From Pseudomonadota bacterium (GTDB taxonomy: Bacteria > Pseudomonadota > Gammaproteobacteria > Burkholderiales > Burkholderiaceae_C): a stretch of 64,000 nucleotides of DNA. The stretch covers positions 62,001 to 126,000 of the forward strand of contig JAIUPH010000028.1 in NCBI GenBank assembly GCA_020161065.1, given 5' to 3'. A model generated the notes under the pieces. It worked only from the letters and a program-made list of their open reading frames with translations. It had not been told where the DNA came from and made no database searches. A program made the translations under genes and the position numbers. The first letter of the stretch is position 1. Each line of letters starts with the position of its first letter. Of the stretch, positions 1-64,000 are shown one piece after another.

Positions 1-76
1 CGCAGAACACCAGCCAACCGGTCAGCAGGCGCGGGCCGATGGCCGCCGGGGCGGGAGGGTGCCTTGGCGCAGACAT
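1..76 (-). CDS. possible N-terminus of a divergent protein, cut by the window edge
   Basis: An ATG at position 76 on the minus strand opens a frame that runs off the left end without a stop. The 25 visible residues start MSAPRHPPAPAAIGPRLLTG and then become hydrophobic, as at the start of a membrane protein. It would be divergent from the acyl-CoA synthetase at 166. No clear ribosome binding site is visible, and 25 codons in GC-rich DNA are weak evidence, so this is only a candidate. Positions 77-165 would be the shared upstream region; I see no strong promoter hexamers there. Confidence 0.3.
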   Translation of the reverse strand, partial: MSAPRHPPAPAAIGPRLLTGWLVFC

Positions 77-165
77 GGGCGCGATGATGCCGCGCGTCAG
101 CCTGTGCAAGGTCGGCGTGGCTAAGATGACCCGACCACCGCCGTCCCTGCAGGAGAGCCACCGCG

Positions 166-1815
166 ATGAGCATCTACGACCAGCACCTGGACCCGAACGC
201 CGCCAACCACGTGGCGCTGTCGCCCGTCAGCTTCGTCGAGCGCAGCGCCGAAGTGTTCGGCGACCTGCCGGCCGTGGTGCACGGCGCGCGGCGCTACACC
301 TGGGCCCAGGTGCGCGAGCGCTCGGCGCGGCTGGCCGCGGCCTTGCGCGCCCTCGGCGTCGGCCGCGGCCAAACGGTCAGCGTGATGCTGCCCAACACGC
401 CGGAGATGGTGGAAGCGCACTACGCGGTGCCGGCGCTGGGCGCCGTGCTGAACACGCTGAACACGCGGCTCGACGCGCCGCTGCTGGCCTGGCAGATGAA
501 CCACTGCGAGGCCGCGGTGCTGATCACCGACACCGAGTTCGCCGCGCTGATGAAGCCGGCCCTGCAGGCCTTGCGCACGGAGCATGGCCGCGAGCCGGTG
601 GTGATCGACGTCTGCGACAGCGAATACGCCGGCCCCGGCGAACGCCTGGGCACCCACGAATACGAGGCGCTGCTGGCCGCGCACGCGCCGCTGGAAAAGC
701 TGGAAGGCCCGGCCGACGAGTGGGACGCCATCGCCGTCAGCTACACCAGCGGCACCACCGGCGACCCCAAGGGCGTGGTCACGCACCACCGCGGCGCCTA
801 CCTCAACGCCGTGTGCAACGCCGCCACCTGGACGATGCCGCACTTCCCGAAGTACCTGTGGACGCTGCCGATGTTCCACTGCAACGGCTGGTGCTTCCCA
901 TGGACGGTGGCGATGCTGGGCGGCACCCACGTCTGCCTGCGCCGGGTGGAGGGCAAGGCCATCCTCGACGCCATGCGCGAGCACGGCGTCGACCACTACT
1001 GCGCCGCGCCCATCGTGCACAACCTGCTGATCAACGCGCCGGCCGAGCAGCGCGAGGGCATTACGCAGAAAGTGCGCGGCATGGTGGCCGGCGCGGCGCC
1101 GCCGGCGTCGATGATCGAAGGCATGGCCAAGCTCGGCATCGATATCACCCACGTCTACGGCCTGACCGAGGTCTACGGCCCCGCGTCCGTCGCCGTCAAG
1201 CGCGACGCCTGGGCGCAGCAAAGCCTGTCGGAGCAGACGCGCCTGAACGGCCGCCAGGGCGTGCGCTACATGCTGCAGGAAGGCATGACGGTGCTCGACC
1301 CCGAGACGCTGCAGCCGACGCCGGCCGACGGCCAGACCATGGGCGAGATCATGTTCCGCGGCAACATCGTGATGAAGGGCTACCTGAAGAACCCGCAGTC
1401 CACCGCCAAGGCCTTCGAAGGCGGCTGGTTCCACACCGGCGACCTGGGCGTGATGGAGGCCGACCGCTACGTGAAAATCAAGGACCGCAGCAAGGACGTG
1501 ATCATCAGCGGTGGCGAGAACATCAGCTCGATCGAGGTCGAGGACGCGCTGTACCGCCACCCCGCGGTGCTGGCCTGCGCCGTGGTCGCGCGGCCCGACC
1601 CCAAGTGGGGCGAGACGCCGGTGGCCTACGTCGAGACCAAGGCCGACGCCACGGTGACGGCGGCCGAGCTCATCGCGCACTGCAAGTCGCTGCTGGCCGG
1701 CTACAAGGTGCCCAAGGAGATCCGCTTCGAGCCGATCCCGAAGACCAGCACCGGCAAGATCCAGAAGTTCGAACTGCGCAACCGCGCGCGCTCGACCGGC
1801 GCGATCGACGTCTGA
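166..1815 (+). CDS. acyl-CoA synthetase (AMP-forming), medium/long-chain type
   Basis: This 549-residue protein is an ANL-superfamily acyl-CoA synthetase. It activates a fatty or aryl acid to the acyl-adenylate and then to the CoA thioester. The AMP-binding signature SYTSGTTGDPKG starts at residue 192. The acceptor-loop region HTGDLG lies near residue 425, and the C-terminal subdomain carries PKTSTGKIQKFELR with the adenylation Lys near 531. Length is normal for FadD/AlkK-like enzymes of about 540-550 residues. The start follows a GGAGA ribosome binding site (CAGGAGAGCC). It stands alone and converges on the isocitrate dehydrogenase gene. Chain-length preference cannot be read from the sequence. 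Confidence 0.93.
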   Translation: MSIYDQHLDPNAANHVALSPVSFVERSAEVFGDLPAVVHGARRYTWAQVRERSARLAAALRALGVGRGQTVSVMLPNTPEMVEAHYAVPALGAVLNTLNTRLDAPLLAWQMNHCEAAVLITDTEFAALMKPALQALRTEHGREPVVIDVCDSEYAGPGERLGTHEYEALLAAHAPLEKLEGPADEWDAIAVSYTSGTTGDPKGVVTHHRGAYLNAVCNAATWTMPHFPKYLWTLPMFHCNGWCFPWTVAMLGGTHVCLRRVEGKAILDAMREHGVDHYCAAPIVHNLLINAPAEQREGITQKVRGMVAGAAPPASMIEGMAKLGIDITHVYGLTEVYGPASVAVKRDAWAQQSLSEQTRLNGRQGVRYMLQEGMTVLDPETLQPTPADGQTMGEIMFRGNIVMKGYLKNPQSTAKAFEGGWFHTGDLGVMEADRYVKIKDRSKDVIISGGENISSIEVEDALYRHPAVLACAVVARPDPKWGETPVAYVETKADATVTAAELIAHCKSLLAGYKVPKEIRFEPIPKTSTGKIQKFELRNRARSTGAIDV

Positions 1816-1818
1816 ACG

Positions 1819-1839
1819 CCGGCGCCGGTCAGGCGCCGG
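1819..1839. terminator. terminator-like hairpin between convergent genes
   Basis: A perfect 8-bp inverted repeat CCGGCGCC/GGCGCCGG with a 5-base loop lies 3 bases after the acyl-CoA synthetase stop and 23 bases beyond the stop of the convergent isocitrate dehydrogenase. There is no T-run, so it is at best a GC-rich, possibly bidirectional, end signal. The position between two convergent stops supports that reading. Confidence 0.5.
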
Positions 1840-1845
1840 GTCGGA

Positions 1846-1862
1846 CGTTGATCACGCGTTGA

Positions 1863-1867
<5 letters not shown>
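1846..1867. repeat. 11-bp exact tandem duplication over the icd stop codon
   Basis: CGTTGATCACG occurs twice head to tail at 1846-1856 and 1857-1867. The second copy contains the stop codon of the minus-strand isocitrate dehydrogenase (1863-1865). It looks like a small local duplication at a gene end. Confidence 0.6.
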
Positions 1868-4100
<2,233 letters not shown>

Positions 4101-4149
4101 GGCGGGGGTGTCTCCTGATGGGATCGGGCGATTTTCGTGACCGGGCGAA

Positions 4150-4168
4150 GGGGTGAGCATTTCACCCC
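4150..4168. promoter_or_regulatory. perfect inverted repeat in the icd upstream region
   Basis: GGGGTGA and TCACCCC form a perfect 7-bp inverted repeat around a 5-base centre, about 50 bases upstream of the isocitrate dehydrogenase start. It could be an operator or a leader hairpin. No confident sigma-70 promoter could be assigned in this 187-base gap. Confidence 0.4.
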
Positions 4169-4211
4169 AAGTTGACGACAGGCTAACGGCGATTGGATCA
4201 CTCGTGGCGCT

Positions 4212-4237
4212 GGCGGTCGGCGCCGGCGGTCGGCGCC
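4212..4237. repeat. 13-bp exact tandem duplication
   Basis: GGCGGTCGGCGCC is repeated perfectly at 4212-4224 and 4225-4237 in the gap between the SDR stop and the isocitrate dehydrogenase start. Each unit contains the palindrome GGCGCC, so the transcript could also fold. Function unknown. Confidence 0.55.
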
Positions 4238-4287
4238 GCGGCGCTTTTGCCACCGCCGGGCACGGCGGCCGGACCCGTCGAGCCCTT

Positions 4288-5088
4288 TCAGGCGGCCGAG
4301 ATCCCGCCGTTGACGCTGACCGCCTGTCCGGTGACGTAGGCAGCCTGCGGGCCGGCCAGGAACACCGCCATGCGCGCCACGTCGGCCGGCGCGGGCAGGC
4401 CCAGGCGGGCGCGGCGGGTCGCCTTCTCGAAGATCTTGCGGCTGAAGTCGGAGGCCATCACGCGGTCGTGCGCCTGGGTGTCGAGCACCAGCGACGGCGT
4501 CACGCAGTTCACCCGCACGCGGTGGCGGCCGAGCTCCAGCGCCAGCGTGCGCACGAACATCACGCTGGCCGCCTTCATCGCGCCGATGATCGATTCGCCC
4601 GGCGTCGCCAGCTTGCCGGCGTCGGAGGCGATCACGACGATCGAACCGGCGTTGCGCGCCACCATCGCCGGCGCGACCACGCGCATGCAGTGCAGCAGGC
4701 TGGCGAAGTGGCCGTCGATCAGCGCGCGGTAGTGCGCCGGGTCGATCTCCACGAAGGGCCGCGGCGAGACCTCGGCGCCGCAGGCGTGCACGAAGACGTC
4801 GATGCGGCCGTGCGCCTGCAGCGCGGCGCGGCAGACCGCTTCGGCCGCGGCGGGGTCGGTCAGGTCGCCGGGCAGGAAGCGCACCTCGGGCGCCTCGGCC
4901 GCGGGCCCTGCCAGCGCCCGCACGCGGGCCGCGGCGCGCTCGCCGGCTTGCGCGTTGCGGCCGTTGATGAAGACGGCGCGCGCGCCGCCGGCCGCGAACT
5001 GCTGCGCGGCGGCCAGCCCGATGCCGCTGGTGGCGGCGGTCAGCAGCACCACCTGGTCGGCGAAAGGCGCGGCGTCGTCCGGGCTCAT
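4288..5088 (-). CDS. SDR-family protein lacking the catalytic tyrosine, last gene of the selenoprotein operon
   Basis: This 266-residue short-chain dehydrogenase/reductase fold protein has the NAD(P)-binding TAATSGIG near residue 18 and a C-terminal GYxTGQ-like end (YVTGQAVSVNGG). In the active-site region the usual Tyr-x-x-x-Lys reads I-G-A-M-K, so the Lys is kept but the Tyr is Ile. The reductase chemistry may therefore be lost or altered. The chosen ATG gives a normal length. An upstream GTG at 5100 overlaps the gntR stop as GTGA and may be the true coupled start. It is last in the minus-strand operon after gntR. Its substrate is unknown. Confidence 0.82.
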   Translation of the reverse strand: MSPDDAAPFADQVVLLTAATSGIGLAAAQQFAAGGARAVFINGRNAQAGERAAARVRALAGPAAEAPEVRFLPGDLTDPAAAEAVCRAALQAHGRIDVFVHACGAEVSPRPFVEIDPAHYRALIDGHFASLLHCMRVVAPAMVARNAGSIVVIASDAGKLATPGESIIGAMKAASVMFVRTLALELGRHRVRVNCVTPSLVLDTQAHDRVMASDFSRKIFEKATRRARLGLPAPADVARMAVFLAGPQAAYVTGQAVSVNGGISAA

Positions 5089-5096
5089 GCTCGGCG

Positions 5097-5840
5097 TCAC
5101 CGCGGGCCGCGGCTCTCCAGCTTGGACAGGTAGTGGCGGTGCGTGCCGCGCAGGAAGCGCGCCATCTCGGCGATCGCGGCGTCGGCGTCGCGGCGGCGCA
5201 GGTGCGCGATGAAGCGCTTGCGCGAGGCGTAGACCTCGTTGCCGGTGGGCGGCCCCAGCGTCTCCATGAAGTTGTGCATCACCGCGATCAGGCCGTTCAT
5301 GATGGCCACGAAGACCGGGTTGCCGGTCTGCGCCGCCAGCAGCTTGTGGAACTCCATGTTGATGCGCGAGCGCGCGGCCAGGTCGCCGGCGTCGCTGGCC
5401 TGGCGCGAGGCTTTCACGTTGTCTTCCAGCGCCTGCAGCGCCGCTTCGTCCAGCCGCTCGCAGGCCAGGCGGACGACGTTCTCGGTGATCAGCAGCCGCG
5501 CCTCGGTCAGCTGCGCCGGCGTGACGCTGCCGAGCTGGAACATGTCCTGCAGCGCGGTGGAGACGAGCTGCCCGTCGGGCGCCACCACGCAGGCGCCGCC
5601 GGCCGTGCCCTTCATCGAGCGCAGCACGCCGGCCATCTCCAGGCCGCGCAGCGCCTCGCGCACGGTGTTGCGGCTGACGCCGAGCTTGAGCGCCAGGTCG
5701 CGCTCCGACGGCAGCCGGTCGCCGGCGCGAAGCTGGCCGTGGATCACGCGGCGGCGGATCTGCGCCGACACCTCCTCGAAGGCGCGCGTGGTCTGGATGC
5801 GTTCGAAGCCGGGTTCGTGGTCCGCGGGGCTGGTGCTCAT
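5097..5840 (-). CDS. GntR-family transcriptional regulator, FadR/FCD type
   Basis: This 247-residue regulator has an N-terminal GntR winged helix (ERDLALKLGVSRNTVREALR, about residues 46-65) and an all-helical FCD ligand-binding domain after about residue 95. Such proteins usually repress nearby catabolic genes and release DNA when an organic acid or acyl-CoA binds. Its ATG overlaps the selB stop by 4 bases (ATGA, 5840-5837), and its stop overlaps a possible GTG start of the SDR. A plausible target is the TGGTTGGACCA palindrome at 12040-12050 at the head of the operon, but this link is inference. The ligand is unknown. Confidence 0.9.
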   Translation of the reverse strand: MSTSPADHEPGFERIQTTRAFEEVSAQIRRRVIHGQLRAGDRLPSERDLALKLGVSRNTVREALRGLEMAGVLRSMKGTAGGACVVAPDGQLVSTALQDMFQLGSVTPAQLTEARLLITENVVRLACERLDEAALQALEDNVKASRQASDAGDLAARSRINMEFHKLLAAQTGNPVFVAIMNGLIAVMHNFMETLGPPTGNEVYASRKRFIAHLRRRDADAAIAEMARFLRGTHRHYLSKLESRGPR

Positions 5841-7849
5841 CGGGGGGCCTGTGCGTCGGCAAAACGATGCCGGTGGCGCCAATTGTGGCGATGCCGCGGC
5901 GGCGCCGGCGGCAGCCGCGCCAGCGCCTCGTCGGCCTGCGCCGACAGGCCGCGCAAATCGCCGCGGCGCACGGTCACGCGCTGGCGGTCCAGGCACTCCA
6001 GCCATTCGATCGCCAGGCCGCGCCCGGTGCCCAACGCATCACGAAACTGCGCGGCCGAGAAGCAGCCGTCGGCCTGGCCGCCGGCCACGCGCTGCGCCAC
6101 CTGGGCCACCGGCAGCGCCGCGCTGCGCAGCGCAAAGCGGTCGGCCGCCAGCCGCAGCACCGCGCCGCCGGCCACCTGGGCCTGCAGCAGCGCCTGGATG
6201 CGCGCCGGCGGCAGGTCCAGCCGCTGCGCCAGCTCGGCCACGCGCGGCGCCGCGGGGCCCAGCTGCTCCAGCTTGCGCCGCAGCCGCGCCCAGGCGGCGC
6301 CGTCGTCGCCCAGCAGCCGCGCCGCATGCGCCGGCAGGTGCAGCAGGCCGGCCTTGCGGCAGGCCAGGCCGCGGCGCAGCGCCTGCTCGACGACGGCCGC
6401 GAACACCGCCGGCGGCAGCCGCGCCGGCAGCGCCGCGGCCACGGCGGCCGGCGTCTCGCCGGCGCGCTCGGGGTGCGCGCGGTGGCCGTGCGCCAGCGCG
6501 GCGGCCAGGCTGCCGAGCGCTTCGTCCAGGCGCTCGGGCGCGACGGCATAACCTTGATGATGAACGCCATCGGCGGCGGCGTCGATCGCCACCAGCCCGG
6601 CGGCCGCCATCACCTCGTCCAGCGCCTGGCGGTGCAGCCGGCACAGCCGTCCGAACCAGGCCAGGTCGACGAAGCCCGGCGCCTGCCGGGCCAGGGCGGC
6701 CAGCACCTCGTGGTCGGCGCCGGCCTGCAGCGCCTGCAGCCGCGCGGCGTGCGCGGCGCCGCGGCGCGAGACGGTGCCGACCGTGGGGTCCAGCACCACG
6801 CCGCCGGCGGCGATGCGCGCACCCGCCGCGTCGCGCAGCAGCAGGCGGTCGCCGCGCCAGGCCGGCAGCTCGGCGCGCAGGCGCAGCGTGGCGCAGGCCG
6901 CGCTGCCGGGGAGCAGTTCGCGCGCCGGCGTCAGCAGCACGCGGGCGTCGATCGACGAGGCCGCGAGGTGCAGCACCAGCGTCTGCTCGTGGCGCAGCGG
7001 CGGCGCGCCGGCGGGCACGCTCAAGCGCACGTCGAGCGTGCGCGCCGGCGCGTGCAGGGCAGGGGCGACCAGCCAGTCGCCGCGCTGCAGCCGCGTGCGC
7101 TCGATGCCCGCCAGGTTGACGGCGCAGCGGCTGCCGGCGTCGACCGCGGGCAGGGTTTCGTCGTGCACCTGCAGCCGGCGCACGCGCGCGGCCAGGCCCG
7201 AAGGCGAGACCCGCAGTTCGTCGCCGACGGCCAGCCGCCCTTCGACCAGCGTGCCGGTGACCACCGTGCCGGCGCCGGCGACGCTGAAGACGCGGTCGAC
7301 CGCGAGCCTGGCGGCGCCGGCGCGGCCCGGTGCGGCGGGCGTGCGCCGCGCCTCGGCCTGCAGGTGCGCGGCCAGCGCCGCCAGCCCAACGCCGCTGGGC
7401 GCGCAGACGCGGAACACCGGCGCACCGCGCAGCTCGCCGGCGGCCAGCAGCAAGCGGGCCTCGGCGGCGGCTGCAGCTGCGCGGCGCGCGTCGACGCGGT
7501 CGATCTTGGTCACGACGATGGCGGCGCGCTTCAGGCCCAGCAGGTCCAGCGCGGCGGCGTGCTCGCGCGTCTGCGGCATCACGCCGTCGTCGGCGGCCAC
7601 CACCAGCAGCGCCAGGTCCACGTGGGCCAGGCCGCTGAGCATGTTGCGCAGGTAGCGCTGGTGGCCCGGCACGTCGACGAAGCTGATCGGCTGCCGGCCG
7701 TCGCCCTCGGCGCGCAGCGCCGCGAAGCCGAGGTCGATCGACAGCCCGCGCGCCTGCTCCTCGGCCAGGCGGTCGGTGTCGACGCCGGTCAGCGCGCGCA
7801 CCAGCGCGGTCTTGCCGTGGTCGACGTGGCCGGCGGTGGCGACGATCAT
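5837..7849 (-). CDS. selB: selenocysteine-specific translation elongation factor SelB
   Basis: SelB is the EF-Tu-like GTPase that brings selenocysteyl-tRNA to in-frame UGA codons by binding a SECIS hairpin in the mRNA. The 670-residue protein opens with the P-loop [20 protein letters not shown], then [10 protein letters not shown], the [13 protein letters not shown]3 region and the TKID G4 motif. EF-Tu-like beta domains follow, then a long C-terminal winged-helix array for SECIS binding. It is somewhat longer than E. coli SelB (614). Both ends overlap their neighbours by 4 bases, so it is co-translated with the acyl-CoA ligase and gntR, two cistrons after the UGSC selenoprotein. No selA, selD or tRNA-Sec gene is in the window. 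Confidence 0.95.
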
Positions 7850-9999
7850 GGCCGGTCCGGCTCCGGCCGCGCCAGGCGGACCAGCGCGTCGAGCGCCAGC
7901 ACGTCGCCGCGGGTGGTCAGCGCGAGCGGGTTGACGTCGATCTCGGCCACCTGCTCGCGCCAATCCCAGGCCAGCGCCGCGATGCGCGCGACCGCGGCCG
8001 CCAGCACCGCCTTGCGCTCGTCGTCGAGCAGCGCGACGCGGCGGTCCTGCAGCTCGGCGATGGCGGCGCGGCAATCGGCCTCGGTCACCGGCAGCAATCG
8101 CATCGCGACGTCGGGGCGCGACTCCACCTGCGCGCCGCCGATGCCCACCACCAGCACCGGGCCGAACTGCGGGTCGCGATAGGCGCCGGCCAGCAGCTCC
8201 AGCTCGATGGCGACCATCGGCGAGAGCAGCACGCCGTCGATGCGCGCCGCCGGCGCGTGGCGGCGCACGCGGTCCATCATCGCGGCCCAGGCTTGCGTGA
8301 CGGCCTGCGGCGAGTCCAGGCCGAGCGCGACGCCGCCCGCCTTGGCCTTGTGCGGCAGGTCGGCCGAGAGCACCTTCATCGCCACCGGCAGCCCCAGCTC
8401 GGCGGCGGCGCGGCCGGCGGCGGCGGCATCGGCCGCGTGACGCTCGGGCAGCAGCGCCACGCCGTAGGCGGCCAGCAGCTGCTTGCCTTGCGCCTCGTCC
8501 AGCACGCCGGCATAACCCGGCAGCAAAGCGGCTGCGCGCCGGGCAGCGCCGGGCGGCGCGGCCACCGGCGCCGCATCGCCGGCGGCGGCGTGTTGCCGCA
8601 CGTCGCGCAGCGCGGCCAGCGCGCGCGCGCAAGCCGCGGGGTCGTCGAAGCAGGGCACGTCGGCGCTGTCGTGCAGCCGCGCCACAGCGGCCGCGTTCTC
8701 GTGGCCGGCGTACCAGACGGCGAGCAGCGGCTTGGGCAGCTGCTCGGCGGCCTGCGCCATCAGCGTGGCCACGTTCAGCGCCGGGCCGGGGAAGCGCGCG
8801 GCGTTGGGAAAGACGAGGGCGTCGACGCGCTCGTCTTCGGCCACGATCTGCAGGATGTCGGCCAGCGTCTCCTCGCTGCGCTGGATGGCGGCGGTGGTGT
8901 CCACCGGGTTCAGCGTGGAGCCCAACTTCAGCGGCAGCGCGGCCAGCTTGGCCTGCGTGGCGGCCGACAGCTCGGGCAGCGTGAAGCCTTCGGCCGCGAA
9001 GTGGTCGGCCATGATCGCGCCCAGCCCGCCGGAGATGGAGACGACGCCGATGCCGCGCGGCGGCCGCGGCGCGCGCGCGCCGGCCTTCAGCAGCAGCATC
9101 GGCACCTCGATCAAGTCGTCGAGGTGCTGCGCCTCGATCACGCCGAGCTGGCGGAACAGCCCGCGGTACAGCGCCGGCTCGCCGGCCACCTTGGCGGTGT
9201 GGCTCAGGGCGGCGCGCGCGCCGAAGGCCGACTTGCCGACCTTGTAGACCACCACCGGCTTGCCGGCGGCCACCGCGCGCTGCAGCGAGCAGCGCAGCCG
9301 CGCGCCGTCGGCCACGCCTTCGAGGTAGATCGCGATGACCTCGGTCTTGGCGTCGGCGACCAGGAAGTCGACGTAGTCGGCCACCGAGACGTTGGTCTCG
9401 TTGCCGGCCGAGATCACGAAGCTGGTGCCGATGCGCCGGTCCATCGCGCGCGCCAGCAGGCTGTTGCCGATGGCGCCGCTTTGCGTGACGATGCTCAAGG
9501 CCCCCGGCAGCGGCCGCTGCTCGCCCAGCAGGCAGGGGAAGTAGCCGGCGAGCACGCGGTCCCACACATTGAGGTAACCCAGTCCGTTGGGCCCGCAGAT
9601 CGGCAGGCCATGGGCGGCCGCGGCCTGTTGCAGCTCGCGGCCGAGGCGTTCGCCTTCATCGTTGGCCAGCTCGGCGAAGCCGGCCGACAGCACCACCGCG
9701 GCGCGGATGCCGCGCTGGCCGGCCTGCGCCACCAGCGGCGGCACGGCGGCGGCGGGCAGGGCCAGCAGCAGCAGGTCGGCCGGCTGCGGCAGCGCGGCGA
9801 TGGAGGCCGCCGCGGGCAGCCCGCGCAGCGTGCCGCCGCCGGGGTGCACGAGGTCGATGCGGCCGCCGAAGCCCAGGCGCTGCAGGCTTTCGAGGATGGT
9901 CGAACCGCTCATCGTCGGCTGGGCGGAGGGTTCGCGCGACACGCCCAGCAGGGCAATCGAACGCGGGCGCAGCAGCGGGTCCAGCTCGGTGGGGTTCAT
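7846..9999 (-). CDS. acyl-CoA ligase, NDP-forming (acetyl-CoA synthetase superfamily)
   Basis: This 717-residue protein has the one-chain architecture of NDP-forming acyl-CoA synthetases: a CoA-binding Rossmann domain ([12 protein letters not shown] near residue 8), succinyl-CoA-ligase-like domains with [10 protein letters not shown] and [10 protein letters not shown], and a C-terminal ATP-grasp domain ([19 protein letters not shown]). It would interconvert an acyl-CoA and ADP/Pi with the free acid, CoA and ATP; the acid is unknown. ATG 9999 fits the family N-terminus. An in-frame ATG at 10044 lies in the loop of the hairpin at 10029-10069. The stop overlaps the selB ATG by 4 bases. Confidence 0.88.
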
Positions 10000-10028
10000 G
10001 CAGGGCCTGCGGAGGTGAATCGGGAAGG

Positions 10029-10069
10029 GCTCCGGCGCGGCCATCGGCCACTTGCGGCCGCGCCGGAGC
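10029..10069 (-). promoter_or_regulatory. 14-bp perfect hairpin between the selenoprotein and ligase genes
   Basis: GCTCCGGCGCGGCC (10029-10042) and its exact complement (10056-10069) flank a 13-base loop, starting 8 bases after the UGSC gene stop. No T-run follows on the minus strand. It could attenuate transcription, act as a processing or stability site, or hide the ligase leader, any of which would uncouple the selenoprotein from the downstream genes. Confidence 0.6.
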
Positions 10070-10077
10070 ACACGGGT

Positions 10078-10608
10078 TCAATCGGGCCTTTGCAGGAGCC
10101 GATCCAGCACCTCGGGCACGATGGTCGTGGCCAGGGCCTTGATCTGGTCTTCCGGCAAGTGGGACGTGGGATGCGGCACCACGATGGGTTTGAAGTTCAG
10201 CATCCCCGAGGTGTCGGCCTGGTAGTCCGCCTCACGCACGAATGCGGTCGTGATCACGGCTGCCGTCGGCACACCAGCCCTTTCGAGCCTTGCGGCGTCG
10301 AGCACACTGCTCAACGTACAACTGCCTCAGTCGGCCAGCGCGGTCACGACCACGTCGGCGCCCAGGGTCAGCTGCTCGATCATCTCGGGGAACGCCGGGC
10401 GCGAGAAGTAGGGCTTGCGGAGGTAGACCACCTCCTTCAGCGCGAAGCGCTGCTTGAGCTCCACTTCCATCTGCCGCAGCAGGCGCTGGGCGTTCCACTT
10501 GTTGTTGTCGAGCAGGCCGAGCACCAGACCGTCGAGCGTCGGAACCCGCCGGGCCAGGTCGAAGCTGGTCTTGACGACCTTGCCGACCGGCGTCAGCACA
10601 CGCAGCAC
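10078..10608 (-). CDS. UGSC-family selenoprotein with in-frame TGA as selenocysteine
   Basis: Two adjacent open stretches are one gene if the TGA at 10329-10327 is read as selenocysteine. The junction reads Ala-Asp-Sec-Gly-Ser-Cys-Thr, the hallmark of the UGSC family, and flanking sequence (ADVVVTALAD before, LDAARLERAGVPTAAVIT after) is continuous. From GTG 10608 the product is 176 residues, with Sec at 94 and Cys at 97, a Sec-x-x-Cys redox pair. GTG 10608 is preceded by a strong AAAGGAGGT six bases upstream. The ATG at 10626 would put that site inside the gene and give 182 residues. UGSC proteins are experimentally uncharacterised as far as I know. A SECIS-like hairpin follows the TGA, and selB lies downstream in the operon. 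Confidence 0.88.
10296..10316 (-). promoter_or_regulatory. bacterial SECIS-like hairpin
   Basis: Reading the minus strand, the stem CGTTGAGCA/TGCTCGACG forms 9 contiguous pairs (one G-U) around the loop GTG. It begins 10 bases after the TGA codon, and the first loop base, a G, is 20 bases downstream. A short stem, a G in the first two loop bases and a spacing of roughly 16-37 bases match what is known of bacterial SECIS elements. It lies wholly within the coding sequence, as SelB-dependent elements do. Confidence 0.75.
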
Positions 10609-10645
10609 ATCGGCACCTCCTTTCATCGGGGTTGAAGAAGACGGT

Positions 10646-11752
10646 TCAGGCGCCGGCGGCGGCGTCGGCCACGCTGCCGGCGGGAAAGCGCACCTTGGCG
10701 ATGGTGCTGCGGCCGCCCAGGCCGCCCCAGCCGGGGATCACCGCCGAGAAGCGCCCCGCGGGCCCGCCGGCCACGAAGATGTGGATGTCGTCGGGGCGCA
10801 CGACGACGGGCACTTCCTCGTCGTCGCGCGAGCGGTCGAACCACTTGGGCCACATGCGGTTGTAGAAGCGGCCGTAGCGCTGGCCGAACATCAGGTCGCC
10901 GATGCGGTTGCGCGCCTTCTGGTACAGGTACAGCCGCAGGTCGTCCTTGGACCATTTCTCCTTGCGGAAGAACTCGGCGTGCTCGGGCCCGACGACGACC
11001 ACCACCTCGCCCATGCCGAAGGCGTTGTTGCTGCCCAGCGATGACATCGCGCTGGCGATCGAGATGCCGACGCCGAAGGTGTCGGTGGCCACGTGGTTGG
11101 TCACGCTGTGCGGCCCTTCGGCCGAGAACGCGGCGACGATGGTGTCGCCGGGCGCGAAGCCGTGCTCCACGCGGTAGGGCTCCCAGGGGCTGGCTTCGTC
11201 GTTCTCGGCCAGCAGCAGGCCGAATTTGCTGGGCGAACCCATCGCCGCGAGGTCGGTCTCGCCGGGCCGGCCGCCGCCGACGTTGATCATGATCAGCCGC
11301 AGCGCGCGCGCGATCGTCGCGTTGGCGCGAAAGCCTTGGCCCATCACGTTGTGGCCGGCGTTGAGGCCCAGGCCTTTCAGCTCGGGGCCGCTGACGACGA
11401 GCAGCGGCGTGGCGCAATGCGTGGTGGCCTGGATGCCGGCGAGGTTGAAGCCGGGCTCGATCACGGCCTCCACCGCGGCCAGCACGATGGGCATGTAGAT
11501 CGGCAGGCAGCCCGCCATCACGGCGTTGACGGCGCACAGGCGCACCGTCGCCTGCGCCCAGCGCGGCGGCACGGTGCCCAGCACCTCGTCGGGGTCGCGG
11601 TCGGGCACGCCGGCCAGCATGCGCTGCACGGCCTCGGGCGTCGGCGGCACGACGGGCAGGCCGTCGGTCCAGCCCTGGTCGATGAAGTATTCGACGCCCG
11701 CGGTCCAGTCCGCGACCTCGATCTCGTCGGGCACCACGTCTTGCTTGGCCAT
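10646..11752 (-). CDS. uncharacterised UGSC-associated protein
   Basis: This 368-residue soluble protein has no family I can name. It begins with an acidic stretch, then GWTDGLPVVPPTPEAVQRML near residue 26. It contains a TTHCATPLLVVSGP segment, Gly-rich NVGGGRPGET and PGWGGLGGRSTIAKV near the end, and a basic, aromatic RYGRFYNRMWPKWF segment. Single cysteines occur near residues 75 and 103. It ends 37 bases before the selenoprotein GTG and starts 5 bases after the preceding small gene, so it is probably a functional partner of the selenoprotein. I recall this type of protein next to UGSC genes but cannot verify that here. No signal peptide is visible. Confidence 0.8.
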   Translation of the reverse strand: MAKQDVVPDEIEVADWTAGVEYFIDQGWTDGLPVVPPTPEAVQRMLAGVPDRDPDEVLGTVPPRWAQATVRLCAVNAVMAGCLPIYMPIVLAAVEAVIEPGFNLAGIQATTHCATPLLVVSGPELKGLGLNAGHNVMGQGFRANATIARALRLIMINVGGGRPGETDLAAMGSPSKFGLLLAENDEASPWEPYRVEHGFAPGDTIVAAFSAEGPHSVTNHVATDTFGVGISIASAMSSLGSNNAFGMGEVVVVVGPEHAEFFRKEKWSKDDLRLYLYQKARNRIGDLMFGQRYGRFYNRMWPKWFDRSRDDEEVPVVVRPDDIHIFVAGGPAGRFSAVIPGWGGLGGRSTIAKVRFPAGSVADAAAGA

Positions 11753-11757
11753 CGCGC

Positions 11758-12009
11758 TTACTCGTCGTCCAGCGGGTAGACCAGCTCGAAGCCCTCGGCC
11801 TCGATGCCGCCTTCGGCCAGCTCGCGGCCGAGGATGGCTTCGAAGATGCCGCGCGGCACCAGGCATTCGGCGCAGGCGTCGGCCCCGGCCTCGACGGCGA
11901 AGCGCAGGCGGCCGCCGCGCTCGGCGACGTCGATGCGAAAGCCCGAGGCCGCCAGCCCTTCGCGGGTGGCGCCGATGGCCTGCGTGACGCGTTGCAGATC
12001 GATGCTCAT
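11758..12009 (-). CDS. small uncharacterised protein with CxxC motif, first gene of the selenoprotein operon
   Basis: This 83-residue protein has one notable motif, DACAECLVPRGIFEAIL, with a Cys-x-x-Cys pair near residues 48-51, and an acidic C-terminus. The CxxC could bind metal or serve as a dithiol redox site, perhaps exchanging with the Sec-Gly-Ser-Cys site of the selenoprotein two genes downstream; this is speculation. It resembles the C-terminal part of NifU-like proteins only loosely. ATG 12009 was chosen; an in-frame GTG lies at 12018. Five bases separate its stop from the next gene. Confidence 0.72.
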   Translation of the reverse strand: MSIDLQRVTQAIGATREGLAASGFRIDVAERGGRLRFAVEAGADACAECLVPRGIFEAILGRELAEGGIEAEGFELVYPLDDE

Positions 12010-12039
12010 CTTGTTCACTCAGCTGGTTCATCGGTTGGT

Positions 12040-12058
12040 TGGTTGGACCATCCTACCA
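12040..12058. promoter_or_regulatory. candidate GntR/FCD operator in the divergent control region
   Basis: TGGTTGGACCA (12040-12050) has TGGT and ACCA half-sites three bases apart, like the TGGTCNGACCA of FadR-type GntR proteins. It sits inside a larger imperfect dyad, TGGTTGGACCATCCTACCA, with 14 of 19 positions symmetric. It lies between the selenoprotein operon (start 12009, minus) and the Bug gene (12117, plus), so one protein could control both. The GntR encoded in the operon is the obvious candidate. Confidence 0.55.
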
Positions 12059-12079
12059 GTGCTAAACTAAATTTGTCCA
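12050..12079 (-). promoter_or_regulatory. candidate promoter of the selenoprotein operon
   Basis: On the minus strand TGGACA (12079-12074), an 18-base spacer and TAGGAT (12055-12050) form a plausible sigma-70 promoter about 40 bases upstream of the first gene. The -10 overlaps the candidate GntR operator, as expected for repression. A weaker plus-strand pair, TTGGAC (12044-12049) and CTAAAT (12067-12072) spaced by 17, could serve the Bug gene. Confidence 0.45.
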
Positions 12080-12116
12080 GCCATCGAACCCGCACACCCA
12101 TTCCAAGGAGACAGCG

Positions 12117-13106
12117 ATGCGTGCGACTCTTTCTTCGCGCCGCCGCGCCGCGGCCGCGCTGTTGGCGGCCGGCCTCGGCGCCACCGGCTGGGCCCGGGCT
12201 CAGGCGCCGGACGCGCCCTGGCCCACCAAGCCGATCCGCCTGGTGGTGCCCTACGCGCCGGGCGGCGGCGTGGACCTGACGGCACGCGTGCTGGCGCAGC
12301 GCCTGAGCAGCGTGCTGGGCCAGCAGGTGGTGGTCGACAACCGCCCCGGCGGCGCGACGGCGATCGCCGCCTCGCTGGTGGCCAAGGCCGAGCCCGACGG
12401 CCACACGCTGCTGCTGGCGGCACCGGCAGTGCTGACGGTCAACCCGGTGCTCTACCCCACGCTGTCGTACAAGGCCGAAGACCTGGCGCCGGTGGCGCTG
12501 GTGGGGCGCATCCCGCTGTTCGTGGTGACCTCGCCCGACAACCCGGCCAAGACCGCCAGCGAGCTGTTCGACCGCGCGAAGACGCAGAACCTCAACTTCG
12601 GCAGCGCCGGCAACGGCTCGATGACGCACCTGGGCGCCGAGCTGATCAAGTTCCAGCTCGGCCTCAAGCTGACGCACGTGCCGTACAAGGGCACGGCCGC
12701 CTTGATGCCCGACGTGGCCACCGGCCGCGTGGACCTGGCGCTGGCCGACTACGGGCCGATCAAGCCGTTGGCCGATGCCGGCAAGATCAAGGTGCTGGCC
12801 ACGGCGTCGGCCGCGCGCTCGGCGCTGATGCCGAACGCGCCTTCGATGGTGGAAGCGGGCATCCGCGGCATCGACGTCGCCACCTGGGTTGGCGTGGCAG
12901 CGCCGGCGGCGACGCCCGAGCGCATCCTCAAGCGGCTGTCGGCCGAAGTGGTGCGTGCCGCGGCCGACCCCACGCTGCAGCGCGAGCTGGCCACCGCCGG
13001 CGTCGAGACCACGCCGATGGACCAGGCGGCCTTCGGCCAGATGGTGGTGGACGAGCGCGCGCGCTGGAAGCGGGTGATCCAGGCGGCCGGCATCACGGCC
13101 GATTGA
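12117..13106 (+). CDS. tripartite tricarboxylate transporter substrate-binding protein (Bug/TctC family)
   Basis: This 329-residue periplasmic binding protein of the Bug family captures carboxylates. A signal peptide with a twin-arginine-like RRRAAAALLAAGLGATGWARA precedes the mature APDAPWPTKPIRLVVPYAPG, the usual Bug N-terminus. Family motifs DNRPGGATAIAA and THVPYKGTAALMPDV follow. No tctA or tctB membrane gene is nearby. It is divergent from the selenoprotein operon, suggesting that its ligand or a metabolite of it feeds that pathway. AAGGAG lies 8 bases before the ATG. Confidence 0.92.
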   Translation: MRATLSSRRRAAAALLAAGLGATGWARAQAPDAPWPTKPIRLVVPYAPGGGVDLTARVLAQRLSSVLGQQVVVDNRPGGATAIAASLVAKAEPDGHTLLLAAPAVLTVNPVLYPTLSYKAEDLAPVALVGRIPLFVVTSPDNPAKTASELFDRAKTQNLNFGSAGNGSMTHLGAELIKFQLGLKLTHVPYKGTAALMPDVATGRVDLALADYGPIKPLADAGKIKVLATASAARSALMPNAPSMVEAGIRGIDVATWVGVAAPAATPERILKRLSAEVVRAAADPTLQRELATAGVETTPMDQAAFGQMVVDERARWKRVIQAAGITAD

Positions 13107-13185
13107 GGCTCTGCGGGGCCGTCGGCCGCCCGCGCGCTAGGATGCGGCGTGACCGCAAGCGGCGCGCGCCGCAAGGAGAACCCGC

Positions 13186-13965
13186 ATGAGCAGCGATCAA
13201 GACCTGGTGCTGGCGCAGACCGACGCGCGCGGCGTCGTCACGCTCACCCTCAACCGGCCGTCGGCCTTCAACGCCTTGTCGGAGGCCATGCTGGCCGCGC
13301 TGCAGCAGGCGCTGGAGCGCGTGGCCGCCGACCCCCAGGCGCGCGTGGTGGTGCTGGCCGGCGCGGGCAAGGCCTTCTGCGCCGGGCACGATTTGAAGGA
13401 GATGCGCGCCGAGCCTTCGCTGGCGTACTACCAGCGGCTGTTCGGGCAATGCGCGCAGGTGATGCTGGCGATCCAGAAGCTGCCGGTGCCGGTGATCGCG
13501 CGCGTGCACGGCATCGCCACGGCGGCCGGCTGCCAGCTGGTCGCGATGTGCGACCTGGCGGTGGCGTCCAGCGATTCGCGCTTCGCCGTCAGCGGCATCA
13601 ACGTCGGGCTGTTCTGCAGCACGCCCAGCGTCGCGCTGTCGCGCAACCTGTCGCGCAAGGCGGCCTTCGAGATGCTGGTGACGGGCGACTTCGTCGGCGC
13701 CGAGGAAGCGCGCGCCAAGGGCCTGGTCAACCGCGTGGCGGCGCCCGAGCAACTGGATGCCGAGGTCGAGCGCCTGGTGGCCAGCATCGTCGCCAAGCCG
13801 CAGGCGGCCATCGCCACCGGCAAGGGGCTGTTCTACCGCCAGCTGGAAAAAGGCATCGCCGGTGCCTACGACGATGCCGGCCAGGCCATGGCCTGCAACA
13901 TGATGGAGCCCTCGGCGCTGGAAGGCGTGCAGGCCTTCATCGACAAGCGCAAGCCGAATTGGTGA
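13186..13965 (+). CDS. enoyl-CoA hydratase/isomerase family protein
   Basis: This 259-residue crotonase-fold protein has the N-terminal VTLTLNRPSAFNALSEAM, the oxyanion-hole segment AFCAGHDLKEM near residue 64 and HGIATAAGCQLVAMCDLAVA around 106-125. The organisation resembles ECHDC3-like hydratases. It would hydrate an enoyl-CoA or carry out a related crotonase reaction; the substrate is unknown. AAGGAG lies 7 bases before the ATG. It follows the Bug gene on the same strand by 79 bases and could share its transcript. Confidence 0.88.
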   Translation: MSSDQDLVLAQTDARGVVTLTLNRPSAFNALSEAMLAALQQALERVAADPQARVVVLAGAGKAFCAGHDLKEMRAEPSLAYYQRLFGQCAQVMLAIQKLPVPVIARVHGIATAAGCQLVAMCDLAVASSDSRFAVSGINVGLFCSTPSVALSRNLSRKAAFEMLVTGDFVGAEEARAKGLVNRVAAPEQLDAEVERLVASIVAKPQAAIATGKGLFYRQLEKGIAGAYDDAGQAMACNMMEPSALEGVQAFIDKRKPNW

Positions 13966-13974
13966 CGGCGGTTC

Positions 13975-14184
13975 CTACTTCCAATCGAGACTGATCTTCT
14001 TGCCGGACGCCGCGCAATCCTTGAGGTACAGGTTGATCAGGCTCTGGTAGGGGATGCCCGTCTCCTCGGCCATGGTCTTGAAGTATGTGATGGACCCTTC
14101 GTCCAGCCGGATCGTCACCGACTTCTTCAACTGGGCCGCGTACGGGTTCTTTCTGGCATTCGTGAAGTCGTAGTGCTTGCGCAT
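13975..14184 (-). CDS. brnA: BrnA-type antitoxin
   Basis: This 69-residue protein is the antitoxin of a BrnTA pair, with a C-terminal ribbon-helix-helix-like region (KKSVTIRLDEGSITYFKTMA, about residues 20-39) followed by GIPYQSLINLYLKDC. BrnA proteins neutralise BrnT by direct binding and repress their own operon. It starts 8 bases after the brnT stop. Order toxin then antitoxin is normal for this family. Confidence 0.88.
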   Translation of the reverse strand: MRKHYDFTNARKNPYAAQLKKSVTIRLDEGSITYFKTMAEETGIPYQSLINLYLKDCAASGKKISLDWK

Positions 14185-14192
14185 GGGGGCAC

Positions 14193-14474
14193 CTATCGGT
14201 ACTGGCTCTGCTCGTCGGCGTCGGCCTTGCGGGCCGAAATGATGCGGATGACGTTCCCGCTCGCCCGGTAGCAGTGCGCCACGACCAGCAGGCGCAGGCT
14301 GCGGCTCAGGCCGAGGAGGATGAACCGCTCTTCGTCTTCGGAATGGTCGGGGTCGTCGAGCAGCAACGCCCGCTCGTCCGAGAAGACCGACTGCGCGTCT
14401 TCGAACGAGACCTTGTGCTTGCGGAGATTCGCGGCCGCCTTCCTGGGATCCCACTCGAAGCGCAACGAAGACAC
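14193..14474 (-). CDS. brnT: BrnT-type ribonuclease toxin
   Basis: This 93-residue protein matches BrnT: N-terminal FEWDPRKAAANLRKHKVSFE, then AQSVFSDERALLLDDPDHS, RFILLGLSRSLRLLVVAHCY and a C-terminal IRIISARKADADEQ. BrnT is a RelE-like RNase that inhibits translation when free. The start is a GTG. The pair lies between enoyl-CoA hydratase and ETF-QO genes and looks like a small insertion, although no repeats flank it. Confidence 0.9.
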   Translation of the reverse strand: MSSLRFEWDPRKAAANLRKHKVSFEDAQSVFSDERALLLDDPDHSEDEERFILLGLSRSLRLLVVAHCYRASGNVIRIISARKADADEQSQYR

Positions 14475-14480
14475 GGCGCG

Positions 14481-14509
14481 ATTGTACGGACGCTGTATTT
14501 ACAGCACAA
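14481..14509 (-). promoter_or_regulatory. brnTA promoter with palindromic operator in its spacer
   Basis: On the minus strand TTGTGC (14509-14504), a 17-base spacer and TACAAT (14486-14481) form a promoter that ends 6 bases before the brnT GTG. The inverted repeat GCTGTA-TT-TACAGC at 14492-14505 fills most of the spacer and touches the -35. A BrnA-BrnT complex bound there would block RNA polymerase, giving the usual autoregulation. Confidence 0.7.
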
Positions 14510-14526
14510 CCGCGCGCGTCGAGTCT

Positions 14527-16197
14527 CTACATCCCCGCGTAGTTCGGGCCGCCGCCGCCCTCGGGCGTGACCCAGACGATGTTCTGCGTCGGGTCCTTGA
14601 TGTCGCAGGTCTTGCAGTGCACGCAGTTCTGCGCGTTGATCACCAGGCGGTCGGTGCCGTCGGTGTTGACGAACTCGTAGACGCCGGCCGGGCAGTAGCG
14701 GCTTTCGGGGCCGGCATAACGCGCCAGGTTGATGGCCACCGGCACGGTGGGGTCCTTCAGCGTCAGGTGCGAGGGCTGGTTCTCTTCGTGGTTGGTGTTG
14801 CTGATGAAGACCGATGACAGGCGGTCGAAGGTCAGCTTGCCGTCGGGCTTGGGGTAGCGGATCGGCTCGACTTGGCCGGCGGCGTGCATGCGGCCGTAGT
14901 CGGGCGCGTGGCGGTGCTTGGTCCACGGCGGGCTCTGGATGCCCAGCTTGGGCAGCAGCCACTGCTCGATGCCGGTCATCACCGTGCCCACCATGTTGCC
15001 GTACTTGAACCACTGCTTGAAGTTGCGGCTGGCGTGCAGCTCCTGGTGCAGCCAGCTCTTCTCGAAGGCTTCGGGGTAGGCCGTCAGCTCGTCGCCGCTG
15101 CGGCCGGCCTTGATGGCCGCGGCCGCGGCGTCGGCCGCCAGCATGCCGGTCTTGATGGCCGCATGGCTGCCCTTGATGCGCGAGGCGTTCAGCGTGCCCG
15201 CGTCGCAGCCGACCAGCGCGCCGCCGGGGAACACCAGCTTGGGCAGGCTCAGCAGGCCGCCGGCGGTGATGGCGCGCGCGCCGTAGCCGATGCGCTTGCC
15301 GCCTTCCAGGTGGGCGCGGATGGCCGGGTGCGTCTTCCAGCGCTGCATCTCCTCGAAGGGGCTGATCCAGGGGTTCTGGTAGTCCAGGCCGACCACGTAG
15401 CCCAGCGTCACGCGGCCGCCTTCCATGTGGTACAGGAAGCCGCCGCCGTAGGTCTGCTCGTCCACCGGCCAGCCGGCGGTGTGCACCACGAGGCCGGGCT
15501 TGGCCTTGTCGGCGGGCACCTCCCACAGCTCTTTCACGCCGATGGCATAGCTCTGCGGGTCGCGGCCTTCATCGAGGCCGTAGCGGGCGATCAGCCGCTT
15601 GCCCAGGTGGCCGCGCGCGCCCTCGGCGAAGATGGTGTACTTGCCGCGCAGCTCCATGCCGAGCTGGAAGTTCTCGGTCGGCACGCCGTCCTTGCCCACG
15701 CCCATGTTGCCGGTGGCCACGCCGCGCACGGCGCCGTGCTCGTCGTACAGCACCTCGGCGGCGGCGAAGCCGGGGAAGATCTCGACGCCCAGGCCTTCGG
15801 CCTGCTCGGCCATCCACTTGGTGACGGCGCCCAGGCTGATGACGTAGTTGCCTTCGTTGTGCAGGCACTGCGGGATCAGCCAGGCCGGCGTCGGGCGCGC
15901 GCTGTCGCGGTCGAGGAACAGCACCTCGTCGCCGCTGACCGGCTGGTTCAGCGGCGCGCCGCGCGCCTTCCAGTCGGGGAACAGCTCGTTGATCGCGCGC
16001 GGGTCCATCACCGCGCCCGACAGGATGTGCGCGCCGGGCTCGGAGCCCTTCTCGAGCACCACCACCGACAACGCGGCATCGATTTGCTTGAGCCTGATCG
16101 CCGTGGCCAGCCCCGCGGGGCCGGCGCCGACGACCACCACGTCGTAATCCATGGCCTCGCGCGGCCCGTACTGCTGGAGGATCTCCTCGCTGGTCAT
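14527..16197 (-). CDS. etfQO: electron transfer flavoprotein-ubiquinone oxidoreductase
   Basis: This 556-residue membrane-associated FAD and 4Fe-4S enzyme passes electrons from electron-transfer flavoprotein to ubiquinone, linking acyl-CoA dehydrogenases to respiration. The FAD-binding VVVGAGPAG is at residues 21-29, and the C-terminal cluster cysteines are in YCPAGVYEF and NCVHCKTCD. Length is typical for the family. It is a single-gene unit on the minus strand; about 87 bases separate it from the divergent SDR. Its presence agrees with the many acyl-CoA genes in the window. Confidence 0.96.
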   Translation of the reverse strand: MTSEEILQQYGPREAMDYDVVVVGAGPAGLATAIRLKQIDAALSVVVLEKGSEPGAHILSGAVMDPRAINELFPDWKARGAPLNQPVSGDEVLFLDRDSARPTPAWLIPQCLHNEGNYVISLGAVTKWMAEQAEGLGVEIFPGFAAAEVLYDEHGAVRGVATGNMGVGKDGVPTENFQLGMELRGKYTIFAEGARGHLGKRLIARYGLDEGRDPQSYAIGVKELWEVPADKAKPGLVVHTAGWPVDEQTYGGGFLYHMEGGRVTLGYVVGLDYQNPWISPFEEMQRWKTHPAIRAHLEGGKRIGYGARAITAGGLLSLPKLVFPGGALVGCDAGTLNASRIKGSHAAIKTGMLAADAAAAAIKAGRSGDELTAYPEAFEKSWLHQELHASRNFKQWFKYGNMVGTVMTGIEQWLLPKLGIQSPPWTKHRHAPDYGRMHAAGQVEPIRYPKPDGKLTFDRLSSVFISNTNHEENQPSHLTLKDPTVPVAINLARYAGPESRYCPAGVYEFVNTDGTDRLVINAQNCVHCKTCDIKDPTQNIVWVTPEGGGGPNYAGM

Positions 16198-16284
16198 TCG
16201 CCATCTCTCCTAGTGCCTTGCCGCATTCTAGGGCGGGGCTGCGTGCTATCGTCCTCTAGCGAACCATCCAACGGGAGAGGCGCC

Positions 16285-17067
16285 TTGGCCTATCAGATCG
16301 ATCTTTCCGGCCGCGTGGCCATGGTCACCGGCGCGTCCAGCGGGCTGGGCGAGCAGTTCGCGCGCATCCTCAGCCGCGCCGGCGCCGGGGTGGTGCTGGC
16401 GGCGCGCCGCATGGAGCGCCTGAAGACCCTGCGCGCCGAGCTGGAAGCCGAGGGCGGCGACGCCCACGTGGTGGCGCTGGACGTGTCCGACGTCGACAGC
16501 ATCCGCGCCGCCGTGGCGCATGCCGAGACCGAGATGGGCACGATCGACATCCTGGTCAACAACGCCGGCATGGGCACCACGCAGCACCTGACCGAGGTGA
16601 CGCCCGAGATCTACGACGACGTGATGACCACCAACACGCGCGGCGCCTTCTTCGTCGCGCAGGAAGTGGCCAAGCGCATGATCGCGCGCAGCAAGGGCAC
16701 GGCGCCGGGCACCTTCACCGGCGGGCGCATCGTCAACGTGGCCTCGGTGGCCGGGCTGCGCGCCAGCGCCCGCATCGGCGTGTACTGCATGAGCAAGGCC
16801 GCGGTGATCCACATGACGCGCGTGATGGCGCTGGAATGGGGCCGCTACGGCATCAACGTCAACGCCTTGTGCCCCGGCTACATCGACACCGAGATCAACC
16901 ACTACCAATGGCAGGGCGAGGCCGGGCAGAAGCTGATCCAGATGCTGCCGCGCAAGCGCGTGGGCAAGCCGCAGGACCTCGACGCGGTGCTGATGATGCT
17001 GTGCGCCAACGAAAGCCACTTCGTCAACGGCGCCGTCATCAGCGCCGACGACGGCTACGCCGTCTGA
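16285..17067 (+). CDS. SDR-family oxidoreductase
   Basis: This 260-residue classical short-chain dehydrogenase has TGASSGLG near residue 15, NNAGMG near 92 and the active-site Tyr and Lys in YCMSKAA near 170-174, followed by the PGYIDTEI segment. It should reduce a ketone or oxidise an alcohol with NAD(P)(H); FabG-like and 3-hydroxyacyl-CoA dehydrogenase roles are possible. The start is taken as TTG 16285 because GGGAGAGG lies just upstream and residues between it and ATG 16321 belong to the fold. It is divergent from etfQO and 17 bases before yceH. Confidence 0.9.
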   Translation: MAYQIDLSGRVAMVTGASSGLGEQFARILSRAGAGVVLAARRMERLKTLRAELEAEGGDAHVVALDVSDVDSIRAAVAHAETEMGTIDILVNNAGMGTTQHLTEVTPEIYDDVMTTNTRGAFFVAQEVAKRMIARSKGTAPGTFTGGRIVNVASVAGLRASARIGVYCMSKAAVIHMTRVMALEWGRYGINVNALCPGYIDTEINHYQWQGEAGQKLIQMLPRKRVGKPQDLDAVLMMLCANESHFVNGAVISADDGYAV

Positions 17068-17084
17068 CGCGAAGGTCCCCGCCG

Positions 17085-17768
17085 ATGCGCCGCCTGACGC
17101 CGCTGGAAGCCCGCGTGCTGGGCGTGCTGGTGGAAAAGCAGGCGACGGTGCCCGACACCTATCCGCTGTCGCTCAACGCGCTGCTCGCCGGCTGCAACCA
17201 GAAGACGGCGCGCCACCCGGTGATCGAGGCCACCGAGGCCGAGGTGGTGACCGCGGTCGACGCGTTGAAGGCCTTGTCGCTGGTGTTCGAGGGCTCGGGC
17301 GCGCGCGTGGTGCGCTACGAGCACAACATGGCCCGCGTTCTGGGCGTGCCCGGCGCCGCGGTGGCGCTGCTGGCCGTGCTGATGCTGCGCGGCCCGCAGA
17401 CGGCCGCCGAACTGCGCCTGAGCAGCGAGCGGCTGCACCGCTTTGCCGACGTCTCGTCGGTCGAAGGCTTCCTGGAAGAGCTGGCCGCCCGCCAGCCGGC
17501 GCTGGCCGTCAAGCTGGCGCGCGCGCCCGGCACGCGCGAGGCGCGCTGGGCGCACCTGCTGTGCGGCGAGGTGGCCGACCTGCCGCCAGCCGCTGCGGCC
17601 ATCGGCACGGCCGCCGGCAGCGCCGCGGGTGCCGCCGAAATGGGCAGCGCCAGTGCCGGCGAATTGGCCGCGATCAAGGCCGAGCTGTCGCGCCAGGCCG
17701 TGCTGATCGAAGCCCTGCAGGCGCAACTCGCGCGCCTGAGCAGCGAACTGGGCCTGGCCGCCGATTGA
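17085..17768 (+). CDS. yceH: YceH/DUF480 family protein
   Basis: This 227-residue DUF480 protein consists of two winged-helix-like domains: LTPLEARVLGVLVEKQATVP at the N-terminus and MLRGPQTAAELRLSSERLH in the middle. The segment DTYPLSLNALLAGCNQKTAR is a family hallmark. After about residue 165 there is an Ala/Gly-rich linker and a short coiled coil (ELAAIKAELSRQAVLIEALQ). The function is not established. It follows the SDR by 17 bases and is probably co-transcribed. Confidence 0.9.
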   Translation: MRRLTPLEARVLGVLVEKQATVPDTYPLSLNALLAGCNQKTARHPVIEATEAEVVTAVDALKALSLVFEGSGARVVRYEHNMARVLGVPGAAVALLAVLMLRGPQTAAELRLSSERLHRFADVSSVEGFLEELAARQPALAVKLARAPGTREARWAHLLCGEVADLPPAAAAIGTAAGSAAGAAEMGSASAGELAAIKAELSRQAVLIEALQAQLARLSSELGLAAD

Positions 17769-17826
17769 CCGCACGCCCGGCGGGGCTGGCCGGGGCTGGC
17801 TGGGGATGGCGCCGGCCGACATGTGT

Positions 17827-17843
17827 CGCGCGTGTCACGCGCG
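17827..17843. promoter_or_regulatory. perfect palindrome upstream of the TonB receptor
   Basis: CGCGCGTG-T-CACGCGCG is an 8-bp perfect dyad with a one-base centre, 86 bases upstream of the receptor ATG and 58 bases after yceH. It could be an operator or the stem of a yceH end hairpin. The regulator is unknown. Confidence 0.45.
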
Positions 17844-17928
17844 CTACACACACTGTTGCCAGACTGCAATCGAAGTTAACCTCGCCCGCCGTAGCGGACA
17901 TCGTTCAACACTTCGAGGGAGCACCCAG

Positions 17929-21342
<3,414 letters not shown>

Positions 21343-21364
21343 GCAGCCGCTGACCGCGCGCTGA

Positions 21365-21922
21365 TCAGCCGGTCAACAGCTTGTTGACCAGCTCGGCCGT
21401 CGTCGACGCGCCGAGCTTGCGCATCAGCCGCGCGCGGTAGACGTCCACCGTGCGCGGGCTGATCGCCAGGCGGCGGCCGATCTGCTTGCTGGTGGCGCCT
21501 TCCACCAGCAGCGCGGCGATCTCGCGCTCGCGCGCGGTGAACTCGGCCTTCAGCACGCGCCGCGACGACAAGTCCTCGAAGGCCCAGATGCCGGCCGCGT
21601 GCGGCTGCCGCGCATCGAGCGCGCGGCCGGCCACGTGGCACCAGAACAGCTCGCCGCGGCCGCCCACGCGCTTCATCACGCGGTCGTCGGCATAACGCCC
21701 ATGTTCGTCGAGCTGGGCGACGATGCGCTCGCCGGTGCGCTGGAACTCGTCGGCCGTGGGGTACAGCACCTCGAAAGAGCGGCCGACGATCTGCTCGCGC
21801 GCGGCGCCGAAGATGGCCAGCAGCTCCTGGTTGCAGTCGATCATCAGCCGGTGGCGCGACAGCACCAGGCCCACCGGCGCCTGGTCGAAGGCGACGCGGT
21901 AGTCGAGCAGCGGTGCGTCCAC
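21365..21922 (-). CDS. PAS domain LuxR-family transcriptional regulator
   Basis: This 185-residue protein has an N-terminal PAS domain (DQAPVGLVLSRHRLMIDCN, residues about 13-31, then GRSFEVLYP) and a C-terminal LuxR helix-turn-helix (FTAREREIAALLVEGATSKQ and ISPRTVDVYRARLMRKLGA). It lacks a receiver domain, so it senses directly through PAS. The start is a GTG. It follows the thioesterase gene by 19 bases on the same strand, so the two are probably one operon, convergent with the TonB receptor. Confidence 0.88.
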   Translation of the reverse strand: MDAPLLDYRVAFDQAPVGLVLSRHRLMIDCNQELLAIFGAAREQIVGRSFEVLYPTADEFQRTGERIVAQLDEHGRYADDRVMKRVGGRGELFWCHVAGRALDARQPHAAGIWAFEDLSSRRVLKAEFTAREREIAALLVEGATSKQIGRRLAISPRTVDVYRARLMRKLGASTTAELVNKLLTG

Positions 21923-21941
21923 GCGAAGGCGGCGCGGCCGG

Positions 21942-22376
21942 CTACAGCAGCGCGTAGGTGGTGGTGGCGTGCGCGGCCAGGTCGCCGCCGCGGCCGTGCA
22001 GCAGGATCTCGCCGAACACCAGGCTCTTGCCCATGCGCAGCACGCGCGCCAGCAGCCGCGCCTCGCCGCCGTCGCCGGGCACGGGCTTGAGGAAGCTGGT
22101 CTGCAACTGCACCGTGGTCATCGGCTTGAAGCCGCCCAGCCGCGTCATCACGGCCAGGATCATCGCGGTGTCGGCGGCGGCCATCATCGCCTGGCCGCAC
22201 AGCACGCCGCCGCCGTGCACCACCAGCGGCGTCACCGGCAGGCTGAGCACCACCTCGCCGGCGCGCGCCTCGGTGACGCGCATCGAAAGGCCGCGCACCC
22301 ACGGCGCCACCAGGGTGGCCAGCGCCTCGTTGAGCATCTCGATGTCGGCCGGCGAGCCTTTGTTGTCGTGGTCCAT
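21942..22376 (-). CDS. PaaI-type hotdog thioesterase
   Basis: This 144-residue protein has the hotdog fold seen in PaaI/YdiI thioesterases, with VVHGGGVLCGQAMMAAADTA around residue 51-70 carrying the HGG and the catalytic acid position (AADTA). It would hydrolyse an acyl- or aryl-CoA. ATG 22376 was chosen over upstream in-frame codons because it matches family length. It is divergent from the CoA-transferase genes, a fitting context for control of CoA-ester pools. Confidence 0.82.
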   Translation of the reverse strand: MDHDNKGSPADIEMLNEALATLVAPWVRGLSMRVTEARAGEVVLSLPVTPLVVHGGGVLCGQAMMAAADTAMILAVMTRLGGFKPMTTVQLQTSFLKPVPGDGGEARLLARVLRMGKSLVFGEILLHGRGGDLAAHATTTYALL

Positions 22377-22517
22377 CGGGCAAGTCCCTCGTCGCCCTCG
22401 CGGGCCGCGCTGATCGCGCGCCATTCTACGGAGCAGGCCTTAGTGAAATCTACGTAACGCCGCGCGGGGCCAAGGCAGGGTAGCCTTCCGGCCCTGAACT
22501 TCCAGGAGCGATCCTTC

Positions 22518-23228
22518 ATGAACAAGATCTACCCGAGCGCCGAGGCGGCGCTCGCGGGCATCGTGCGCGACGGCCAGTTGCTCGCCGTCGGCGGGTTCGG
22601 GCTGTGCGGCATTCCCGAGGCGCTGATCGCCGCGCTGCGCGACAGCGGCGTCAAGGACCTGAGCGTGGTGTCCAACAACGCCGGCGTCGACGGCTTCGGC
22701 CTCGGCCAGCTGCTGGAAACGCGGCAGATCAGGAAGATGATCTCCAGCTACGTCGGCGAGAACAAGGAGTTCGAGCGCCAGTACCTGGCCGGCGAGCTGG
22801 AGCTGGAGTTCACGCCGCAGGGCACGCTGGCCGAGCGCCTGCGCGCCGGCGGCGCCGGCATTCCGGCCTTCTTCACGCGCACCGGCGTCGGCACGCTGGT
22901 GGCCGAGGGCAAGGAAACGCGCGAGTTCGACGGCAAGACCTACGTGATGGAGCGCGCGCTGCTGCCCGAGGTGTCGCTCGGCAAGGCCTGGAAGGCCGAC
23001 CGCTCGGGCAACCTCGTGTTCCGCCGCACGGCGCGCAACTTCAACCCGGCGGTGATCATGGCCGGGCGCATCAGCGTGGTGGAGGTCGAGGAGATCGTCG
23101 AGACCGGCAGCATCGACCCCGACGCCGTGCACCTGCCGGGCATCTACGTGAACCGCCTGGTGCTCAACGCCAAGCCCGAGAAGCGCATCGAGAAGCGCAC
23201 GACGAAGCAGAACCCCAAAGGAGCCTGA
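22518..23228 (+). CDS. scoA: 3-oxoacid CoA-transferase subunit A
   Basis: This 236-residue alpha subunit of a succinyl-CoA:3-ketoacid-type CoA-transferase has the N-terminal CoA-binding glycine loop [14 protein letters not shown] near residue 24, SNNAG near 54 and [20 protein letters not shown]. With the beta subunit it activates acetoacetate or another oxoacid using succinyl-CoA. CAGGAG lies 9 bases before the ATG. The beta gene starts two bases after its stop. Confidence 0.94.
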
Positions 23229-23230
23229 GC

Positions 23231-23869
23231 ATGGCCTGGACCCACGACGAGATGGCGGCGCGCGCCGCCAAGGAACTGGCCGACGGCTTCTACGTGAACC
23301 TCGGCATCGGCTTGCCCACGCTGGTGGCCAACTTCGTCGACCCGAAGATCGAGGTCTGGCTGCAAAGCGAGAACGGCATGCTGGGCATCGGCCCCTTCCC
23401 CGACGAGAGCGAGGTCGACGCCGACCTCATCAACGCCGGCAAGCAGACCGTGACCACGCTGGCGGGAAGCAGCATCTTCGGCAGCCACGACAGCTTCGCG
23501 ATGATCCGCGGCGGCAAGATCAACCTGTCGATCCTGGGCGCCATGCAGGTCAGCGAGAAGGGCGACCTGGCCAACTGGATGATCCCCGGCAAGATGGTCA
23601 AGGGCATGGGCGGCGCGATGGACCTCGTCGCCGGCGTCAAGAGCGTGGTGGTGCTGATGGAGCACGTGGCGCGCAAGAAGGACGGCGGCTTCGACCTGAA
23701 GATCCTGCCGCAGTGCACGCTGCCGCTCACCGGCGTGGGCGTGGTCGACCGCATCATCACCGACCTGTGCGTGCTGGACGTGACGCCGCACGGCCTGAAG
23801 CTGGTGGAACTGGCCCCCGGCGTCAGCCGCGACGAGGTGCAAAGCAAGACCGGCGTGGCGCTGGCCTGA
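23231..23869 (+). CDS. scoB: 3-oxoacid CoA-transferase subunit B
   Basis: This 212-residue beta subunit carries the catalytic Glu in [11 protein letters not shown] near residue 52, which forms the covalent CoA thioester. [13 protein letters not shown] near 22 and [11 protein letters not shown] near 130 are family motifs. Length and order after the alpha subunit are normal. AAGGAG lies 9 bases before the ATG. It converges on the alpha/beta hydrolase gene with 6 bases between stops. Confidence 0.95.
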
Positions 23870-23875
23870 GGGCCG

Positions 23876-24604
23876 TCACGCCGCCGCGGCATCCAGCAGG
23901 TGCCGCACCAGTTCCTGCGGGGCGCTGACCATCGGGCAGTGCCCCGTCTTCATTTCGACGACGCGAAAGCCGGGCAGGGCGCGCACGCGCTGGCGCATCG
24001 CGTCGATCGTTGGATAGGCCGGCGCCGTGCAGTCGATGAAGCTGCGCGGCAGCCGCGCCCAGCGCTCGCCGTCGTAGGGCAGGCTTTGGCGGTAAGGGCC
24101 GAAGGGGTGCGGCACCTGGCGGCGCAGCAGCCAGTCGCGGTCGGCGCCGGTCAGGCCGAAGCCGGCGGGGTCGGGCGGCGGCAGCGCGTTGCCGTTGGCT
24201 TGCGCGGCGGCCGTGCGGCCGGCCACGACCTCGGCGCTGTGGCCGTCGCCCCAGCCTTCGCCGGGCAGCGGCACCATCGCATCGACGTAGACCAGGTGCC
24301 GCACCGCCTGCGCGTCGGCCTGCAGCAGCCGGTCGGCAGCGCCGGTCGCGACCATGCCGCCGTAGCTGTGGCCGACCAGCACGATGCCGCTCAGCTCTTC
24401 GGCCTGCACCAGGGCCACGACGTCGTCGATGTGGTCGAACAGGTCGATGCCGGCCCGGCGCAGGTGGGCGCGCTCGCCGTCGCCGGTCAGCGTGACGGCA
24501 TGCACCTCGTGGCCGGCGGCGCGCAGCGGCGGCAGCACGCGGCGCCAGATCCAGGCGCCGCCCCAGGCGCCGTGGACGAGGACGATGGGCGGTTTCGCGG
24601 ACAT
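23876..24604 (-). CDS. alpha/beta fold hydrolase
   Basis: This 242-residue serine hydrolase has the oxyanion segment VLVHGAWGGAWIW near residue 8, the nucleophile in GHSYGGM near 75 and the catalytic His in KTGHCPM near 222. The pattern resembles the methylesterase/hydroxynitrile-lyase-like group of alpha/beta hydrolases. The substrate is unknown. It lies 37 bases downstream of the LysR gene on the same strand and could share its transcript. Confidence 0.88.
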   Translation of the reverse strand: MSAKPPIVLVHGAWGGAWIWRRVLPPLRAAGHEVHAVTLTGDGERAHLRRAGIDLFDHIDDVVALVQAEELSGIVLVGHSYGGMVATGAADRLLQADAQAVRHLVYVDAMVPLPGEGWGDGHSAEVVAGRTAAAQANGNALPPPDPAGFGLTGADRDWLLRRQVPHPFGPYRQSLPYDGERWARLPRSFIDCTAPAYPTIDAMRQRVRALPGFRVVEMKTGHCPMVSAPQELVRHLLDAAAA

Positions 24605-24641
24605 CGCTGCAGCATAGCGCGTGGTCCGGCGCGCGCGCCGA

Positions 24642-25592
24642 TCAGCCCTCGGTGCCCTCGGCGCCGACCTGGGCCGCGACGAAGCGCAGCAGGGTGCGCG
24701 TCGCCTCGCCGCGCAGTTGCACCGGGTGCAAGGCACCGATCGGCGCGAACGGCGTTGGCAGTTCGATCGGCAGCGCGACGATCTGCCCGGCCGCGACGAA
24801 GGGCCGCGCCACGCTGTGCGGCACCAGCGAGAGCAGGCGGTCCTGGCCGAGCATGGTGACGAGCACCGCCGTCGAGCGCGAACTCACCAGGCGATAGCGC
24901 GGCGCGCGTTCGCGCTCGCTGGCCAGCCGATCGAGCGCGCGCCGCGGCGCGCTGTCCACCGGGCCTTGCAGCCAGGTCTCGCGCCACAAATCGTCCAGCG
25001 CCAGCCGCTTGCGGCGCGCCAGCGGATGCCGAGGGCCGCAGACGACGATCAGCCGGTCGGCCACCAGGGGCTCGAACTGCCAGCCTTGCGGCACTTCGTC
25101 GGGCGTGCGGCAGTACACGACGTCGATGCCGCCGCGCGCCAGCACGGCGCCGATCTGCGCCACGTCCACCTCCTGGAGGTTGACCAGCACCTCGGGGTGC
25201 CGCTGGCTGAAGCGCGGCAGCAGCGGCGCCAGAAGCCCGTTGATGGCGCCCGTGATGGCGGCCACCTGCACGACGCCGCCGGCATCGTTGGTCATGGCGG
25301 CCACGGCATCGGCACATTCGTTGACGGTGTCCAGGATGCGGCGCACCAGCGGCAGCAGCTCGATCGTCACCGGCGTCGGCGTGACGCCGCGCGCGTGCCG
25401 GTCGAACAGCCGGCAGCCGAGCAGGCGCTCCAGTTCCGCCAGCACATGCGTCGCCGACGGTTGCGTCAGGCCCACGGCCGCGGCCGCGCGCTGCACGCTG
25501 CGCAACTCGGCGGCCTTGGCCAGCACGTGCAGATGGCGCAGCCGGGCGCGCACCAGCAAGCGCGACACCAGCGCCGTGGCCGAAGGCTGCAT
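24642..25592 (-). CDS. LysR-family transcriptional regulator
   Basis: This 316-residue regulator has an N-terminal helix-turn-helix (AAELRSVQRAAAAVGLTQPS, about residues 27-46) followed by the LysR substrate-binding domain. It is divergent from a Bug binding protein and an enolase-superfamily dehydratase, which are its probable targets. The inducer would be a sugar acid or dicarboxylate if so. A T-N11-A dyad lies 3 bases upstream of its start. Confidence 0.92.
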   Translation of the reverse strand: MQPSATALVSRLLVRARLRHLHVLAKAAELRSVQRAAAAVGLTQPSATHVLAELERLLGCRLFDRHARGVTPTPVTIELLPLVRRILDTVNECADAVAAMTNDAGGVVQVAAITGAINGLLAPLLPRFSQRHPEVLVNLQEVDVAQIGAVLARGGIDVVYCRTPDEVPQGWQFEPLVADRLIVVCGPRHPLARRKRLALDDLWRETWLQGPVDSAPRRALDRLASERERAPRYRLVSSRSTAVLVTMLGQDRLLSLVPHSVARPFVAAGQIVALPIELPTPFAPIGALHPVQLRGEATRTLLRFVAAQVGAEGTEG

Positions 25593-25594
25593 GT

Positions 25595-25609
25595 ATCGAA
25601 GGCTTCGAT
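25595..25609. promoter_or_regulatory. LysR-type operator (T-N11-A dyad)
   Basis: ATCGAAG-G-CTTCGAT is a perfect 7-bp dyad with a one-base centre that contains the LysR box T-N11-A. It lies 3 bases upstream of the lysR start and 83 bases upstream of the divergent Bug gene, the usual place for both autorepression and activation. Confidence 0.72.
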
Positions 25610-25691
25610 GGGTGAGGCGCCGATTCTATTGGTCGTCTATGGATCGGCCTTCCAGAATCGCGGCCACGACCTCAGCACCCCCGGAGATGCC

Positions 25692-26687
25692 ATGCCCGCC
25701 AGCCGATCCCGCCGCCAGGCCTTGCTGGCCTTGTCAGCCTGGGGCTGCGGCTTTGCCGCGCCGTCGCTGGCGCAGGGCGGCTACCCCGCCAAGCCGGTGC
25801 GCATCCTGGTGGGCGTGAACGCCGGCGGCGCGGCCGACCTGTTTGCGCGCACCTTCGCGCAGAAGGTGGGCGAGGCCACCGGCGGCAGCTTCGTCGTCGA
25901 CAACAAGCCCGGCGCTGGCGGCACGCTGGCCGCCGATGCCGCGGCCAAGGCGGCGCCCGACGGCTACACGCTGGTGGCCGCCGCACCCACCGCGATGATC
26001 GTCGCCCCCTGGCTGTACAAGCAGCTCGGCTACGCGCCGGCCACCGACTTCACGCCGGTCACCGTGCTGGCCGGCGGCCCGCTGGTGCTGGTGGTCAACG
26101 CCGAACTCGCCGCCGCCAACGTGGCGCAACTGGTCGCGCTGGCCAGGGCCAAGCCGGGTGAGCTGGCCTTCGGCTCGGGCGGCCAAGGCTCGGCCGGGCA
26201 CCTGACCACCGAGATGCTGGCTTCGATGGCCGGCTTCAAGGCCGTGCACGTGCCGTACAAGGGGGAAGGGCAGGCCATCAACGACCTGCTGGGCGGCCAG
26301 GTGAAGCTGATGTTCACCGGCTACAACCTGGTGGAGCCGCACGTCAAGTCGGGCCGGTTGCGCGTGCTGGCGATCTCCGGCAAGACGCGGTTGCCGTCGC
26401 TGCCCAACGTGCCGACGGTGCAGGAGTCGATGCCGGCGCTGGCCGGCTTCGAGTCGCTGGGCTGGATCGGGTTGTTCGCACCGGCGCGCACGCCACCCGA
26501 AGTGACGCACTGGCTGGCCGCCAAGTGGCGCGACGTCCGCCAGCAGCCCGACATCGTGGCGCGCTTCGAAGCCATGGGCATGGGCATGCTGGTCACGCCA
26601 ACGCCGGAAGACTTCGCGGCGCTGCTGAAATCCGAAACGACGCGCTGGCAGAAGGTGATCGCCAGCGCCGGCGTCAAGCCCGAATGA
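25692..26687 (+). CDS. tripartite tricarboxylate transporter substrate-binding protein (Bug/TctC family)
   Basis: This 331-residue periplasmic binding protein has a signal region with RSRRQALLALSAWGCGFAAP, then GGYPAKPVRILVGVNAGGAA, the DNKPGAGGTLAADAAAK motif and VHVPYKGEGQAINDLLGG. No transporter membrane genes are nearby. Its stop overlaps the start of the enolase-superfamily gene by 4 bases (ATGA), so the two are translationally coupled, and the ligand may be that enzyme's substrate. Confidence 0.92.
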   Translation: MPASRSRRQALLALSAWGCGFAAPSLAQGGYPAKPVRILVGVNAGGAADLFARTFAQKVGEATGGSFVVDNKPGAGGTLAADAAAKAAPDGYTLVAAAPTAMIVAPWLYKQLGYAPATDFTPVTVLAGGPLVLVVNAELAAANVAQLVALARAKPGELAFGSGGQGSAGHLTTEMLASMAGFKAVHVPYKGEGQAINDLLGGQVKLMFTGYNLVEPHVKSGRLRVLAISGKTRLPSLPNVPTVQESMPALAGFESLGWIGLFAPARTPPEVTHWLAAKWRDVRQQPDIVARFEAMGMGMLVTPTPEDFAALLKSETTRWQKVIASAGVKPE

Positions 26688-27817
26688 AGCCGACGCGAAT
26701 CGCCCAGCTGGAGACCTTTCTGGTCGACCGCTGGTGCCTGCTGCGCGTGACCTGCGAAGACGGCACCGTAGGCACCGGCGAAGCCGGGGTGCACGGCTGG
26801 CCGCGCCCCACGGCGGCGATGATCGACGCCATGGCCTCGTACCTCGTCGGCCAGGATCCGTCGCGCATCGAGCACCACGCGCAAGCCCTGCAACGCAGCT
26901 CGCACTTCATGGGCGCCGTGGTGGCGGGCGCCATCTCGGCCATCGACATCGCGCTGTGGGACATCCTGGGCAAGCGCCTGGGCGTGCCGGTGTACGAGCT
27001 GATGGGCGGCCGCACGCGTGACAAGGTGCGTTGCTACGTCCACGCCCAGGGGCAGACGGCGGACGAGCTGGTGGCCGATGTGCGCGCCCTGGTGGCGGCG
27101 GGGTTCACCGCCGTTCGCTTCTCGCCTTTCGCGCCCGACTTCCACCGCCATCGCTCGTTCGAGGAATGGGCGCGCCAGGCGGTGCAGCGCGTGGGCGCCG
27201 TCCACGAGGCCCTGGACGGCGCTGCCGACCTGTGCATCGAACTGCACCGGCAGATGAACCCCGCCGAGTCGATCGCGCTGGCCCGGCGGCTGGCGCCGTT
27301 CCAGCCGTTCTTCTACGAAGACCCGATGCTGCCCGACAGCCCGCGGCTGATGGGCGACGTGCAGCGCCAGTGCGGGCTGCCGGTGGCCACCGGCGAGCGC
27401 TTCACGTCGATCTTCCAGTTCCAGGAATTGCTGGCGGCCGGCGGCTGCGCCTACGTGCGGCCCGACGTCTGCCTGTGCCTGGGGCTGACCGGCAGCAAGA
27501 AGGCGGCGGCGCTGGCTGAAGCGCACCATGTGAAGGTGATACCGCACAACCCGCTGTCGCCGATTTCCACCGCGGCCTGCGTGCAGCTGGACGCGGCGAT
27601 TCCCAACTTCGCGCTGCAGGAATACACCGGCGAATCGACCTCGCCCAAGCGCGAACTGGTCGTGCAGCCGCTGCAGCTGGACCAGGGCTACCTCATCGTG
27701 CCCGAAGCACCCGGCCTCGGCATCGAGCTGAACCTGCAGCACCTGGCGCAATTGCCGGCGCAGACCCGCACGCCCTCGACGCCGATCGGCGTCGACGGAT
27801 CGGTGCAGGACTGGTAG
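26684..27817 (+). CDS. enolase-superfamily dehydratase (mandelate racemase/galactonate dehydratase-like)
   Basis: This 377-residue protein has the mandelate-racemase-type architecture: an N-terminal capping domain, then a barrel with ELHRQMNPAE near residue 185, FFYEDPMLPD, ATGERF and the catalytic-His segment VIPHNPLSPIST near 285. The metal-ligand series E-D-P and G-E-R fits the galactonate-dehydratase-like subgroup, which removes water from a sugar acid. Exact substrate is unknown. It is coupled to the Bug gene and probably controlled by the divergent LysR protein. Confidence 0.87.
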   Translation: MKPTRIAQLETFLVDRWCLLRVTCEDGTVGTGEAGVHGWPRPTAAMIDAMASYLVGQDPSRIEHHAQALQRSSHFMGAVVAGAISAIDIALWDILGKRLGVPVYELMGGRTRDKVRCYVHAQGQTADELVADVRALVAAGFTAVRFSPFAPDFHRHRSFEEWARQAVQRVGAVHEALDGAADLCIELHRQMNPAESIALARRLAPFQPFFYEDPMLPDSPRLMGDVQRQCGLPVATGERFTSIFQFQELLAAGGCAYVRPDVCLCLGLTGSKKAAALAEAHHVKVIPHNPLSPISTAACVQLDAAIPNFALQEYTGESTSPKRELVVQPLQLDQGYLIVPEAPGLGIELNLQHLAQLPAQTRTPSTPIGVDGSVQDW

Positions 27818-27916
27818 GGCGAAGCGCGAATCCTGGCCGTGAATGAGTTGGCGCCCGGCGTTGCTTGGCTCGTGCCGGCCGAAACGCGGCCGCACCGCCG
27901 GCAGGACAATGCCGGC

Positions 27917-28216
27917 ATGACTACGCTCTCGGCCATCAGCCTCAGCGGCATGAGCGCCGCGCAGACGGCGCTCGAAACGTCGGCGCACAACGTGGCCAAT
28001 CTGGCGATGGACGGGTTTCGCCGTCGTCAGGTGACGCAGAGCACCGCGGCGGACGGCGGCGTGACGACGTCACTGACCCAGGCGACGCAGCCGGGCGACG
28101 ATTTGGCGGGCGATCTCGTCGGCCAGTTGGTCGCGAAGAACCAGTTCCTGGCCAATCTGGCCGTCTTCAAGACCGGCGACCAGATGATGGGCACGCTGCT
28201 GGACGCGACGAGCTGA
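27917..28216 (+). CDS. orphan short flagellar-rod-like protein
   Basis: This 99-residue protein has the N-terminal segment of flagellar rod and hook proteins (SISLSGMSAAQTALETSAHN, then VANLAMDGFRRRQV) and a C-terminal segment resembling their other end (AKNQFLANLAVFKTGDQMMG), with almost nothing between. Full FlgB/C/F/G proteins are longer and sit in flagellar operons. None is near here. It may be a minimal paralog of a rod component. The start is supported by the matching N-terminus. Confidence 0.75.
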   Translation: MTTLSAISLSGMSAAQTALETSAHNVANLAMDGFRRRQVTQSTAADGGVTTSLTQATQPGDDLAGDLVGQLVAKNQFLANLAVFKTGDQMMGTLLDATS

Positions 28217-28235
28217 GCAGCGGCTGCGGGCCTTC

Positions 28236-28257
28236 CAACAGCGCATCAACAGCGCAT
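28236..28257 (+). repeat. 11-bp tandem repeat upstream of a -35-like TTGACA
   Basis: CAACAGCGCAT is repeated exactly at 28236-28246 and 28247-28257, one helical turn apart. A consensus TTGACA follows at 28265-28270, although no good -10 is seen 16-18 bases further on. Directly repeated half-sites next to a -35 are typical of activator binding. The gene downstream is the 204-residue membrane-anchored protein at 28368. Confidence 0.5.
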
Positions 28258-28367
28258 CTTTAAGTTGACATAAGAAACATTGTGCGCACTTACAGGCGCG
28301 AGCGACCCCCGAATCTGGTGCTCGAATCACGCCCACCGCCGGCGACCCGATCCCTAGAATCCCGGCC

Positions 28368-28982
28368 ATGTATCGAAATGCATCTTCGGTGCTGCTCCTG
28401 CTGCTCGGCTGGTCCGTCGCCTCGGCCGCGCCGATGGCCTCGATCGACGCTACCGAGACGGCTACGCCGAAGCCGGTCGACATCGGCGCGCCGGCGCCAA
28501 GTGCTCAGGCATCGGCCGGCGGCGCGATCGGGATTCCGCAGTCGCGGACGGTCGAGTTGTTGCTGCAGATGCAGGACCAGTCGGCAGCCTCGTCGGCTGG
28601 CGGTTCAGCGGCCATGCGGCGCGGCCTGCCGGCCCGCGCGGCGGCGGCCGACGTGGTGGCCGCGCCGGCCGAAGAAACGCCGCTGGGCGCGCTGAAATCG
28701 GCCATCGCGAACAGTCCGTTGGGCACGACGCCTGGCGACGCCGCGGAGACTTCGGATCAGGCGCAGCGCGCCAACCTGCGGATGGAACCATCGAGCCCGC
28801 TGCCGGCTGGCACGCCGAAGGCCGCCGGCGAGCCGACGTCGTCGCTGCTCAACCAGCCGGTGATTCGCTTCATCCGCGAGAACCGCGCCCTGACCGTGCT
28901 GGGCGGCGCCCTGGTGCTGGCCGCGGTGTGGGTCACCGCGACGTTCTCTTCGTCGCGGCGTTCGCGCTCCCGGTCTCGCTGA
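28368..28982 (+). CDS. uncharacterised membrane-anchored protein
   Basis: This 204-residue protein has an N-terminal signal-like segment (SVLLLLLGWSVASAAPMA), a low-complexity Ala/Pro/Ser-rich middle, a predicted transmembrane helix near residues 176-192 (ALTVLGGALVLAAVWVTATF) and a short Arg/Ser-rich tail. Topology suggests a periplasmic domain held by a C-terminal anchor. I do not recognise a family. The start rests on the signal-like N-terminus; no strong ribosome binding site is visible. Confidence 0.65.
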   Translation: MYRNASSVLLLLLGWSVASAAPMASIDATETATPKPVDIGAPAPSAQASAGGAIGIPQSRTVELLLQMQDQSAASSAGGSAAMRRGLPARAAAADVVAAPAEETPLGALKSAIANSPLGTTPGDAAETSDQAQRANLRMEPSSPLPAGTPKAAGEPTSSLLNQPVIRFIRENRALTVLGGALVLAAVWVTATFSSSRRSRSRSR

Positions 28983-29000
28983 CCGGACGCGCGCCGTCGC

Positions 29001-29219
29001 TCAGTGCGCGCCGTCGGCGTCGCTGTCCGATTCGGCCTCGTCGATGTCGTCATCGGCTTCGACCGCGGGTGCCTGGCCGACCACGGTCTGGCGGTCGAGC
29101 GGGCGGCACAGGTGCCGGTTCAGGCGCCCCAGGCGCTCGGACTTTTCGATGGCGGCCAACACGACCTCGGGCTGGACCATCAGCATGAACGGATTGGCGA
29201 CGACGGAGTGCTCTGACAT
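29001..29219 (-). CDS. small uncharacterised acidic-tailed protein
   Basis: This 72-residue protein begins MSEHSVVANPFMLMVQPEVV, continues with a helical ERLGRLNRHLCRPLDR segment and ends in an Asp/Glu-rich tail. GGGAGC lies 7 bases upstream of the ATG at 29219. The clear start site and non-repetitive first half support it as a real gene. I recall similar short proteins in related Burkholderiales but cannot verify this. No function can be assigned. Confidence 0.68.
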   Translation of the reverse strand: MSEHSVVANPFMLMVQPEVVLAAIEKSERLGRLNRHLCRPLDRQTVVGQAPAVEADDDIDEAESDSDADGAH

Positions 29220-29312
29220 GTCGGTGCTCCCGTGGCCCGTGGATGGGGCCTGCACAGGGTGCACTGTAGTGAGGGCCTGCCATGGCTGACCAGTCGGCGG
29301 CCGCCCAGACCG

Positions 29313-29376
29313 CGTGTCGGATGACTTCCGACACGGCGACAGTTCACGATCGACGCGGCGTCGGCGCCTCGCCGAC
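29313..29376. repeat. two successive inverted repeats
   Basis: A 9-bp perfect hairpin, CGTGTCGGA/TCCGACACG with a 5-base loop (29313-29335), is followed by GTCGGCG/CGCCGAC with a 3-base loop (29360-29376). They lie in the 204-base gap between the ankyrin gene stop and the small protein start, both on the minus strand. They could end the tatD-ankyrin transcript or control the small gene. No T-runs are present. Confidence 0.5.
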
Positions 29377-29423
29377 ATCCGGTAGGCGCATTTGCCGCGT
29401 CATTTAGCGGCTTCCAGCGACTT

Positions 29424-30077
29424 TCAGGGATTGCCCGTTTCGAGCCGGCGCGCCAGCGATTCGCGGCCGTCCAGGCGCGCCGTGTCGGCGGCGGTCTGGT
29501 TGCGGTCGTTGCGCAGCTTGCGGTCGGCGCCCTTGGCCAGCAGCAGCGCCACGCTGTCTTCGCTGCCGTAGCGCGCGGCCAGCATCAGCGGCGTGTTGCC
29601 GTTGGGCGAGCGCGCATCGACGGCGGCGCCCTGCTCCAGCAGCAGCTTCACCGGCGCGGCCGAAGGGCTGCTGGCGGCGTAATGCAGCGGCGTCCAGCCG
29701 GGGCGGTTGACGGCCGCGCCGCGCGCCATCAGCGCACGCATCGCGTCGACGTCGGCGCGCAAGGCGGCCATCATCAACGGCGTTTCGCCGGCGGCGTTGG
29801 CGCTGTCGATGCGCGTGTCGGCAGGCTCCAGCAGCGCCTGCACGGCCTTGGCCGCGCCGCCGCGCAACGCCAGGAACAAGCCGTGCTGGCCCTTGGGGTC
29901 GAGCGTGTTGGGGTCCATGCCGCGGGCCAGCAACTCGCGCAGCCGGGCCGCGTCGTCGAGCTCGATGGCGCGGAAGAAGTCTTCGTAGGCGCCCGCATGG
30001 GCGCGGCCCGCCAGCAGCATCGAGCCGCTGCACAGCACCAGCAGCCGGGCGTTGAACGAGCGTCGATGCAGCTTCAT
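29424..30077 (-). CDS. periplasmic ankyrin-repeat protein
   Basis: This 217-residue protein has a signal peptide (LLVLCSGSMLLAGRAHA, cleaved near residue 28) and four to five ankyrin repeats with the usual GxTPLxxAA core: AGETPLMMAALRADVDAMRA, GWTPLHYAASSPSAAPVKLL and GNTPLMLAARYGSEDSVALL. Ankyrin repeats bind other proteins; the partner is unknown. Its start overlaps the tatD stop by 4 bases, so the two are coupled. Confidence 0.9.
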   Translation of the reverse strand: MKLHRRSFNARLLVLCSGSMLLAGRAHAGAYEDFFRAIELDDAARLRELLARGMDPNTLDPKGQHGLFLALRGGAAKAVQALLEPADTRIDSANAAGETPLMMAALRADVDAMRALMARGAAVNRPGWTPLHYAASSPSAAPVKLLLEQGAAVDARSPNGNTPLMLAARYGSEDSVALLLAKGADRKLRNDRNQTAADTARLDGRESLARRLETGNP

Positions 30078-30859
30078 GAGGTCGTGGCGCGCGCAAACAG
30101 GCGGTCGAAGTTGTCGCGGGTCTGCGCGGCCACCTGTTCCAGGCTCAGGCCTTTCAGCTCGGCGAGGCGTTCAGCGACGTGCGGCACCCACGCGGGGGTG
30201 TTGGTCTTGCCGCGGTGCGGCACCGGGGCGAGGTAGGGGCTGTCGGTCTCGATCAGGCAGCGATCCAGCGGCACCAGCCGCGCCACCTCGCGCAGTTCTT
30301 CGGCGTTGCGGAAGGTCAGGATGCCCGAGAACGAGATCATGAAGCCGAGGTCCAGCGCCGCGCGCGCCACCTCGCGCGTTTCGGTGAAGCAATGGAAGAC
30401 GCCGCCGACGCGGCCCTGCCCTTCGTCGCGCAGCACGGCCAGCGTGTCGTCTGACGCGCTGCGCGTGTGGATCACCAGCGGCAGGCCGCTCGCCCGCGCG
30501 GCGCGGATGTGCACGCGAAAGCGCTCGCGCTGCCATTCCATCTGCGCCACGCTGCGGCCGTTGAGACGGTAGTAGTCCAGGCCCGTCTCGCCCAGGCCCA
30601 CCACGCGCGGCAGCGCGGCGCGCTGCAGCAGATCGTCCAGCGTCGGCTCGTGCACGTCTTCGGAATCGGGGTGCACGCCGACGGTGGCGAAGAGCTTGTC
30701 GTGCGCCAGCGCCAGGCCGTGTACGGTCGGGAACTCTTCGATCGTCGTGCAGATGCACAAGGCGCGCTCGACGCGCGCGGCGGCCATGTCTTGCAGCACG
30801 GCGTCGACGCGGCCGTGCAGTTCGGGAAAGCTCAGGTGGCAATGCGAGTCGACGAACAT
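30074..30859 (-). CDS. tatD: TatD-family metal-dependent hydrolase
   Basis: This 261-residue TIM-barrel protein has the N-terminal metal ligands FVDSHCHL at residues 2-9, GLGETGLDYYR near 91, PLVIHTRSA near 130 and the C-terminal LIETDSPYLAPVPHRGKTN. TatD/YcfH proteins are metal-dependent DNases or phosphoesterases. In many proteobacteria the gene follows holB and pilZ, as here. It lies 12 bases downstream of pilZ. Confidence 0.94.
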   Translation of the reverse strand: MFVDSHCHLSFPELHGRVDAVLQDMAAARVERALCICTTIEEFPTVHGLALAHDKLFATVGVHPDSEDVHEPTLDDLLQRAALPRVVGLGETGLDYYRLNGRSVAQMEWQRERFRVHIRAARASGLPLVIHTRSASDDTLAVLRDEGQGRVGGVFHCFTETREVARAALDLGFMISFSGILTFRNAEELREVARLVPLDRCLIETDSPYLAPVPHRGKTNTPAWVPHVAERLAELKGLSLEQVAAQTRDNFDRLFARATTS

Positions 30860-30871
30860 CGACAGCGCGGT

Positions 30872-31285
30872 TCAGATCGTCTGCGTCGGCTTGACCGAGG
30901 AGATCGCGGTGCCCAGGATCTCTTCGATGCGCAGCTTCAGCGCGCGCGTCTTCTCGTCGGCCGGAAAGCGCACGCCCACGCCCTGGGTGCGGCCGCCGGA
31001 GGCGTTGGCCGGCGTGATCCAGGCCACCTTGCCGGCCACCGGATAACGCTGCGGGTCGTCGGGCAGCGACAGCAGCAGGTAGATGTCCTCGCCCAGCTTG
31101 TAGTCGCGCGTGGTCGGCACGAACAGGCCGCCGTCGGTCAGCAGGGGCATGTAGGCGGCATACAGCGCGCCCTTCTCGCGGAACACGAGCTGCATCACGC
31201 TGGGCCGCGCCGCCGCGCCGGCCGGCGCCAAAGGCGCCATGCCGCCCCCTGCGGAGGCCGGCCGAATTGCAGGCTTATCGCTCAT
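30872..31285 (-). CDS. pilZ: PilZ-domain protein
   Basis: This 137-residue protein is the PilZ type associated with type IV pilus assembly, with RPSVMQLVFREKGALYAAYM near residue 28, GGLFVPT and a C-terminal GVGVRFPADE. The c-di-GMP-binding RxxxR is not evident, as in canonical PilZ. It is needed for pilus biogenesis in Pseudomonas and relatives. The ATG overlaps the holB stop by 4 bases, giving the common holB-pilZ order. pilU is encoded 15 kb away in the window. Confidence 0.9.
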   Translation of the reverse strand: MSDKPAIRPASAGGGMAPLAPAGAAARPSVMQLVFREKGALYAAYMPLLTDGGLFVPTTRDYKLGEDIYLLLSLPDDPQRYPVAGKVAWITPANASGGRTQGVGVRFPADEKTRALKLRIEEILGTAISSVKPTQTI

Positions 31286-32310
31286 GCGGCGAGTGTATCG
31301 GAGGCCTCCGCGCTGCGGCCTTTCCAGGCCTCGCGCGCCTGCAGCAGCAAGGCGTCGATCAGCAGCGGCTCGCTCCACGGGTGCTCGATCTGCCGCGCCA
31401 GCCGGTTCAGGCCGCGGCTCCAGGCCGCCAGCGCGGCGGCCGATGCCGGCCGCACGGAAAAGGCCGCCGCCGGAAAGAAGCGCGGCGCGGCGCCGAGGGC
31501 CAGCGCCAGGCCGTCGTGGCAGAGCTTTTGCAGCGCGTCCAGCACCTGCGCCGCCGGCCAGCCGGCGACCGCCTGGGCCTGGCCTGCCAGCACCGCGGCC
31601 GGCAGCGCCTGCCAGCGCGCGGCGTCGATGCCGGCGGCGGCCAGCGCCGCGGCTTCCAAGGGCCGGCCCGAGGCGGCCGCCAGCAGCACCTCGGGTTGCG
31701 CCAGCCCCTGCCCGGCCAGCCATTGGCGCGCCGCCTCGGCGGCCGGCGGCGGCAGCCGCAGCACCTGGCAGCGGCTGCGCACCGTGGGCAGCAACTGCGC
31801 CGGCTGCGCGGCGGCCAGCAGCAGCCGGGCGCCGCGCGGCGGTTCTTCCAGCGTCTTCAGCAAGGCGCTGGCGGCCTGCAGGTTCATCGCCTCGGCCGGG
31901 TAGATCAGCACCACCTTGGCGCGGCCGCGCGCCGACGTGGTGGCCACCCAGTCGATGGCCGCGCGCACCTCGTCGATGCGGATCTGGCGGCTCGGCTTGC
32001 GCTTGGCGGCCTTGGTCGTGCCTTCGGACTCGGCGGCCTCGCCGCCCTCCGCAGCACTGCCGCCCAACGATTGACGCAAGGCTTCGGGGAACAGGCGGAA
32101 CAGGTCGGGGTGCAGCCCGCCTTGCAGCAGATGGCAGGCGGCGCAGCGCCCGCAGGGCCTGGCGGCCGCGTCTTCGGCCTCGCACAACCAGGAGCGGGCG
32201 ATCGCCTGCGCGCCTTCGAACAGCCCGTCGCCGGTGGCGCCGTGCAGCAGCAGCGCATGCGCCTGCGCCATCGCGCGGGCCTGCTGCGGCAGCGGCCGCA
32301 GCCAGGGCAT
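31282..32310 (-). CDS. holB: DNA polymerase III delta' subunit
   Basis: This 342-residue protein is a clamp-loader subunit. The N-terminus MPWLRPL matches the family, the zinc cluster is CGRCAACHLLQGGLHPDL near residue 54, and the AAA+ core includes ASALLKTLEEPP and the TVRSRC arginine region. The P-loop is not intact, as expected for delta'. ATG 32310 aligns with the E. coli N-terminus; an upstream GTG at 32337 overlaps the tmk stop (GTGA). It lies between tmk and pilZ, a conserved order. Confidence 0.92.
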   Translation of the reverse strand: MPWLRPLPQQARAMAQAHALLLHGATGDGLFEGAQAIARSWLCEAEDAAARPCGRCAACHLLQGGLHPDLFRLFPEALRQSLGGSAAEGGEAAESEGTTKAAKRKPSRQIRIDEVRAAIDWVATTSARGRAKVVLIYPAEAMNLQAASALLKTLEEPPRGARLLLAAAQPAQLLPTVRSRCQVLRLPPPAAEAARQWLAGQGLAQPEVLLAAASGRPLEAAALAAAGIDAARWQALPAAVLAGQAQAVAGWPAAQVLDALQKLCHDGLALALGAAPRFFPAAAFSVRPASAAALAAWSRGLNRLARQIEHPWSEPLLIDALLLQAREAWKGRSAEASDTLAA

Positions 32311-32333
32311 GCCTTCACTTAACGCGTTACTCG

Positions 32334-32951
32334 TCACCACCACCCCGTGGCGGCCAGTGCCGCCTGCACGTCGGCCCACACCTGCTGGCGGCTGCCCAGC
32401 GCGTCCACGCGGCGAAAGCGCGCGCCGTGCTCGGCGCAGCGCGCCGCGTAGCCGGCGCGCACCCGCTCGAAGAAGGCCAGGTCCTGGCGCTCGAAGCGAT
32501 CGGGCGAGCGCACGGCGGCGCGGCGCTCGGCCGCCACCGCGGCCGGCAGGTCGAACCACAGCGTCAGGTCGGGCTGGCGGCCCTGCTGCACCCAGGCTTC
32601 CAGCTGCGCCAGCACGCCGCGGTCGAAGCCGCGGCCGGCGCCCTGGTAGGCGAAGCTGGCATCGGTGAAGCGGTCGCAGACGACGGTCTGGCCGGCGGCC
32701 AGTGCCGGCTCGATGCGCTGCGCCAGATGGTCGCGCCGGGCGGCAAAGACCAGCAGCGCCTCGGTCAGCGCATCCATCGGCTGGTGCAGCACCAGCTCGC
32801 GCAGCGTCTCGGCCAACGCGGTGCCGCCGGGCTCGCGCGTTTCCAGCACCGCATGGCCCCGCTCGCGCAGCCATTCGACGGCCTGCGCGATCTGCGAGCT
32901 CTTGCCGGCCCCGTCGATGCCTTCGAAGGTGATGAAGCGGCCCGGCTTCAT
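32334..32951 (-). CDS. tmk: thymidylate kinase
   Basis: This 205-residue kinase phosphorylates dTMP to dTDP. The P-loop [11 protein letters not shown] is at residues 9-19, TREPGGT near 38, and [15 protein letters not shown] near 93 carries the LID-proximal motif. Length is normal. Its ATG overlaps the mltG stop by 4 bases, continuing the mltG-tmk-holB-pilZ-tatD order. Confidence 0.96.
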
Positions 32952-33994
32952 CGTTGCGCCGGCCCGCGCTGATAACGGTTCACCGCGCGATTGTGCTCGG
33001 CCAGGCTGTCGCTGAAGGCCGAGCTGCCGTCGCCGCGGGCCACGAAGTACAGCGCCTTGGTACGTTCGGGCTGCACCGCGGCGCGCAACGAGGCCAGGCC
33101 CGGCAGCGCGATGGGCGTCGGCGGCAGGCCGTTGCGTGTGTAGGTGTTGTAGGGCGTGTCGGCTTGCAGGTCGCGCTTGCGCAGGTTGCCGTCGAAAGCC
33201 TCGCCCAGGCCGTAGATCACCGTCGGGTCGGTCTGCAGCGGCATGCCGATGCGCAGCCGGTTGCTGAAGACGCCGGCGATCAGCGGCCGGTCGGCCGCGG
33301 TGCCGGTCTCTTTCTCGACGATGGAGGCGAGCACCAGCGCCTCGTCGGCCGATTTCAGCGGCGTGTCGGCGGCGCGCGCGGCCCAGGCCTCGGCCAGGCG
33401 CTGCTGCATGCTGCGCTGGGCGCGGCGCAGCACCGTCAGGTCGCTGACGCCGCGCGCATAGGCGTAGGTGTCGGGGAAGAAGCGCCCCTCGGCTGGCACG
33501 CCGGGCAGCCCCAGCTCCTGCATCAGCCGCGGCTCGTCCCAGTCGCGCGTGACGGGCTTCAGGCCCGGCGCGGCGGCCAGCGCCTGGCGCATCTGGCGCA
33601 CCGTCCAGCCTTCGGTCAGGCGCACGATCTGCAGCGTTTCGCGACCCTGCACCAGCGCTTCCAGCAGGCCGCGCGGCGTGGTGCCGGCGTGGATCTCGTA
33701 GCTGCCGGCGCGGATGCGCCGCGCCTGGCCGGAGGCGCGGAACCAGGCGTAGAGCCAGCGCGCGTCGGTCTGCACGCCGGCGTCGACCCAGGCCTGGGCG
33801 ATGTCGCGCGGGCTGTTGCCGGTTTCGATCGACAACTCGATGCTGGGCTTGGCCAGCGCCAGCGGTTGCTGCAGCCACCACCAGGCGACGGCGACCAAGG
33901 CGATGGCGGCCGACGCACAGAAGGCGGCCAGCCATGCCAGCACCTTCAAGCCCTTGACCCCCTGCCGCATAGGGGGCTGATGATAATGGGGCAT
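32948..33994 (-). CDS. mltG: endolytic murein transglycosylase MltG
   Basis: This 348-residue inner-membrane enzyme cuts nascent glycan strands. It has one N-terminal transmembrane helix ([19 protein letters not shown]), a LysM-like region and the YceG domain with [19 protein letters not shown] (catalytic Glu) and [11 protein letters not shown]. The start may be ATG 33994 or ATG 33970; both precede the helix and neither has a clear ribosome binding site. It is divergent from ygfZ. Confidence 0.93.
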
Positions 33995-34050
33995 GACGCC
34001 CCCAAGCTCACTTCGTTCGCGGCCCCCCGAGGGGGCGCTCAGTACCTTCG
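33995..34050. repeat. REP-like GC-rich palindromic element
   Basis: The 75-base gap between mltG and ygfZ contains CTTCGTTCGC followed by GCCCCC-CGA-GGGGGC near 34021-34036. Elements pairing a TTCGC/GCGAA core with CCCCC/GGGGG arms are frequent between genes in Burkholderiales. It may act as an end signal or a REP-like repeat. A related sequence occurs at 48101-48170. Confidence 0.45.
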
Positions 34051-34069
34051 GAACGGCCGGGCGGTACTG

Positions 34070-35017
34070 ATGACCAGCACCACCTTGCCCAGCGGCGCCT
34101 TGCGCCTGGCCGACTGGGGACTGATCCGCGCCCACGGGCCCGACGCTCGCAGCTTTCTGCACGGCCAGCTCACGCAAGACGTTCAAGGACTGCAGCCCGC
34201 CGAGGCGCGGCTGGCCGGCTACTGCTCGGCCAAGGGCCGGCTGCTGGCCAGCTTCGTGATCTGGGCCGGCGCCGGCGACGAGGTCTTCCTGGCCTGCAGC
34301 GCCGACCTGCTGAGCGCCGTGCTGAAGCGCTTGACGATGTTCGTGCTGCGCGCCAAGTGCAAGCTGGAGGACGCGAGCGCGCAGCACGCCTTGTGGGGCG
34401 CGGCCGGCGCCGATGCGCGCACTTTGCTGGGCAGCCTGGCGCCCTGGCAGATGCGCGACGAGGGTGATGGCCGCGTCATCCGCCTGCCCGATGCCTTGCT
34501 CGACGACCAGCCGTTACCGCGCGCGCTGCTGCTGCGGCCGGCCGCCGCGCCTGCTCTGCCCGGCCCGGCGCTGGACGCCGACGCGTGGCTGGCGCTGGAA
34601 GCGCTGAGCGGCGTGCCGCGCATCGTGGCCGCCACCAGCGAACGCTTCGTACCGCAGATGGTCAACCTCGAACTGGTGGGCGGCGTCAACTTCCAGAAGG
34701 GCTGCTACCCAGGCCAGGAGGTGGTGGCGCGCAGCCAGTACCGCGGCACGCTCAAGCGCCGCGGCTACGTGCTCGGCGGCGCCGCGGCCATGCAGCCGGG
34801 GCAGGACGTCTACGACAGCGCCGACCCCGAGCAACCCGCCGGCCTGGTGGCCCTGGCCGGCCGCCTGGCGCCCGGGCGCTACGTGGCGCTGGCCGAGTTG
34901 AAGATCGCCGCCGCGGCCGGCGGCAGCCTGCACCTCGGCGCGGCCGACGGCCCCTTGCTGACGCTAGGAAGCCTGCCTTATGCGTTGCCGGTGGACACAA
35001 CGGATGCGCCGGGTTGA
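34070..35017 (+). CDS. ygfZ: YgfZ folate-binding Fe-S assembly protein
   Basis: This 315-residue aminomethyltransferase-fold protein helps maintain certain Fe-S clusters using tetrahydrofolate. The family signature KGCYPGQEVVAR, with its conserved Cys, lies near residue 210. The N-terminal SFLHGQLTQDV and GYCSAKGRLLASF match the fold. It is divergent from mltG, as often seen in betaproteobacteria. Confidence 0.94.
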   Translation: MTSTTLPSGALRLADWGLIRAHGPDARSFLHGQLTQDVQGLQPAEARLAGYCSAKGRLLASFVIWAGAGDEVFLACSADLLSAVLKRLTMFVLRAKCKLEDASAQHALWGAAGADARTLLGSLAPWQMRDEGDGRVIRLPDALLDDQPLPRALLLRPAAAPALPGPALDADAWLALEALSGVPRIVAATSERFVPQMVNLELVGGVNFQKGCYPGQEVVARSQYRGTLKRRGYVLGGAAAMQPGQDVYDSADPEQPAGLVALAGRLAPGRYVALAELKIAAAAGGSLHLGAADGPLLTLGSLPYALPVDTTDAPG

Positions 35018-35222
35018 GCCGTTAGCCTCGGGCAGCCGTACCGAGGCAGGCCGCCCAGACGCCGCGAGACGAGCCCGAGGATGAGTGAGCCATCGGCCGC
35101 GGTCGTATCGGCCCGACCTCATGCGTCACTTCTGCAAGGTGTGCGGGTCCCACGCGTTCACGGCCGATCGGCGCCACCCGAAGATCCGCCGATGGCTGCG
35201 GATACATCCGCTGATTCAACGC
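35018..35222. other. 205-base gap with a hairpin and a possible gene fragment
   Basis: CCTCGG/CCGAGG (35026-35046, 9-base loop) directly follows the ygfZ stop and could be an end signal. On the plus strand around 35119-35210 a short frame encodes RHFCKVCGSHAF, which loosely resembles the cysteine motif of GFA-family enzymes, but no full domain is present. I regard it as doubtful. No promoter is clear. Confidence 0.35.
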
Positions 35223-35900
35223 TCAAGGCGCCAACAGCCGCCCCGCCTCGATGCGCAACTGGCGGTCGCAGCGCGCGGCGATCTGGCGGTCGTGGGTCAC
35301 CAGCACCAGGGTCGTGCCGGCTTCGCGGTTCATCGCGAACATCAGCTCCATCACCTTCTCGCCGGTGGCGAAGTCCAGGCTGCCGGTGGGCTCGTCGGCC
35401 AGCAGCACGGCGGGCCGTACGACGAAGGCGCGGGCCAGCGCCACGCGCTGCTGCTCGCCGCCCGACAGCACGCGCGGGTAGTGGCGCAAGCGCTCGGCCA
35501 GGCCCACGCGCTGCAGCATCTCGGTGGCCGCGGCGCGGGCGTCGCTGCGGCCCATCAGTTCCAGCGGCAGCATCACGTTCTCCAGCGCCGACAGGTGCGC
35601 CAGCAACTGAAAGCTCTGGAACACGAAGCCCATCTGGCGCGCGCGCAGCGCGGCGCGCGCGTCCTCGTCCAGCGCGAACAACTCGGTGCCGGCGACGACC
35701 ACGCGGCCGCTGCTGGGCACGTCCAGCCCCGCCAGGATCGACAGCAAGGTGCTCTTGCCCGAGCCCGAGGCGCCGACGATGGCCACCGACTCGCGCTCGC
35801 TCAGCTCGAAGCTGATGTCATGGAGAATGGTCAGCACGCCGGTGGCGTCGGCCACCTGCTTGGTGACTTGTTGGACGGAGATGATGGACGTGGTGGGCAT
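35223..35900 (-). CDS. ybbA: ABC transporter ATP-binding protein, YbbA/LolD type
   Basis: This 225-residue ATPase has Walker A GASGSGKST near residue 43, the Q-loop FQSFQLL, signature LSGGEQQRVALARA and Walker B LLADEPTGSLD. The sequence belongs to the MacB/LolD/YbbA subgroup. The partner permease (YbbP) is not adjacent. It is divergent from and slightly overlaps the GDSL esterase gene, a pairing conserved with tesA in E. coli. Confidence 0.93.
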   Translation of the reverse strand: MPTTSIISVQQVTKQVADATGVLTILHDISFELSERESVAIVGASGSGKSTLLSILAGLDVPSSGRVVVAGTELFALDEDARAALRARQMGFVFQSFQLLAHLSALENVMLPLELMGRSDARAAATEMLQRVGLAERLRHYPRVLSGGEQQRVALARAFVVRPAVLLADEPTGSLDFATGEKVMELMFAMNREAGTTLVLVTHDRQIAARCDRQLRIEAGRLLAP

Positions 35901-36561
35901 TCGATCGGGCCGATGCGGCCGGCGGCAATGGCTGCGGGACTGTAGCCTGCTGCTCGTGGCCGCCCTCGGTGCGGGGCTGCTGCCGGCGCAAGGCGCCGCG
36001 GCCGAGCGCACGCTGCTGGTGGTGGGCGACAGCCTGTCGGCCGAATACGGCCTGGCGCGCGGCAGCGGCTGGGTGGCGCTGCTGGAGCGGCGGCTGGCCG
36101 AGCAGCGCATGGCCTTCAAGGTGGTCAACGCCAGCATCAGCGGCGACACCACGTCGGGTGGCCTGTCGCGGCTGCCGGCCTTGCTGAAGCAGCACCGGCC
36201 CGCCGTGGTGGTGATCGAACTCGGCGGCAACGACGCGCTGCGCGGCCTGCCGCTGGCCGGCACGCGCGACAACCTGCTGGCGATGACGCGCCAGGCCAAG
36301 GCCGCCGGCGCCAAGGTGCTGCTGGTGGGCATGCAGGTGCCGCCGAACTACGGGCGCAAGTACACCGAAGACTTCCAGCGGATCTTCGCCGACACCGCGC
36401 GCAGCGAACAGGTGGCGCTGGTGCCGTTCTTCCTGGCCGGCGTGGCCGACGGGCCCGACGCCGCGCGGCTGTTCCAGCCCGACCGCATCCACCCCAGCGC
36501 CGAGGCGCATCCGCGGATGCTGGACAACGTCTGGACGCAGTTGAAGCCGCTGCTGCGCTGA
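35884..36561 (+). CDS. tesA: GDSL-type arylesterase/thioesterase I
   Basis: This roughly 225-residue periplasmic hydrolase has a signal peptide (LLLVAALGAGLLPAQGAAA), block I GDSLSAEYG with the catalytic Ser, block III GGNDALRG and block V DRIHPSAEAH with the Asp-x-x-His. It matches TesA, which cleaves acyl-CoA, esters and some peptides. The start is uncertain among ATG 35881/35884 and GTG 35890/35893; all overlap the divergent ybbA start by a few bases. Confidence 0.92.
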   Translation: MDVVGIRSGRCGRRQWLRDCSLLLVAALGAGLLPAQGAAAERTLLVVGDSLSAEYGLARGSGWVALLERRLAEQRMAFKVVNASISGDTTSGGLSRLPALLKQHRPAVVVIELGGNDALRGLPLAGTRDNLLAMTRQAKAAGAKVLLVGMQVPPNYGRKYTEDFQRIFADTARSEQVALVPFFLAGVADGPDAARLFQPDRIHPSAEAHPRMLDNVWTQLKPLLR

Positions 36562-36568
36562 GCGTCGG

Positions 36569-37108
36569 TCAGTCGTCGCTCTGCTGCGCGTCCATCTCCG
36601 GAAACAGCACGCTGGTGAAGCCCAGCTTGGTGAGGTCGCGCATGCGCGTCGGGTACAGGCGGCCGATGAGGTGGTCGCATTCGTGCTGCACCACGCGGGC
36701 GTGGAAGCCTTCGGCTTCGCGGTCGATCGCTCGGCCTTGCTCGTCGAGGCCCTGGTAGCGGATGCGCGACCAGCGCGGCACCAGGCCGCGCAGGCCCGGC
36801 ACCGAGAGGCAGCCCTCCCAGCCTTCGTCCTCGGCGTCGGACAGCGTCGAAATGACGGGGTTGACCAGCACCGTGCGCGGCACCGGCGGCGCGTCGGGGT
36901 AGCGGTCGTTGCGCTCGAAGCCGAACAGCACCACCTGCAGGTCGACGCCGATCTGCGGCGCGGCCAGCCCGGCGCCGCGCGCGGCGACCATCGTGTCGTG
37001 CAGGTCGTCGACCAGCGCCAGCAGCTCGGGCGTGCCGAAGGCCTGCACCGGCTGCGCCACGCGCAGCAAGCGCGGGTCGCCCATCTTCAGGATCTCGCGC
37101 ACGGCCAT
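36569..37108 (-). CDS. def: peptide deformylase
   Basis: This 179-residue metalloenzyme removes the N-formyl group from new proteins. All three motifs are present: GAGLAAPQ near residue 45, EGCLSVPG near 95 and [12 protein letters not shown] near 135, giving the Cys and two His metal ligands and the catalytic Glu. It starts 7 bases after ligA and converges on tesA. It is probably a second deformylase since def usually pairs with fmt. Confidence 0.96.
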
Positions 37109-37115
37109 CGGGGTT

Positions 37116-39173
<2,058 letters not shown>

Positions 39174-40232
39174 CTAGCTGAACAGCCGCCGCGCTGCCGG
39201 CGTGCCGGCGCCGAGGTCGCGCGACTCCAACTGGCGGTAGATGTTCTGCAGCTCGGTGCCGATGGCGGCAAAGGCGTGCAGCGTGACGGGCTGTCCCTGG
39301 TCGTCGACGAGGCTGGCGTCCATGTCGTCGGCCAGCGTGCGCGCGCTGTTGTGCCACGCGGGGAACGGCTCGGCACGCTCGTCGGACTGCGGCACGTCCA
39401 GGCTCAGCGTGCATTCGCGCACCGCGGCGGCTTGCGGCTCGTCGGCCAGCGCGGCCTGCGGGTCGAACGACAGCACCAGGAGCGGCGGCGCGCCCTCCTC
39501 GGCCGCCGGCAGCACCAGCCGGCCCGGCACCGCGCCGGCCACGAAGCCCAGCCGCGCGGCGCATTGCTGCACATAACCGACCGACCAGGCGACCTGGTTG
39601 GCGCGCAGCGTGACGGTCAGCACCGCGTCCAGCGGGCCGGCGAAGGCGTCCAGCTCGCGCGCGCGGCCCACCACGTCCAGCATGTCGGGGAAGTCGGGCA
39701 CGGCGCCGGCGCCGTCGGCGAAGGCCTGCACCTTCTGCACGAACTCGGAATACTCGATCTCGTTGAGCGCGCCGCTGCGGCTGGCCAGTTGCACGCCGGC
39801 CTGCAGCTCGCCGTAGCGGCGGCCGGCGGCGGGCGGCTCCCACTGGCCGGTCTCGGCGTCGAGCCCTTCGACCAGGAAGACCTTGGTGCCGGCGCGGCGG
39901 CTGGGCGGCAGGTGGCTGAGCAGGAACTCGCCGCTGACGGGCGACTCCAGCGTCATCGGCACGATGGCGTCGATCAGCGCGTCCAGCCGCTGCGGCCGCC
40001 GCGGCAAGGCGGGGCGCATCTCGGGCGGCGGCGTGGCCGGCTGCGTGCTGGCCATGCCGTCGTCGTCGCCGAAGCCGGGCTCCACGCGCTCGCCGCCGGC
40101 GGCCGCCGCCGCACCGCCCAGCGCCGCGCGACGCGGCGCGGCGCGGCGCGCCGACCACCAGCCCTGCGCGACGATCAGCACCAGCACGACGATGCCGGCG
40201 ATCGCCAGTCCGGTGCCGAGCGTGATCTGCAT
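39174..40232 (-). CDS. zipA: cell division protein ZipA homolog
   Basis: This 352-residue inner-membrane protein has an N-terminal anchor (GLAIAGIVVLVLIVAQGWW), a Pro/Arg-rich linker and a C-terminal FtsZ-binding domain resembling ZipA. ZipA links FtsZ to the membrane in gammaproteobacteria; in betaproteobacteria the protein is divergent but its place between smc and ligA is conserved. It starts 14 bases after the smc stop. Confidence 0.85.
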   Translation of the reverse strand: MQITLGTGLAIAGIVVLVLIVAQGWWSARRAAPRRAALGGAAAAAGGERVEPGFGDDDGMASTQPATPPPEMRPALPRRPQRLDALIDAIVPMTLESPVSGEFLLSHLPPSRRAGTKVFLVEGLDAETGQWEPPAAGRRYGELQAGVQLASRSGALNEIEYSEFVQKVQAFADGAGAVPDFPDMLDVVGRARELDAFAGPLDAVLTVTLRANQVAWSVGYVQQCAARLGFVAGAVPGRLVLPAAEEGAPPLLVLSFDPQAALADEPQAAAVRECTLSLDVPQSDERAEPFPAWHNSARTLADDMDASLVDDQGQPVTLHAFAAIGTELQNIYRQLESRDLGAGTPAARRLFS

Positions 40233-40246
40233 GATGGCTGCGATCT

Positions 40247-43200
40247 TCAGGCCGCCAAGGCCGACTCGGCCATGCCGATGGCCGCTTCCATGTCGACCGC
40301 GACGATGCGCGAGACGCCTTGCTCCTGCATGGTCACGCCGATGAGCTGCTCGGCCATCTCCATCGCGATCTTGTTGTGGCTGATGAACAGGAACTGCGTG
40401 CCCTTGCGCGACATCTCGTTGACCAGCTTGGAATAACGCTCGGTGTTGGCGTCATCGAGCGGCGCGTCCACCTCGTCCAGCAAGCAGAACGGCGCCGGGT
40501 TGAGCATGAAGATCGCGAACACCAGCGCAATGGCGGTCAGCGCCTTCTCGCCGCCGGACAGCAAATGGATGGTGCTGTTCTTCTTGCCCGGCGGCTGCGC
40601 CATCACCTGCACGCCGGCGTCGAGAATTTCGTCGCCGGTCATCACCAGCTTCGCGTTGCCGCCGCCGAACAGGCTGGGGAACATGCGGCCGAAATGGTCG
40701 TTGACCTGGTCGAAGGTCTGGGCCAGCAGGTCGCGCGTTTCGAGGTCGATCTTGTGGATCGCATCTTCCAGCGTGCGGATGGCTTCCAGCAGATCGGCGT
40801 TCTGCGCGTCGAGGAAGGTCTTGCGCTCGCGCGATGTCGTCAGCTCTTCCAGCGCCGCCAGGTTGACGGCGCCGAGCGCGGCCACCTCGCGGTTGATGCG
40901 GTCGATCTCGGTCTGCAGGCCCCAGAGCTTGACGCTGCCATCGTCGATCGACTTGGCCAGCGCCTCCAGATCGGCATTCGCGGCCTGCAACTGCTCCAGG
41001 TACTGCGCGCCGCCCAGTTGCGCGGCCTGCTGCTCCAGCTGCAGCTTGGTGATCTGCTCGCGCAACGGATCCAGGCTGCGCTCGCAAGTCATGCGCCGTT
41101 CCTCGCCGCTGCGCAGCTTGGCGGCCAGGTCGTCGTACTCGCTGCGGCTGGCGGCCAGTTGCTGCTCGCGATCGAGCTTGAGCGCCAACGCCTCCTGCAG
41201 GCCCGACTGCGCGGCGCTGTCGTTGAAAGCGCCGAGCTCCAGCTCCAACTGCTGGCCGGCCTGGCGGTTGGCCTCGATCTGCTGGCGCGCGGTTTCAATG
41301 GCGCGCTGCAACTCGTCGCGCCGCGCGGCCAGCGCACGCGCCTGGAAGCGCGCTTCCTGCGCCTGGCGCTCCAGCGCGCGCTGCTGCTCGCGGGCGTCGG
41401 CCAAGGTTCGCTCGGCGGCGATCACCGCGTCGTCCAGCTCGGCGTGGCGCTCCTGCGCCTGGCCGAGCTGCAAGTCCAGCTCTTCGAAGCGCGCCTCGCC
41501 GGTCAGGCGGCGTTCTTCCAGCGCTTCCTGCTGGGCGTCGATCTCGGCCAGCTCTTCTTCCAGCTGTCCGCGGCGCGCATCGGTGGCCTCGGCCTGCTGC
41601 GACAGGCGCAGCAGCTCCACCTGCAACTGGTGGGCGCGGGTCTGCGTCTCGCTGGCCTCGCGGCGCGCGCCCAGCAGCCGCTGCGACGCATCGGTGTAGG
41701 CCGCTTCGGCGCGCACCGAGGCGCTGCGCGCGTCGTCGGCAAGCAGCGCCTGCGCGCGGCTTTCACGGTCGAGGTTCTCGATCTCCTGCGCGCGCGCCAG
41801 CATGCCGGCCTGCTCGGAATCGGGCGCGTAGAAGGCCACCGCGAACTGCGACACCGCGTGCCCTTCGCGCGTCATGATCAGCTCGCCGTGGGTCAGCTCG
41901 TCGCGCAGGGCCAGCGCCTCGTCGAGGCTGGCGGCGGTGTAGACGCCTTCCAGCCAGTCGCCCAGCAGCGCCGACAGGCCGGCGTCCGACAGGCGCAGTT
42001 TTTCCGTCAACCGCGGCAGCGTGTGGTGGGTGCTGGGGATCGCCGCCGGTGGCAGCGAATAGAAGGCCATGCGCGCGGGCGGCGCGTCGGCGGCGAAGGC
42101 GCGCACCATGTCGAGCTTGCCGACCGACAAGGCGTTCAGCCGCTCGCGCAGCGCCGATTCCAGCGCCGGCTCCCAGCCGGTTTCGATGTGCACGCGGGTC
42201 CACAGCCCGGCCAGGCCTTCCAGCCCATGCTTGGCCAGCCAGGGCTTGAGCTTGCCTTCGGTCTGCACCTTCTCCTGCAGCGCGCGCAAGGCCTCCTGGC
42301 GCGCGCCCAGGTCGGCCTGGCGGGCCGATTCGCGGTTGACCGCGTCCTGCGCCGCGCGGCGCTGCTCGTCGAGTGCGGGCACCTGCTCGGTCAGCTCGTG
42401 CAGCCGGGCGTCGGCCGTCTGCTGCTGCTCGTCGGCCGCGGCATGCTGGCTGCGCAGCGCGGCCAGGCGCTCGGCGTCCACCGCCTGCAGGCCCTGGCGC
42501 TCGGCAGCCAGGCGCTCGCGGCGGGCGCGCAGCTGGCGCGCCTGCTCGTCGACGTTGCGGCTGTCGGCGGCCAGCACCTGGATCTGCTGCTGCACCTGGG
42601 CCACCGCGCCGCGCTGCTCGTTGCTGCGGCTTTGCGCAGCGCGCTGCGCCTCTTCGTGCTGCGGCAACTGCGCGGCTTGCTCCTCGGCCTGCGAATCCAG
42701 CAGCGCCAGCTGCTCGTCGACGCCGGCCATCTGGCCGGCGATGTCGTCGACCTCGCCATGCGCCGCGGTCTCGCGCTCGGCCCATTGGCCGTTCTGCGAT
42801 TGCAGGTCCGACAGCCGCGCCTCGGCGCGCTGGCGGCCTTCCACCACGTAGCGGATGCGCTCTTCCAGCCGGCTGACGGCCAGCGCCGCATCGGCCAGCG
42901 CGCCCTGCTTCAAGTGCAGCGCATCGCTGGCGGCGTAGTGCGACTGGCGCACCGTGTCGAGCTCCAGCTCCACCGCGCGCAGCTCGGCGGCTTGCGCGTC
43001 CAGCGCGGTGGCGGCCTCGGCGGCGGCGGCCTTGACGCGCGCTTCCTCTTGCGCCGCGTCGCGGTGCTTCAGAAACCACAGCTGGTGCAGCTTGAGCGTG
43101 CCCTGGTCCTGCAGGTCGCGGTAGCGCGCCGCCACCTCGGCCTGCTTCTCCAGCTTGTCGAGGTTGGCGTTCAGCTCGCGCAGGATGTCTTCCACGCGGG

Positions 43201-43774
43201 TGAGGTTCTCGCGCGTGTCCTTCAGCCGGTTCTCGGTCTCGCGGCGGCGTTCCTTGTACTTGCTGACGCCGGCGGCTTCTTCGAGGAACAGCCGCAGCTC
43301 CTCGGGGCGCGACTCGATGATGCGGCTGATCGTGCCCTGGCCGATGATGGCGTAGGCGCGCGGGCCCAGGCCGGTGCCGAGGAACACGTCCTGCACGTCG
43401 CGCCGGCGCACCGGCTGGTTGTTGATGAAGTAGCTGCTGCTGCCTTCGCGCGTGAGCACGCGCTTGACGGCGATCTCGCTGAACTGGTTCCAGGGGCCGC
43501 CGGCGCGCGCGTCCTGGTTGTCGAACACCAATTCCACGCTGGCGCGGCTGGCGGGCTTGCGCTGGCCGGATCCGTTGAAGATCACGTCCTGCATGCTTTC
43601 GCCGCGCAGTTCGCTGGCCTTGCTCTCGCCCAGCACCCAGCGCACCGCGTCCATGATGTTGGACTTGCCGCAACCGTTGGGGCCCACCACGCCGACGCGC
43701 TGGCCGGGCAACTGGAAGGTGGTGGGCTCGGCGAAGGACTTGAAGCCCGAGAGTTTGATCTGGTCGAGGCGCAT
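40247..43774 (-). CDS. smc: chromosome segregation protein SMC
   Basis: This 1175-residue ATPase has Walker A GPNGCGKS at residues 31-38, two long coiled-coil arms, a hinge around residues 500-650, and a C-terminal signature LLSGGEKALTAIALVFAIF followed by Walker B CLLDEVDAPLDDAN. It forms the condensin ring that organises the chromosome. scpA and scpB are not in this window. Length is normal. Confidence 0.97.
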   Translation of the reverse strand: MRLDQIKLSGFKSFAEPTTFQLPGQRVGVVGPNGCGKSNIMDAVRWVLGESKASELRGESMQDVIFNGSGQRKPASRASVELVFDNQDARAGGPWNQFSEIAVKRVLTREGSSSYFINNQPVRRRDVQDVFLGTGLGPRAYAIIGQGTISRIIESRPEELRLFLEEAAGVSKYKERRRETENRLKDTRENLTRVEDILRELNANLDKLEKQAEVAARYRDLQDQGTLKLHQLWFLKHRDAAQEEARVKAAAAEAATALDAQAAELRAVELELDTVRQSHYAASDALHLKQGALADAALAVSRLEERIRYVVEGRQRAEARLSDLQSQNGQWAERETAAHGEVDDIAGQMAGVDEQLALLDSQAEEQAAQLPQHEEAQRAAQSRSNEQRGAVAQVQQQIQVLAADSRNVDEQARQLRARRERLAAERQGLQAVDAERLAALRSQHAAADEQQQTADARLHELTEQVPALDEQRRAAQDAVNRESARQADLGARQEALRALQEKVQTEGKLKPWLAKHGLEGLAGLWTRVHIETGWEPALESALRERLNALSVGKLDMVRAFAADAPPARMAFYSLPPAAIPSTHHTLPRLTEKLRLSDAGLSALLGDWLEGVYTAASLDEALALRDELTHGELIMTREGHAVSQFAVAFYAPDSEQAGMLARAQEIENLDRESRAQALLADDARSASVRAEAAYTDASQRLLGARREASETQTRAHQLQVELLRLSQQAEATDARRGQLEEELAEIDAQQEALEERRLTGEARFEELDLQLGQAQERHAELDDAVIAAERTLADAREQQRALERQAQEARFQARALAARRDELQRAIETARQQIEANRQAGQQLELELGAFNDSAAQSGLQEALALKLDREQQLAASRSEYDDLAAKLRSGEERRMTCERSLDPLREQITKLQLEQQAAQLGGAQYLEQLQAANADLEALAKSIDDGSVKLWGLQTEIDRINREVAALGAVNLAALEELTTSRERKTFLDAQNADLLEAIRTLEDAIHKIDLETRDLLAQTFDQVNDHFGRMFPSLFGGGNAKLVMTGDEILDAGVQVMAQPPGKKNSTIHLLSGGEKALTAIALVFAIFMLNPAPFCLLDEVDAPLDDANTERYSKLVNEMSRKGTQFLFISHNKIAMEMAEQLIGVTMQEQGVSRIVAVDMEAAIGMAESALAA

Positions 43775-43814
43775 CCGGCGCTGGCGCTCAAGTGCTTGAT
43801 TTCAATAACAAAAA

Positions 43815-43833
43815 GCGCTCCGAACGAGAGCGC
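43815..43833 (-). terminator. terminator-like hairpin in the smc leader
   Basis: GCGCTC/GAGCGC with a 7-base loop is followed on the minus strand by TTTTTGTTATT, the layout of a rho-independent terminator. It lies 41 bases upstream of smc, reading toward it, with no minus-strand gene before it. It may attenuate smc transcription or stop antisense readthrough from the queF region. Confidence 0.5.
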
Positions 43834-43880
43834 CTGCGGGGCCGGATGATAGCATCGCGCCCCCGCTGGAATTGCCCATC

Positions 43881-44324
43881 ATGCCCCGTCCATCCCCGCC
43901 CCGACGCCCGGCCCCGGCCGTGCCGCCGAGCGCGCCTTCGAAAGAGTTGCAGGCCTTCGCCAACCCGCAGCCGGCGCGCGACTACGTGATCCGCTTCGAC
44001 GTGCCCGAGTTCACCTGCCTGTGCCCGCTGACCGGCCAGCCCGACTTCGCGCATTTCAAGATCGAGATCGTGCCCGACGCCTTCTGCGTCGAGACCAAGA
44101 GCCTGAAGCAGTATTTCTGGAGTTATCGCAACGAAGGCGCCTTCCACGAGAAAGTGACCAACGCCATCGTCGACGACCTCGTGAAGGCGATCGCGCCGCG
44201 CTTCATCCGCATCCATGCCGACTGGTACGTGCGCGGCGGCATCCGCACCTACGTGACGGTGGAACAGCGCAAGAAGGGCTGGAAGCCGCAGCCGCCGGTG
44301 GACTTGTCGGGCTTCGCGTCGTGA
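43881..44324 (+). CDS. queF: preQ0 reductase QueF (type I)
   Basis: This 147-residue T-fold enzyme reduces 7-cyano-7-deazaguanine to preQ1 with NADPH in queuosine synthesis. The nucleophile Cys48 and the Asp lie in CLCPLTGQPDF, and the NADPH-binding ETKSLKQYFWSYRNE follows. Its length marks it as the short unimodular type. ATG 43881 was chosen; TTG 43872 is possible. The stop overlaps the SET gene GTG by 4 bases. Confidence 0.95.
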   Translation: MPRPSPPRRPAPAVPPSAPSKELQAFANPQPARDYVIRFDVPEFTCLCPLTGQPDFAHFKIEIVPDAFCVETKSLKQYFWSYRNEGAFHEKVTNAIVDDLVKAIAPRFIRIHADWYVRGGIRTYVTVEQRKKGWKPQPPVDLSGFAS

Positions 44325-44761
44325 ACGCCAGCGCGGCGCCGGCCGTCGTGCGGCCGCCATGGCAGAAGTTCGCGGTGGCGGTCAAGCCCAGCGCGATCGA
44401 CGGCCACGGCGTCTTCGCGGCGGAAGCCGTGCCGCGGCGGCTGAAGATCGGCGAGATCCGCGGCGAAGCCATCAGCGTGGCCGAAGCGCGCATCCGCGCG
44501 ACGCGCAGCGAACGCATCATGATCGTCGAGCTGTCGGCGAAGAAGGCGATCGACTTCTCCAAGAGTCTGGACCCGATGCGCTTCACCAATCACAGTTGCC
44601 GCTCGAACGCCCGGTTATGCATCCGCCAGGGCCGGGTGGAGTTCTACGCGTTGCGCGACATCGCGCCGGGCGAAGAGATCACGGTGGACTACGGCGAATC
44701 GCACCACGAGGGCCGCCTGCGCTGCCGCTGCGGCGCGCCGGGCTGCAAGGGCGCGCTGTGA
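44321..44761 (+). CDS. small SET-domain lysine methyltransferase-like protein
   Basis: This 146-residue protein is essentially one SET domain: VKPSAIDGHGVFAAEAVPR at residues 18-36, the AdoMet/catalytic core FTNHSCRSNARL near 88 and GEEITVDYG near 118. It ends with a post-SET-like Cys cluster (CRCGAPGCKG). SET proteins methylate lysines using S-adenosylmethionine; bacterial targets are mostly unknown. The GTG start overlaps the queF stop, so they are co-translated. Confidence 0.88.
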   Translation: MNASAAPAVVRPPWQKFAVAVKPSAIDGHGVFAAEAVPRRLKIGEIRGEAISVAEARIRATRSERIMIVELSAKKAIDFSKSLDPMRFTNHSCRSNARLCIRQGRVEFYALRDIAPGEEITVDYGESHHEGRLRCRCGAPGCKGAL

Positions 44762-44818
44762 CGCCGGCGGGCGGCCGATCGGGCCGCTGGCACCGCCGGC
44801 GCCGATAATCGCGCCCCT

Positions 44819-46027
44819 ATGAACCCGCTGCTCGGCCGCCTGCACCCCTACCCTTTCGAACGCTGGCGCGCGCTGACGCAGGACCTCAAGCCGCCGCAAG
44901 GCCTGAAGCCCATCAACCTGGGCATCGGCGAGCCCAAGCACGCGACGCCGGCGCTGATCGAACAGGCGCTCGGCGCCAACCTGAAGACGCTGGCCAGCTA
45001 CCCGGCCACTGCCGGCGAGCCCGAACTGCGCCAGGCCTGCGCCGACTGGCTGCAGCGCCGCTACGGCGTGAGCGTGGACGCGCTGACCCAGGTGCTGCCG
45101 ATCAACGGCTCGCGCGAGGCCTTGTTCGCCTTTGCGCAGACGGTGATCGACCCCACCCAGCCCGGCGCCATCGTGGTCTGCCCGAATCCCTTCTATCAAA
45201 TCTACGAAGGCGCGGCGCTGCTGGCCGGCGCGCAGACGGCGTTTGCCAACAGCGACCCGGCGCGCAACTTCGCGGCCGATTGGTCCCGCATCGACGAGGC
45301 CACCTGGGCGCGCACGCAACTGCTCTACGTCTGTTCGCCGGGCAACCCCACCGGCGCGGTGATGCCGCTGGCTGAATGGCAGCGCTTGTTCGAGCTGAGC
45401 GACCGCCACGGCTTCGTCATCGCTAGCGACGAGTGTTACTCCGAGATCTACTTCGGCGACGAGCCGCCGCTGGGCGGACTGGAAGCCGCCGCGAAGCTGG
45501 GCCGCAGCGATTTCCGCCGCCTGATCGCCTTCACCAGCCTGTCCAAGCGCAGCAACGTGCCGGGCATGCGCTCGGGCTTCGTCGCCGGCGACGCGGCGCT
45601 GATCAAGCCCTTCCTGCTGTACCGCACCTACCACGGCAGCGCGATGAGCGGCCTGGTGCAGCGCGCCAGCATCGCCGCCTGGAACGACGAGGCGCATGTG
45701 CAGGCCAACCGCGAGCTGTACCGCGCCAAGTTCGCGCAGGTGACGCCGCTGCTGGCGCGCGCGCTCGACCTGCGGCTGCCCAACGCCGGCTTCTACCTGT
45801 GGGCCGCGCTGCCCACCCGCAACGGCCGGCCGGCCGACGACGTGGCCTGGGCCCAGGGCCTGCTCGCTCAATACAATGTCACCGTGTTGCCGGGCAGCCT
45901 GCTGGCGCGCAACGCCCACGGCCACAACCCCGGCGAAGGCCGCGTTCGCATGGCCCTGGTGGCGCCGGTCGACGAATGCCTGCAAGCCGCCGAGCGCATC
46001 GTCTCCTACCAAGAAGGCCTTTCATGA
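44819..46027 (+). CDS. dapC: succinyldiaminopimelate transaminase
   Basis: This 402-residue class I aminotransferase makes N-succinyl-L,L-diaminopimelate in lysine and peptidoglycan synthesis. PLP-fold features include [12 protein letters not shown]-like VCSPGNPTG near residue 178, [10 protein letters not shown] near 202 and the PLP Lys in [16 protein letters not shown] near 240. Being immediately upstream of dapD with a 4-base overlap supports DapC rather than another aminotransferase. Confidence 0.94.
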
Positions 46028-46881
46028 GCACCGCACCGCACAAGACCATCGAATTCGACTGGCAAGAAATCATCGACCTCGCCTGGGAAGGCCGCGCGCA
46101 ACTCTCGCCGACCACCGCCGACCCGAAGATCCGCGACGCCGTCGACCACGTCATCGGTGACCTGAATGCCGGCCGCGTGCGGGTGGCCGAGCGCCAGGGC
46201 GTCGGCCAGTGGCGCGTCAACCAGTGGGTCAAGAAGGCGGTGCTGCTGAGCTTCCGCCTGACCAACAACCAGTTGATGCGCGCCGGCGACCTGCACTTCT
46301 TCGACAAGGTGGCGACCAAGTTCAGCCACATCGGCGAAGACGGGCTGCGCGAAGCCGGCGTTCGCGTGGTGCCGCCGGCGGTGGCGCGGCGCGGCGCCTA
46401 CCTGGCGAAGAACGTGGTGCTGATGCCCAGCTACGTGAACATCGGCGCCTACGTCGACGAAGGCACCATGGTCGACACCTGGGCCACCGTGGGCTCGTGC
46501 GCGCAGATCGGCAAGGGCGTGCACCTGTCGGGCGGCGTGGGCATCGGCGGCGTGCTCGAGCCGCTGCAGGCCAACCCGACCATCATCGAAGACAACTGCT
46601 TCATCGGCGCGCGCAGCGAGGTCGTCGAAGGCGTGATCGTCGAAGAGAACTCGGTGCTCGGCATGGGCGTCTTCATCGGCCAGAGCACGCCCATCTTCAA
46701 TCGCGAGACCGGCGAGACCACCTATGGCCGCGTGCCCAGCGGCAGCGTGGTGGTCAGCGGCAGCCTGCCCAAGACGGCGGCCGGCGGCGCGGCGTACAAC
46801 CTGTATGCCGCGGTGATCGTCAAGCGCGTGGACGCGCAGACGCGCAGCAAGACCAGCATCAACGAACTGCTGCGCGCCTGA
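46024..46881 (+). CDS. dapD: tetrahydrodipicolinate N-succinyltransferase
   Basis: This 285-residue trimeric left-handed beta-helix enzyme transfers succinyl from succinyl-CoA to tetrahydrodipicolinate. The hexapeptide repeats run from about residue 115 to 235, including [20 protein letters not shown] and [19 protein letters not shown]-terminal [16 protein letters not shown] is typical. The start overlaps dapC (ATGA). Confidence 0.97.
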
Positions 46882-46912
46882 AACCGCGGCCGCAACCACC
46901 GGGAGGACCGCG

Positions 46913-48100
46913 ATGAGCGCCAACATGGAACGGGTGCTTCGCCTGATGGCGGAGAAGAACGCCTCCGACGTCTACATGTCGGCCAACACGCCGATCCTCA
47001 TCAAGATCCACGGCCAGATCCTGCAGTTGTCCGACCAGTTGCTCACGCCGTCGCAGACGCGCCAGCTGCTGGCCGAGCTGCTGACGCCGCAGCAGCTCGA
47101 AGAGCTGGACGAGACGGGCGAGTTGAACGTCGGCATCGGCGTGGCGCGCGTCGGCAGCTTCCGGCTGTCGGCCTTCAAGCAGCGCGGCAGCATCGCCGCG
47201 GTGTTCCGCTGCATCCCGCAGGAGATTCCGGCGCTCGATTCGCTGGGCGTGCCGGACATGCTGTCGCAGCTGGTCGTCGAGAAGCGCGGCCTGATCCTGA
47301 TGGTGGGCGCCACCGGCACCGGCAAGAGCACCACGCTGGCCTCGATGCTGGAGTGGCGCAACCAGCAGCTCACCGGCCACATCCTGACGATCGAGGACCC
47401 GATCGAATTCCTGTTCACCAACAAGCGCTCGATCGTCAACCAGCGCGAGGTGGGGCGCGACACGCAGTCGCTGCAGACGGCGCTGCGCAACGCGCTGCGC
47501 CAGGCGCCGGACTGCATCCTGATCGGCGAGATCCGCGACCGCGAGACCATGACCTCGGCCATCAGCTACGCGCTGTCGGGCCACCTGGTGCTGGCCACGC
47601 TGCACGCCAACAACAGCTACCACGCGCTGGGGCGCATCCTGTCGTTCTACACGCCGGAATCGCGGCCGGCGCTGCTGTCGGACCTGGCCGCGGGGCTGCG
47701 CGCCATCGTCTCGCAGCGCCTCTTGCGCAGCAACGTCGGCGGCCGCATCCCGGCGGTGGAGGTGCTGCTCAACAGCAAGTACATCGCCGAGCTGATCGAG
47801 AAGGGCGACTTCTCCAGCGTCAAGGAAGCGATGGAAAAGTCGATGGCCGAAGGCTCGCAGACCTTCGAGCAGGACATCGCGCGGCTGATCAAGGACAACA
47901 CCATCACCCGCGACGAAGGCATGGCGCATGCCGACTCGCCGACCAACCTGCTGTGGCGCTTGCAGAACGAGCTGACGCCGGTCTCGCGCGTCACGCCCAA
48001 GAAGGAAGAGCCCGAGCAGGCCAGCTTCACCGAGATCACGCTCGACGTGCGGCCCGAGGAAGAGACCAAGGCGGCGGCGCCCTGGATGGTGAAGAAGTGA
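46913..48100 (+). CDS. pilU: type IV pilus retraction ATPase PilU/PilT-like
   Basis: This 395-residue secretion-type ATPase has Walker [11 protein letters not shown] near residue 133, the Asp box [10 protein letters not shown], Walker [13 protein letters not shown] and the His box [16 protein letters not shown]. The longer Lys/Glu-rich C-terminus and N-terminal [20 protein letters not shown] suit PilU rather than PilT. It is found between dapD and dapE in many Burkholderiales. It would help retract pili. Confidence 0.92.
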
Positions 48101-48170
48101 ACGCGACCCGGGTCTCCCGGTCGCCTTCGCTCGCCCTCGGGGAACCGACGCGAAGCGGCGAGGCGGTCCG
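48101..48170. repeat. REP-like element between pilU and dapE
   Basis: TCGCCTTCGC (around 48120-48129) and GCGAAGCGGCGA (around 48150-48161) form an imperfect inverted repeat around CTCGGGG. The composition resembles the element at 33995-34050. It may form a structured spacer separating pilU from dapE. Confidence 0.4.
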
Positions 48171-49316
48171 ATGAACGCCGCGCTGCGGCTGGCCGAGCAG
48201 TTGATCAGCCGGCCTTCGGTGTCGCCCGCGGACGGCGGCTGCCAGGCGCTGATCGCCGAGCGGCTGACGGCCGCCGGCTTCGACTGCGTGCACCTGCCGC
48301 ACGGGCCCGAGGGCGGCGTCGTCAGCAACCTGTGGGCCGTGCACCGCGGCCCGCGGCCCGGGCCGGTGCTGGGCCTGGCCGGCCATACCGACGTGGTGCC
48401 GCCGGGCCCGGCCGAGGCCTGGACCACGCCGCCTTACGTGCCCTCGCACCGCGACGGCCACCTCTACGGCCGCGGCGCCGCCGACATGAAAAGTTCGGTG
48501 GCCGCGATGGTGGTGGCCGCCGAGGAGTTCGTCGCCGCGCGGCCGGCGCATGGCGGCGCAGTGGCGCTGCTGCTCACCAGCGACGAGGAATCGCTGGCGC
48601 GCGACGGCAGCGTGCGCATCGTCGAATGGCTGCAGGCGCAGGGCCTGGCGCTCGACGCCTGCATCGTCGGCGAGCCGACCTCGGTGCAGCGCCTGGGCGA
48701 CACGGTGAAAAACGGCCGCCGCGGCTCGCTGGGCGCGCGCCTCACCGTGCGCGGCGTGCAAGGCCACGTGGCCTACCCGCAACTGGCGCGCAACCCGGTG
48801 CACCTGGCGGCGCCGGCGCTGGCCGAGCTGGCGGGCACCGTGTGGGACGCCGGCGACGTGCACTTTCCGCCCACCACCTGGCAGGTCAGCAACGTGCAGG
48901 CCGGCACCGGGGCGCTCAACGTGATCCCGGGCGAACTGGTGGTCGACTTCAACTTCCGCTTCAGCCCGCAATCGGCGCCAGCGCTGCTGCAGCAGCGCGT
49001 GCAGGCCCTGCTCGACGGCCACGGCCTCGACGCCCACCTCGACTGGCGGCTGGGCGCCGAGCCCTTCCTCACGCCGCCGGGCACGCTGAGCGCCGCGCTG
49101 GCCGCGGCCATCGAGGCCGAATGCGGCGTGACGCCGGCGCTGTCCACCACCGGCGGCACCAGCGACGGCCGCTTCATCAAGCGCATCTGCCCGCAGGTGA
49201 TGGAGTTCGGCCCGGTCAACGCCAGCATCCACCAGGTGAACGAACGCATCGAAGCGGCCACCATCGAGCCGCTGAAGAACGTCTATCGCCGCACGCTGGA
49301 AACGCTGCTGGCATGA
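48171..49316 (+). CDS. dapE: succinyl-diaminopimelate desuccinylase
   Basis: This 381-residue M20 zinc hydrolase completes the dap step begun by DapD and DapC. The metal motifs GHTDVVPPG near residue 68, [10 protein letters not shown] near 100, SDEE near 135 and GEPTS near 165 are intact, and the late His is in INERIE-adjacent SIHQVNE. Its stop overlaps the prmB start (ATGA). Confidence 0.96.
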
Positions 49317-50172
49317 AGCTGAGGACGCTGATCGAGCGCGCCGCCGCGCAGCTCGATGCCGCCGGCCTGGCCTTCGGCCACGGCACCGCCAATGCCCATG
49401 ACGAAGCGGCGTGGCTGGCGCTGTGGCGGCTGCAACTGCCGCTCGACCTGGCCGACGACGAACTCGAGCGCACGGTCAGCGCCGAGCAGGCCGCGGCCGT
49501 CGACGCGCTGATCGCGCAGCGCATCGAGAGCCGCCAACCCGCCGCCTACCTGACCGGCGAGGCCTGGCTGCAAGGCCTGCCCTTCTTCGTCGACGAGCGG
49601 GTGATCGTGCCGCGCTCGCTGATCGCCGAGGTGCTGGCCGAAGGCAGCGCCGAGCCCTGGCTGGCGGCCGCGCCGGCGAGCATCCTCGACCTGTGCACCG
49701 GCAACGGCAGCCTGGCCGTGCTGGCCGCGCTGGCCTGGCCTGGCGCGCAAATCGATGCCACCGACGTGTCGGCCGACGCGCTGGCCGTCGCCCGGCGCAA
49801 CGTCGATCGTCATGGCCTGGCCGGCCGCATCCGGCTGCGCCAGGGCGACGGGCTGGCGGCGGCGCAAGGCGGCTACGAGCTGGTGCTGTGCAACCCGCCT
49901 TACGTCAACCGTCAATCGATGCAGGCCTTGCCCGCCGAATACCGTGCCGAGCCGGCGCTGGCGCTGGACGGCGGCGCCGACGGCATGGACTTCATCCGCC
50001 CGCTGCTGCGCGACTTGCCGGCGCACCTGGCCGACGGCGGCGTGCTGCTGCTGGAGATCGGCCACGAGCGCGCGCACTTCGACGCGGCATTCCCGCATCT
50101 GCAGCCGGTGTGGCTGGCCAGCAGCGCCGGCGACGACGCGGTGCTGCTGCTGACGCGCGAGGACCTCACGCG

Positions 50173-50176
<4 letters not shown>
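49313..50176 (+). CDS. prmB: 50S ribosomal protein L3 N5-glutamine methyltransferase
   Basis: This 287-residue AdoMet-dependent methyltransferase modifies a glutamine of L3. The AdoMet motif [15 protein letters not shown] lies near residue 125 and the glutamine-binding NPPY near 196. The N-terminal helical domain distinguishes PrmB-like proteins, and gene position after dapE is conserved. Both ends overlap neighbours by 4 bases. HemK/PrmC is the main alternative. Confidence 0.9.
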
Positions 50177-52164
<1,988 letters not shown>

Positions 52165-52276
52165 GGTCGGGTCGGCCACGCGGTTGCTCGGCAATGCCGA
52201 CAATCGCCGGCTCGATCACCCAAGCCCCAACCCCGGCCCCATCCCTCCCGCAACCCCGAAGAAGGAAACCCGCCCC

Positions 52277-52711
52277 ATGGCCATCGACAAAGCCCTCTAC
52301 ACCGCGCACGCCACCTCCACCGGCGGCCGCACCGGCAGCACCGAGTCGTCGGACGGCAGGATCAAGCTGCAGTTGTCCACGCCCAAGGCGCTGGGCGGCG
52401 ACGACGGCCCCGGCACCAACCCCGAACAGCTGTTCGCCGCCGGCTATTCGGCCTGCTTCATCGGCGCCATCAAGGCGGTGGCGCGCGCCCAGAAGCTCAC
52501 GCTGCCCGGCGAAGTGTCGATCGCGGCCGACGTCAGCATCGGCCCGATGACCGGCAAGGCGGGCGCCTTCGGCATCGCCGCGGCGCTGGCCGTCACCCTC
52601 CCCGGGCTGGAGCGCGCGGCGGCCGAGGCGCTGGTGAAGGCGGCGCACGAGGTCTGCCCGTACTCCAACGCCACGCGCGGCAACATCGAGGTGACGCTGA
52701 CGGTGGTGTGA
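52277..52711 (+). CDS. ohr: organic hydroperoxide resistance protein (Ohr)
   Basis: This 144-residue OsmC-fold thiol peroxidase reduces organic hydroperoxides. The reactive Cys60 is in GYSACFIGA and the resolving Cys127 in [12 protein letters not shown]. Length is typical. A GAAGGAAA-like site precedes the ATG. The MarR-type OhrR often found next to ohr is absent here. Confidence 0.95.
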
Positions 52712-52817
52712 AGCAGACGGCCGAAGGGATACCGGCCGCCGTTTCGGCAAGTGGCCTCATTTCAGAGGACAATATCGGGCTTGCTGTCTTTTCAGGCTCC
52801 ACCCGCCCGCACAATCG

Positions 52818-53075
52818 ATGGCCACTCGCCGCGCACCGACCACCACCGCCCCCGTCAACGGCGTCAAGCTCCGCCAGACCCAGGCAGAGTACACCGCCGC
52901 CCGCCCCAATGCCGAACCCGGCGTCAAGCCGATGATGTCGAGCTCGAAGATGTACGTGTGCATCCGCTGCCACGCCAACTTCAAGACCGGCGACGGCAAG
53001 GCCGACCCGCGCCTGCGCGGGCTGGGCCGCTGCAACGCCTGCCTGGGCGTCACCACCACGCCGGCCGCCGGCTAG
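52818..53075 (+). CDS. small CxxC zinc-ribbon-like protein
   Basis: This 85-residue protein has two Cys pairs, CIRCHANF near residue 48 and CNACLG near 72, suggesting one zinc ribbon, with a disordered Thr/Pro/Ala N-terminus. No family is recognised and no clear ribosome binding site is visible. Its stop TAG overlaps the stop of the acyl-CoA dehydrogenase remnant on the other strand. The cysteine pattern supports a real gene. Confidence 0.55.
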   Translation: MATRRAPTTTAPVNGVKLRQTQAEYTAARPNAEPGVKPMMSSSKMYVCIRCHANFKTGDGKADPRLRGLGRCNACLGVTTTPAAG

Positions 53076-53311
53076 GCCTCGTTCAGCAGCTTGTTCATCG
53101 TGTCGGCGGCGTGCATCACCGAAGCCGCGGTGATCATGTGGATCTCGCCGCGGCCGCCGCCGCCCCGCTCCAGCTCGTTGGCGGCGCGCAGCGGCTGGTA
53201 GGTCATCACCCGCGCCGATTCGGTCCACACATCCATGTCGGCCAACTTGGCGCGCACCATCTGGAAGTTGGCGATCGGCTGGCCGAACTGCTGGCTTTCC
53301 GCCGTACCGGC
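53072..53311 (-). pseudogene. remnant of an acyl-CoA dehydrogenase C-terminal domain
   Basis: The minus strand encodes QQFGQPIANFQMVRAKLADM followed by ESARVMTYQPLRAANELE and a final MHAADTMNKLLNEA. The first block is the well-known start of the C-terminal helical domain of acyl-CoA dehydrogenases. The protein then ends at a stop where the family normally continues with the VQIHGGxGY region, and all of the N-terminal and middle domains are missing. It is a fragment cut at both ends, probably inactive. Confidence 0.65.
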
Positions 53312-53349
53312 CGCCGCAGCGGTTGGATGGCGATGGTGAGCCCTGATGC

Positions 53350-53361
53350 GGTAGCGCTATC
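53350..53361. promoter_or_regulatory. LacI-family operator upstream of the regulator gene
   Basis: GGTAGCGCTATC differs by one base from the palindrome GGTAGCGCTACC found twice downstream of this gene. It lies 30 bases before the lacI ATG, so the regulator probably represses itself. Confidence 0.72.
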
Positions 53362-53391
53362 AAGCGGCCGTTGCTGGCCTAAGATCGGCCG

Positions 53392-54447
53392 ATGGCCGAC
53401 GCTCCCGCCCCGCCCCGTCGCAACCGCCGCGGCAGCGGCGCCGTCACCTTGCACGACGTGGCGCGGCTGGCCGGCGTGGCGCCGATCACCGCGTCGCGGG
53501 CGCTGAACACACCGCAGCAGGTGTCGGAAGACGTGCGCCGCCGCGTCGACGACGCGGTGGCCAAGACCGGCTACGTGCCCAACCGCATGGCCGGCGCGCT
53601 GGCTTCCAGCCGCAGCCGCCTGGTGGCGGCCGTGGTGCCCACCATCAGCGGCCCGGTGTTCGGGCCGACCATCGAAGCCCTGAGCGAGACCCTGGCCGCC
53701 GCCGGCTACCAGTTGATGCTGGGGCAGACCGGCTATGAAAGCGGCGCATCGGGCGAAGGCCAGGGCCAACGCGAGGACGCGCTGCTCGACGCCATCGTCG
53801 GCCGCCGGCCCGACGGCGTGGTGCTGACCGGCATCCTGCATTCGGCCCGCGGCCGCCAGCGGCTGCTGGCCGCCGCGCTGCCGGTGGTCGAGACCTGGGA
53901 CCTGACCGAGACGCCGATCGACATGCTGGTCGGCTTCTCGCACGCCGAGGTGGGCCGCGCGGTGGCCGACTTCCTGCTGGCCGGCGGCCGCCGCCGGCTG
54001 GCGGTGATCGCCGGCGCCGACGAGCGCGCGGCGCGGCGCACGGCGGCCTTCGTCGCCGCCGCCCGCGCCGGCCCGCAGGACGAGGTGCCGGTGTTCTGCG
54101 TGCCGGCGCCCACCACGCTGCGCAGCGGGCGCGAGGGCCTGGCGCACCTGCTGCAGCGGCGCGGCGGCGTCGACGCGGTGTTCTGCAGTTCCGACCTGCT
54201 GGCGCTGGGCGTGCTGACCGAGGCGCGCGCCCGCGGCCTGGCCGTGCCGCAGGACGTGGCGGTCGTCGGCTTCGGCGACCTCGGCTTCGCCGCCGACACG
54301 CTGCCGGCGCTGACCACGGTGCGCATCAACGGCGCGGCCATCGGCGAGCAGGCGGCGCGCTTCATCGTCGACCGCATCGAAGGCCGGCCGGTGGGGCCGC
54401 GGGTGGTCGACATCGGCTTTTCGATCGCGCGGCGCGACAGCGCCTGA
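53392..54447 (+). CDS. LacI-family transcriptional regulator (glucarate genes)
   Basis: This 351-residue repressor has an N-terminal LacI helix-turn-helix (TLHDVARLAGVAPITASRAL, residues about 19-38) with the hinge helix NRMAGALASSRS, then a periplasmic-binding-protein-like sensor domain resembling GntR of the gluconate system. It stands just before a Bug-gudD-garR operon that has two copies of its likely operator. Glucarate or a related sugar acid is the expected inducer. Confidence 0.92.
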   Translation: MADAPAPPRRNRRGSGAVTLHDVARLAGVAPITASRALNTPQQVSEDVRRRVDDAVAKTGYVPNRMAGALASSRSRLVAAVVPTISGPVFGPTIEALSETLAAAGYQLMLGQTGYESGASGEGQGQREDALLDAIVGRRPDGVVLTGILHSARGRQRLLAAALPVVETWDLTETPIDMLVGFSHAEVGRAVADFLLAGGRRRLAVIAGADERAARRTAAFVAAARAGPQDEVPVFCVPAPTTLRSGREGLAHLLQRRGGVDAVFCSSDLLALGVLTEARARGLAVPQDVAVVGFGDLGFAADTLPALTTVRINGAAIGEQAARFIVDRIEGRPVGPRVVDIGFSIARRDSA

Positions 54448-54482
54448 AGCGGCTTCGGCGCCGGTGCTTGCGCGGCTGTCAA

Positions 54483-54522
54483 GGTAGCGCTACCATTCGG
54501 GCCGTCACATGGTAGCGCTACC
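54483..54522. promoter_or_regulatory. twin LacI-family operators
   Basis: GGTAGCGCTACC occurs as a perfect 12-bp palindrome at 54483-54494 and again at 54511-54522, 28 bases apart (start to start). They lie 56 and 95 bases upstream of the Bug gene ATG, in the promoter region, and match the operator seen upstream of lacI. Gluconate-type LacI repressors bind sites of this kind. Confidence 0.85.
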
Positions 54523-54577
54523 GTCGAATGATGCGCCTGCCGCCCCCACCCAACCCGACCACCCCGGAGACCCGCCG

Positions 54578-55537
54578 ATGAAAGCCCTGCTCACCACCCT
54601 CGCCCTCGGCATGGCCGCGCTGGCGGCCCAGGCGCAAACCTGGCCGGCGCGCACCGTGACGCTGGTGGTGCCCTTCCCGCCCGGCGGCTCCACCGATACC
54701 GTGGCGCGCGCGCTGGGGCCGCGGCTGCAGGAGAAACTGGGCCAGACCTTCATCGTCGACAACCGGGCCGGCGCCACCGGCACCATCGGCGCCGCGGCGG
54801 TCAAGCGCGCGCCGGCCGACGGCTACACCTTCCTGGTCACCTCGCTGGGGCCGCTGGTCATCGCGCCGCACCTGATCAAGGGCGTGGCCTACGACGCCGG
54901 CAAGGACTTCGACTTCATCACCGTCGCCGTGCAGGCGCCCAACGTGCTGGTGGTGCCGGCCGCGTCGCCATCCAAGAGCGTGGCCGACGTGATCGCGCAG
55001 CAGAGGGCCCACCCCGGGCAGATGAGCTTCGCGTCATCGGGCAACGGTTCGTCGGACCACCTGACGGCCGAGCTGTTCTGGCAGCAGACCGGCACCACCG
55101 GCACCCACGTGCCCTACAAGGGCGGCGCGCCGGCCATCTCCGACCTGCTGGGCGGCCAGGTCAACGCCTCGTTCCAGAACATCAACGCGGTGATCCAGCA
55201 CATCAACGCCGGCAAGCTGCGCGCGCTGGCCATCACCAGCGAGCAGCGCTCGCCGCTGCTGCCCAACGTGCCCACGCTGGCCGAGGCCGGCGTCAAGGGC
55301 GTGGACGTCTACTCGTGGCAGGCCATCGTCGCGCCCAAGGGGCTGCCGGCCGACGTGCGCGGCAAGCTGCAGCAGGCGGTGGCCGCGGCCTTCGCCGACG
55401 ACAAGCTGCGCCAGCAGTTCACCGCCGTCGGCTTCGAGATCGTGGCCAGCACGCCCGAGCAGTTTGCCGCCTTCCAGCAGCGCGAGAACGCGCGCTGGAA
55501 GCAGCTCATCGAAACGCGCAAGATCACCGCGGACTGA
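54578..55537 (+). CDS. tripartite tricarboxylate transporter substrate-binding protein (Bug/TctC family)
   Basis: This 319-residue periplasmic binding protein has a signal peptide ([17 protein letters not shown]), then [37 protein letters not shown] and [20 protein letters not shown]. It lacks nearby tctA/tctB. Two bases separate it from gudD, so glucarate or galactarate is a plausible ligand. A GGAGA site lies 9 bases before the ATG. It is probably repressed by the LacI protein. Confidence 0.93.
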
Positions 55538-55539
55538 GC

Positions 55540-56871
55540 ATGGCCGAAGCCACCCCCCGCATCACCGCGCTGCGCGTGATTCCCGTCGCCGGCCGCGACG
55601 GCATGCTGCTCAACCTGAGCGGCGCCCACGGCCCCTTCTTCACCCGCAACCTGCTGATCCTGAGCGACAGCGCCGGCCGCACCGGCGTCGGCGAAGTGCC
55701 CGGCGGCGAGAAGATCCGCCAGACGCTGGAAGACGCGCGCGAGCTGGTCGTCGGCCAGCCGCTGGGCGCGCAGCAGCAGGTCCTGCAGCGCCTGCAGCGC
55801 GCCTTCGCCGACCGCGACGCCGGCGGCCGCGGCCAGCAGACCTTCGACCTGCGCACCACCATCCACGCGGTGACGGCGATCGAGAGCGCGCTGCTCGACC
55901 TGCTGGGCCAGCACCTGGAGGTGCCGGTGGCCGCGCTGCTGGGCGAAGGCCAGCAGCGCGGCTCCGTCGAGATGCTGGGTTATCTTTTCTACCTGGGCGA
56001 CCGCCGCAAGACCGGCCTGCCCTACCGCGACGAGCCCGACGCCGACGACGACTGGCTGCGCCTGCGCCACGAGGAAGCGCTGACGCCCGCGGCCATCGTG
56101 CGCCTGGCCGAGGCGGCGCGCGCGCGCTACGGATTCAACGACTTCAAGCTCAAGGGCGGCGTGCTGCGCGGCGAAGACGAGGTGCAGGCCATCCTGGCGC
56201 TGCACGAGCGCTTTCCCGACGCGCGCATCACGCTGGACCCCAACGGCGGCTGGCGGCTGAACGACGCGGTGCGCCTGCTGCGCGACCTGCGCGGCGTGCT
56301 GGCCTACGCCGAAGACCCCTGCGGCGCCGAGGACGGCTTCTCGGGCCGCGAGGTGATGGCCGAGTTCCGCCGCGCGACGGGGCTGCCCACCGCCACCAAC
56401 ATGGTGGCTACCGACTGGCGGCAGATGGCGCACGCGCTGGCGCTGCAAAGCGTGGACATCCCGCTGGCCGACCCGCACTTCTGGACGCTGGCCGGCAGCG
56501 TGCGCGTGGCGCAGACCTGCCGCGACTGGGGGCTGACCTGGGGCTCGCACAGCAACAACCACTTCGACGTGAGCCTGGCCATGTTCACCCATGTCGGCGC
56601 CGCGGCGCCGGGCCGCGTGACGGCGATCGACACCCACTGGATCTGGCAGGACGGCCAACGTTTGACGAAAGACCCGCTGCGCATCGAGAACGGCCGCGTG
56701 CAGGTGCCCGCCAAGCCGGGCCTGGGCGTCGAGCTGGACATGGCCGAGGTCGAGCGCGCCCACCAGCTCTACCGCCAGCACGGCCTGGGCGCGCGCGACG
56801 ACGCGGCGGCGATGCAGTTCCTGATCCCCGGCTGGACCTTCAACCCCAAGCAACCGGCGCTGGTGCGCTGA
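55540..56871 (+). CDS. gudD: glucarate dehydratase
   Basis: This 443-residue enolase-superfamily enzyme converts D-glucarate to 5-dehydro-4-deoxyglucarate. The Lys pair in FKLKGG near residue 207, metal region DPNGGW near 237, and the catalytic His in [19 protein letters not shown] near 338 are all present. Length matches GudD (about 446). It is followed 14 bases later by garR and is part of a LacI-controlled operon. It could act on L-idarate too. Confidence 0.95.
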
Positions 56872-56885
56872 CGAGGAGCGGCTTC

Positions 56886-57779
56886 ATGAAGATCGGATTC
56901 ATCGGCCTGGGCATCATGGGCACGCCGATGGCGCTGCACCTGGCGGCCGCCGGCCATCGGCTCTTCGTCCGCACGCGCAGCCGCGTGCCCGAGGCCATCA
57001 CCGCGGCCGGCGCCACCGTCTGCGCCACGCCGGCCGCGGTGGCGCGCGAGGCCGAAGCCGTGTTCCTGATGCTGCCCGACACGCCCGACGTCGAGCAGGT
57101 GCTGTTCGGCGCCGACGGCGTCGCGATGGCACTCGAAGGCGGCGGCCCGCGCAAGCTGGTGGTCGACATGAGCTCGATCTCGCCGACCGCGACGCGCGAC
57201 TTCGCGCGCCGCGTCGGCGAACGCGGCGCCGACTACCTGGACGCCCCGGTCTCCGGCGGCGAAGTCGGCGCCAAGGCCGCCACGCTGACCATCATGTGCG
57301 GCGGCACCGAGGCCGCGTTCCAGCGCGCCCAGCCGCTGCTGGCGCTGATGGGCAAGAACATCACCCACGTCGGCGGCGCCGGCGACGGCCAGGTCACCAA
57401 GGTGGCCAACCAGATCATCGTGGCGCTCAACATCGCCGCGGTCGGCGAGGCGCTGGTCTTCGCCGCCAAGGCCGGCGCCGACCCCGCCAAGGTGCGCCAG
57501 GCGCTGCTGGGCGGCTTTGCCGCCAGCCGCGTGCTGGAGGTGCATGGCGAGCGCATGATCAAGCGCACGTTCCAGCCCGGCTTTCGCATCCGGCTGCACC
57601 AGAAGGACCTGAGCCTGGCGCTGCAAGGCGCGCGCGAGTTGGGCGTGGCGCTGCCGCAGACCGCCGGCGCCGCGCAGCTGATGCAGGCCTGCGCCGCCAA
57701 CGGCCTGGCCGACGCCGACCACTCGGCGCTGGTGCGCGCGCTGGAACTGCTGGCGGCGCGGGCCGTGGCCGAAGGCTGA
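56886..57779 (+). CDS. garR: tartronate semialdehyde reductase
   Basis: This 297-residue beta-hydroxyacid dehydrogenase reduces 2-hydroxy-3-oxopropionate to glycerate. It has GFIGLGIMGTPMA at residues 4-16, the substrate loop DAPVSGGEVGAKAATLTIMC near 120 and the catalytic Lys in TKVANQIIVALN near 172. It completes part of the glucarate route; the aldolase (garL) and kinase (garK) are not in the window. Confidence 0.93.
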   Translation: MKIGFIGLGIMGTPMALHLAAAGHRLFVRTRSRVPEAITAAGATVCATPAAVAREAEAVFLMLPDTPDVEQVLFGADGVAMALEGGGPRKLVVDMSSISPTATRDFARRVGERGADYLDAPVSGGEVGAKAATLTIMCGGTEAAFQRAQPLLALMGKNITHVGGAGDGQVTKVANQIIVALNIAAVGEALVFAAKAGADPAKVRQALLGGFAASRVLEVHGERMIKRTFQPGFRIRLHQKDLSLALQGARELGVALPQTAGAAQLMQACAANGLADADHSALVRALELLAARAVAEG

Positions 57780-57783
57780 CGGC

Positions 57784-57833
57784 CGAAGCGAGCGGCCTGC
57801 GGCGGGCGAAGCGAGCGGCCGGCGGCGGCCGCT
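57784..57833. terminator. direct repeats and hairpin between convergent operons
   Basis: CGAAGCGAGCGGCC occurs at 57784-57797 and 57807-57820. An 8-bp perfect hairpin AGCGGCCG/CGGCCGCT with a 4-base loop spans 57814-57833. It lies between the convergent garR and Bug genes, so it may end both transcripts, although no T-run follows. Confidence 0.5.
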
Positions 57834-57839
57834 GCCGCT

Positions 57840-58793
57840 TCACTCGAAACGCATCTTCGCGTCGGCCGCGATGCGGCGGTACAGCGCCATGTCGTCGCGG
57901 ATCTGCTGGCTCATGCGCTCGATGCTGCCGCCTTCGGGCGCCAGCCCCATCTCCTGCAGACGGCTGCGCAGCGCGGGGTCGGCCACGGCCTTGTTCAGCG
58001 CCTCGTTCAGCCGCGCCAGCGCCGCCGGCGGCGTGCCGGCGGGCGCCAGCAGCCCGGCCCAGGAATCCAGCACGAAGGCCTTCAGCCCGGCTTCCGCGGC
58101 GGTCGGCACCTTGGGCAGGCGCGGGTCGCGCTGCGATCCGGTGACGGCCAGCAGCCGCACCTTGCCGGCGTCGGCATAGGCCTTGGCGGTGGCGTCGAAG
58201 GCCAGGTCCAGCACGCCGCCGGCGACGTCGTTGAGCGCCGCCGCGGTCGACTTGTAGGGCACGTGGACGAGCGAGGTGCCGGTCAGCGCCTTGAAGTACT
58301 CGCCGGCGAAGTTGGCGCCGCTGCCGGGGCCCGAGCTGCCGTAGCTCAGCTTGCCCGGGTTGGCGCGCGCATGGGCGATGAACTCCTGCAGCGTGGCCGC
58401 CGGCACCGCGTTGGAGACCACCACGCCCAGGCCGTAGCTGGCCAGGATGCCCACCGGCGCGAGGTGCTTGTCGGCCTCCAGCTTCACCGCGGGGTCGACC
58501 ACCGGCAGGATGATGAAGCTGTTGTTGGTGAACAGCAGCGTGCGGCCGTCGGCCGGCGCCTTGACCACCACGTCGATGCCGATGCGCGAGCCGCCGCCGG
58601 GCCGGTTGTCGATGATCACCGTCTGCCCGAGCGTGGGGCCCAGGCGGTCGGCCAGCGCGCGCGCCGCGAGGTCGGTCACGCCGCCGGCCGGGTACGGCAC
58701 GACGATCTTCAGCACGTTGTCCTGCGCCGGCGCGGCGAAAGCAAGGCTCGCGGCCAGCAGCGCTGCGGCGATCGAACGAATGCGCTTGTTCAT
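57840..58793 (-). CDS. tripartite tricarboxylate transporter substrate-binding protein (Bug/TctC family)
   Basis: This 317-residue periplasmic binding protein has the signal peptide AAALLAASLAFAAPAQ, then DNVLKIVVPYPAGGVTDLAAR, DNRPGGGSRIGIDVVVKA and VHVPYKSTAAALNDVAGG. It is last in an operon of ornithine cyclodeaminase-like, DapA-like and this gene, 13 bases after the DapA-like stop. The ligand may be the substrate of those enzymes. No membrane partner is nearby. Confidence 0.92.
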   Translation of the reverse strand: MNKRIRSIAAALLAASLAFAAPAQDNVLKIVVPYPAGGVTDLAARALADRLGPTLGQTVIIDNRPGGGSRIGIDVVVKAPADGRTLLFTNNSFIILPVVDPAVKLEADKHLAPVGILASYGLGVVVSNAVPAATLQEFIAHARANPGKLSYGSSGPGSGANFAGEYFKALTGTSLVHVPYKSTAAALNDVAGGVLDLAFDATAKAYADAGKVRLLAVTGSQRDPRLPKVPTAAEAGLKAFVLDSWAGLLAPAGTPPAALARLNEALNKAVADPALRSRLQEMGLAPEGGSIERMSQQIRDDMALYRRIAADAKMRFE

Positions 58794-58806
58794 CGGGCGG
58801 GCCTCC

Positions 58807-59826
58807 TCAGCAAGGAAAGCGGCCTTCGGCGAAGGCGGCGTCGGGGTCGGCGGTGACGGGCAGGCCCGAGGCGGCCAGGCCCTGGCGCAGCATCTTCATC
58901 AGCCGGTCGGGCACGCGCGTGGCCGGCGCGCGCAGCGGGCCGCCGTTGCAGCCGGCCAGCCAGTCCTGGTACTTCCAGGCGGTGCGGTTGAGCACCGAGG
59001 TGCCGGGCACCGAGGCCTGCGCCGCGGCGGCGTTGGCGTTGCGCGCCGGGTTGACCTGCCAGTACATCGCCATCGCCTCCTCCCAGCGGCCCTGGCGCGC
59101 CAGCTCGAAGGCCCGCGGGTAATAACCGCTCATCCACGCAGTGTTGCTGGTGCCCGAGAACTGCAGCTTCATCAGGCTCATCAGCGGGATCGCGTCGCCT
59201 TCGATCGGGCAGCTGATCACCACCTGGTCGCGGAAGTGGTGGTACATCTCGCACAGCCCCGCCGGCAGCGGAAAGCCCTGCTCGGCCTTGATGGCGGCGA
59301 TGTTGGGGCAGTCGGCCAGCAGCCGCCGCACGAGGTCGACCGACATGCCGGCCGGGTGCACGCGCTCGAAGCCCCACAGCGGAATCGGAAACAGCATCAC
59401 CGCCAGCTCGGTGGCGTCGCAGAAAGCGCGCGTGTAATCGTAGATCTGCTGCTCGCTGGTCGGCCAGAACTGCGGCGGGTACGACAGCAGCACGATGTCG
59501 GCGCCGGCGGCCTGCGCCAGCCTGGCGGCCTGGATGTTGTCGGCCAGCGTGCCGAAGGCGGCGTGGAAGAACAGGCCCAGGCGCTCGCCCGCCGTCTCGC
59601 GCGCCCAGGCGGTGAACTGCGCGTTCTCCTCGGGCGTGATCGCCACTTCACTGCACAGCAGGGTGTAGCGGTAGCCGAAGGCGATGACGCGCTCGATGTC
59701 GTGGCGGATGCCGCGCTCGTTGAGCCGCTTCAAGTCGGCGCTGTAGCTCGGCAGCGTCACGGCCGAGCAGCCGGTGAGCTGCTCGCGCGCCCAGGCGCGG
59801 GCGTCGGTCTTGCGGTAGCGGGGCAT
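58807..59826 (-). CDS. DapA-superfamily lyase/hydratase lacking the standard catalytic tyrosine
   Basis: This 339-residue protein is a dihydrodipicolinate-synthase-like TIM barrel. The Schiff-base Lys is in AAIKAEQG, near residue 180. The position of the catalytic Tyr of the usual YNxP reads LFPIP, so Phe replaces Tyr, and the GTTGE motif is also absent. The enzyme may catalyse an aldolase or dehydratase reaction on a 2-oxoacid different from DapA or KdgD. It shares an operon with a Bug protein and an ornithine cyclodeaminase-like gene. Confidence 0.82.
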   Translation of the reverse strand: MPRYRKTDARAWAREQLTGCSAVTLPSYSADLKRLNERGIRHDIERVIAFGYRYTLLCSEVAITPEENAQFTAWARETAGERLGLFFHAAFGTLADNIQAARLAQAAGADIVLLSYPPQFWPTSEQQIYDYTRAFCDATELAVMLFPIPLWGFERVHPAGMSVDLVRRLLADCPNIAAIKAEQGFPLPAGLCEMYHHFRDQVVISCPIEGDAIPLMSLMKLQFSGTSNTAWMSGYYPRAFELARQGRWEEAMAMYWQVNPARNANAAAAQASVPGTSVLNRTAWKYQDWLAGCNGGPLRAPATRVPDRLMKMLRQGLAASGLPVTADPDAAFAEGRFPC

Positions 59827-59861
59827 GCGGGGCGGTCTCCGGTGTGCGTTGAAGATGCTCG

Positions 59862-60884
59862 TTACTTGGCCACCGGCACGATGCTGGCCGGCAGCGCCGT
59901 GCCCAGCCCGCGCTGGCGCGCGCGGGCCAGCAGCAGCTCGGCGATCACCACGTCCTGCAGCGCGGAACCCACCGACTTGTAGAGCACGATGTCGCCGGCC
60001 GCCCGGCGCGGCGTGGTGCGGCCGGCCACCACGTCGGCCAGCGGCAGCAATTTGCCGGCCAGCGGCACGCCGGCGCGCACGGCGGCGATGGCGTCGCCGG
60101 TGTCGTGCAGCACCTCGTCGGGCATGTCGGCCACGATGCAGGCGGCGCGCGCCATCGTGTCCTCGTCGACCTCGCGCTGCTCGGGCAGCGTCGAGCCCAG
60201 CGAAACCACGGTGGCGCCGCGTGGCAGCCAGGCGCCGCGCAGCACCGGCGATTCGTCGCGGCTGCGCGCGGCGCAGATCACCAGCTCGGCGCCCCGCACC
60301 GCGGCTTCGGCGCGGTCGACGGCGGTGATGTCCAGCGCGGGGCCGAAGGCGGCGGCAAAGCGCTCGCGGCTGGCCGGCGTGGGGCTGTAGACGCGCACTT
60401 GGCGCAGTTCGCGCACGGCACGCAGGGCGTGCAGCGCGCCGCGTGCCTCGAAGCCGGCGCCGATCACCGCCACCGTCAACGGCCGCCGCGGCGCCAGCCG
60501 GTCCACCGCCACCGCGGCAGTGCCGGCGGTGCGCAAGCCGGTGATGCGGTTGCCGTCGATCAGCGCGCTCAAGGCCATGGTCGCGGGGTCGAACAGCGCG
60601 ACCAGGTAGCTGGCGCGGCGCGCGCGCGGCGACGCGGCGATCAGCTTGCAGCCCAGGTGGCCGCCGTCGGGCGGCACGCCGGGCGACACCGCGCTCAGGC
60701 TGCGCAACCAGATGCCGTCGCCGCGCGCCATGCTGCGCGGCGGCAGCATCGCCGGCGACAGCGGCCGCGCATAGGCCGCCGCCAGCGCTGCGACCACGGC
60801 CGGCCAGTCGGCCAGCGCAGCGACCTCGGCATCGCCGATGAACAAGGTGGGCGGCGGCGCTTCGAGCACGGGCAGGTCCGACAT
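59862..60884 (-). CDS. ornithine cyclodeaminase/mu-crystallin family protein
   Basis: This 340-residue NAD(P)-dependent protein has the family core: GIWLRSLSAVSPG near residue 57, GNRITGLRTAGTAAVAVDRL near 110, the dinucleotide fold VAVIGAGFEARGALHALRA near 140 and ADMPDEVLHDTGDAIAAV near 250. Members are cyclodeaminases, imine reductases or opine dehydrogenases. The substrate is unknown. ATG 60884 is used; GTG 60893 is possible. It is first in the minus-strand operon before the DapA-like gene, 35 bases apart. Confidence 0.87.
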   Translation of the reverse strand: MSDLPVLEAPPPTLFIGDAEVAALADWPAVVAALAAAYARPLSPAMLPPRSMARGDGIWLRSLSAVSPGVPPDGGHLGCKLIAASPRARRASYLVALFDPATMALSALIDGNRITGLRTAGTAAVAVDRLAPRRPLTVAVIGAGFEARGALHALRAVRELRQVRVYSPTPASRERFAAAFGPALDITAVDRAEAAVRGAELVICAARSRDESPVLRGAWLPRGATVVSLGSTLPEQREVDEDTMARAACIVADMPDEVLHDTGDAIAAVRAGVPLAGKLLPLADVVAGRTTPRRAAGDIVLYKSVGSALQDVVIAELLLARARQRGLGTALPASIVPVAK

Positions 60885-60965
60885 GCCGCGCACGATAGGC
60901 AGGCCGCCGGCATTGCGGAACTGCCCACGGTCGAAAGCAGCTATGCGCCGCGCGGATGGCTGGCG

Positions 60966-61030
60966 TCAGGCTTGGGCATCAGGCTTCGGCATCCGGCCTG
61001 AGCCTCGGGCTTGTGCTTCAGGCTTCAACG
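60966..61030. repeat. five 13-bp degenerate tandem repeats
   Basis: Units of exactly 13 bases start at 60966, 60979, 60992, 61005 and 61018, with consensus TCAGGCTTSGGCA; the first two differ by one base and the last contains the stop codon of the minus-strand lysR gene. The array occupies about half of the gap between lysR and the ornithine cyclodeaminase-like operon. It may be a short variable-number repeat or a multi-site binding region. Confidence 0.65.
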
Positions 61031-61932
61031 GCGGGCTCGATCAGCCGGCACAGCAGCGTCCGCACTGCCTGCGTCGCGCGCGTGCGCGGTCGGCGCAGCG
61101 ATTCGCCCAGCACGACGAAGCGCTCCAGCACCGGGTCGACGATGCGCGCCGAGGCCAGCCGCTCGTCCAGCAGCCCGGGCAGCACCGAGGCGATGGCATA
61201 GCCGCCGCCGGCGGCCACCACCTCGTGCTGCAGGCCCACCGAATCGGCCTCCAGCGCCACCTGCAGCGCCAGGCCGTGCGCGGCGGCCAGCGCATCGAGC
61301 CGCGCGCGCAGCAGGTGCGGCCGGCTGGGCAGCACCAGCGGCAGCCCGCTCAAGGCGGCCAGCGGCAGGTCGGCGCCTTGCACTTGCGGGTCGCCGCGCG
61401 GTCCCACCAGGCGCAGCGCCATGCGCGCCAGCACCGGCTCGTCGCCCAGGCTGGCCGCCGATTCGCGCAGCACCAGCGCCATGTCGAGCCGGCCTTCGTG
61501 CAGATGCTCTTCCAGCTGCGCGCTGGCGGCTTCGGCCAGGTGCAGGCGCAGCAGCGGCAGTTGCGTGCGCACGGCGGCGGCCAGCGGCCCCGCGAAGCGG
61601 CGCACCGCGGTCGGCAGCAGGCCCACGCGCACCTCGCCCGCGGGCTGGCCGGCGGCGCTGCGGATGTCGTCGCTCAAGGCGTCGGCATCGGCGGCCAGGC
61701 GCTGCACGCGCGGCAGCAGGTGCTGGCCGAAATCGGTGATCACCACGCCGCGGCCGGTGCGGCGGAACAGCCGTTCGCCGCAGGCCTGTTCGAGCTGCGC
61801 GATCTGCCGGCTGACCATCGACTGCGGCATGTCCAGCGCCAGCGCCGCCTTGCTCAGGCTGCCCAGCGCCGCCACGCGCAGGAAGACCCGCCAGCGCGCA
61901 TCGACCAGGCCTTGCACCGCGGGCGACGCCAT
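61018..61932 (-). CDS. LysR-family transcriptional regulator
   Basis: This 304-residue regulator has the helix-turn-helix LRVAALGSLSKAALALDMPQ near residues 18-37 followed by SMVSRQIAQLEQACGERLF, then a substrate-binding domain. It is 14 bases after the second ABC permease on the same strand, and 133 bases before the ornithine cyclodeaminase-like operon. It could control either. The 3' end lies in the 13-bp repeat array. Confidence 0.92.
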   Translation of the reverse strand: MASPAVQGLVDARWRVFLRVAALGSLSKAALALDMPQSMVSRQIAQLEQACGERLFRRTGRGVVITDFGQHLLPRVQRLAADADALSDDIRSAAGQPAGEVRVGLLPTAVRRFAGPLAAAVRTQLPLLRLHLAEAASAQLEEHLHEGRLDMALVLRESAASLGDEPVLARMALRLVGPRGDPQVQGADLPLAALSGLPLVLPSRPHLLRARLDALAAAHGLALQVALEADSVGLQHEVVAAGGGYAIASVLPGLLDERLASARIVDPVLERFVVLGESLRRPRTRATQAVRTLLCRLIEPAVEA

Positions 61933-61946
61933 CGCGCGCCGCCGGT

Positions 61947-62717
61947 TCAGGGCCGCTGCCAGCGCAGCAGCCGGCGCTCGGCAGCGGCCAGCAGCGCATT
62001 GGCCGCAAAGCCCACCAGCCCGAGCAGCACGATGCCGGCGAACAGCTCGCTGGCGCGGAACGAGCGCGCCGCCAGCAGCACGGCCTGGCCGAGGCCCGGC
62101 TGCGAGGCGATCATCTCGCCGACCACCGCGACGATCAGCGAAACCGTCAGCGACAGCCGCATGCCGGCCAGCACGTCGGGCAGCGCGCTCGGCAGGCCGA
62201 CCTTGCGCACGAAGTCCAGCGCCGGCAACTGCAGCGCCGCCGCCACTTCGCGCAGCCGCGGCTCGACGTGGGCAAAGCCGTGCAAGGTGGCCAGCAGCAC
62301 CGGCCACATCGCGCCGAAGGCGACGACGAAGAGCACCATGTTCGGCCCCAGGCCAAAGATCGAGATCGCCAGCGGCATCACCGCCGAGGCCGGCAGCGGG
62401 CGCACGAACTCCAGCATCGGCTGCAGCCAGCCGCGGGCGGCCGGCGAGATGCCGATCAACGCCCCGAGCGCGACGCCGGCCACGCAGGCCAGCAGCCAGC
62501 CCTGCAGCATGCGCAGCACGGTCTGGCCGGTCTGTTGCAGCAGCTCGCCGCCGGCCAGGCCTTCGCGCAGGCTGGCCAGCGTGGCTTCGGGCGTCGGCAG
62601 GAAGACGCGGCTGACCCATTGCCCGTGGCTGGCCAGCCACCACAGCGCCAGCAGCGCGGCCAGCACCAGCAGCGATGGCACGGTGTCGCGCCAGGCCACC
62701 CGGTTTACCCGGTTCAC
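61947..62717 (-). CDS. ABC transporter permease, nitrate/taurine type
   Basis: This 256-residue integral-membrane protein has about six helices and the EAA loop EVAAALQLPALDFVRKVGLP in the cytoplasmic coupling helix. It belongs to the NitT/TauT (SsuC-like) family. The GTG start at 62717 overlaps the stop of the first permease by 4 bases (GTGA). Two permease genes suggest a heterodimeric channel. The substrate-binding protein is outside the window. Confidence 0.9.
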   Translation of the reverse strand: MNRVNRVAWRDTVPSLLVLAALLALWWLASHGQWVSRVFLPTPEATLASLREGLAGGELLQQTGQTVLRMLQGWLLACVAGVALGALIGISPAARGWLQPMLEFVRPLPASAVMPLAISIFGLGPNMVLFVVAFGAMWPVLLATLHGFAHVEPRLREVAAALQLPALDFVRKVGLPSALPDVLAGMRLSLTVSLIVAVVGEMIASQPGLGQAVLLAARSFRASELFAGIVLLGLVGFAANALLAAAERRLLRWQRP

Positions 62718-63478
62718 CCGGCAGCCCCCATGCGCCGCGCCGCGCGCTGCTGCAGCCACAGCGCCAGCGCGTTGACGGCAAAGCCGACCAGCGCGATCCA
62801 GAACAGCCAGGCCAGCATCAGCGCCGGGTCCAGGCTTTGCTGCGCCAGCATGATGGCGTAGCCCATGCCGTGCGGGTTGGCGGCGATCTCCACCGTCACC
62901 GCCACCACCAGCGCGATGGCCACCGCCAGCCGCAAGGCGACGAACAAGCGCGGCAGCATGGCCGGCAGCACGATCTTCGCAAAGCGCGCGGCCGGCCCCA
63001 GCTGCAGCGCCGCCGCCACCTCCAGCAGCCGCGGGTCGACCTGGCGCGCCGCCGCCTGCACCAGCACCAGCAGCGGCCAGAACACCGCGAAGGCGACCAC
63101 CGAGAACTCCATGCGCGCGCCGAAGCCGAACACCAGCATCGCCAGCGGAATCAGCGCGACCGAGGGCACGGGCCGCAGCAGTTCCACCGTCAGGAAGCTC
63201 CAGCGCCCTGCCCTGGCCGACAGCCCCAGCCAGGTGCCCAGCAGCAGCGCCAGCGCAAAGCCGATGGCCAGCCCCGCCGCCGCGCTGCCCAGCGTGAAGG
63301 CGGTGGCGCCCCACAGGCTGCCGTCGGCCGCCGCCTGGCCCAGCGCCAGCAGCGCCTTGCTGGGCGGCGCCAGCGCGTCGCTGTCGCGGCCGGGGCCGCG
63401 GGCGTAGCCCTCCAGCGCGGCCAGCAGCAGCAGCGGCACGGCCAGGCCTTTGAGGATAACCGTTAGCCTGGGCGGCAT
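62714..63478 (-). CDS. ABC transporter permease, nitrate/taurine type
   Basis: This 254-residue permease has the matching EVAAALQLGPAARFAKIVLP EAA loop and about six membrane segments (AVPLLLLAALEGY, GLAIGFALALLLGTW, LPLAMLV-like segments). Members import taurine, sulfonates, nitrate, pyrimidine precursors or related anions. It starts one base after the ATPase stop and overlaps the second permease. Confidence 0.9.
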   Translation of the reverse strand: MPPRLTVILKGLAVPLLLLAALEGYARGPGRDSDALAPPSKALLALGQAAADGSLWGATAFTLGSAAAGLAIGFALALLLGTWLGLSARAGRWSFLTVELLRPVPSVALIPLAMLVFGFGARMEFSVVAFAVFWPLLVLVQAAARQVDPRLLEVAAALQLGPAARFAKIVLPAMLPRLFVALRLAVAIALVVAVTVEIAANPHGMGYAIMLAQQSLDPALMLAWLFWIALVGFAVNALALWLQQRAARRMGAAG

Positions 63479-63479
63479 C

Positions 63480-64000
63480 TCAATGGCTCAAGTATTGGTA
63501 CAGCTCGCGGCGCAGGCGCAGGTACTCGGGGTGTTCCTTGGTTTCGAGCTGGCTGCGCGGGCCGGGGATGCCGATGTCGACGATGGCCGCCACGCTGGGC
63601 TTGGCGGCGGTCGGGTTGGCGCGCAGCGCGATCACGCGGTCGCCGAGGTAGATCGCCTCTTCCAGGTCGTGGGTGACGAACAGCACCGTCAGCCCGCGCT
63701 CGCGCACCAGGCGCGAGACCTCGTCCTGCAGCGATTCGCGCGTCATCGCGTCGAGCGCGCCGAAGGGCTCGTCCATCATCAGCAGCGCCGGCTGCTGCGC
63801 CAGGCAGCGGGCGATCTGCGCGCGCTGCTGCATGCCGCCCGAGAGCTGCAGCGGAAACTTCCCGGCATGCGCCGCCAGCCCCACGGTCTGCAGCACCTGG
63901 GCGATGCGCGGCGCGCGCTCGGCCGCCGGCACGCCGGCCGCTTCCAGCGCCAGGCCCACGTTGCCGGCCACGCTGCGCCAGGGCAGCAGCGCGCGGCCGT
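63480..64000 (-). CDS. ABC transporter ATP-binding protein, nitrate/taurine type (5' end outside window)
   Basis: The visible 173 residues include LLPWRSVAGNVGLAL (Q-loop region), the signature LSGGMQQRAQIARCLA, Walker B LLMMDEPFGALDAMTRE and the switch His in LFVTHDLEEAIYLGDRV. Walker A lies beyond the right edge. The order ATPase-permease-permease and the SsuB/TauB-like sequence show a NitT/TauT-family importer. Confidence 0.92.
   Translation of the reverse strand, partial: GRALLPWRSVAGNVGLALEAAGVPAAERAPRIAQVLQTVGLAAHAGKFPLQLSGGMQQRAQIARCLAQQPALLMMDEPFGALDAMTRESLQDEVSRLVRERGLTVLFVTHDLEEAIYLGDRVIALRANPTAAKPSVAAIVDIGIPGPRSQLETKEHPEYLRLRRELYQYLSH

Follow-up and report, generated by a model that had tools for sequence, protein, structure and literature searches.

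The minus strand of the DNA analysed here, a stretch of 64,000 nucleotides from a Pseudomonadota bacterium (the window), carries two short reading frames separated by a TGA codon, which raised the question of whether they constitute one selenoprotein gene and what its product might do. The frame from position 10626 to 10078 was interrupted solely by the TGA at 10329–10327 and read ...ALAD-U-GSCT... across it. The UGSC coding sequence (10078..10626, minus strand) encoded 182 residues from the ATG at 10626 or 176 residues from the GTG at 10608; the GTG, before which a GGAGG can be read in the sequence, is the more likely start. Residues were numbered from the ATG at 10626, which placed the TGA at Sec100. 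The joined product matched NF041046 with 139.8 bits (cut-off 125; residues 33–177) and PF24696 with 175.5 bits (cut-off 25; residues 10–178), and both matches spanned the junction, so that both halves fit one model. An earlier note on this DNA had joined the two frames into one UGSC-family protein, and this was borne out by the frame, open but for the TGA, by the scores above both cut-offs and by the DUGSCT motif. The window protein itself showed no difference from the family described by NF041046 and PF24696.

The TGA (10327..10329, minus strand) was assigned as the Sec codon of D-U-G-S-C-T from the sequence and from the codon column in relatives. Relatives were collected by tblastn with the window protein, and matches with E < 1e-38, more than 480 bases and at most one TGA were kept, giving 100 scored genes; weak, short, or multi-TGA matches were left out, as were L015 and L019 (both Sec) and a frameshifted copy (L017/L020). 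The codon at the motif column was TGA in 72 genes and TGC or TGT in 28, and termination at this column, the outcome named beforehand as speaking against selenocysteine, occurred in none of the 100. A cysteine stood at position +3 from the Sec or Cys in 97 of these genes (69/72 Sec, 28/28 Cys), and the three exceptions (L080, L083, and L089) had a serine there. Only TGA was read as Sec in this scoring, which Sec at UAG codons escapes; UGSC genes of Geodermatophilaceae carry Sec at UAG codons, according to the part of PMC5330540 available to us. It is very improbable that translation truly stops at the TGA, with the 3' half a remnant: nothing beyond the codon itself favours this reading, and the conserved 3' half, the Cys codons in relatives, the SECIS signature, and the full Sec machinery of the genome all speak against it. 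The TGA at 10329–10327 almost certainly encodes selenocysteine in the window gene, as the earlier note had claimed. Its warning that annotation may split such genes described a real risk, as in Paracoccus ferrooxidans, whose Sec-type copy is filed as a pair of hypothetical proteins. That copy lies on plasmid pFER4 (L044), with selB about 4.4 kb further on.

A hairpin after the TGA (10296..10316, minus strand) had the stem CGUUGAGCA/UGCUCGACG and an apical GU at 10307–10306. The mean folding z over 42 bases from the TGA was −1.42 in the 72 Sec genes and −0.16 in the 28 Cys genes, with a Mann-Whitney p of 1.8e-6 that is too small, as related sequences are not independent, although the effect is nonetheless large. 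For the window hairpin itself, the folding z was −1.2 over 42 bases and −1.9 over 48. When its nine pairs were followed across the relatives, 81% of Sec cells were paired, compared with 56% of Cys cells, and the observed pairing was equalled by 0 of 1000 permutations for Sec and by 20 of 1000 for Cys (27 distinct rows), which indicates that the Cys genes are not wholly free of pairing. The codon in the apical loop ended in GU in 64 of the 72 Sec genes and in one of the 28 Cys genes, and serines at the loop position of Sec genes were encoded by AGU in 50 of 50 cases. The hairpin after the TGA is a SECIS element, and the apical-loop GU is its sharpest sign. A comparison with Rfam gave four matches, all far under the gathering scores.

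The window genome contained one tRNA-Sec match above cut-off, SelA, SelD, and two full-length SelBs, which were 41% identical. One SelB (670 aa; 5837..7849, minus strand) was located in the gene run of UGSC, and its start overlapped the stop codon of the ligase gene (ATGA). The other SelB (L190; contig C26, 50001–68000) was intact, and its neighbours were selA, tRNA-Sec, and the alpha gene of a formate dehydrogenase. The frame of this alpha gene was interrupted by a TGA in RV*HAPTV, and the formate dehydrogenase is likely a Sec enzyme. That a genome has a second SelB is not without precedent, since two complete sel operons were described in the genome of Photobacterium profundum 3TCK in the available part of PMC5330540; a phrase search of the literature for two SelBs in one genome found nothing.

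UGSC matches were found in 5 of 398 genomes drawn from the phylum, 12 of 399 from the family (one below cut-off), and 4 of 31 from the genus, and the UGSC searches gave 18 genomes above cut-off. Sec-type UGSC, with TGA at the motif, was present in ten of these genomes, and all ten had a SelB of at least 228 bits. Among the eight genomes without a TGA copy (seven Cys-type, and G738 with neither), SelB was found in one, G551 (Fisher p 2.5e-4 across the 18); shorter SelB-search matches of 108–125 bits were taken for other translation factors and left uncounted. SelB lay less than 10 kb from Sec-type UGSC in eight of the ten genomes (the window genome G000, G012, G341, G438, G698, G743, G796, and G481) and not within 10 kb in G004 and G169. 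The SelB of the window gene run probably supports decoding of the UGSC UGA codon.

A SelB tree was built by a quick method from 34 rows with a midpoint root, rows from beyond these genomes being labelled 'other' with their linkage unchecked. In this tree five SelBs of this bacterial family formed one clade (SH-aLRT 100), with a formate dehydrogenase match near four of the five; for G004 the match was a short piece at the stretch end. The UGSC-linked SelBs fell outside this clade at several places, with at least four label changes forced, and this scatter suggests that the linkage is recurrent and not one inherited event. The scatter is also compatible with the window SelB being a mere passenger of a transferred Sec island, with no special tie to UGSC, since the linked SelBs do not form one clade and four UGSC loci also carried selA and five tRNA-Sec. 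Against such a passenger stand the overlap of its start with the upstream stop codon and its intact state beside a second intact SelB; G012 and G481 likewise had two SelBs, one of them near UGSC. We consider the passenger reading a serious possibility, somewhat short of an even chance; it concerns SelB alone and is compatible with the function proposed below. In four loci (L172, L177, L178, and L184), UGSC, SelB, SelA, and tRNA-Sec were located in one 20 kb stretch, resembling a selenocysteine island.

Directly upstream of UGSC, a partner gene (10646..11752, minus strand) encoded 368 residues (DGLPVVPPT...AVNAVMAGC...), and elsewhere the two were adjacent or fused. The partner was present at all 23 above-cut-off places found in the UGSC searches and absent at one further place below cut-off (G678). 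All 9 plasmid records with UGSC were among the 24 with the partner. A search led by the partner found UGSC in 70 of the best 80 loci, out of at least 585 partner-encoding stretches. Several of the ten loci without UGSC (L068, L072, L081, L084, L098, L102, L112, L116, L117, and L124) ended at contig edges, and four were from Poribacteria. UGSC and the partner were on the same strand in 105 of 105 placed loci, with a gap of less than 300 bases in 100. At 14 of the 23 UGSC places the two were fused in open frames of at least 517 residues; the partner motif followed in frame before any stop in 13 of these, and the fusion in L030 was recognized by the position of its in-frame match. The constant neighbourhood and the fusions make a shared function of UGSC and the partner likely. 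A second UGSC copy of the window genome (contig C28, 94791–95255; L010, L166) had the motif U-S-T-C. It was part of a fusion with a partner domain, and a thioredoxin-reductase-like gene stood about 0.7 kb from it. In L105 and L111, a single UGSC gene was accompanied by a tandem array of three partner genes.

The partner gave no convincing match to Pfam (best E 0.023; 34 relatives scanned), to NCBIfam (best E 0.003 in one member; 83 relatives), or by sequence to the PDB (best E 0.11). In a Foldseek search it weakly resembled cyclic amide hydrolases and fumarases, with low TM-scores and a best E-value of 5e-4, and no family call was made on this basis. The partner was also rejected as a GrdE or GrdB part, with hhalign probabilities of 0.07% against GrdE (4 sequences) and 0.22% against GrdB. 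A 2008 survey of GOS sequences (PMC2398784, in the part available) reported UGSC fused to a conserved domain, 'Unknown_1', limited in spread. Identity of the partner with 'Unknown_1' would be a guess; the limited spread stated in that part of the survey differs from the at least 585 stretches found here.

AlphaFold2 modelled UGSC with a mean pLDDT of 95.9. Strands and helices alternated in the model, and Sec100 was located between a strand (residues 92–98) and a helix (residues 101–116). The predicted fold is Rossmann-like and not thioredoxin-like. The GrdB motif served as a lead, and real GrdB genes (L136–L139, L158, and L159) were then taken for comparison. When a profile of 68 UGSC sequences was compared with these six GrdB sequences by hhalign, the probability was 93.5 and the E-value 2.3e-7, with Sec opposite Sec in the C-terminal part of GrdB only; the GrdB profile was thin (six sequences, one a fragment) and the E-value refers to one comparison. 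The addition of short GrdB-like proteins gave a probability of 93.4 (E 2.6e-7), and these proteins alone gave 75.5 (E 2.4e-5). As controls, the best of 56 neighbour families gave an E-value of 5e-3, GrdE 4.5e-3, the reversed profile 0.34, and 20 column shuffles 0.022 at best. Masking the two motif columns gave a UGSC–GrdB E-value of 1.1e-5, with Sec still facing Sec. The two also shared the order of strand, Sec, helix, 'ExxG[IVL]P', and strand, followed by IPHP in GrdB (L158) and VPHP in UGSC, and the motif UxxC, which was UxxS in some GrdB rows. These comparisons make it probable that the UGSC domain and the Sec domain at the C-terminus of GrdB are akin.

Direct searches gave no such match: PF07355 matched none of 35 UGSC members at E-values up to 10 (HMMER), and it had no match in the window genome. 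Foldseek of UGSC against the PDB gave weak matches only, with neither GrdB nor thioredoxin among the best 50 listed. No convincing match to the PDB was found by sequence (best E 0.021) or by profile (0.71), and the best match in a fold search against a viral library had an E-value of 0.2. Because HMMER was blind to the relation and GrdB was absent from the Foldseek listing, UGSC is described as working like GrdB and not as being a GrdB; it was not classed as GrdB because it had no direct Pfam match and no GrdE-like partner. UGSC corresponds to the C-terminal Sec half of GrdB alone, without the N-terminal part, and unlike in glycine reductase its partner is neither GrdE- nor GrdB-like. Unlike the GrdB and PrdB systems, among which GrdB alone was compared directly, UGSC is also present in haloarchaea and in aerobic genera. 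The short GrdB-like proteins (L140–L157, L160–L165, and L131–L135), with U-P-x-C or C-P-x-C, matched only the C-terminal part of PF07355. Some match to the GrdB model was found in 22 of 28 partner-bearing genomes searched, compared with 5 of 299 genomes of the phylum draw, where the matches were weak and C-terminal only.

The order of strands and helices in thioredoxin, as generally known, was used for the fold test, and a thioredoxin fold for UGSC was rejected by the layout of the model, by the position of Sec100, and by a profile comparison with an E-value of 0.17 from a thin profile (4 hits and the query). A thioredoxin layout had been proposed for UGSC in 2008 (PMC2398784, in the part available), and the UxxC motif and thioredoxin-reductase-like neighbours agree with UGSC being a thioredoxin-type redox protein. 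This is quite unlikely, since the model predicts a Rossmann-like layout in which Sec follows the third strand, the thin profile gave no support, thioredoxin was missing from the best 50 Foldseek rows, and the partner alignments contained no conserved Cys pair.

Of the 28 Cys loci, 12 had a thioredoxin-reductase-like gene no more than 5 kb away, compared with 7 of 74 Sec loci (Fisher p 3e-4, a value that ignores kinship and locus length) and none of three loci of other type. The Arthrobacter gene run also included trxB and trxA, the latter met in this locus alone. Four relatives, all standing outside the 100-gene set, had neither Sec nor Cys in the motif: the fusions of Sporomusa (L043) and Vibrio (L045) with Met-Gly-Thr-Ser, L070 with Glu-Gly-Gly-Asn, and L030 (genome G738) with Asp-Ala-Gly-Val. 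The redox catalysis that the earlier note had read from the U-x-x-C pair stood as plausible from the sequence motif, with the +3 Cys kept in nearly all Sec and all Cys genes and with the reductase-like neighbours, but not for every member, as the relatives without Sec or Cys indicate that redox is not universal in the family. Either these relatives changed function or the partner chemistry can run without Sec. Aconitase X and DUF126 genes were located alongside L043 and L045.

The same four relatives, two of them beside aconitase X, would fit a UGSC–partner pair that catalyses a lyase, isomerase, or hydrolase reaction without redox, Sec or Cys serving as an acid, base, or metal ligand. The weak Foldseek matches of the partner, to cyclic amide hydrolases and fumarases, point in the same direction. 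Such a non-redox enzyme is nevertheless unlikely in view of the Sec or Cys in 100 of the 100 scored genes, the +3 Cys in 97, and the thioredoxin-reductase-like neighbours. By analogy, we lean towards UGSC and its partner being a two-part Sec-dependent reductase that acts like glycine or proline reductase. In this putative reductase, the partner would hold and activate a small organic substrate, and the Sec100 selenolate would attack or reduce it as Sec does in GrdB and PrdB, by cleaving it reductively beside a carboxylate. A selenenylsulfide between Sec100 and Cys103 might then arise, to be reopened by thioredoxin and thioredoxin reductase or by a small CxxC protein, and in the window the product could pass to the CoA ligase encoded next. 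Since the partner resembles neither GrdB nor GrdE, the part that activates the substrate would not be the same as theirs. More tentatively, and with the odds rather against it, the pair may represent a further class of Sec-dependent reductive cleavage beside glycine and D-proline reductase, serving the CoA-linked breakdown of small acids, in aerobes as well, with its own SelB for its SECIS in some Pseudomonadota and a second SelB for formate dehydrogenase.

The UGSC family is known and functionally unassigned in the available parts of PMC13188914, PMC2398784, and PMC9312934, where the statement of the earlier note that no reaction is known holds. Neither the partner nor the likeness to GrdB nor the linked SelB appeared in the parts of the published UGSC descriptions examined; in the accessible text of the mostly open-access literature on UGSC, no function, GrdB link, or named partner was found, apart from the 'Unknown_1' fusion. 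The predicted Rossmann-like fold matching the Sec domain of GrdB, the constant partner family, and the SelB of the UGSC gene run seem to be new; the partner gene, this SelB, and the GrdB likeness lie beyond the coordinates 10078..10626 of the earlier note. The steady partner, the GrdB-like Sec domain, and the thioredoxin link make the function testable with two purified proteins. Furthermore, a genome with two SelBs, one of them in the UGSC gene run, is a natural test of whether UGA clients are divided between SelB copies.

The gene next after UGSC (7846..9999, minus strand) encoded an ADP-forming acetate–CoA ligase-like protein with CoA-binding, ligase, and ATP-grasp domains, which scored below the NCBIfam equivalog cut-offs. 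A small CxxC protein of 86 residues was encoded at 11758..12018 (minus strand). A relative directly followed the partner gene in L097; others were found in L039 and, with weak similarity (E 0.0016), in the tail of the Arthrobacter UGSC protein. Such a protein was found in 4 of 118 sources searched, which makes it an accessory at most. A TctC-type solute-binding protein (12117..13106, plus strand) was the divergent neighbour. Across UGSC loci the neighbouring genes were very mixed and none pointed to a substrate; the recurrent clusters, named from plasmid annotation or by our own reading, included CoA transferase, TctC, SDR, LLM, acyl-CoA dehydrogenase, and others in no fixed set. In Acidovorax sp. 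T1, the IncP conjugative plasmid p2-T1 (L037) carried a Sec-type UGSC and the partner, and the stretch that contains them also included a transposase gene of IS1071.
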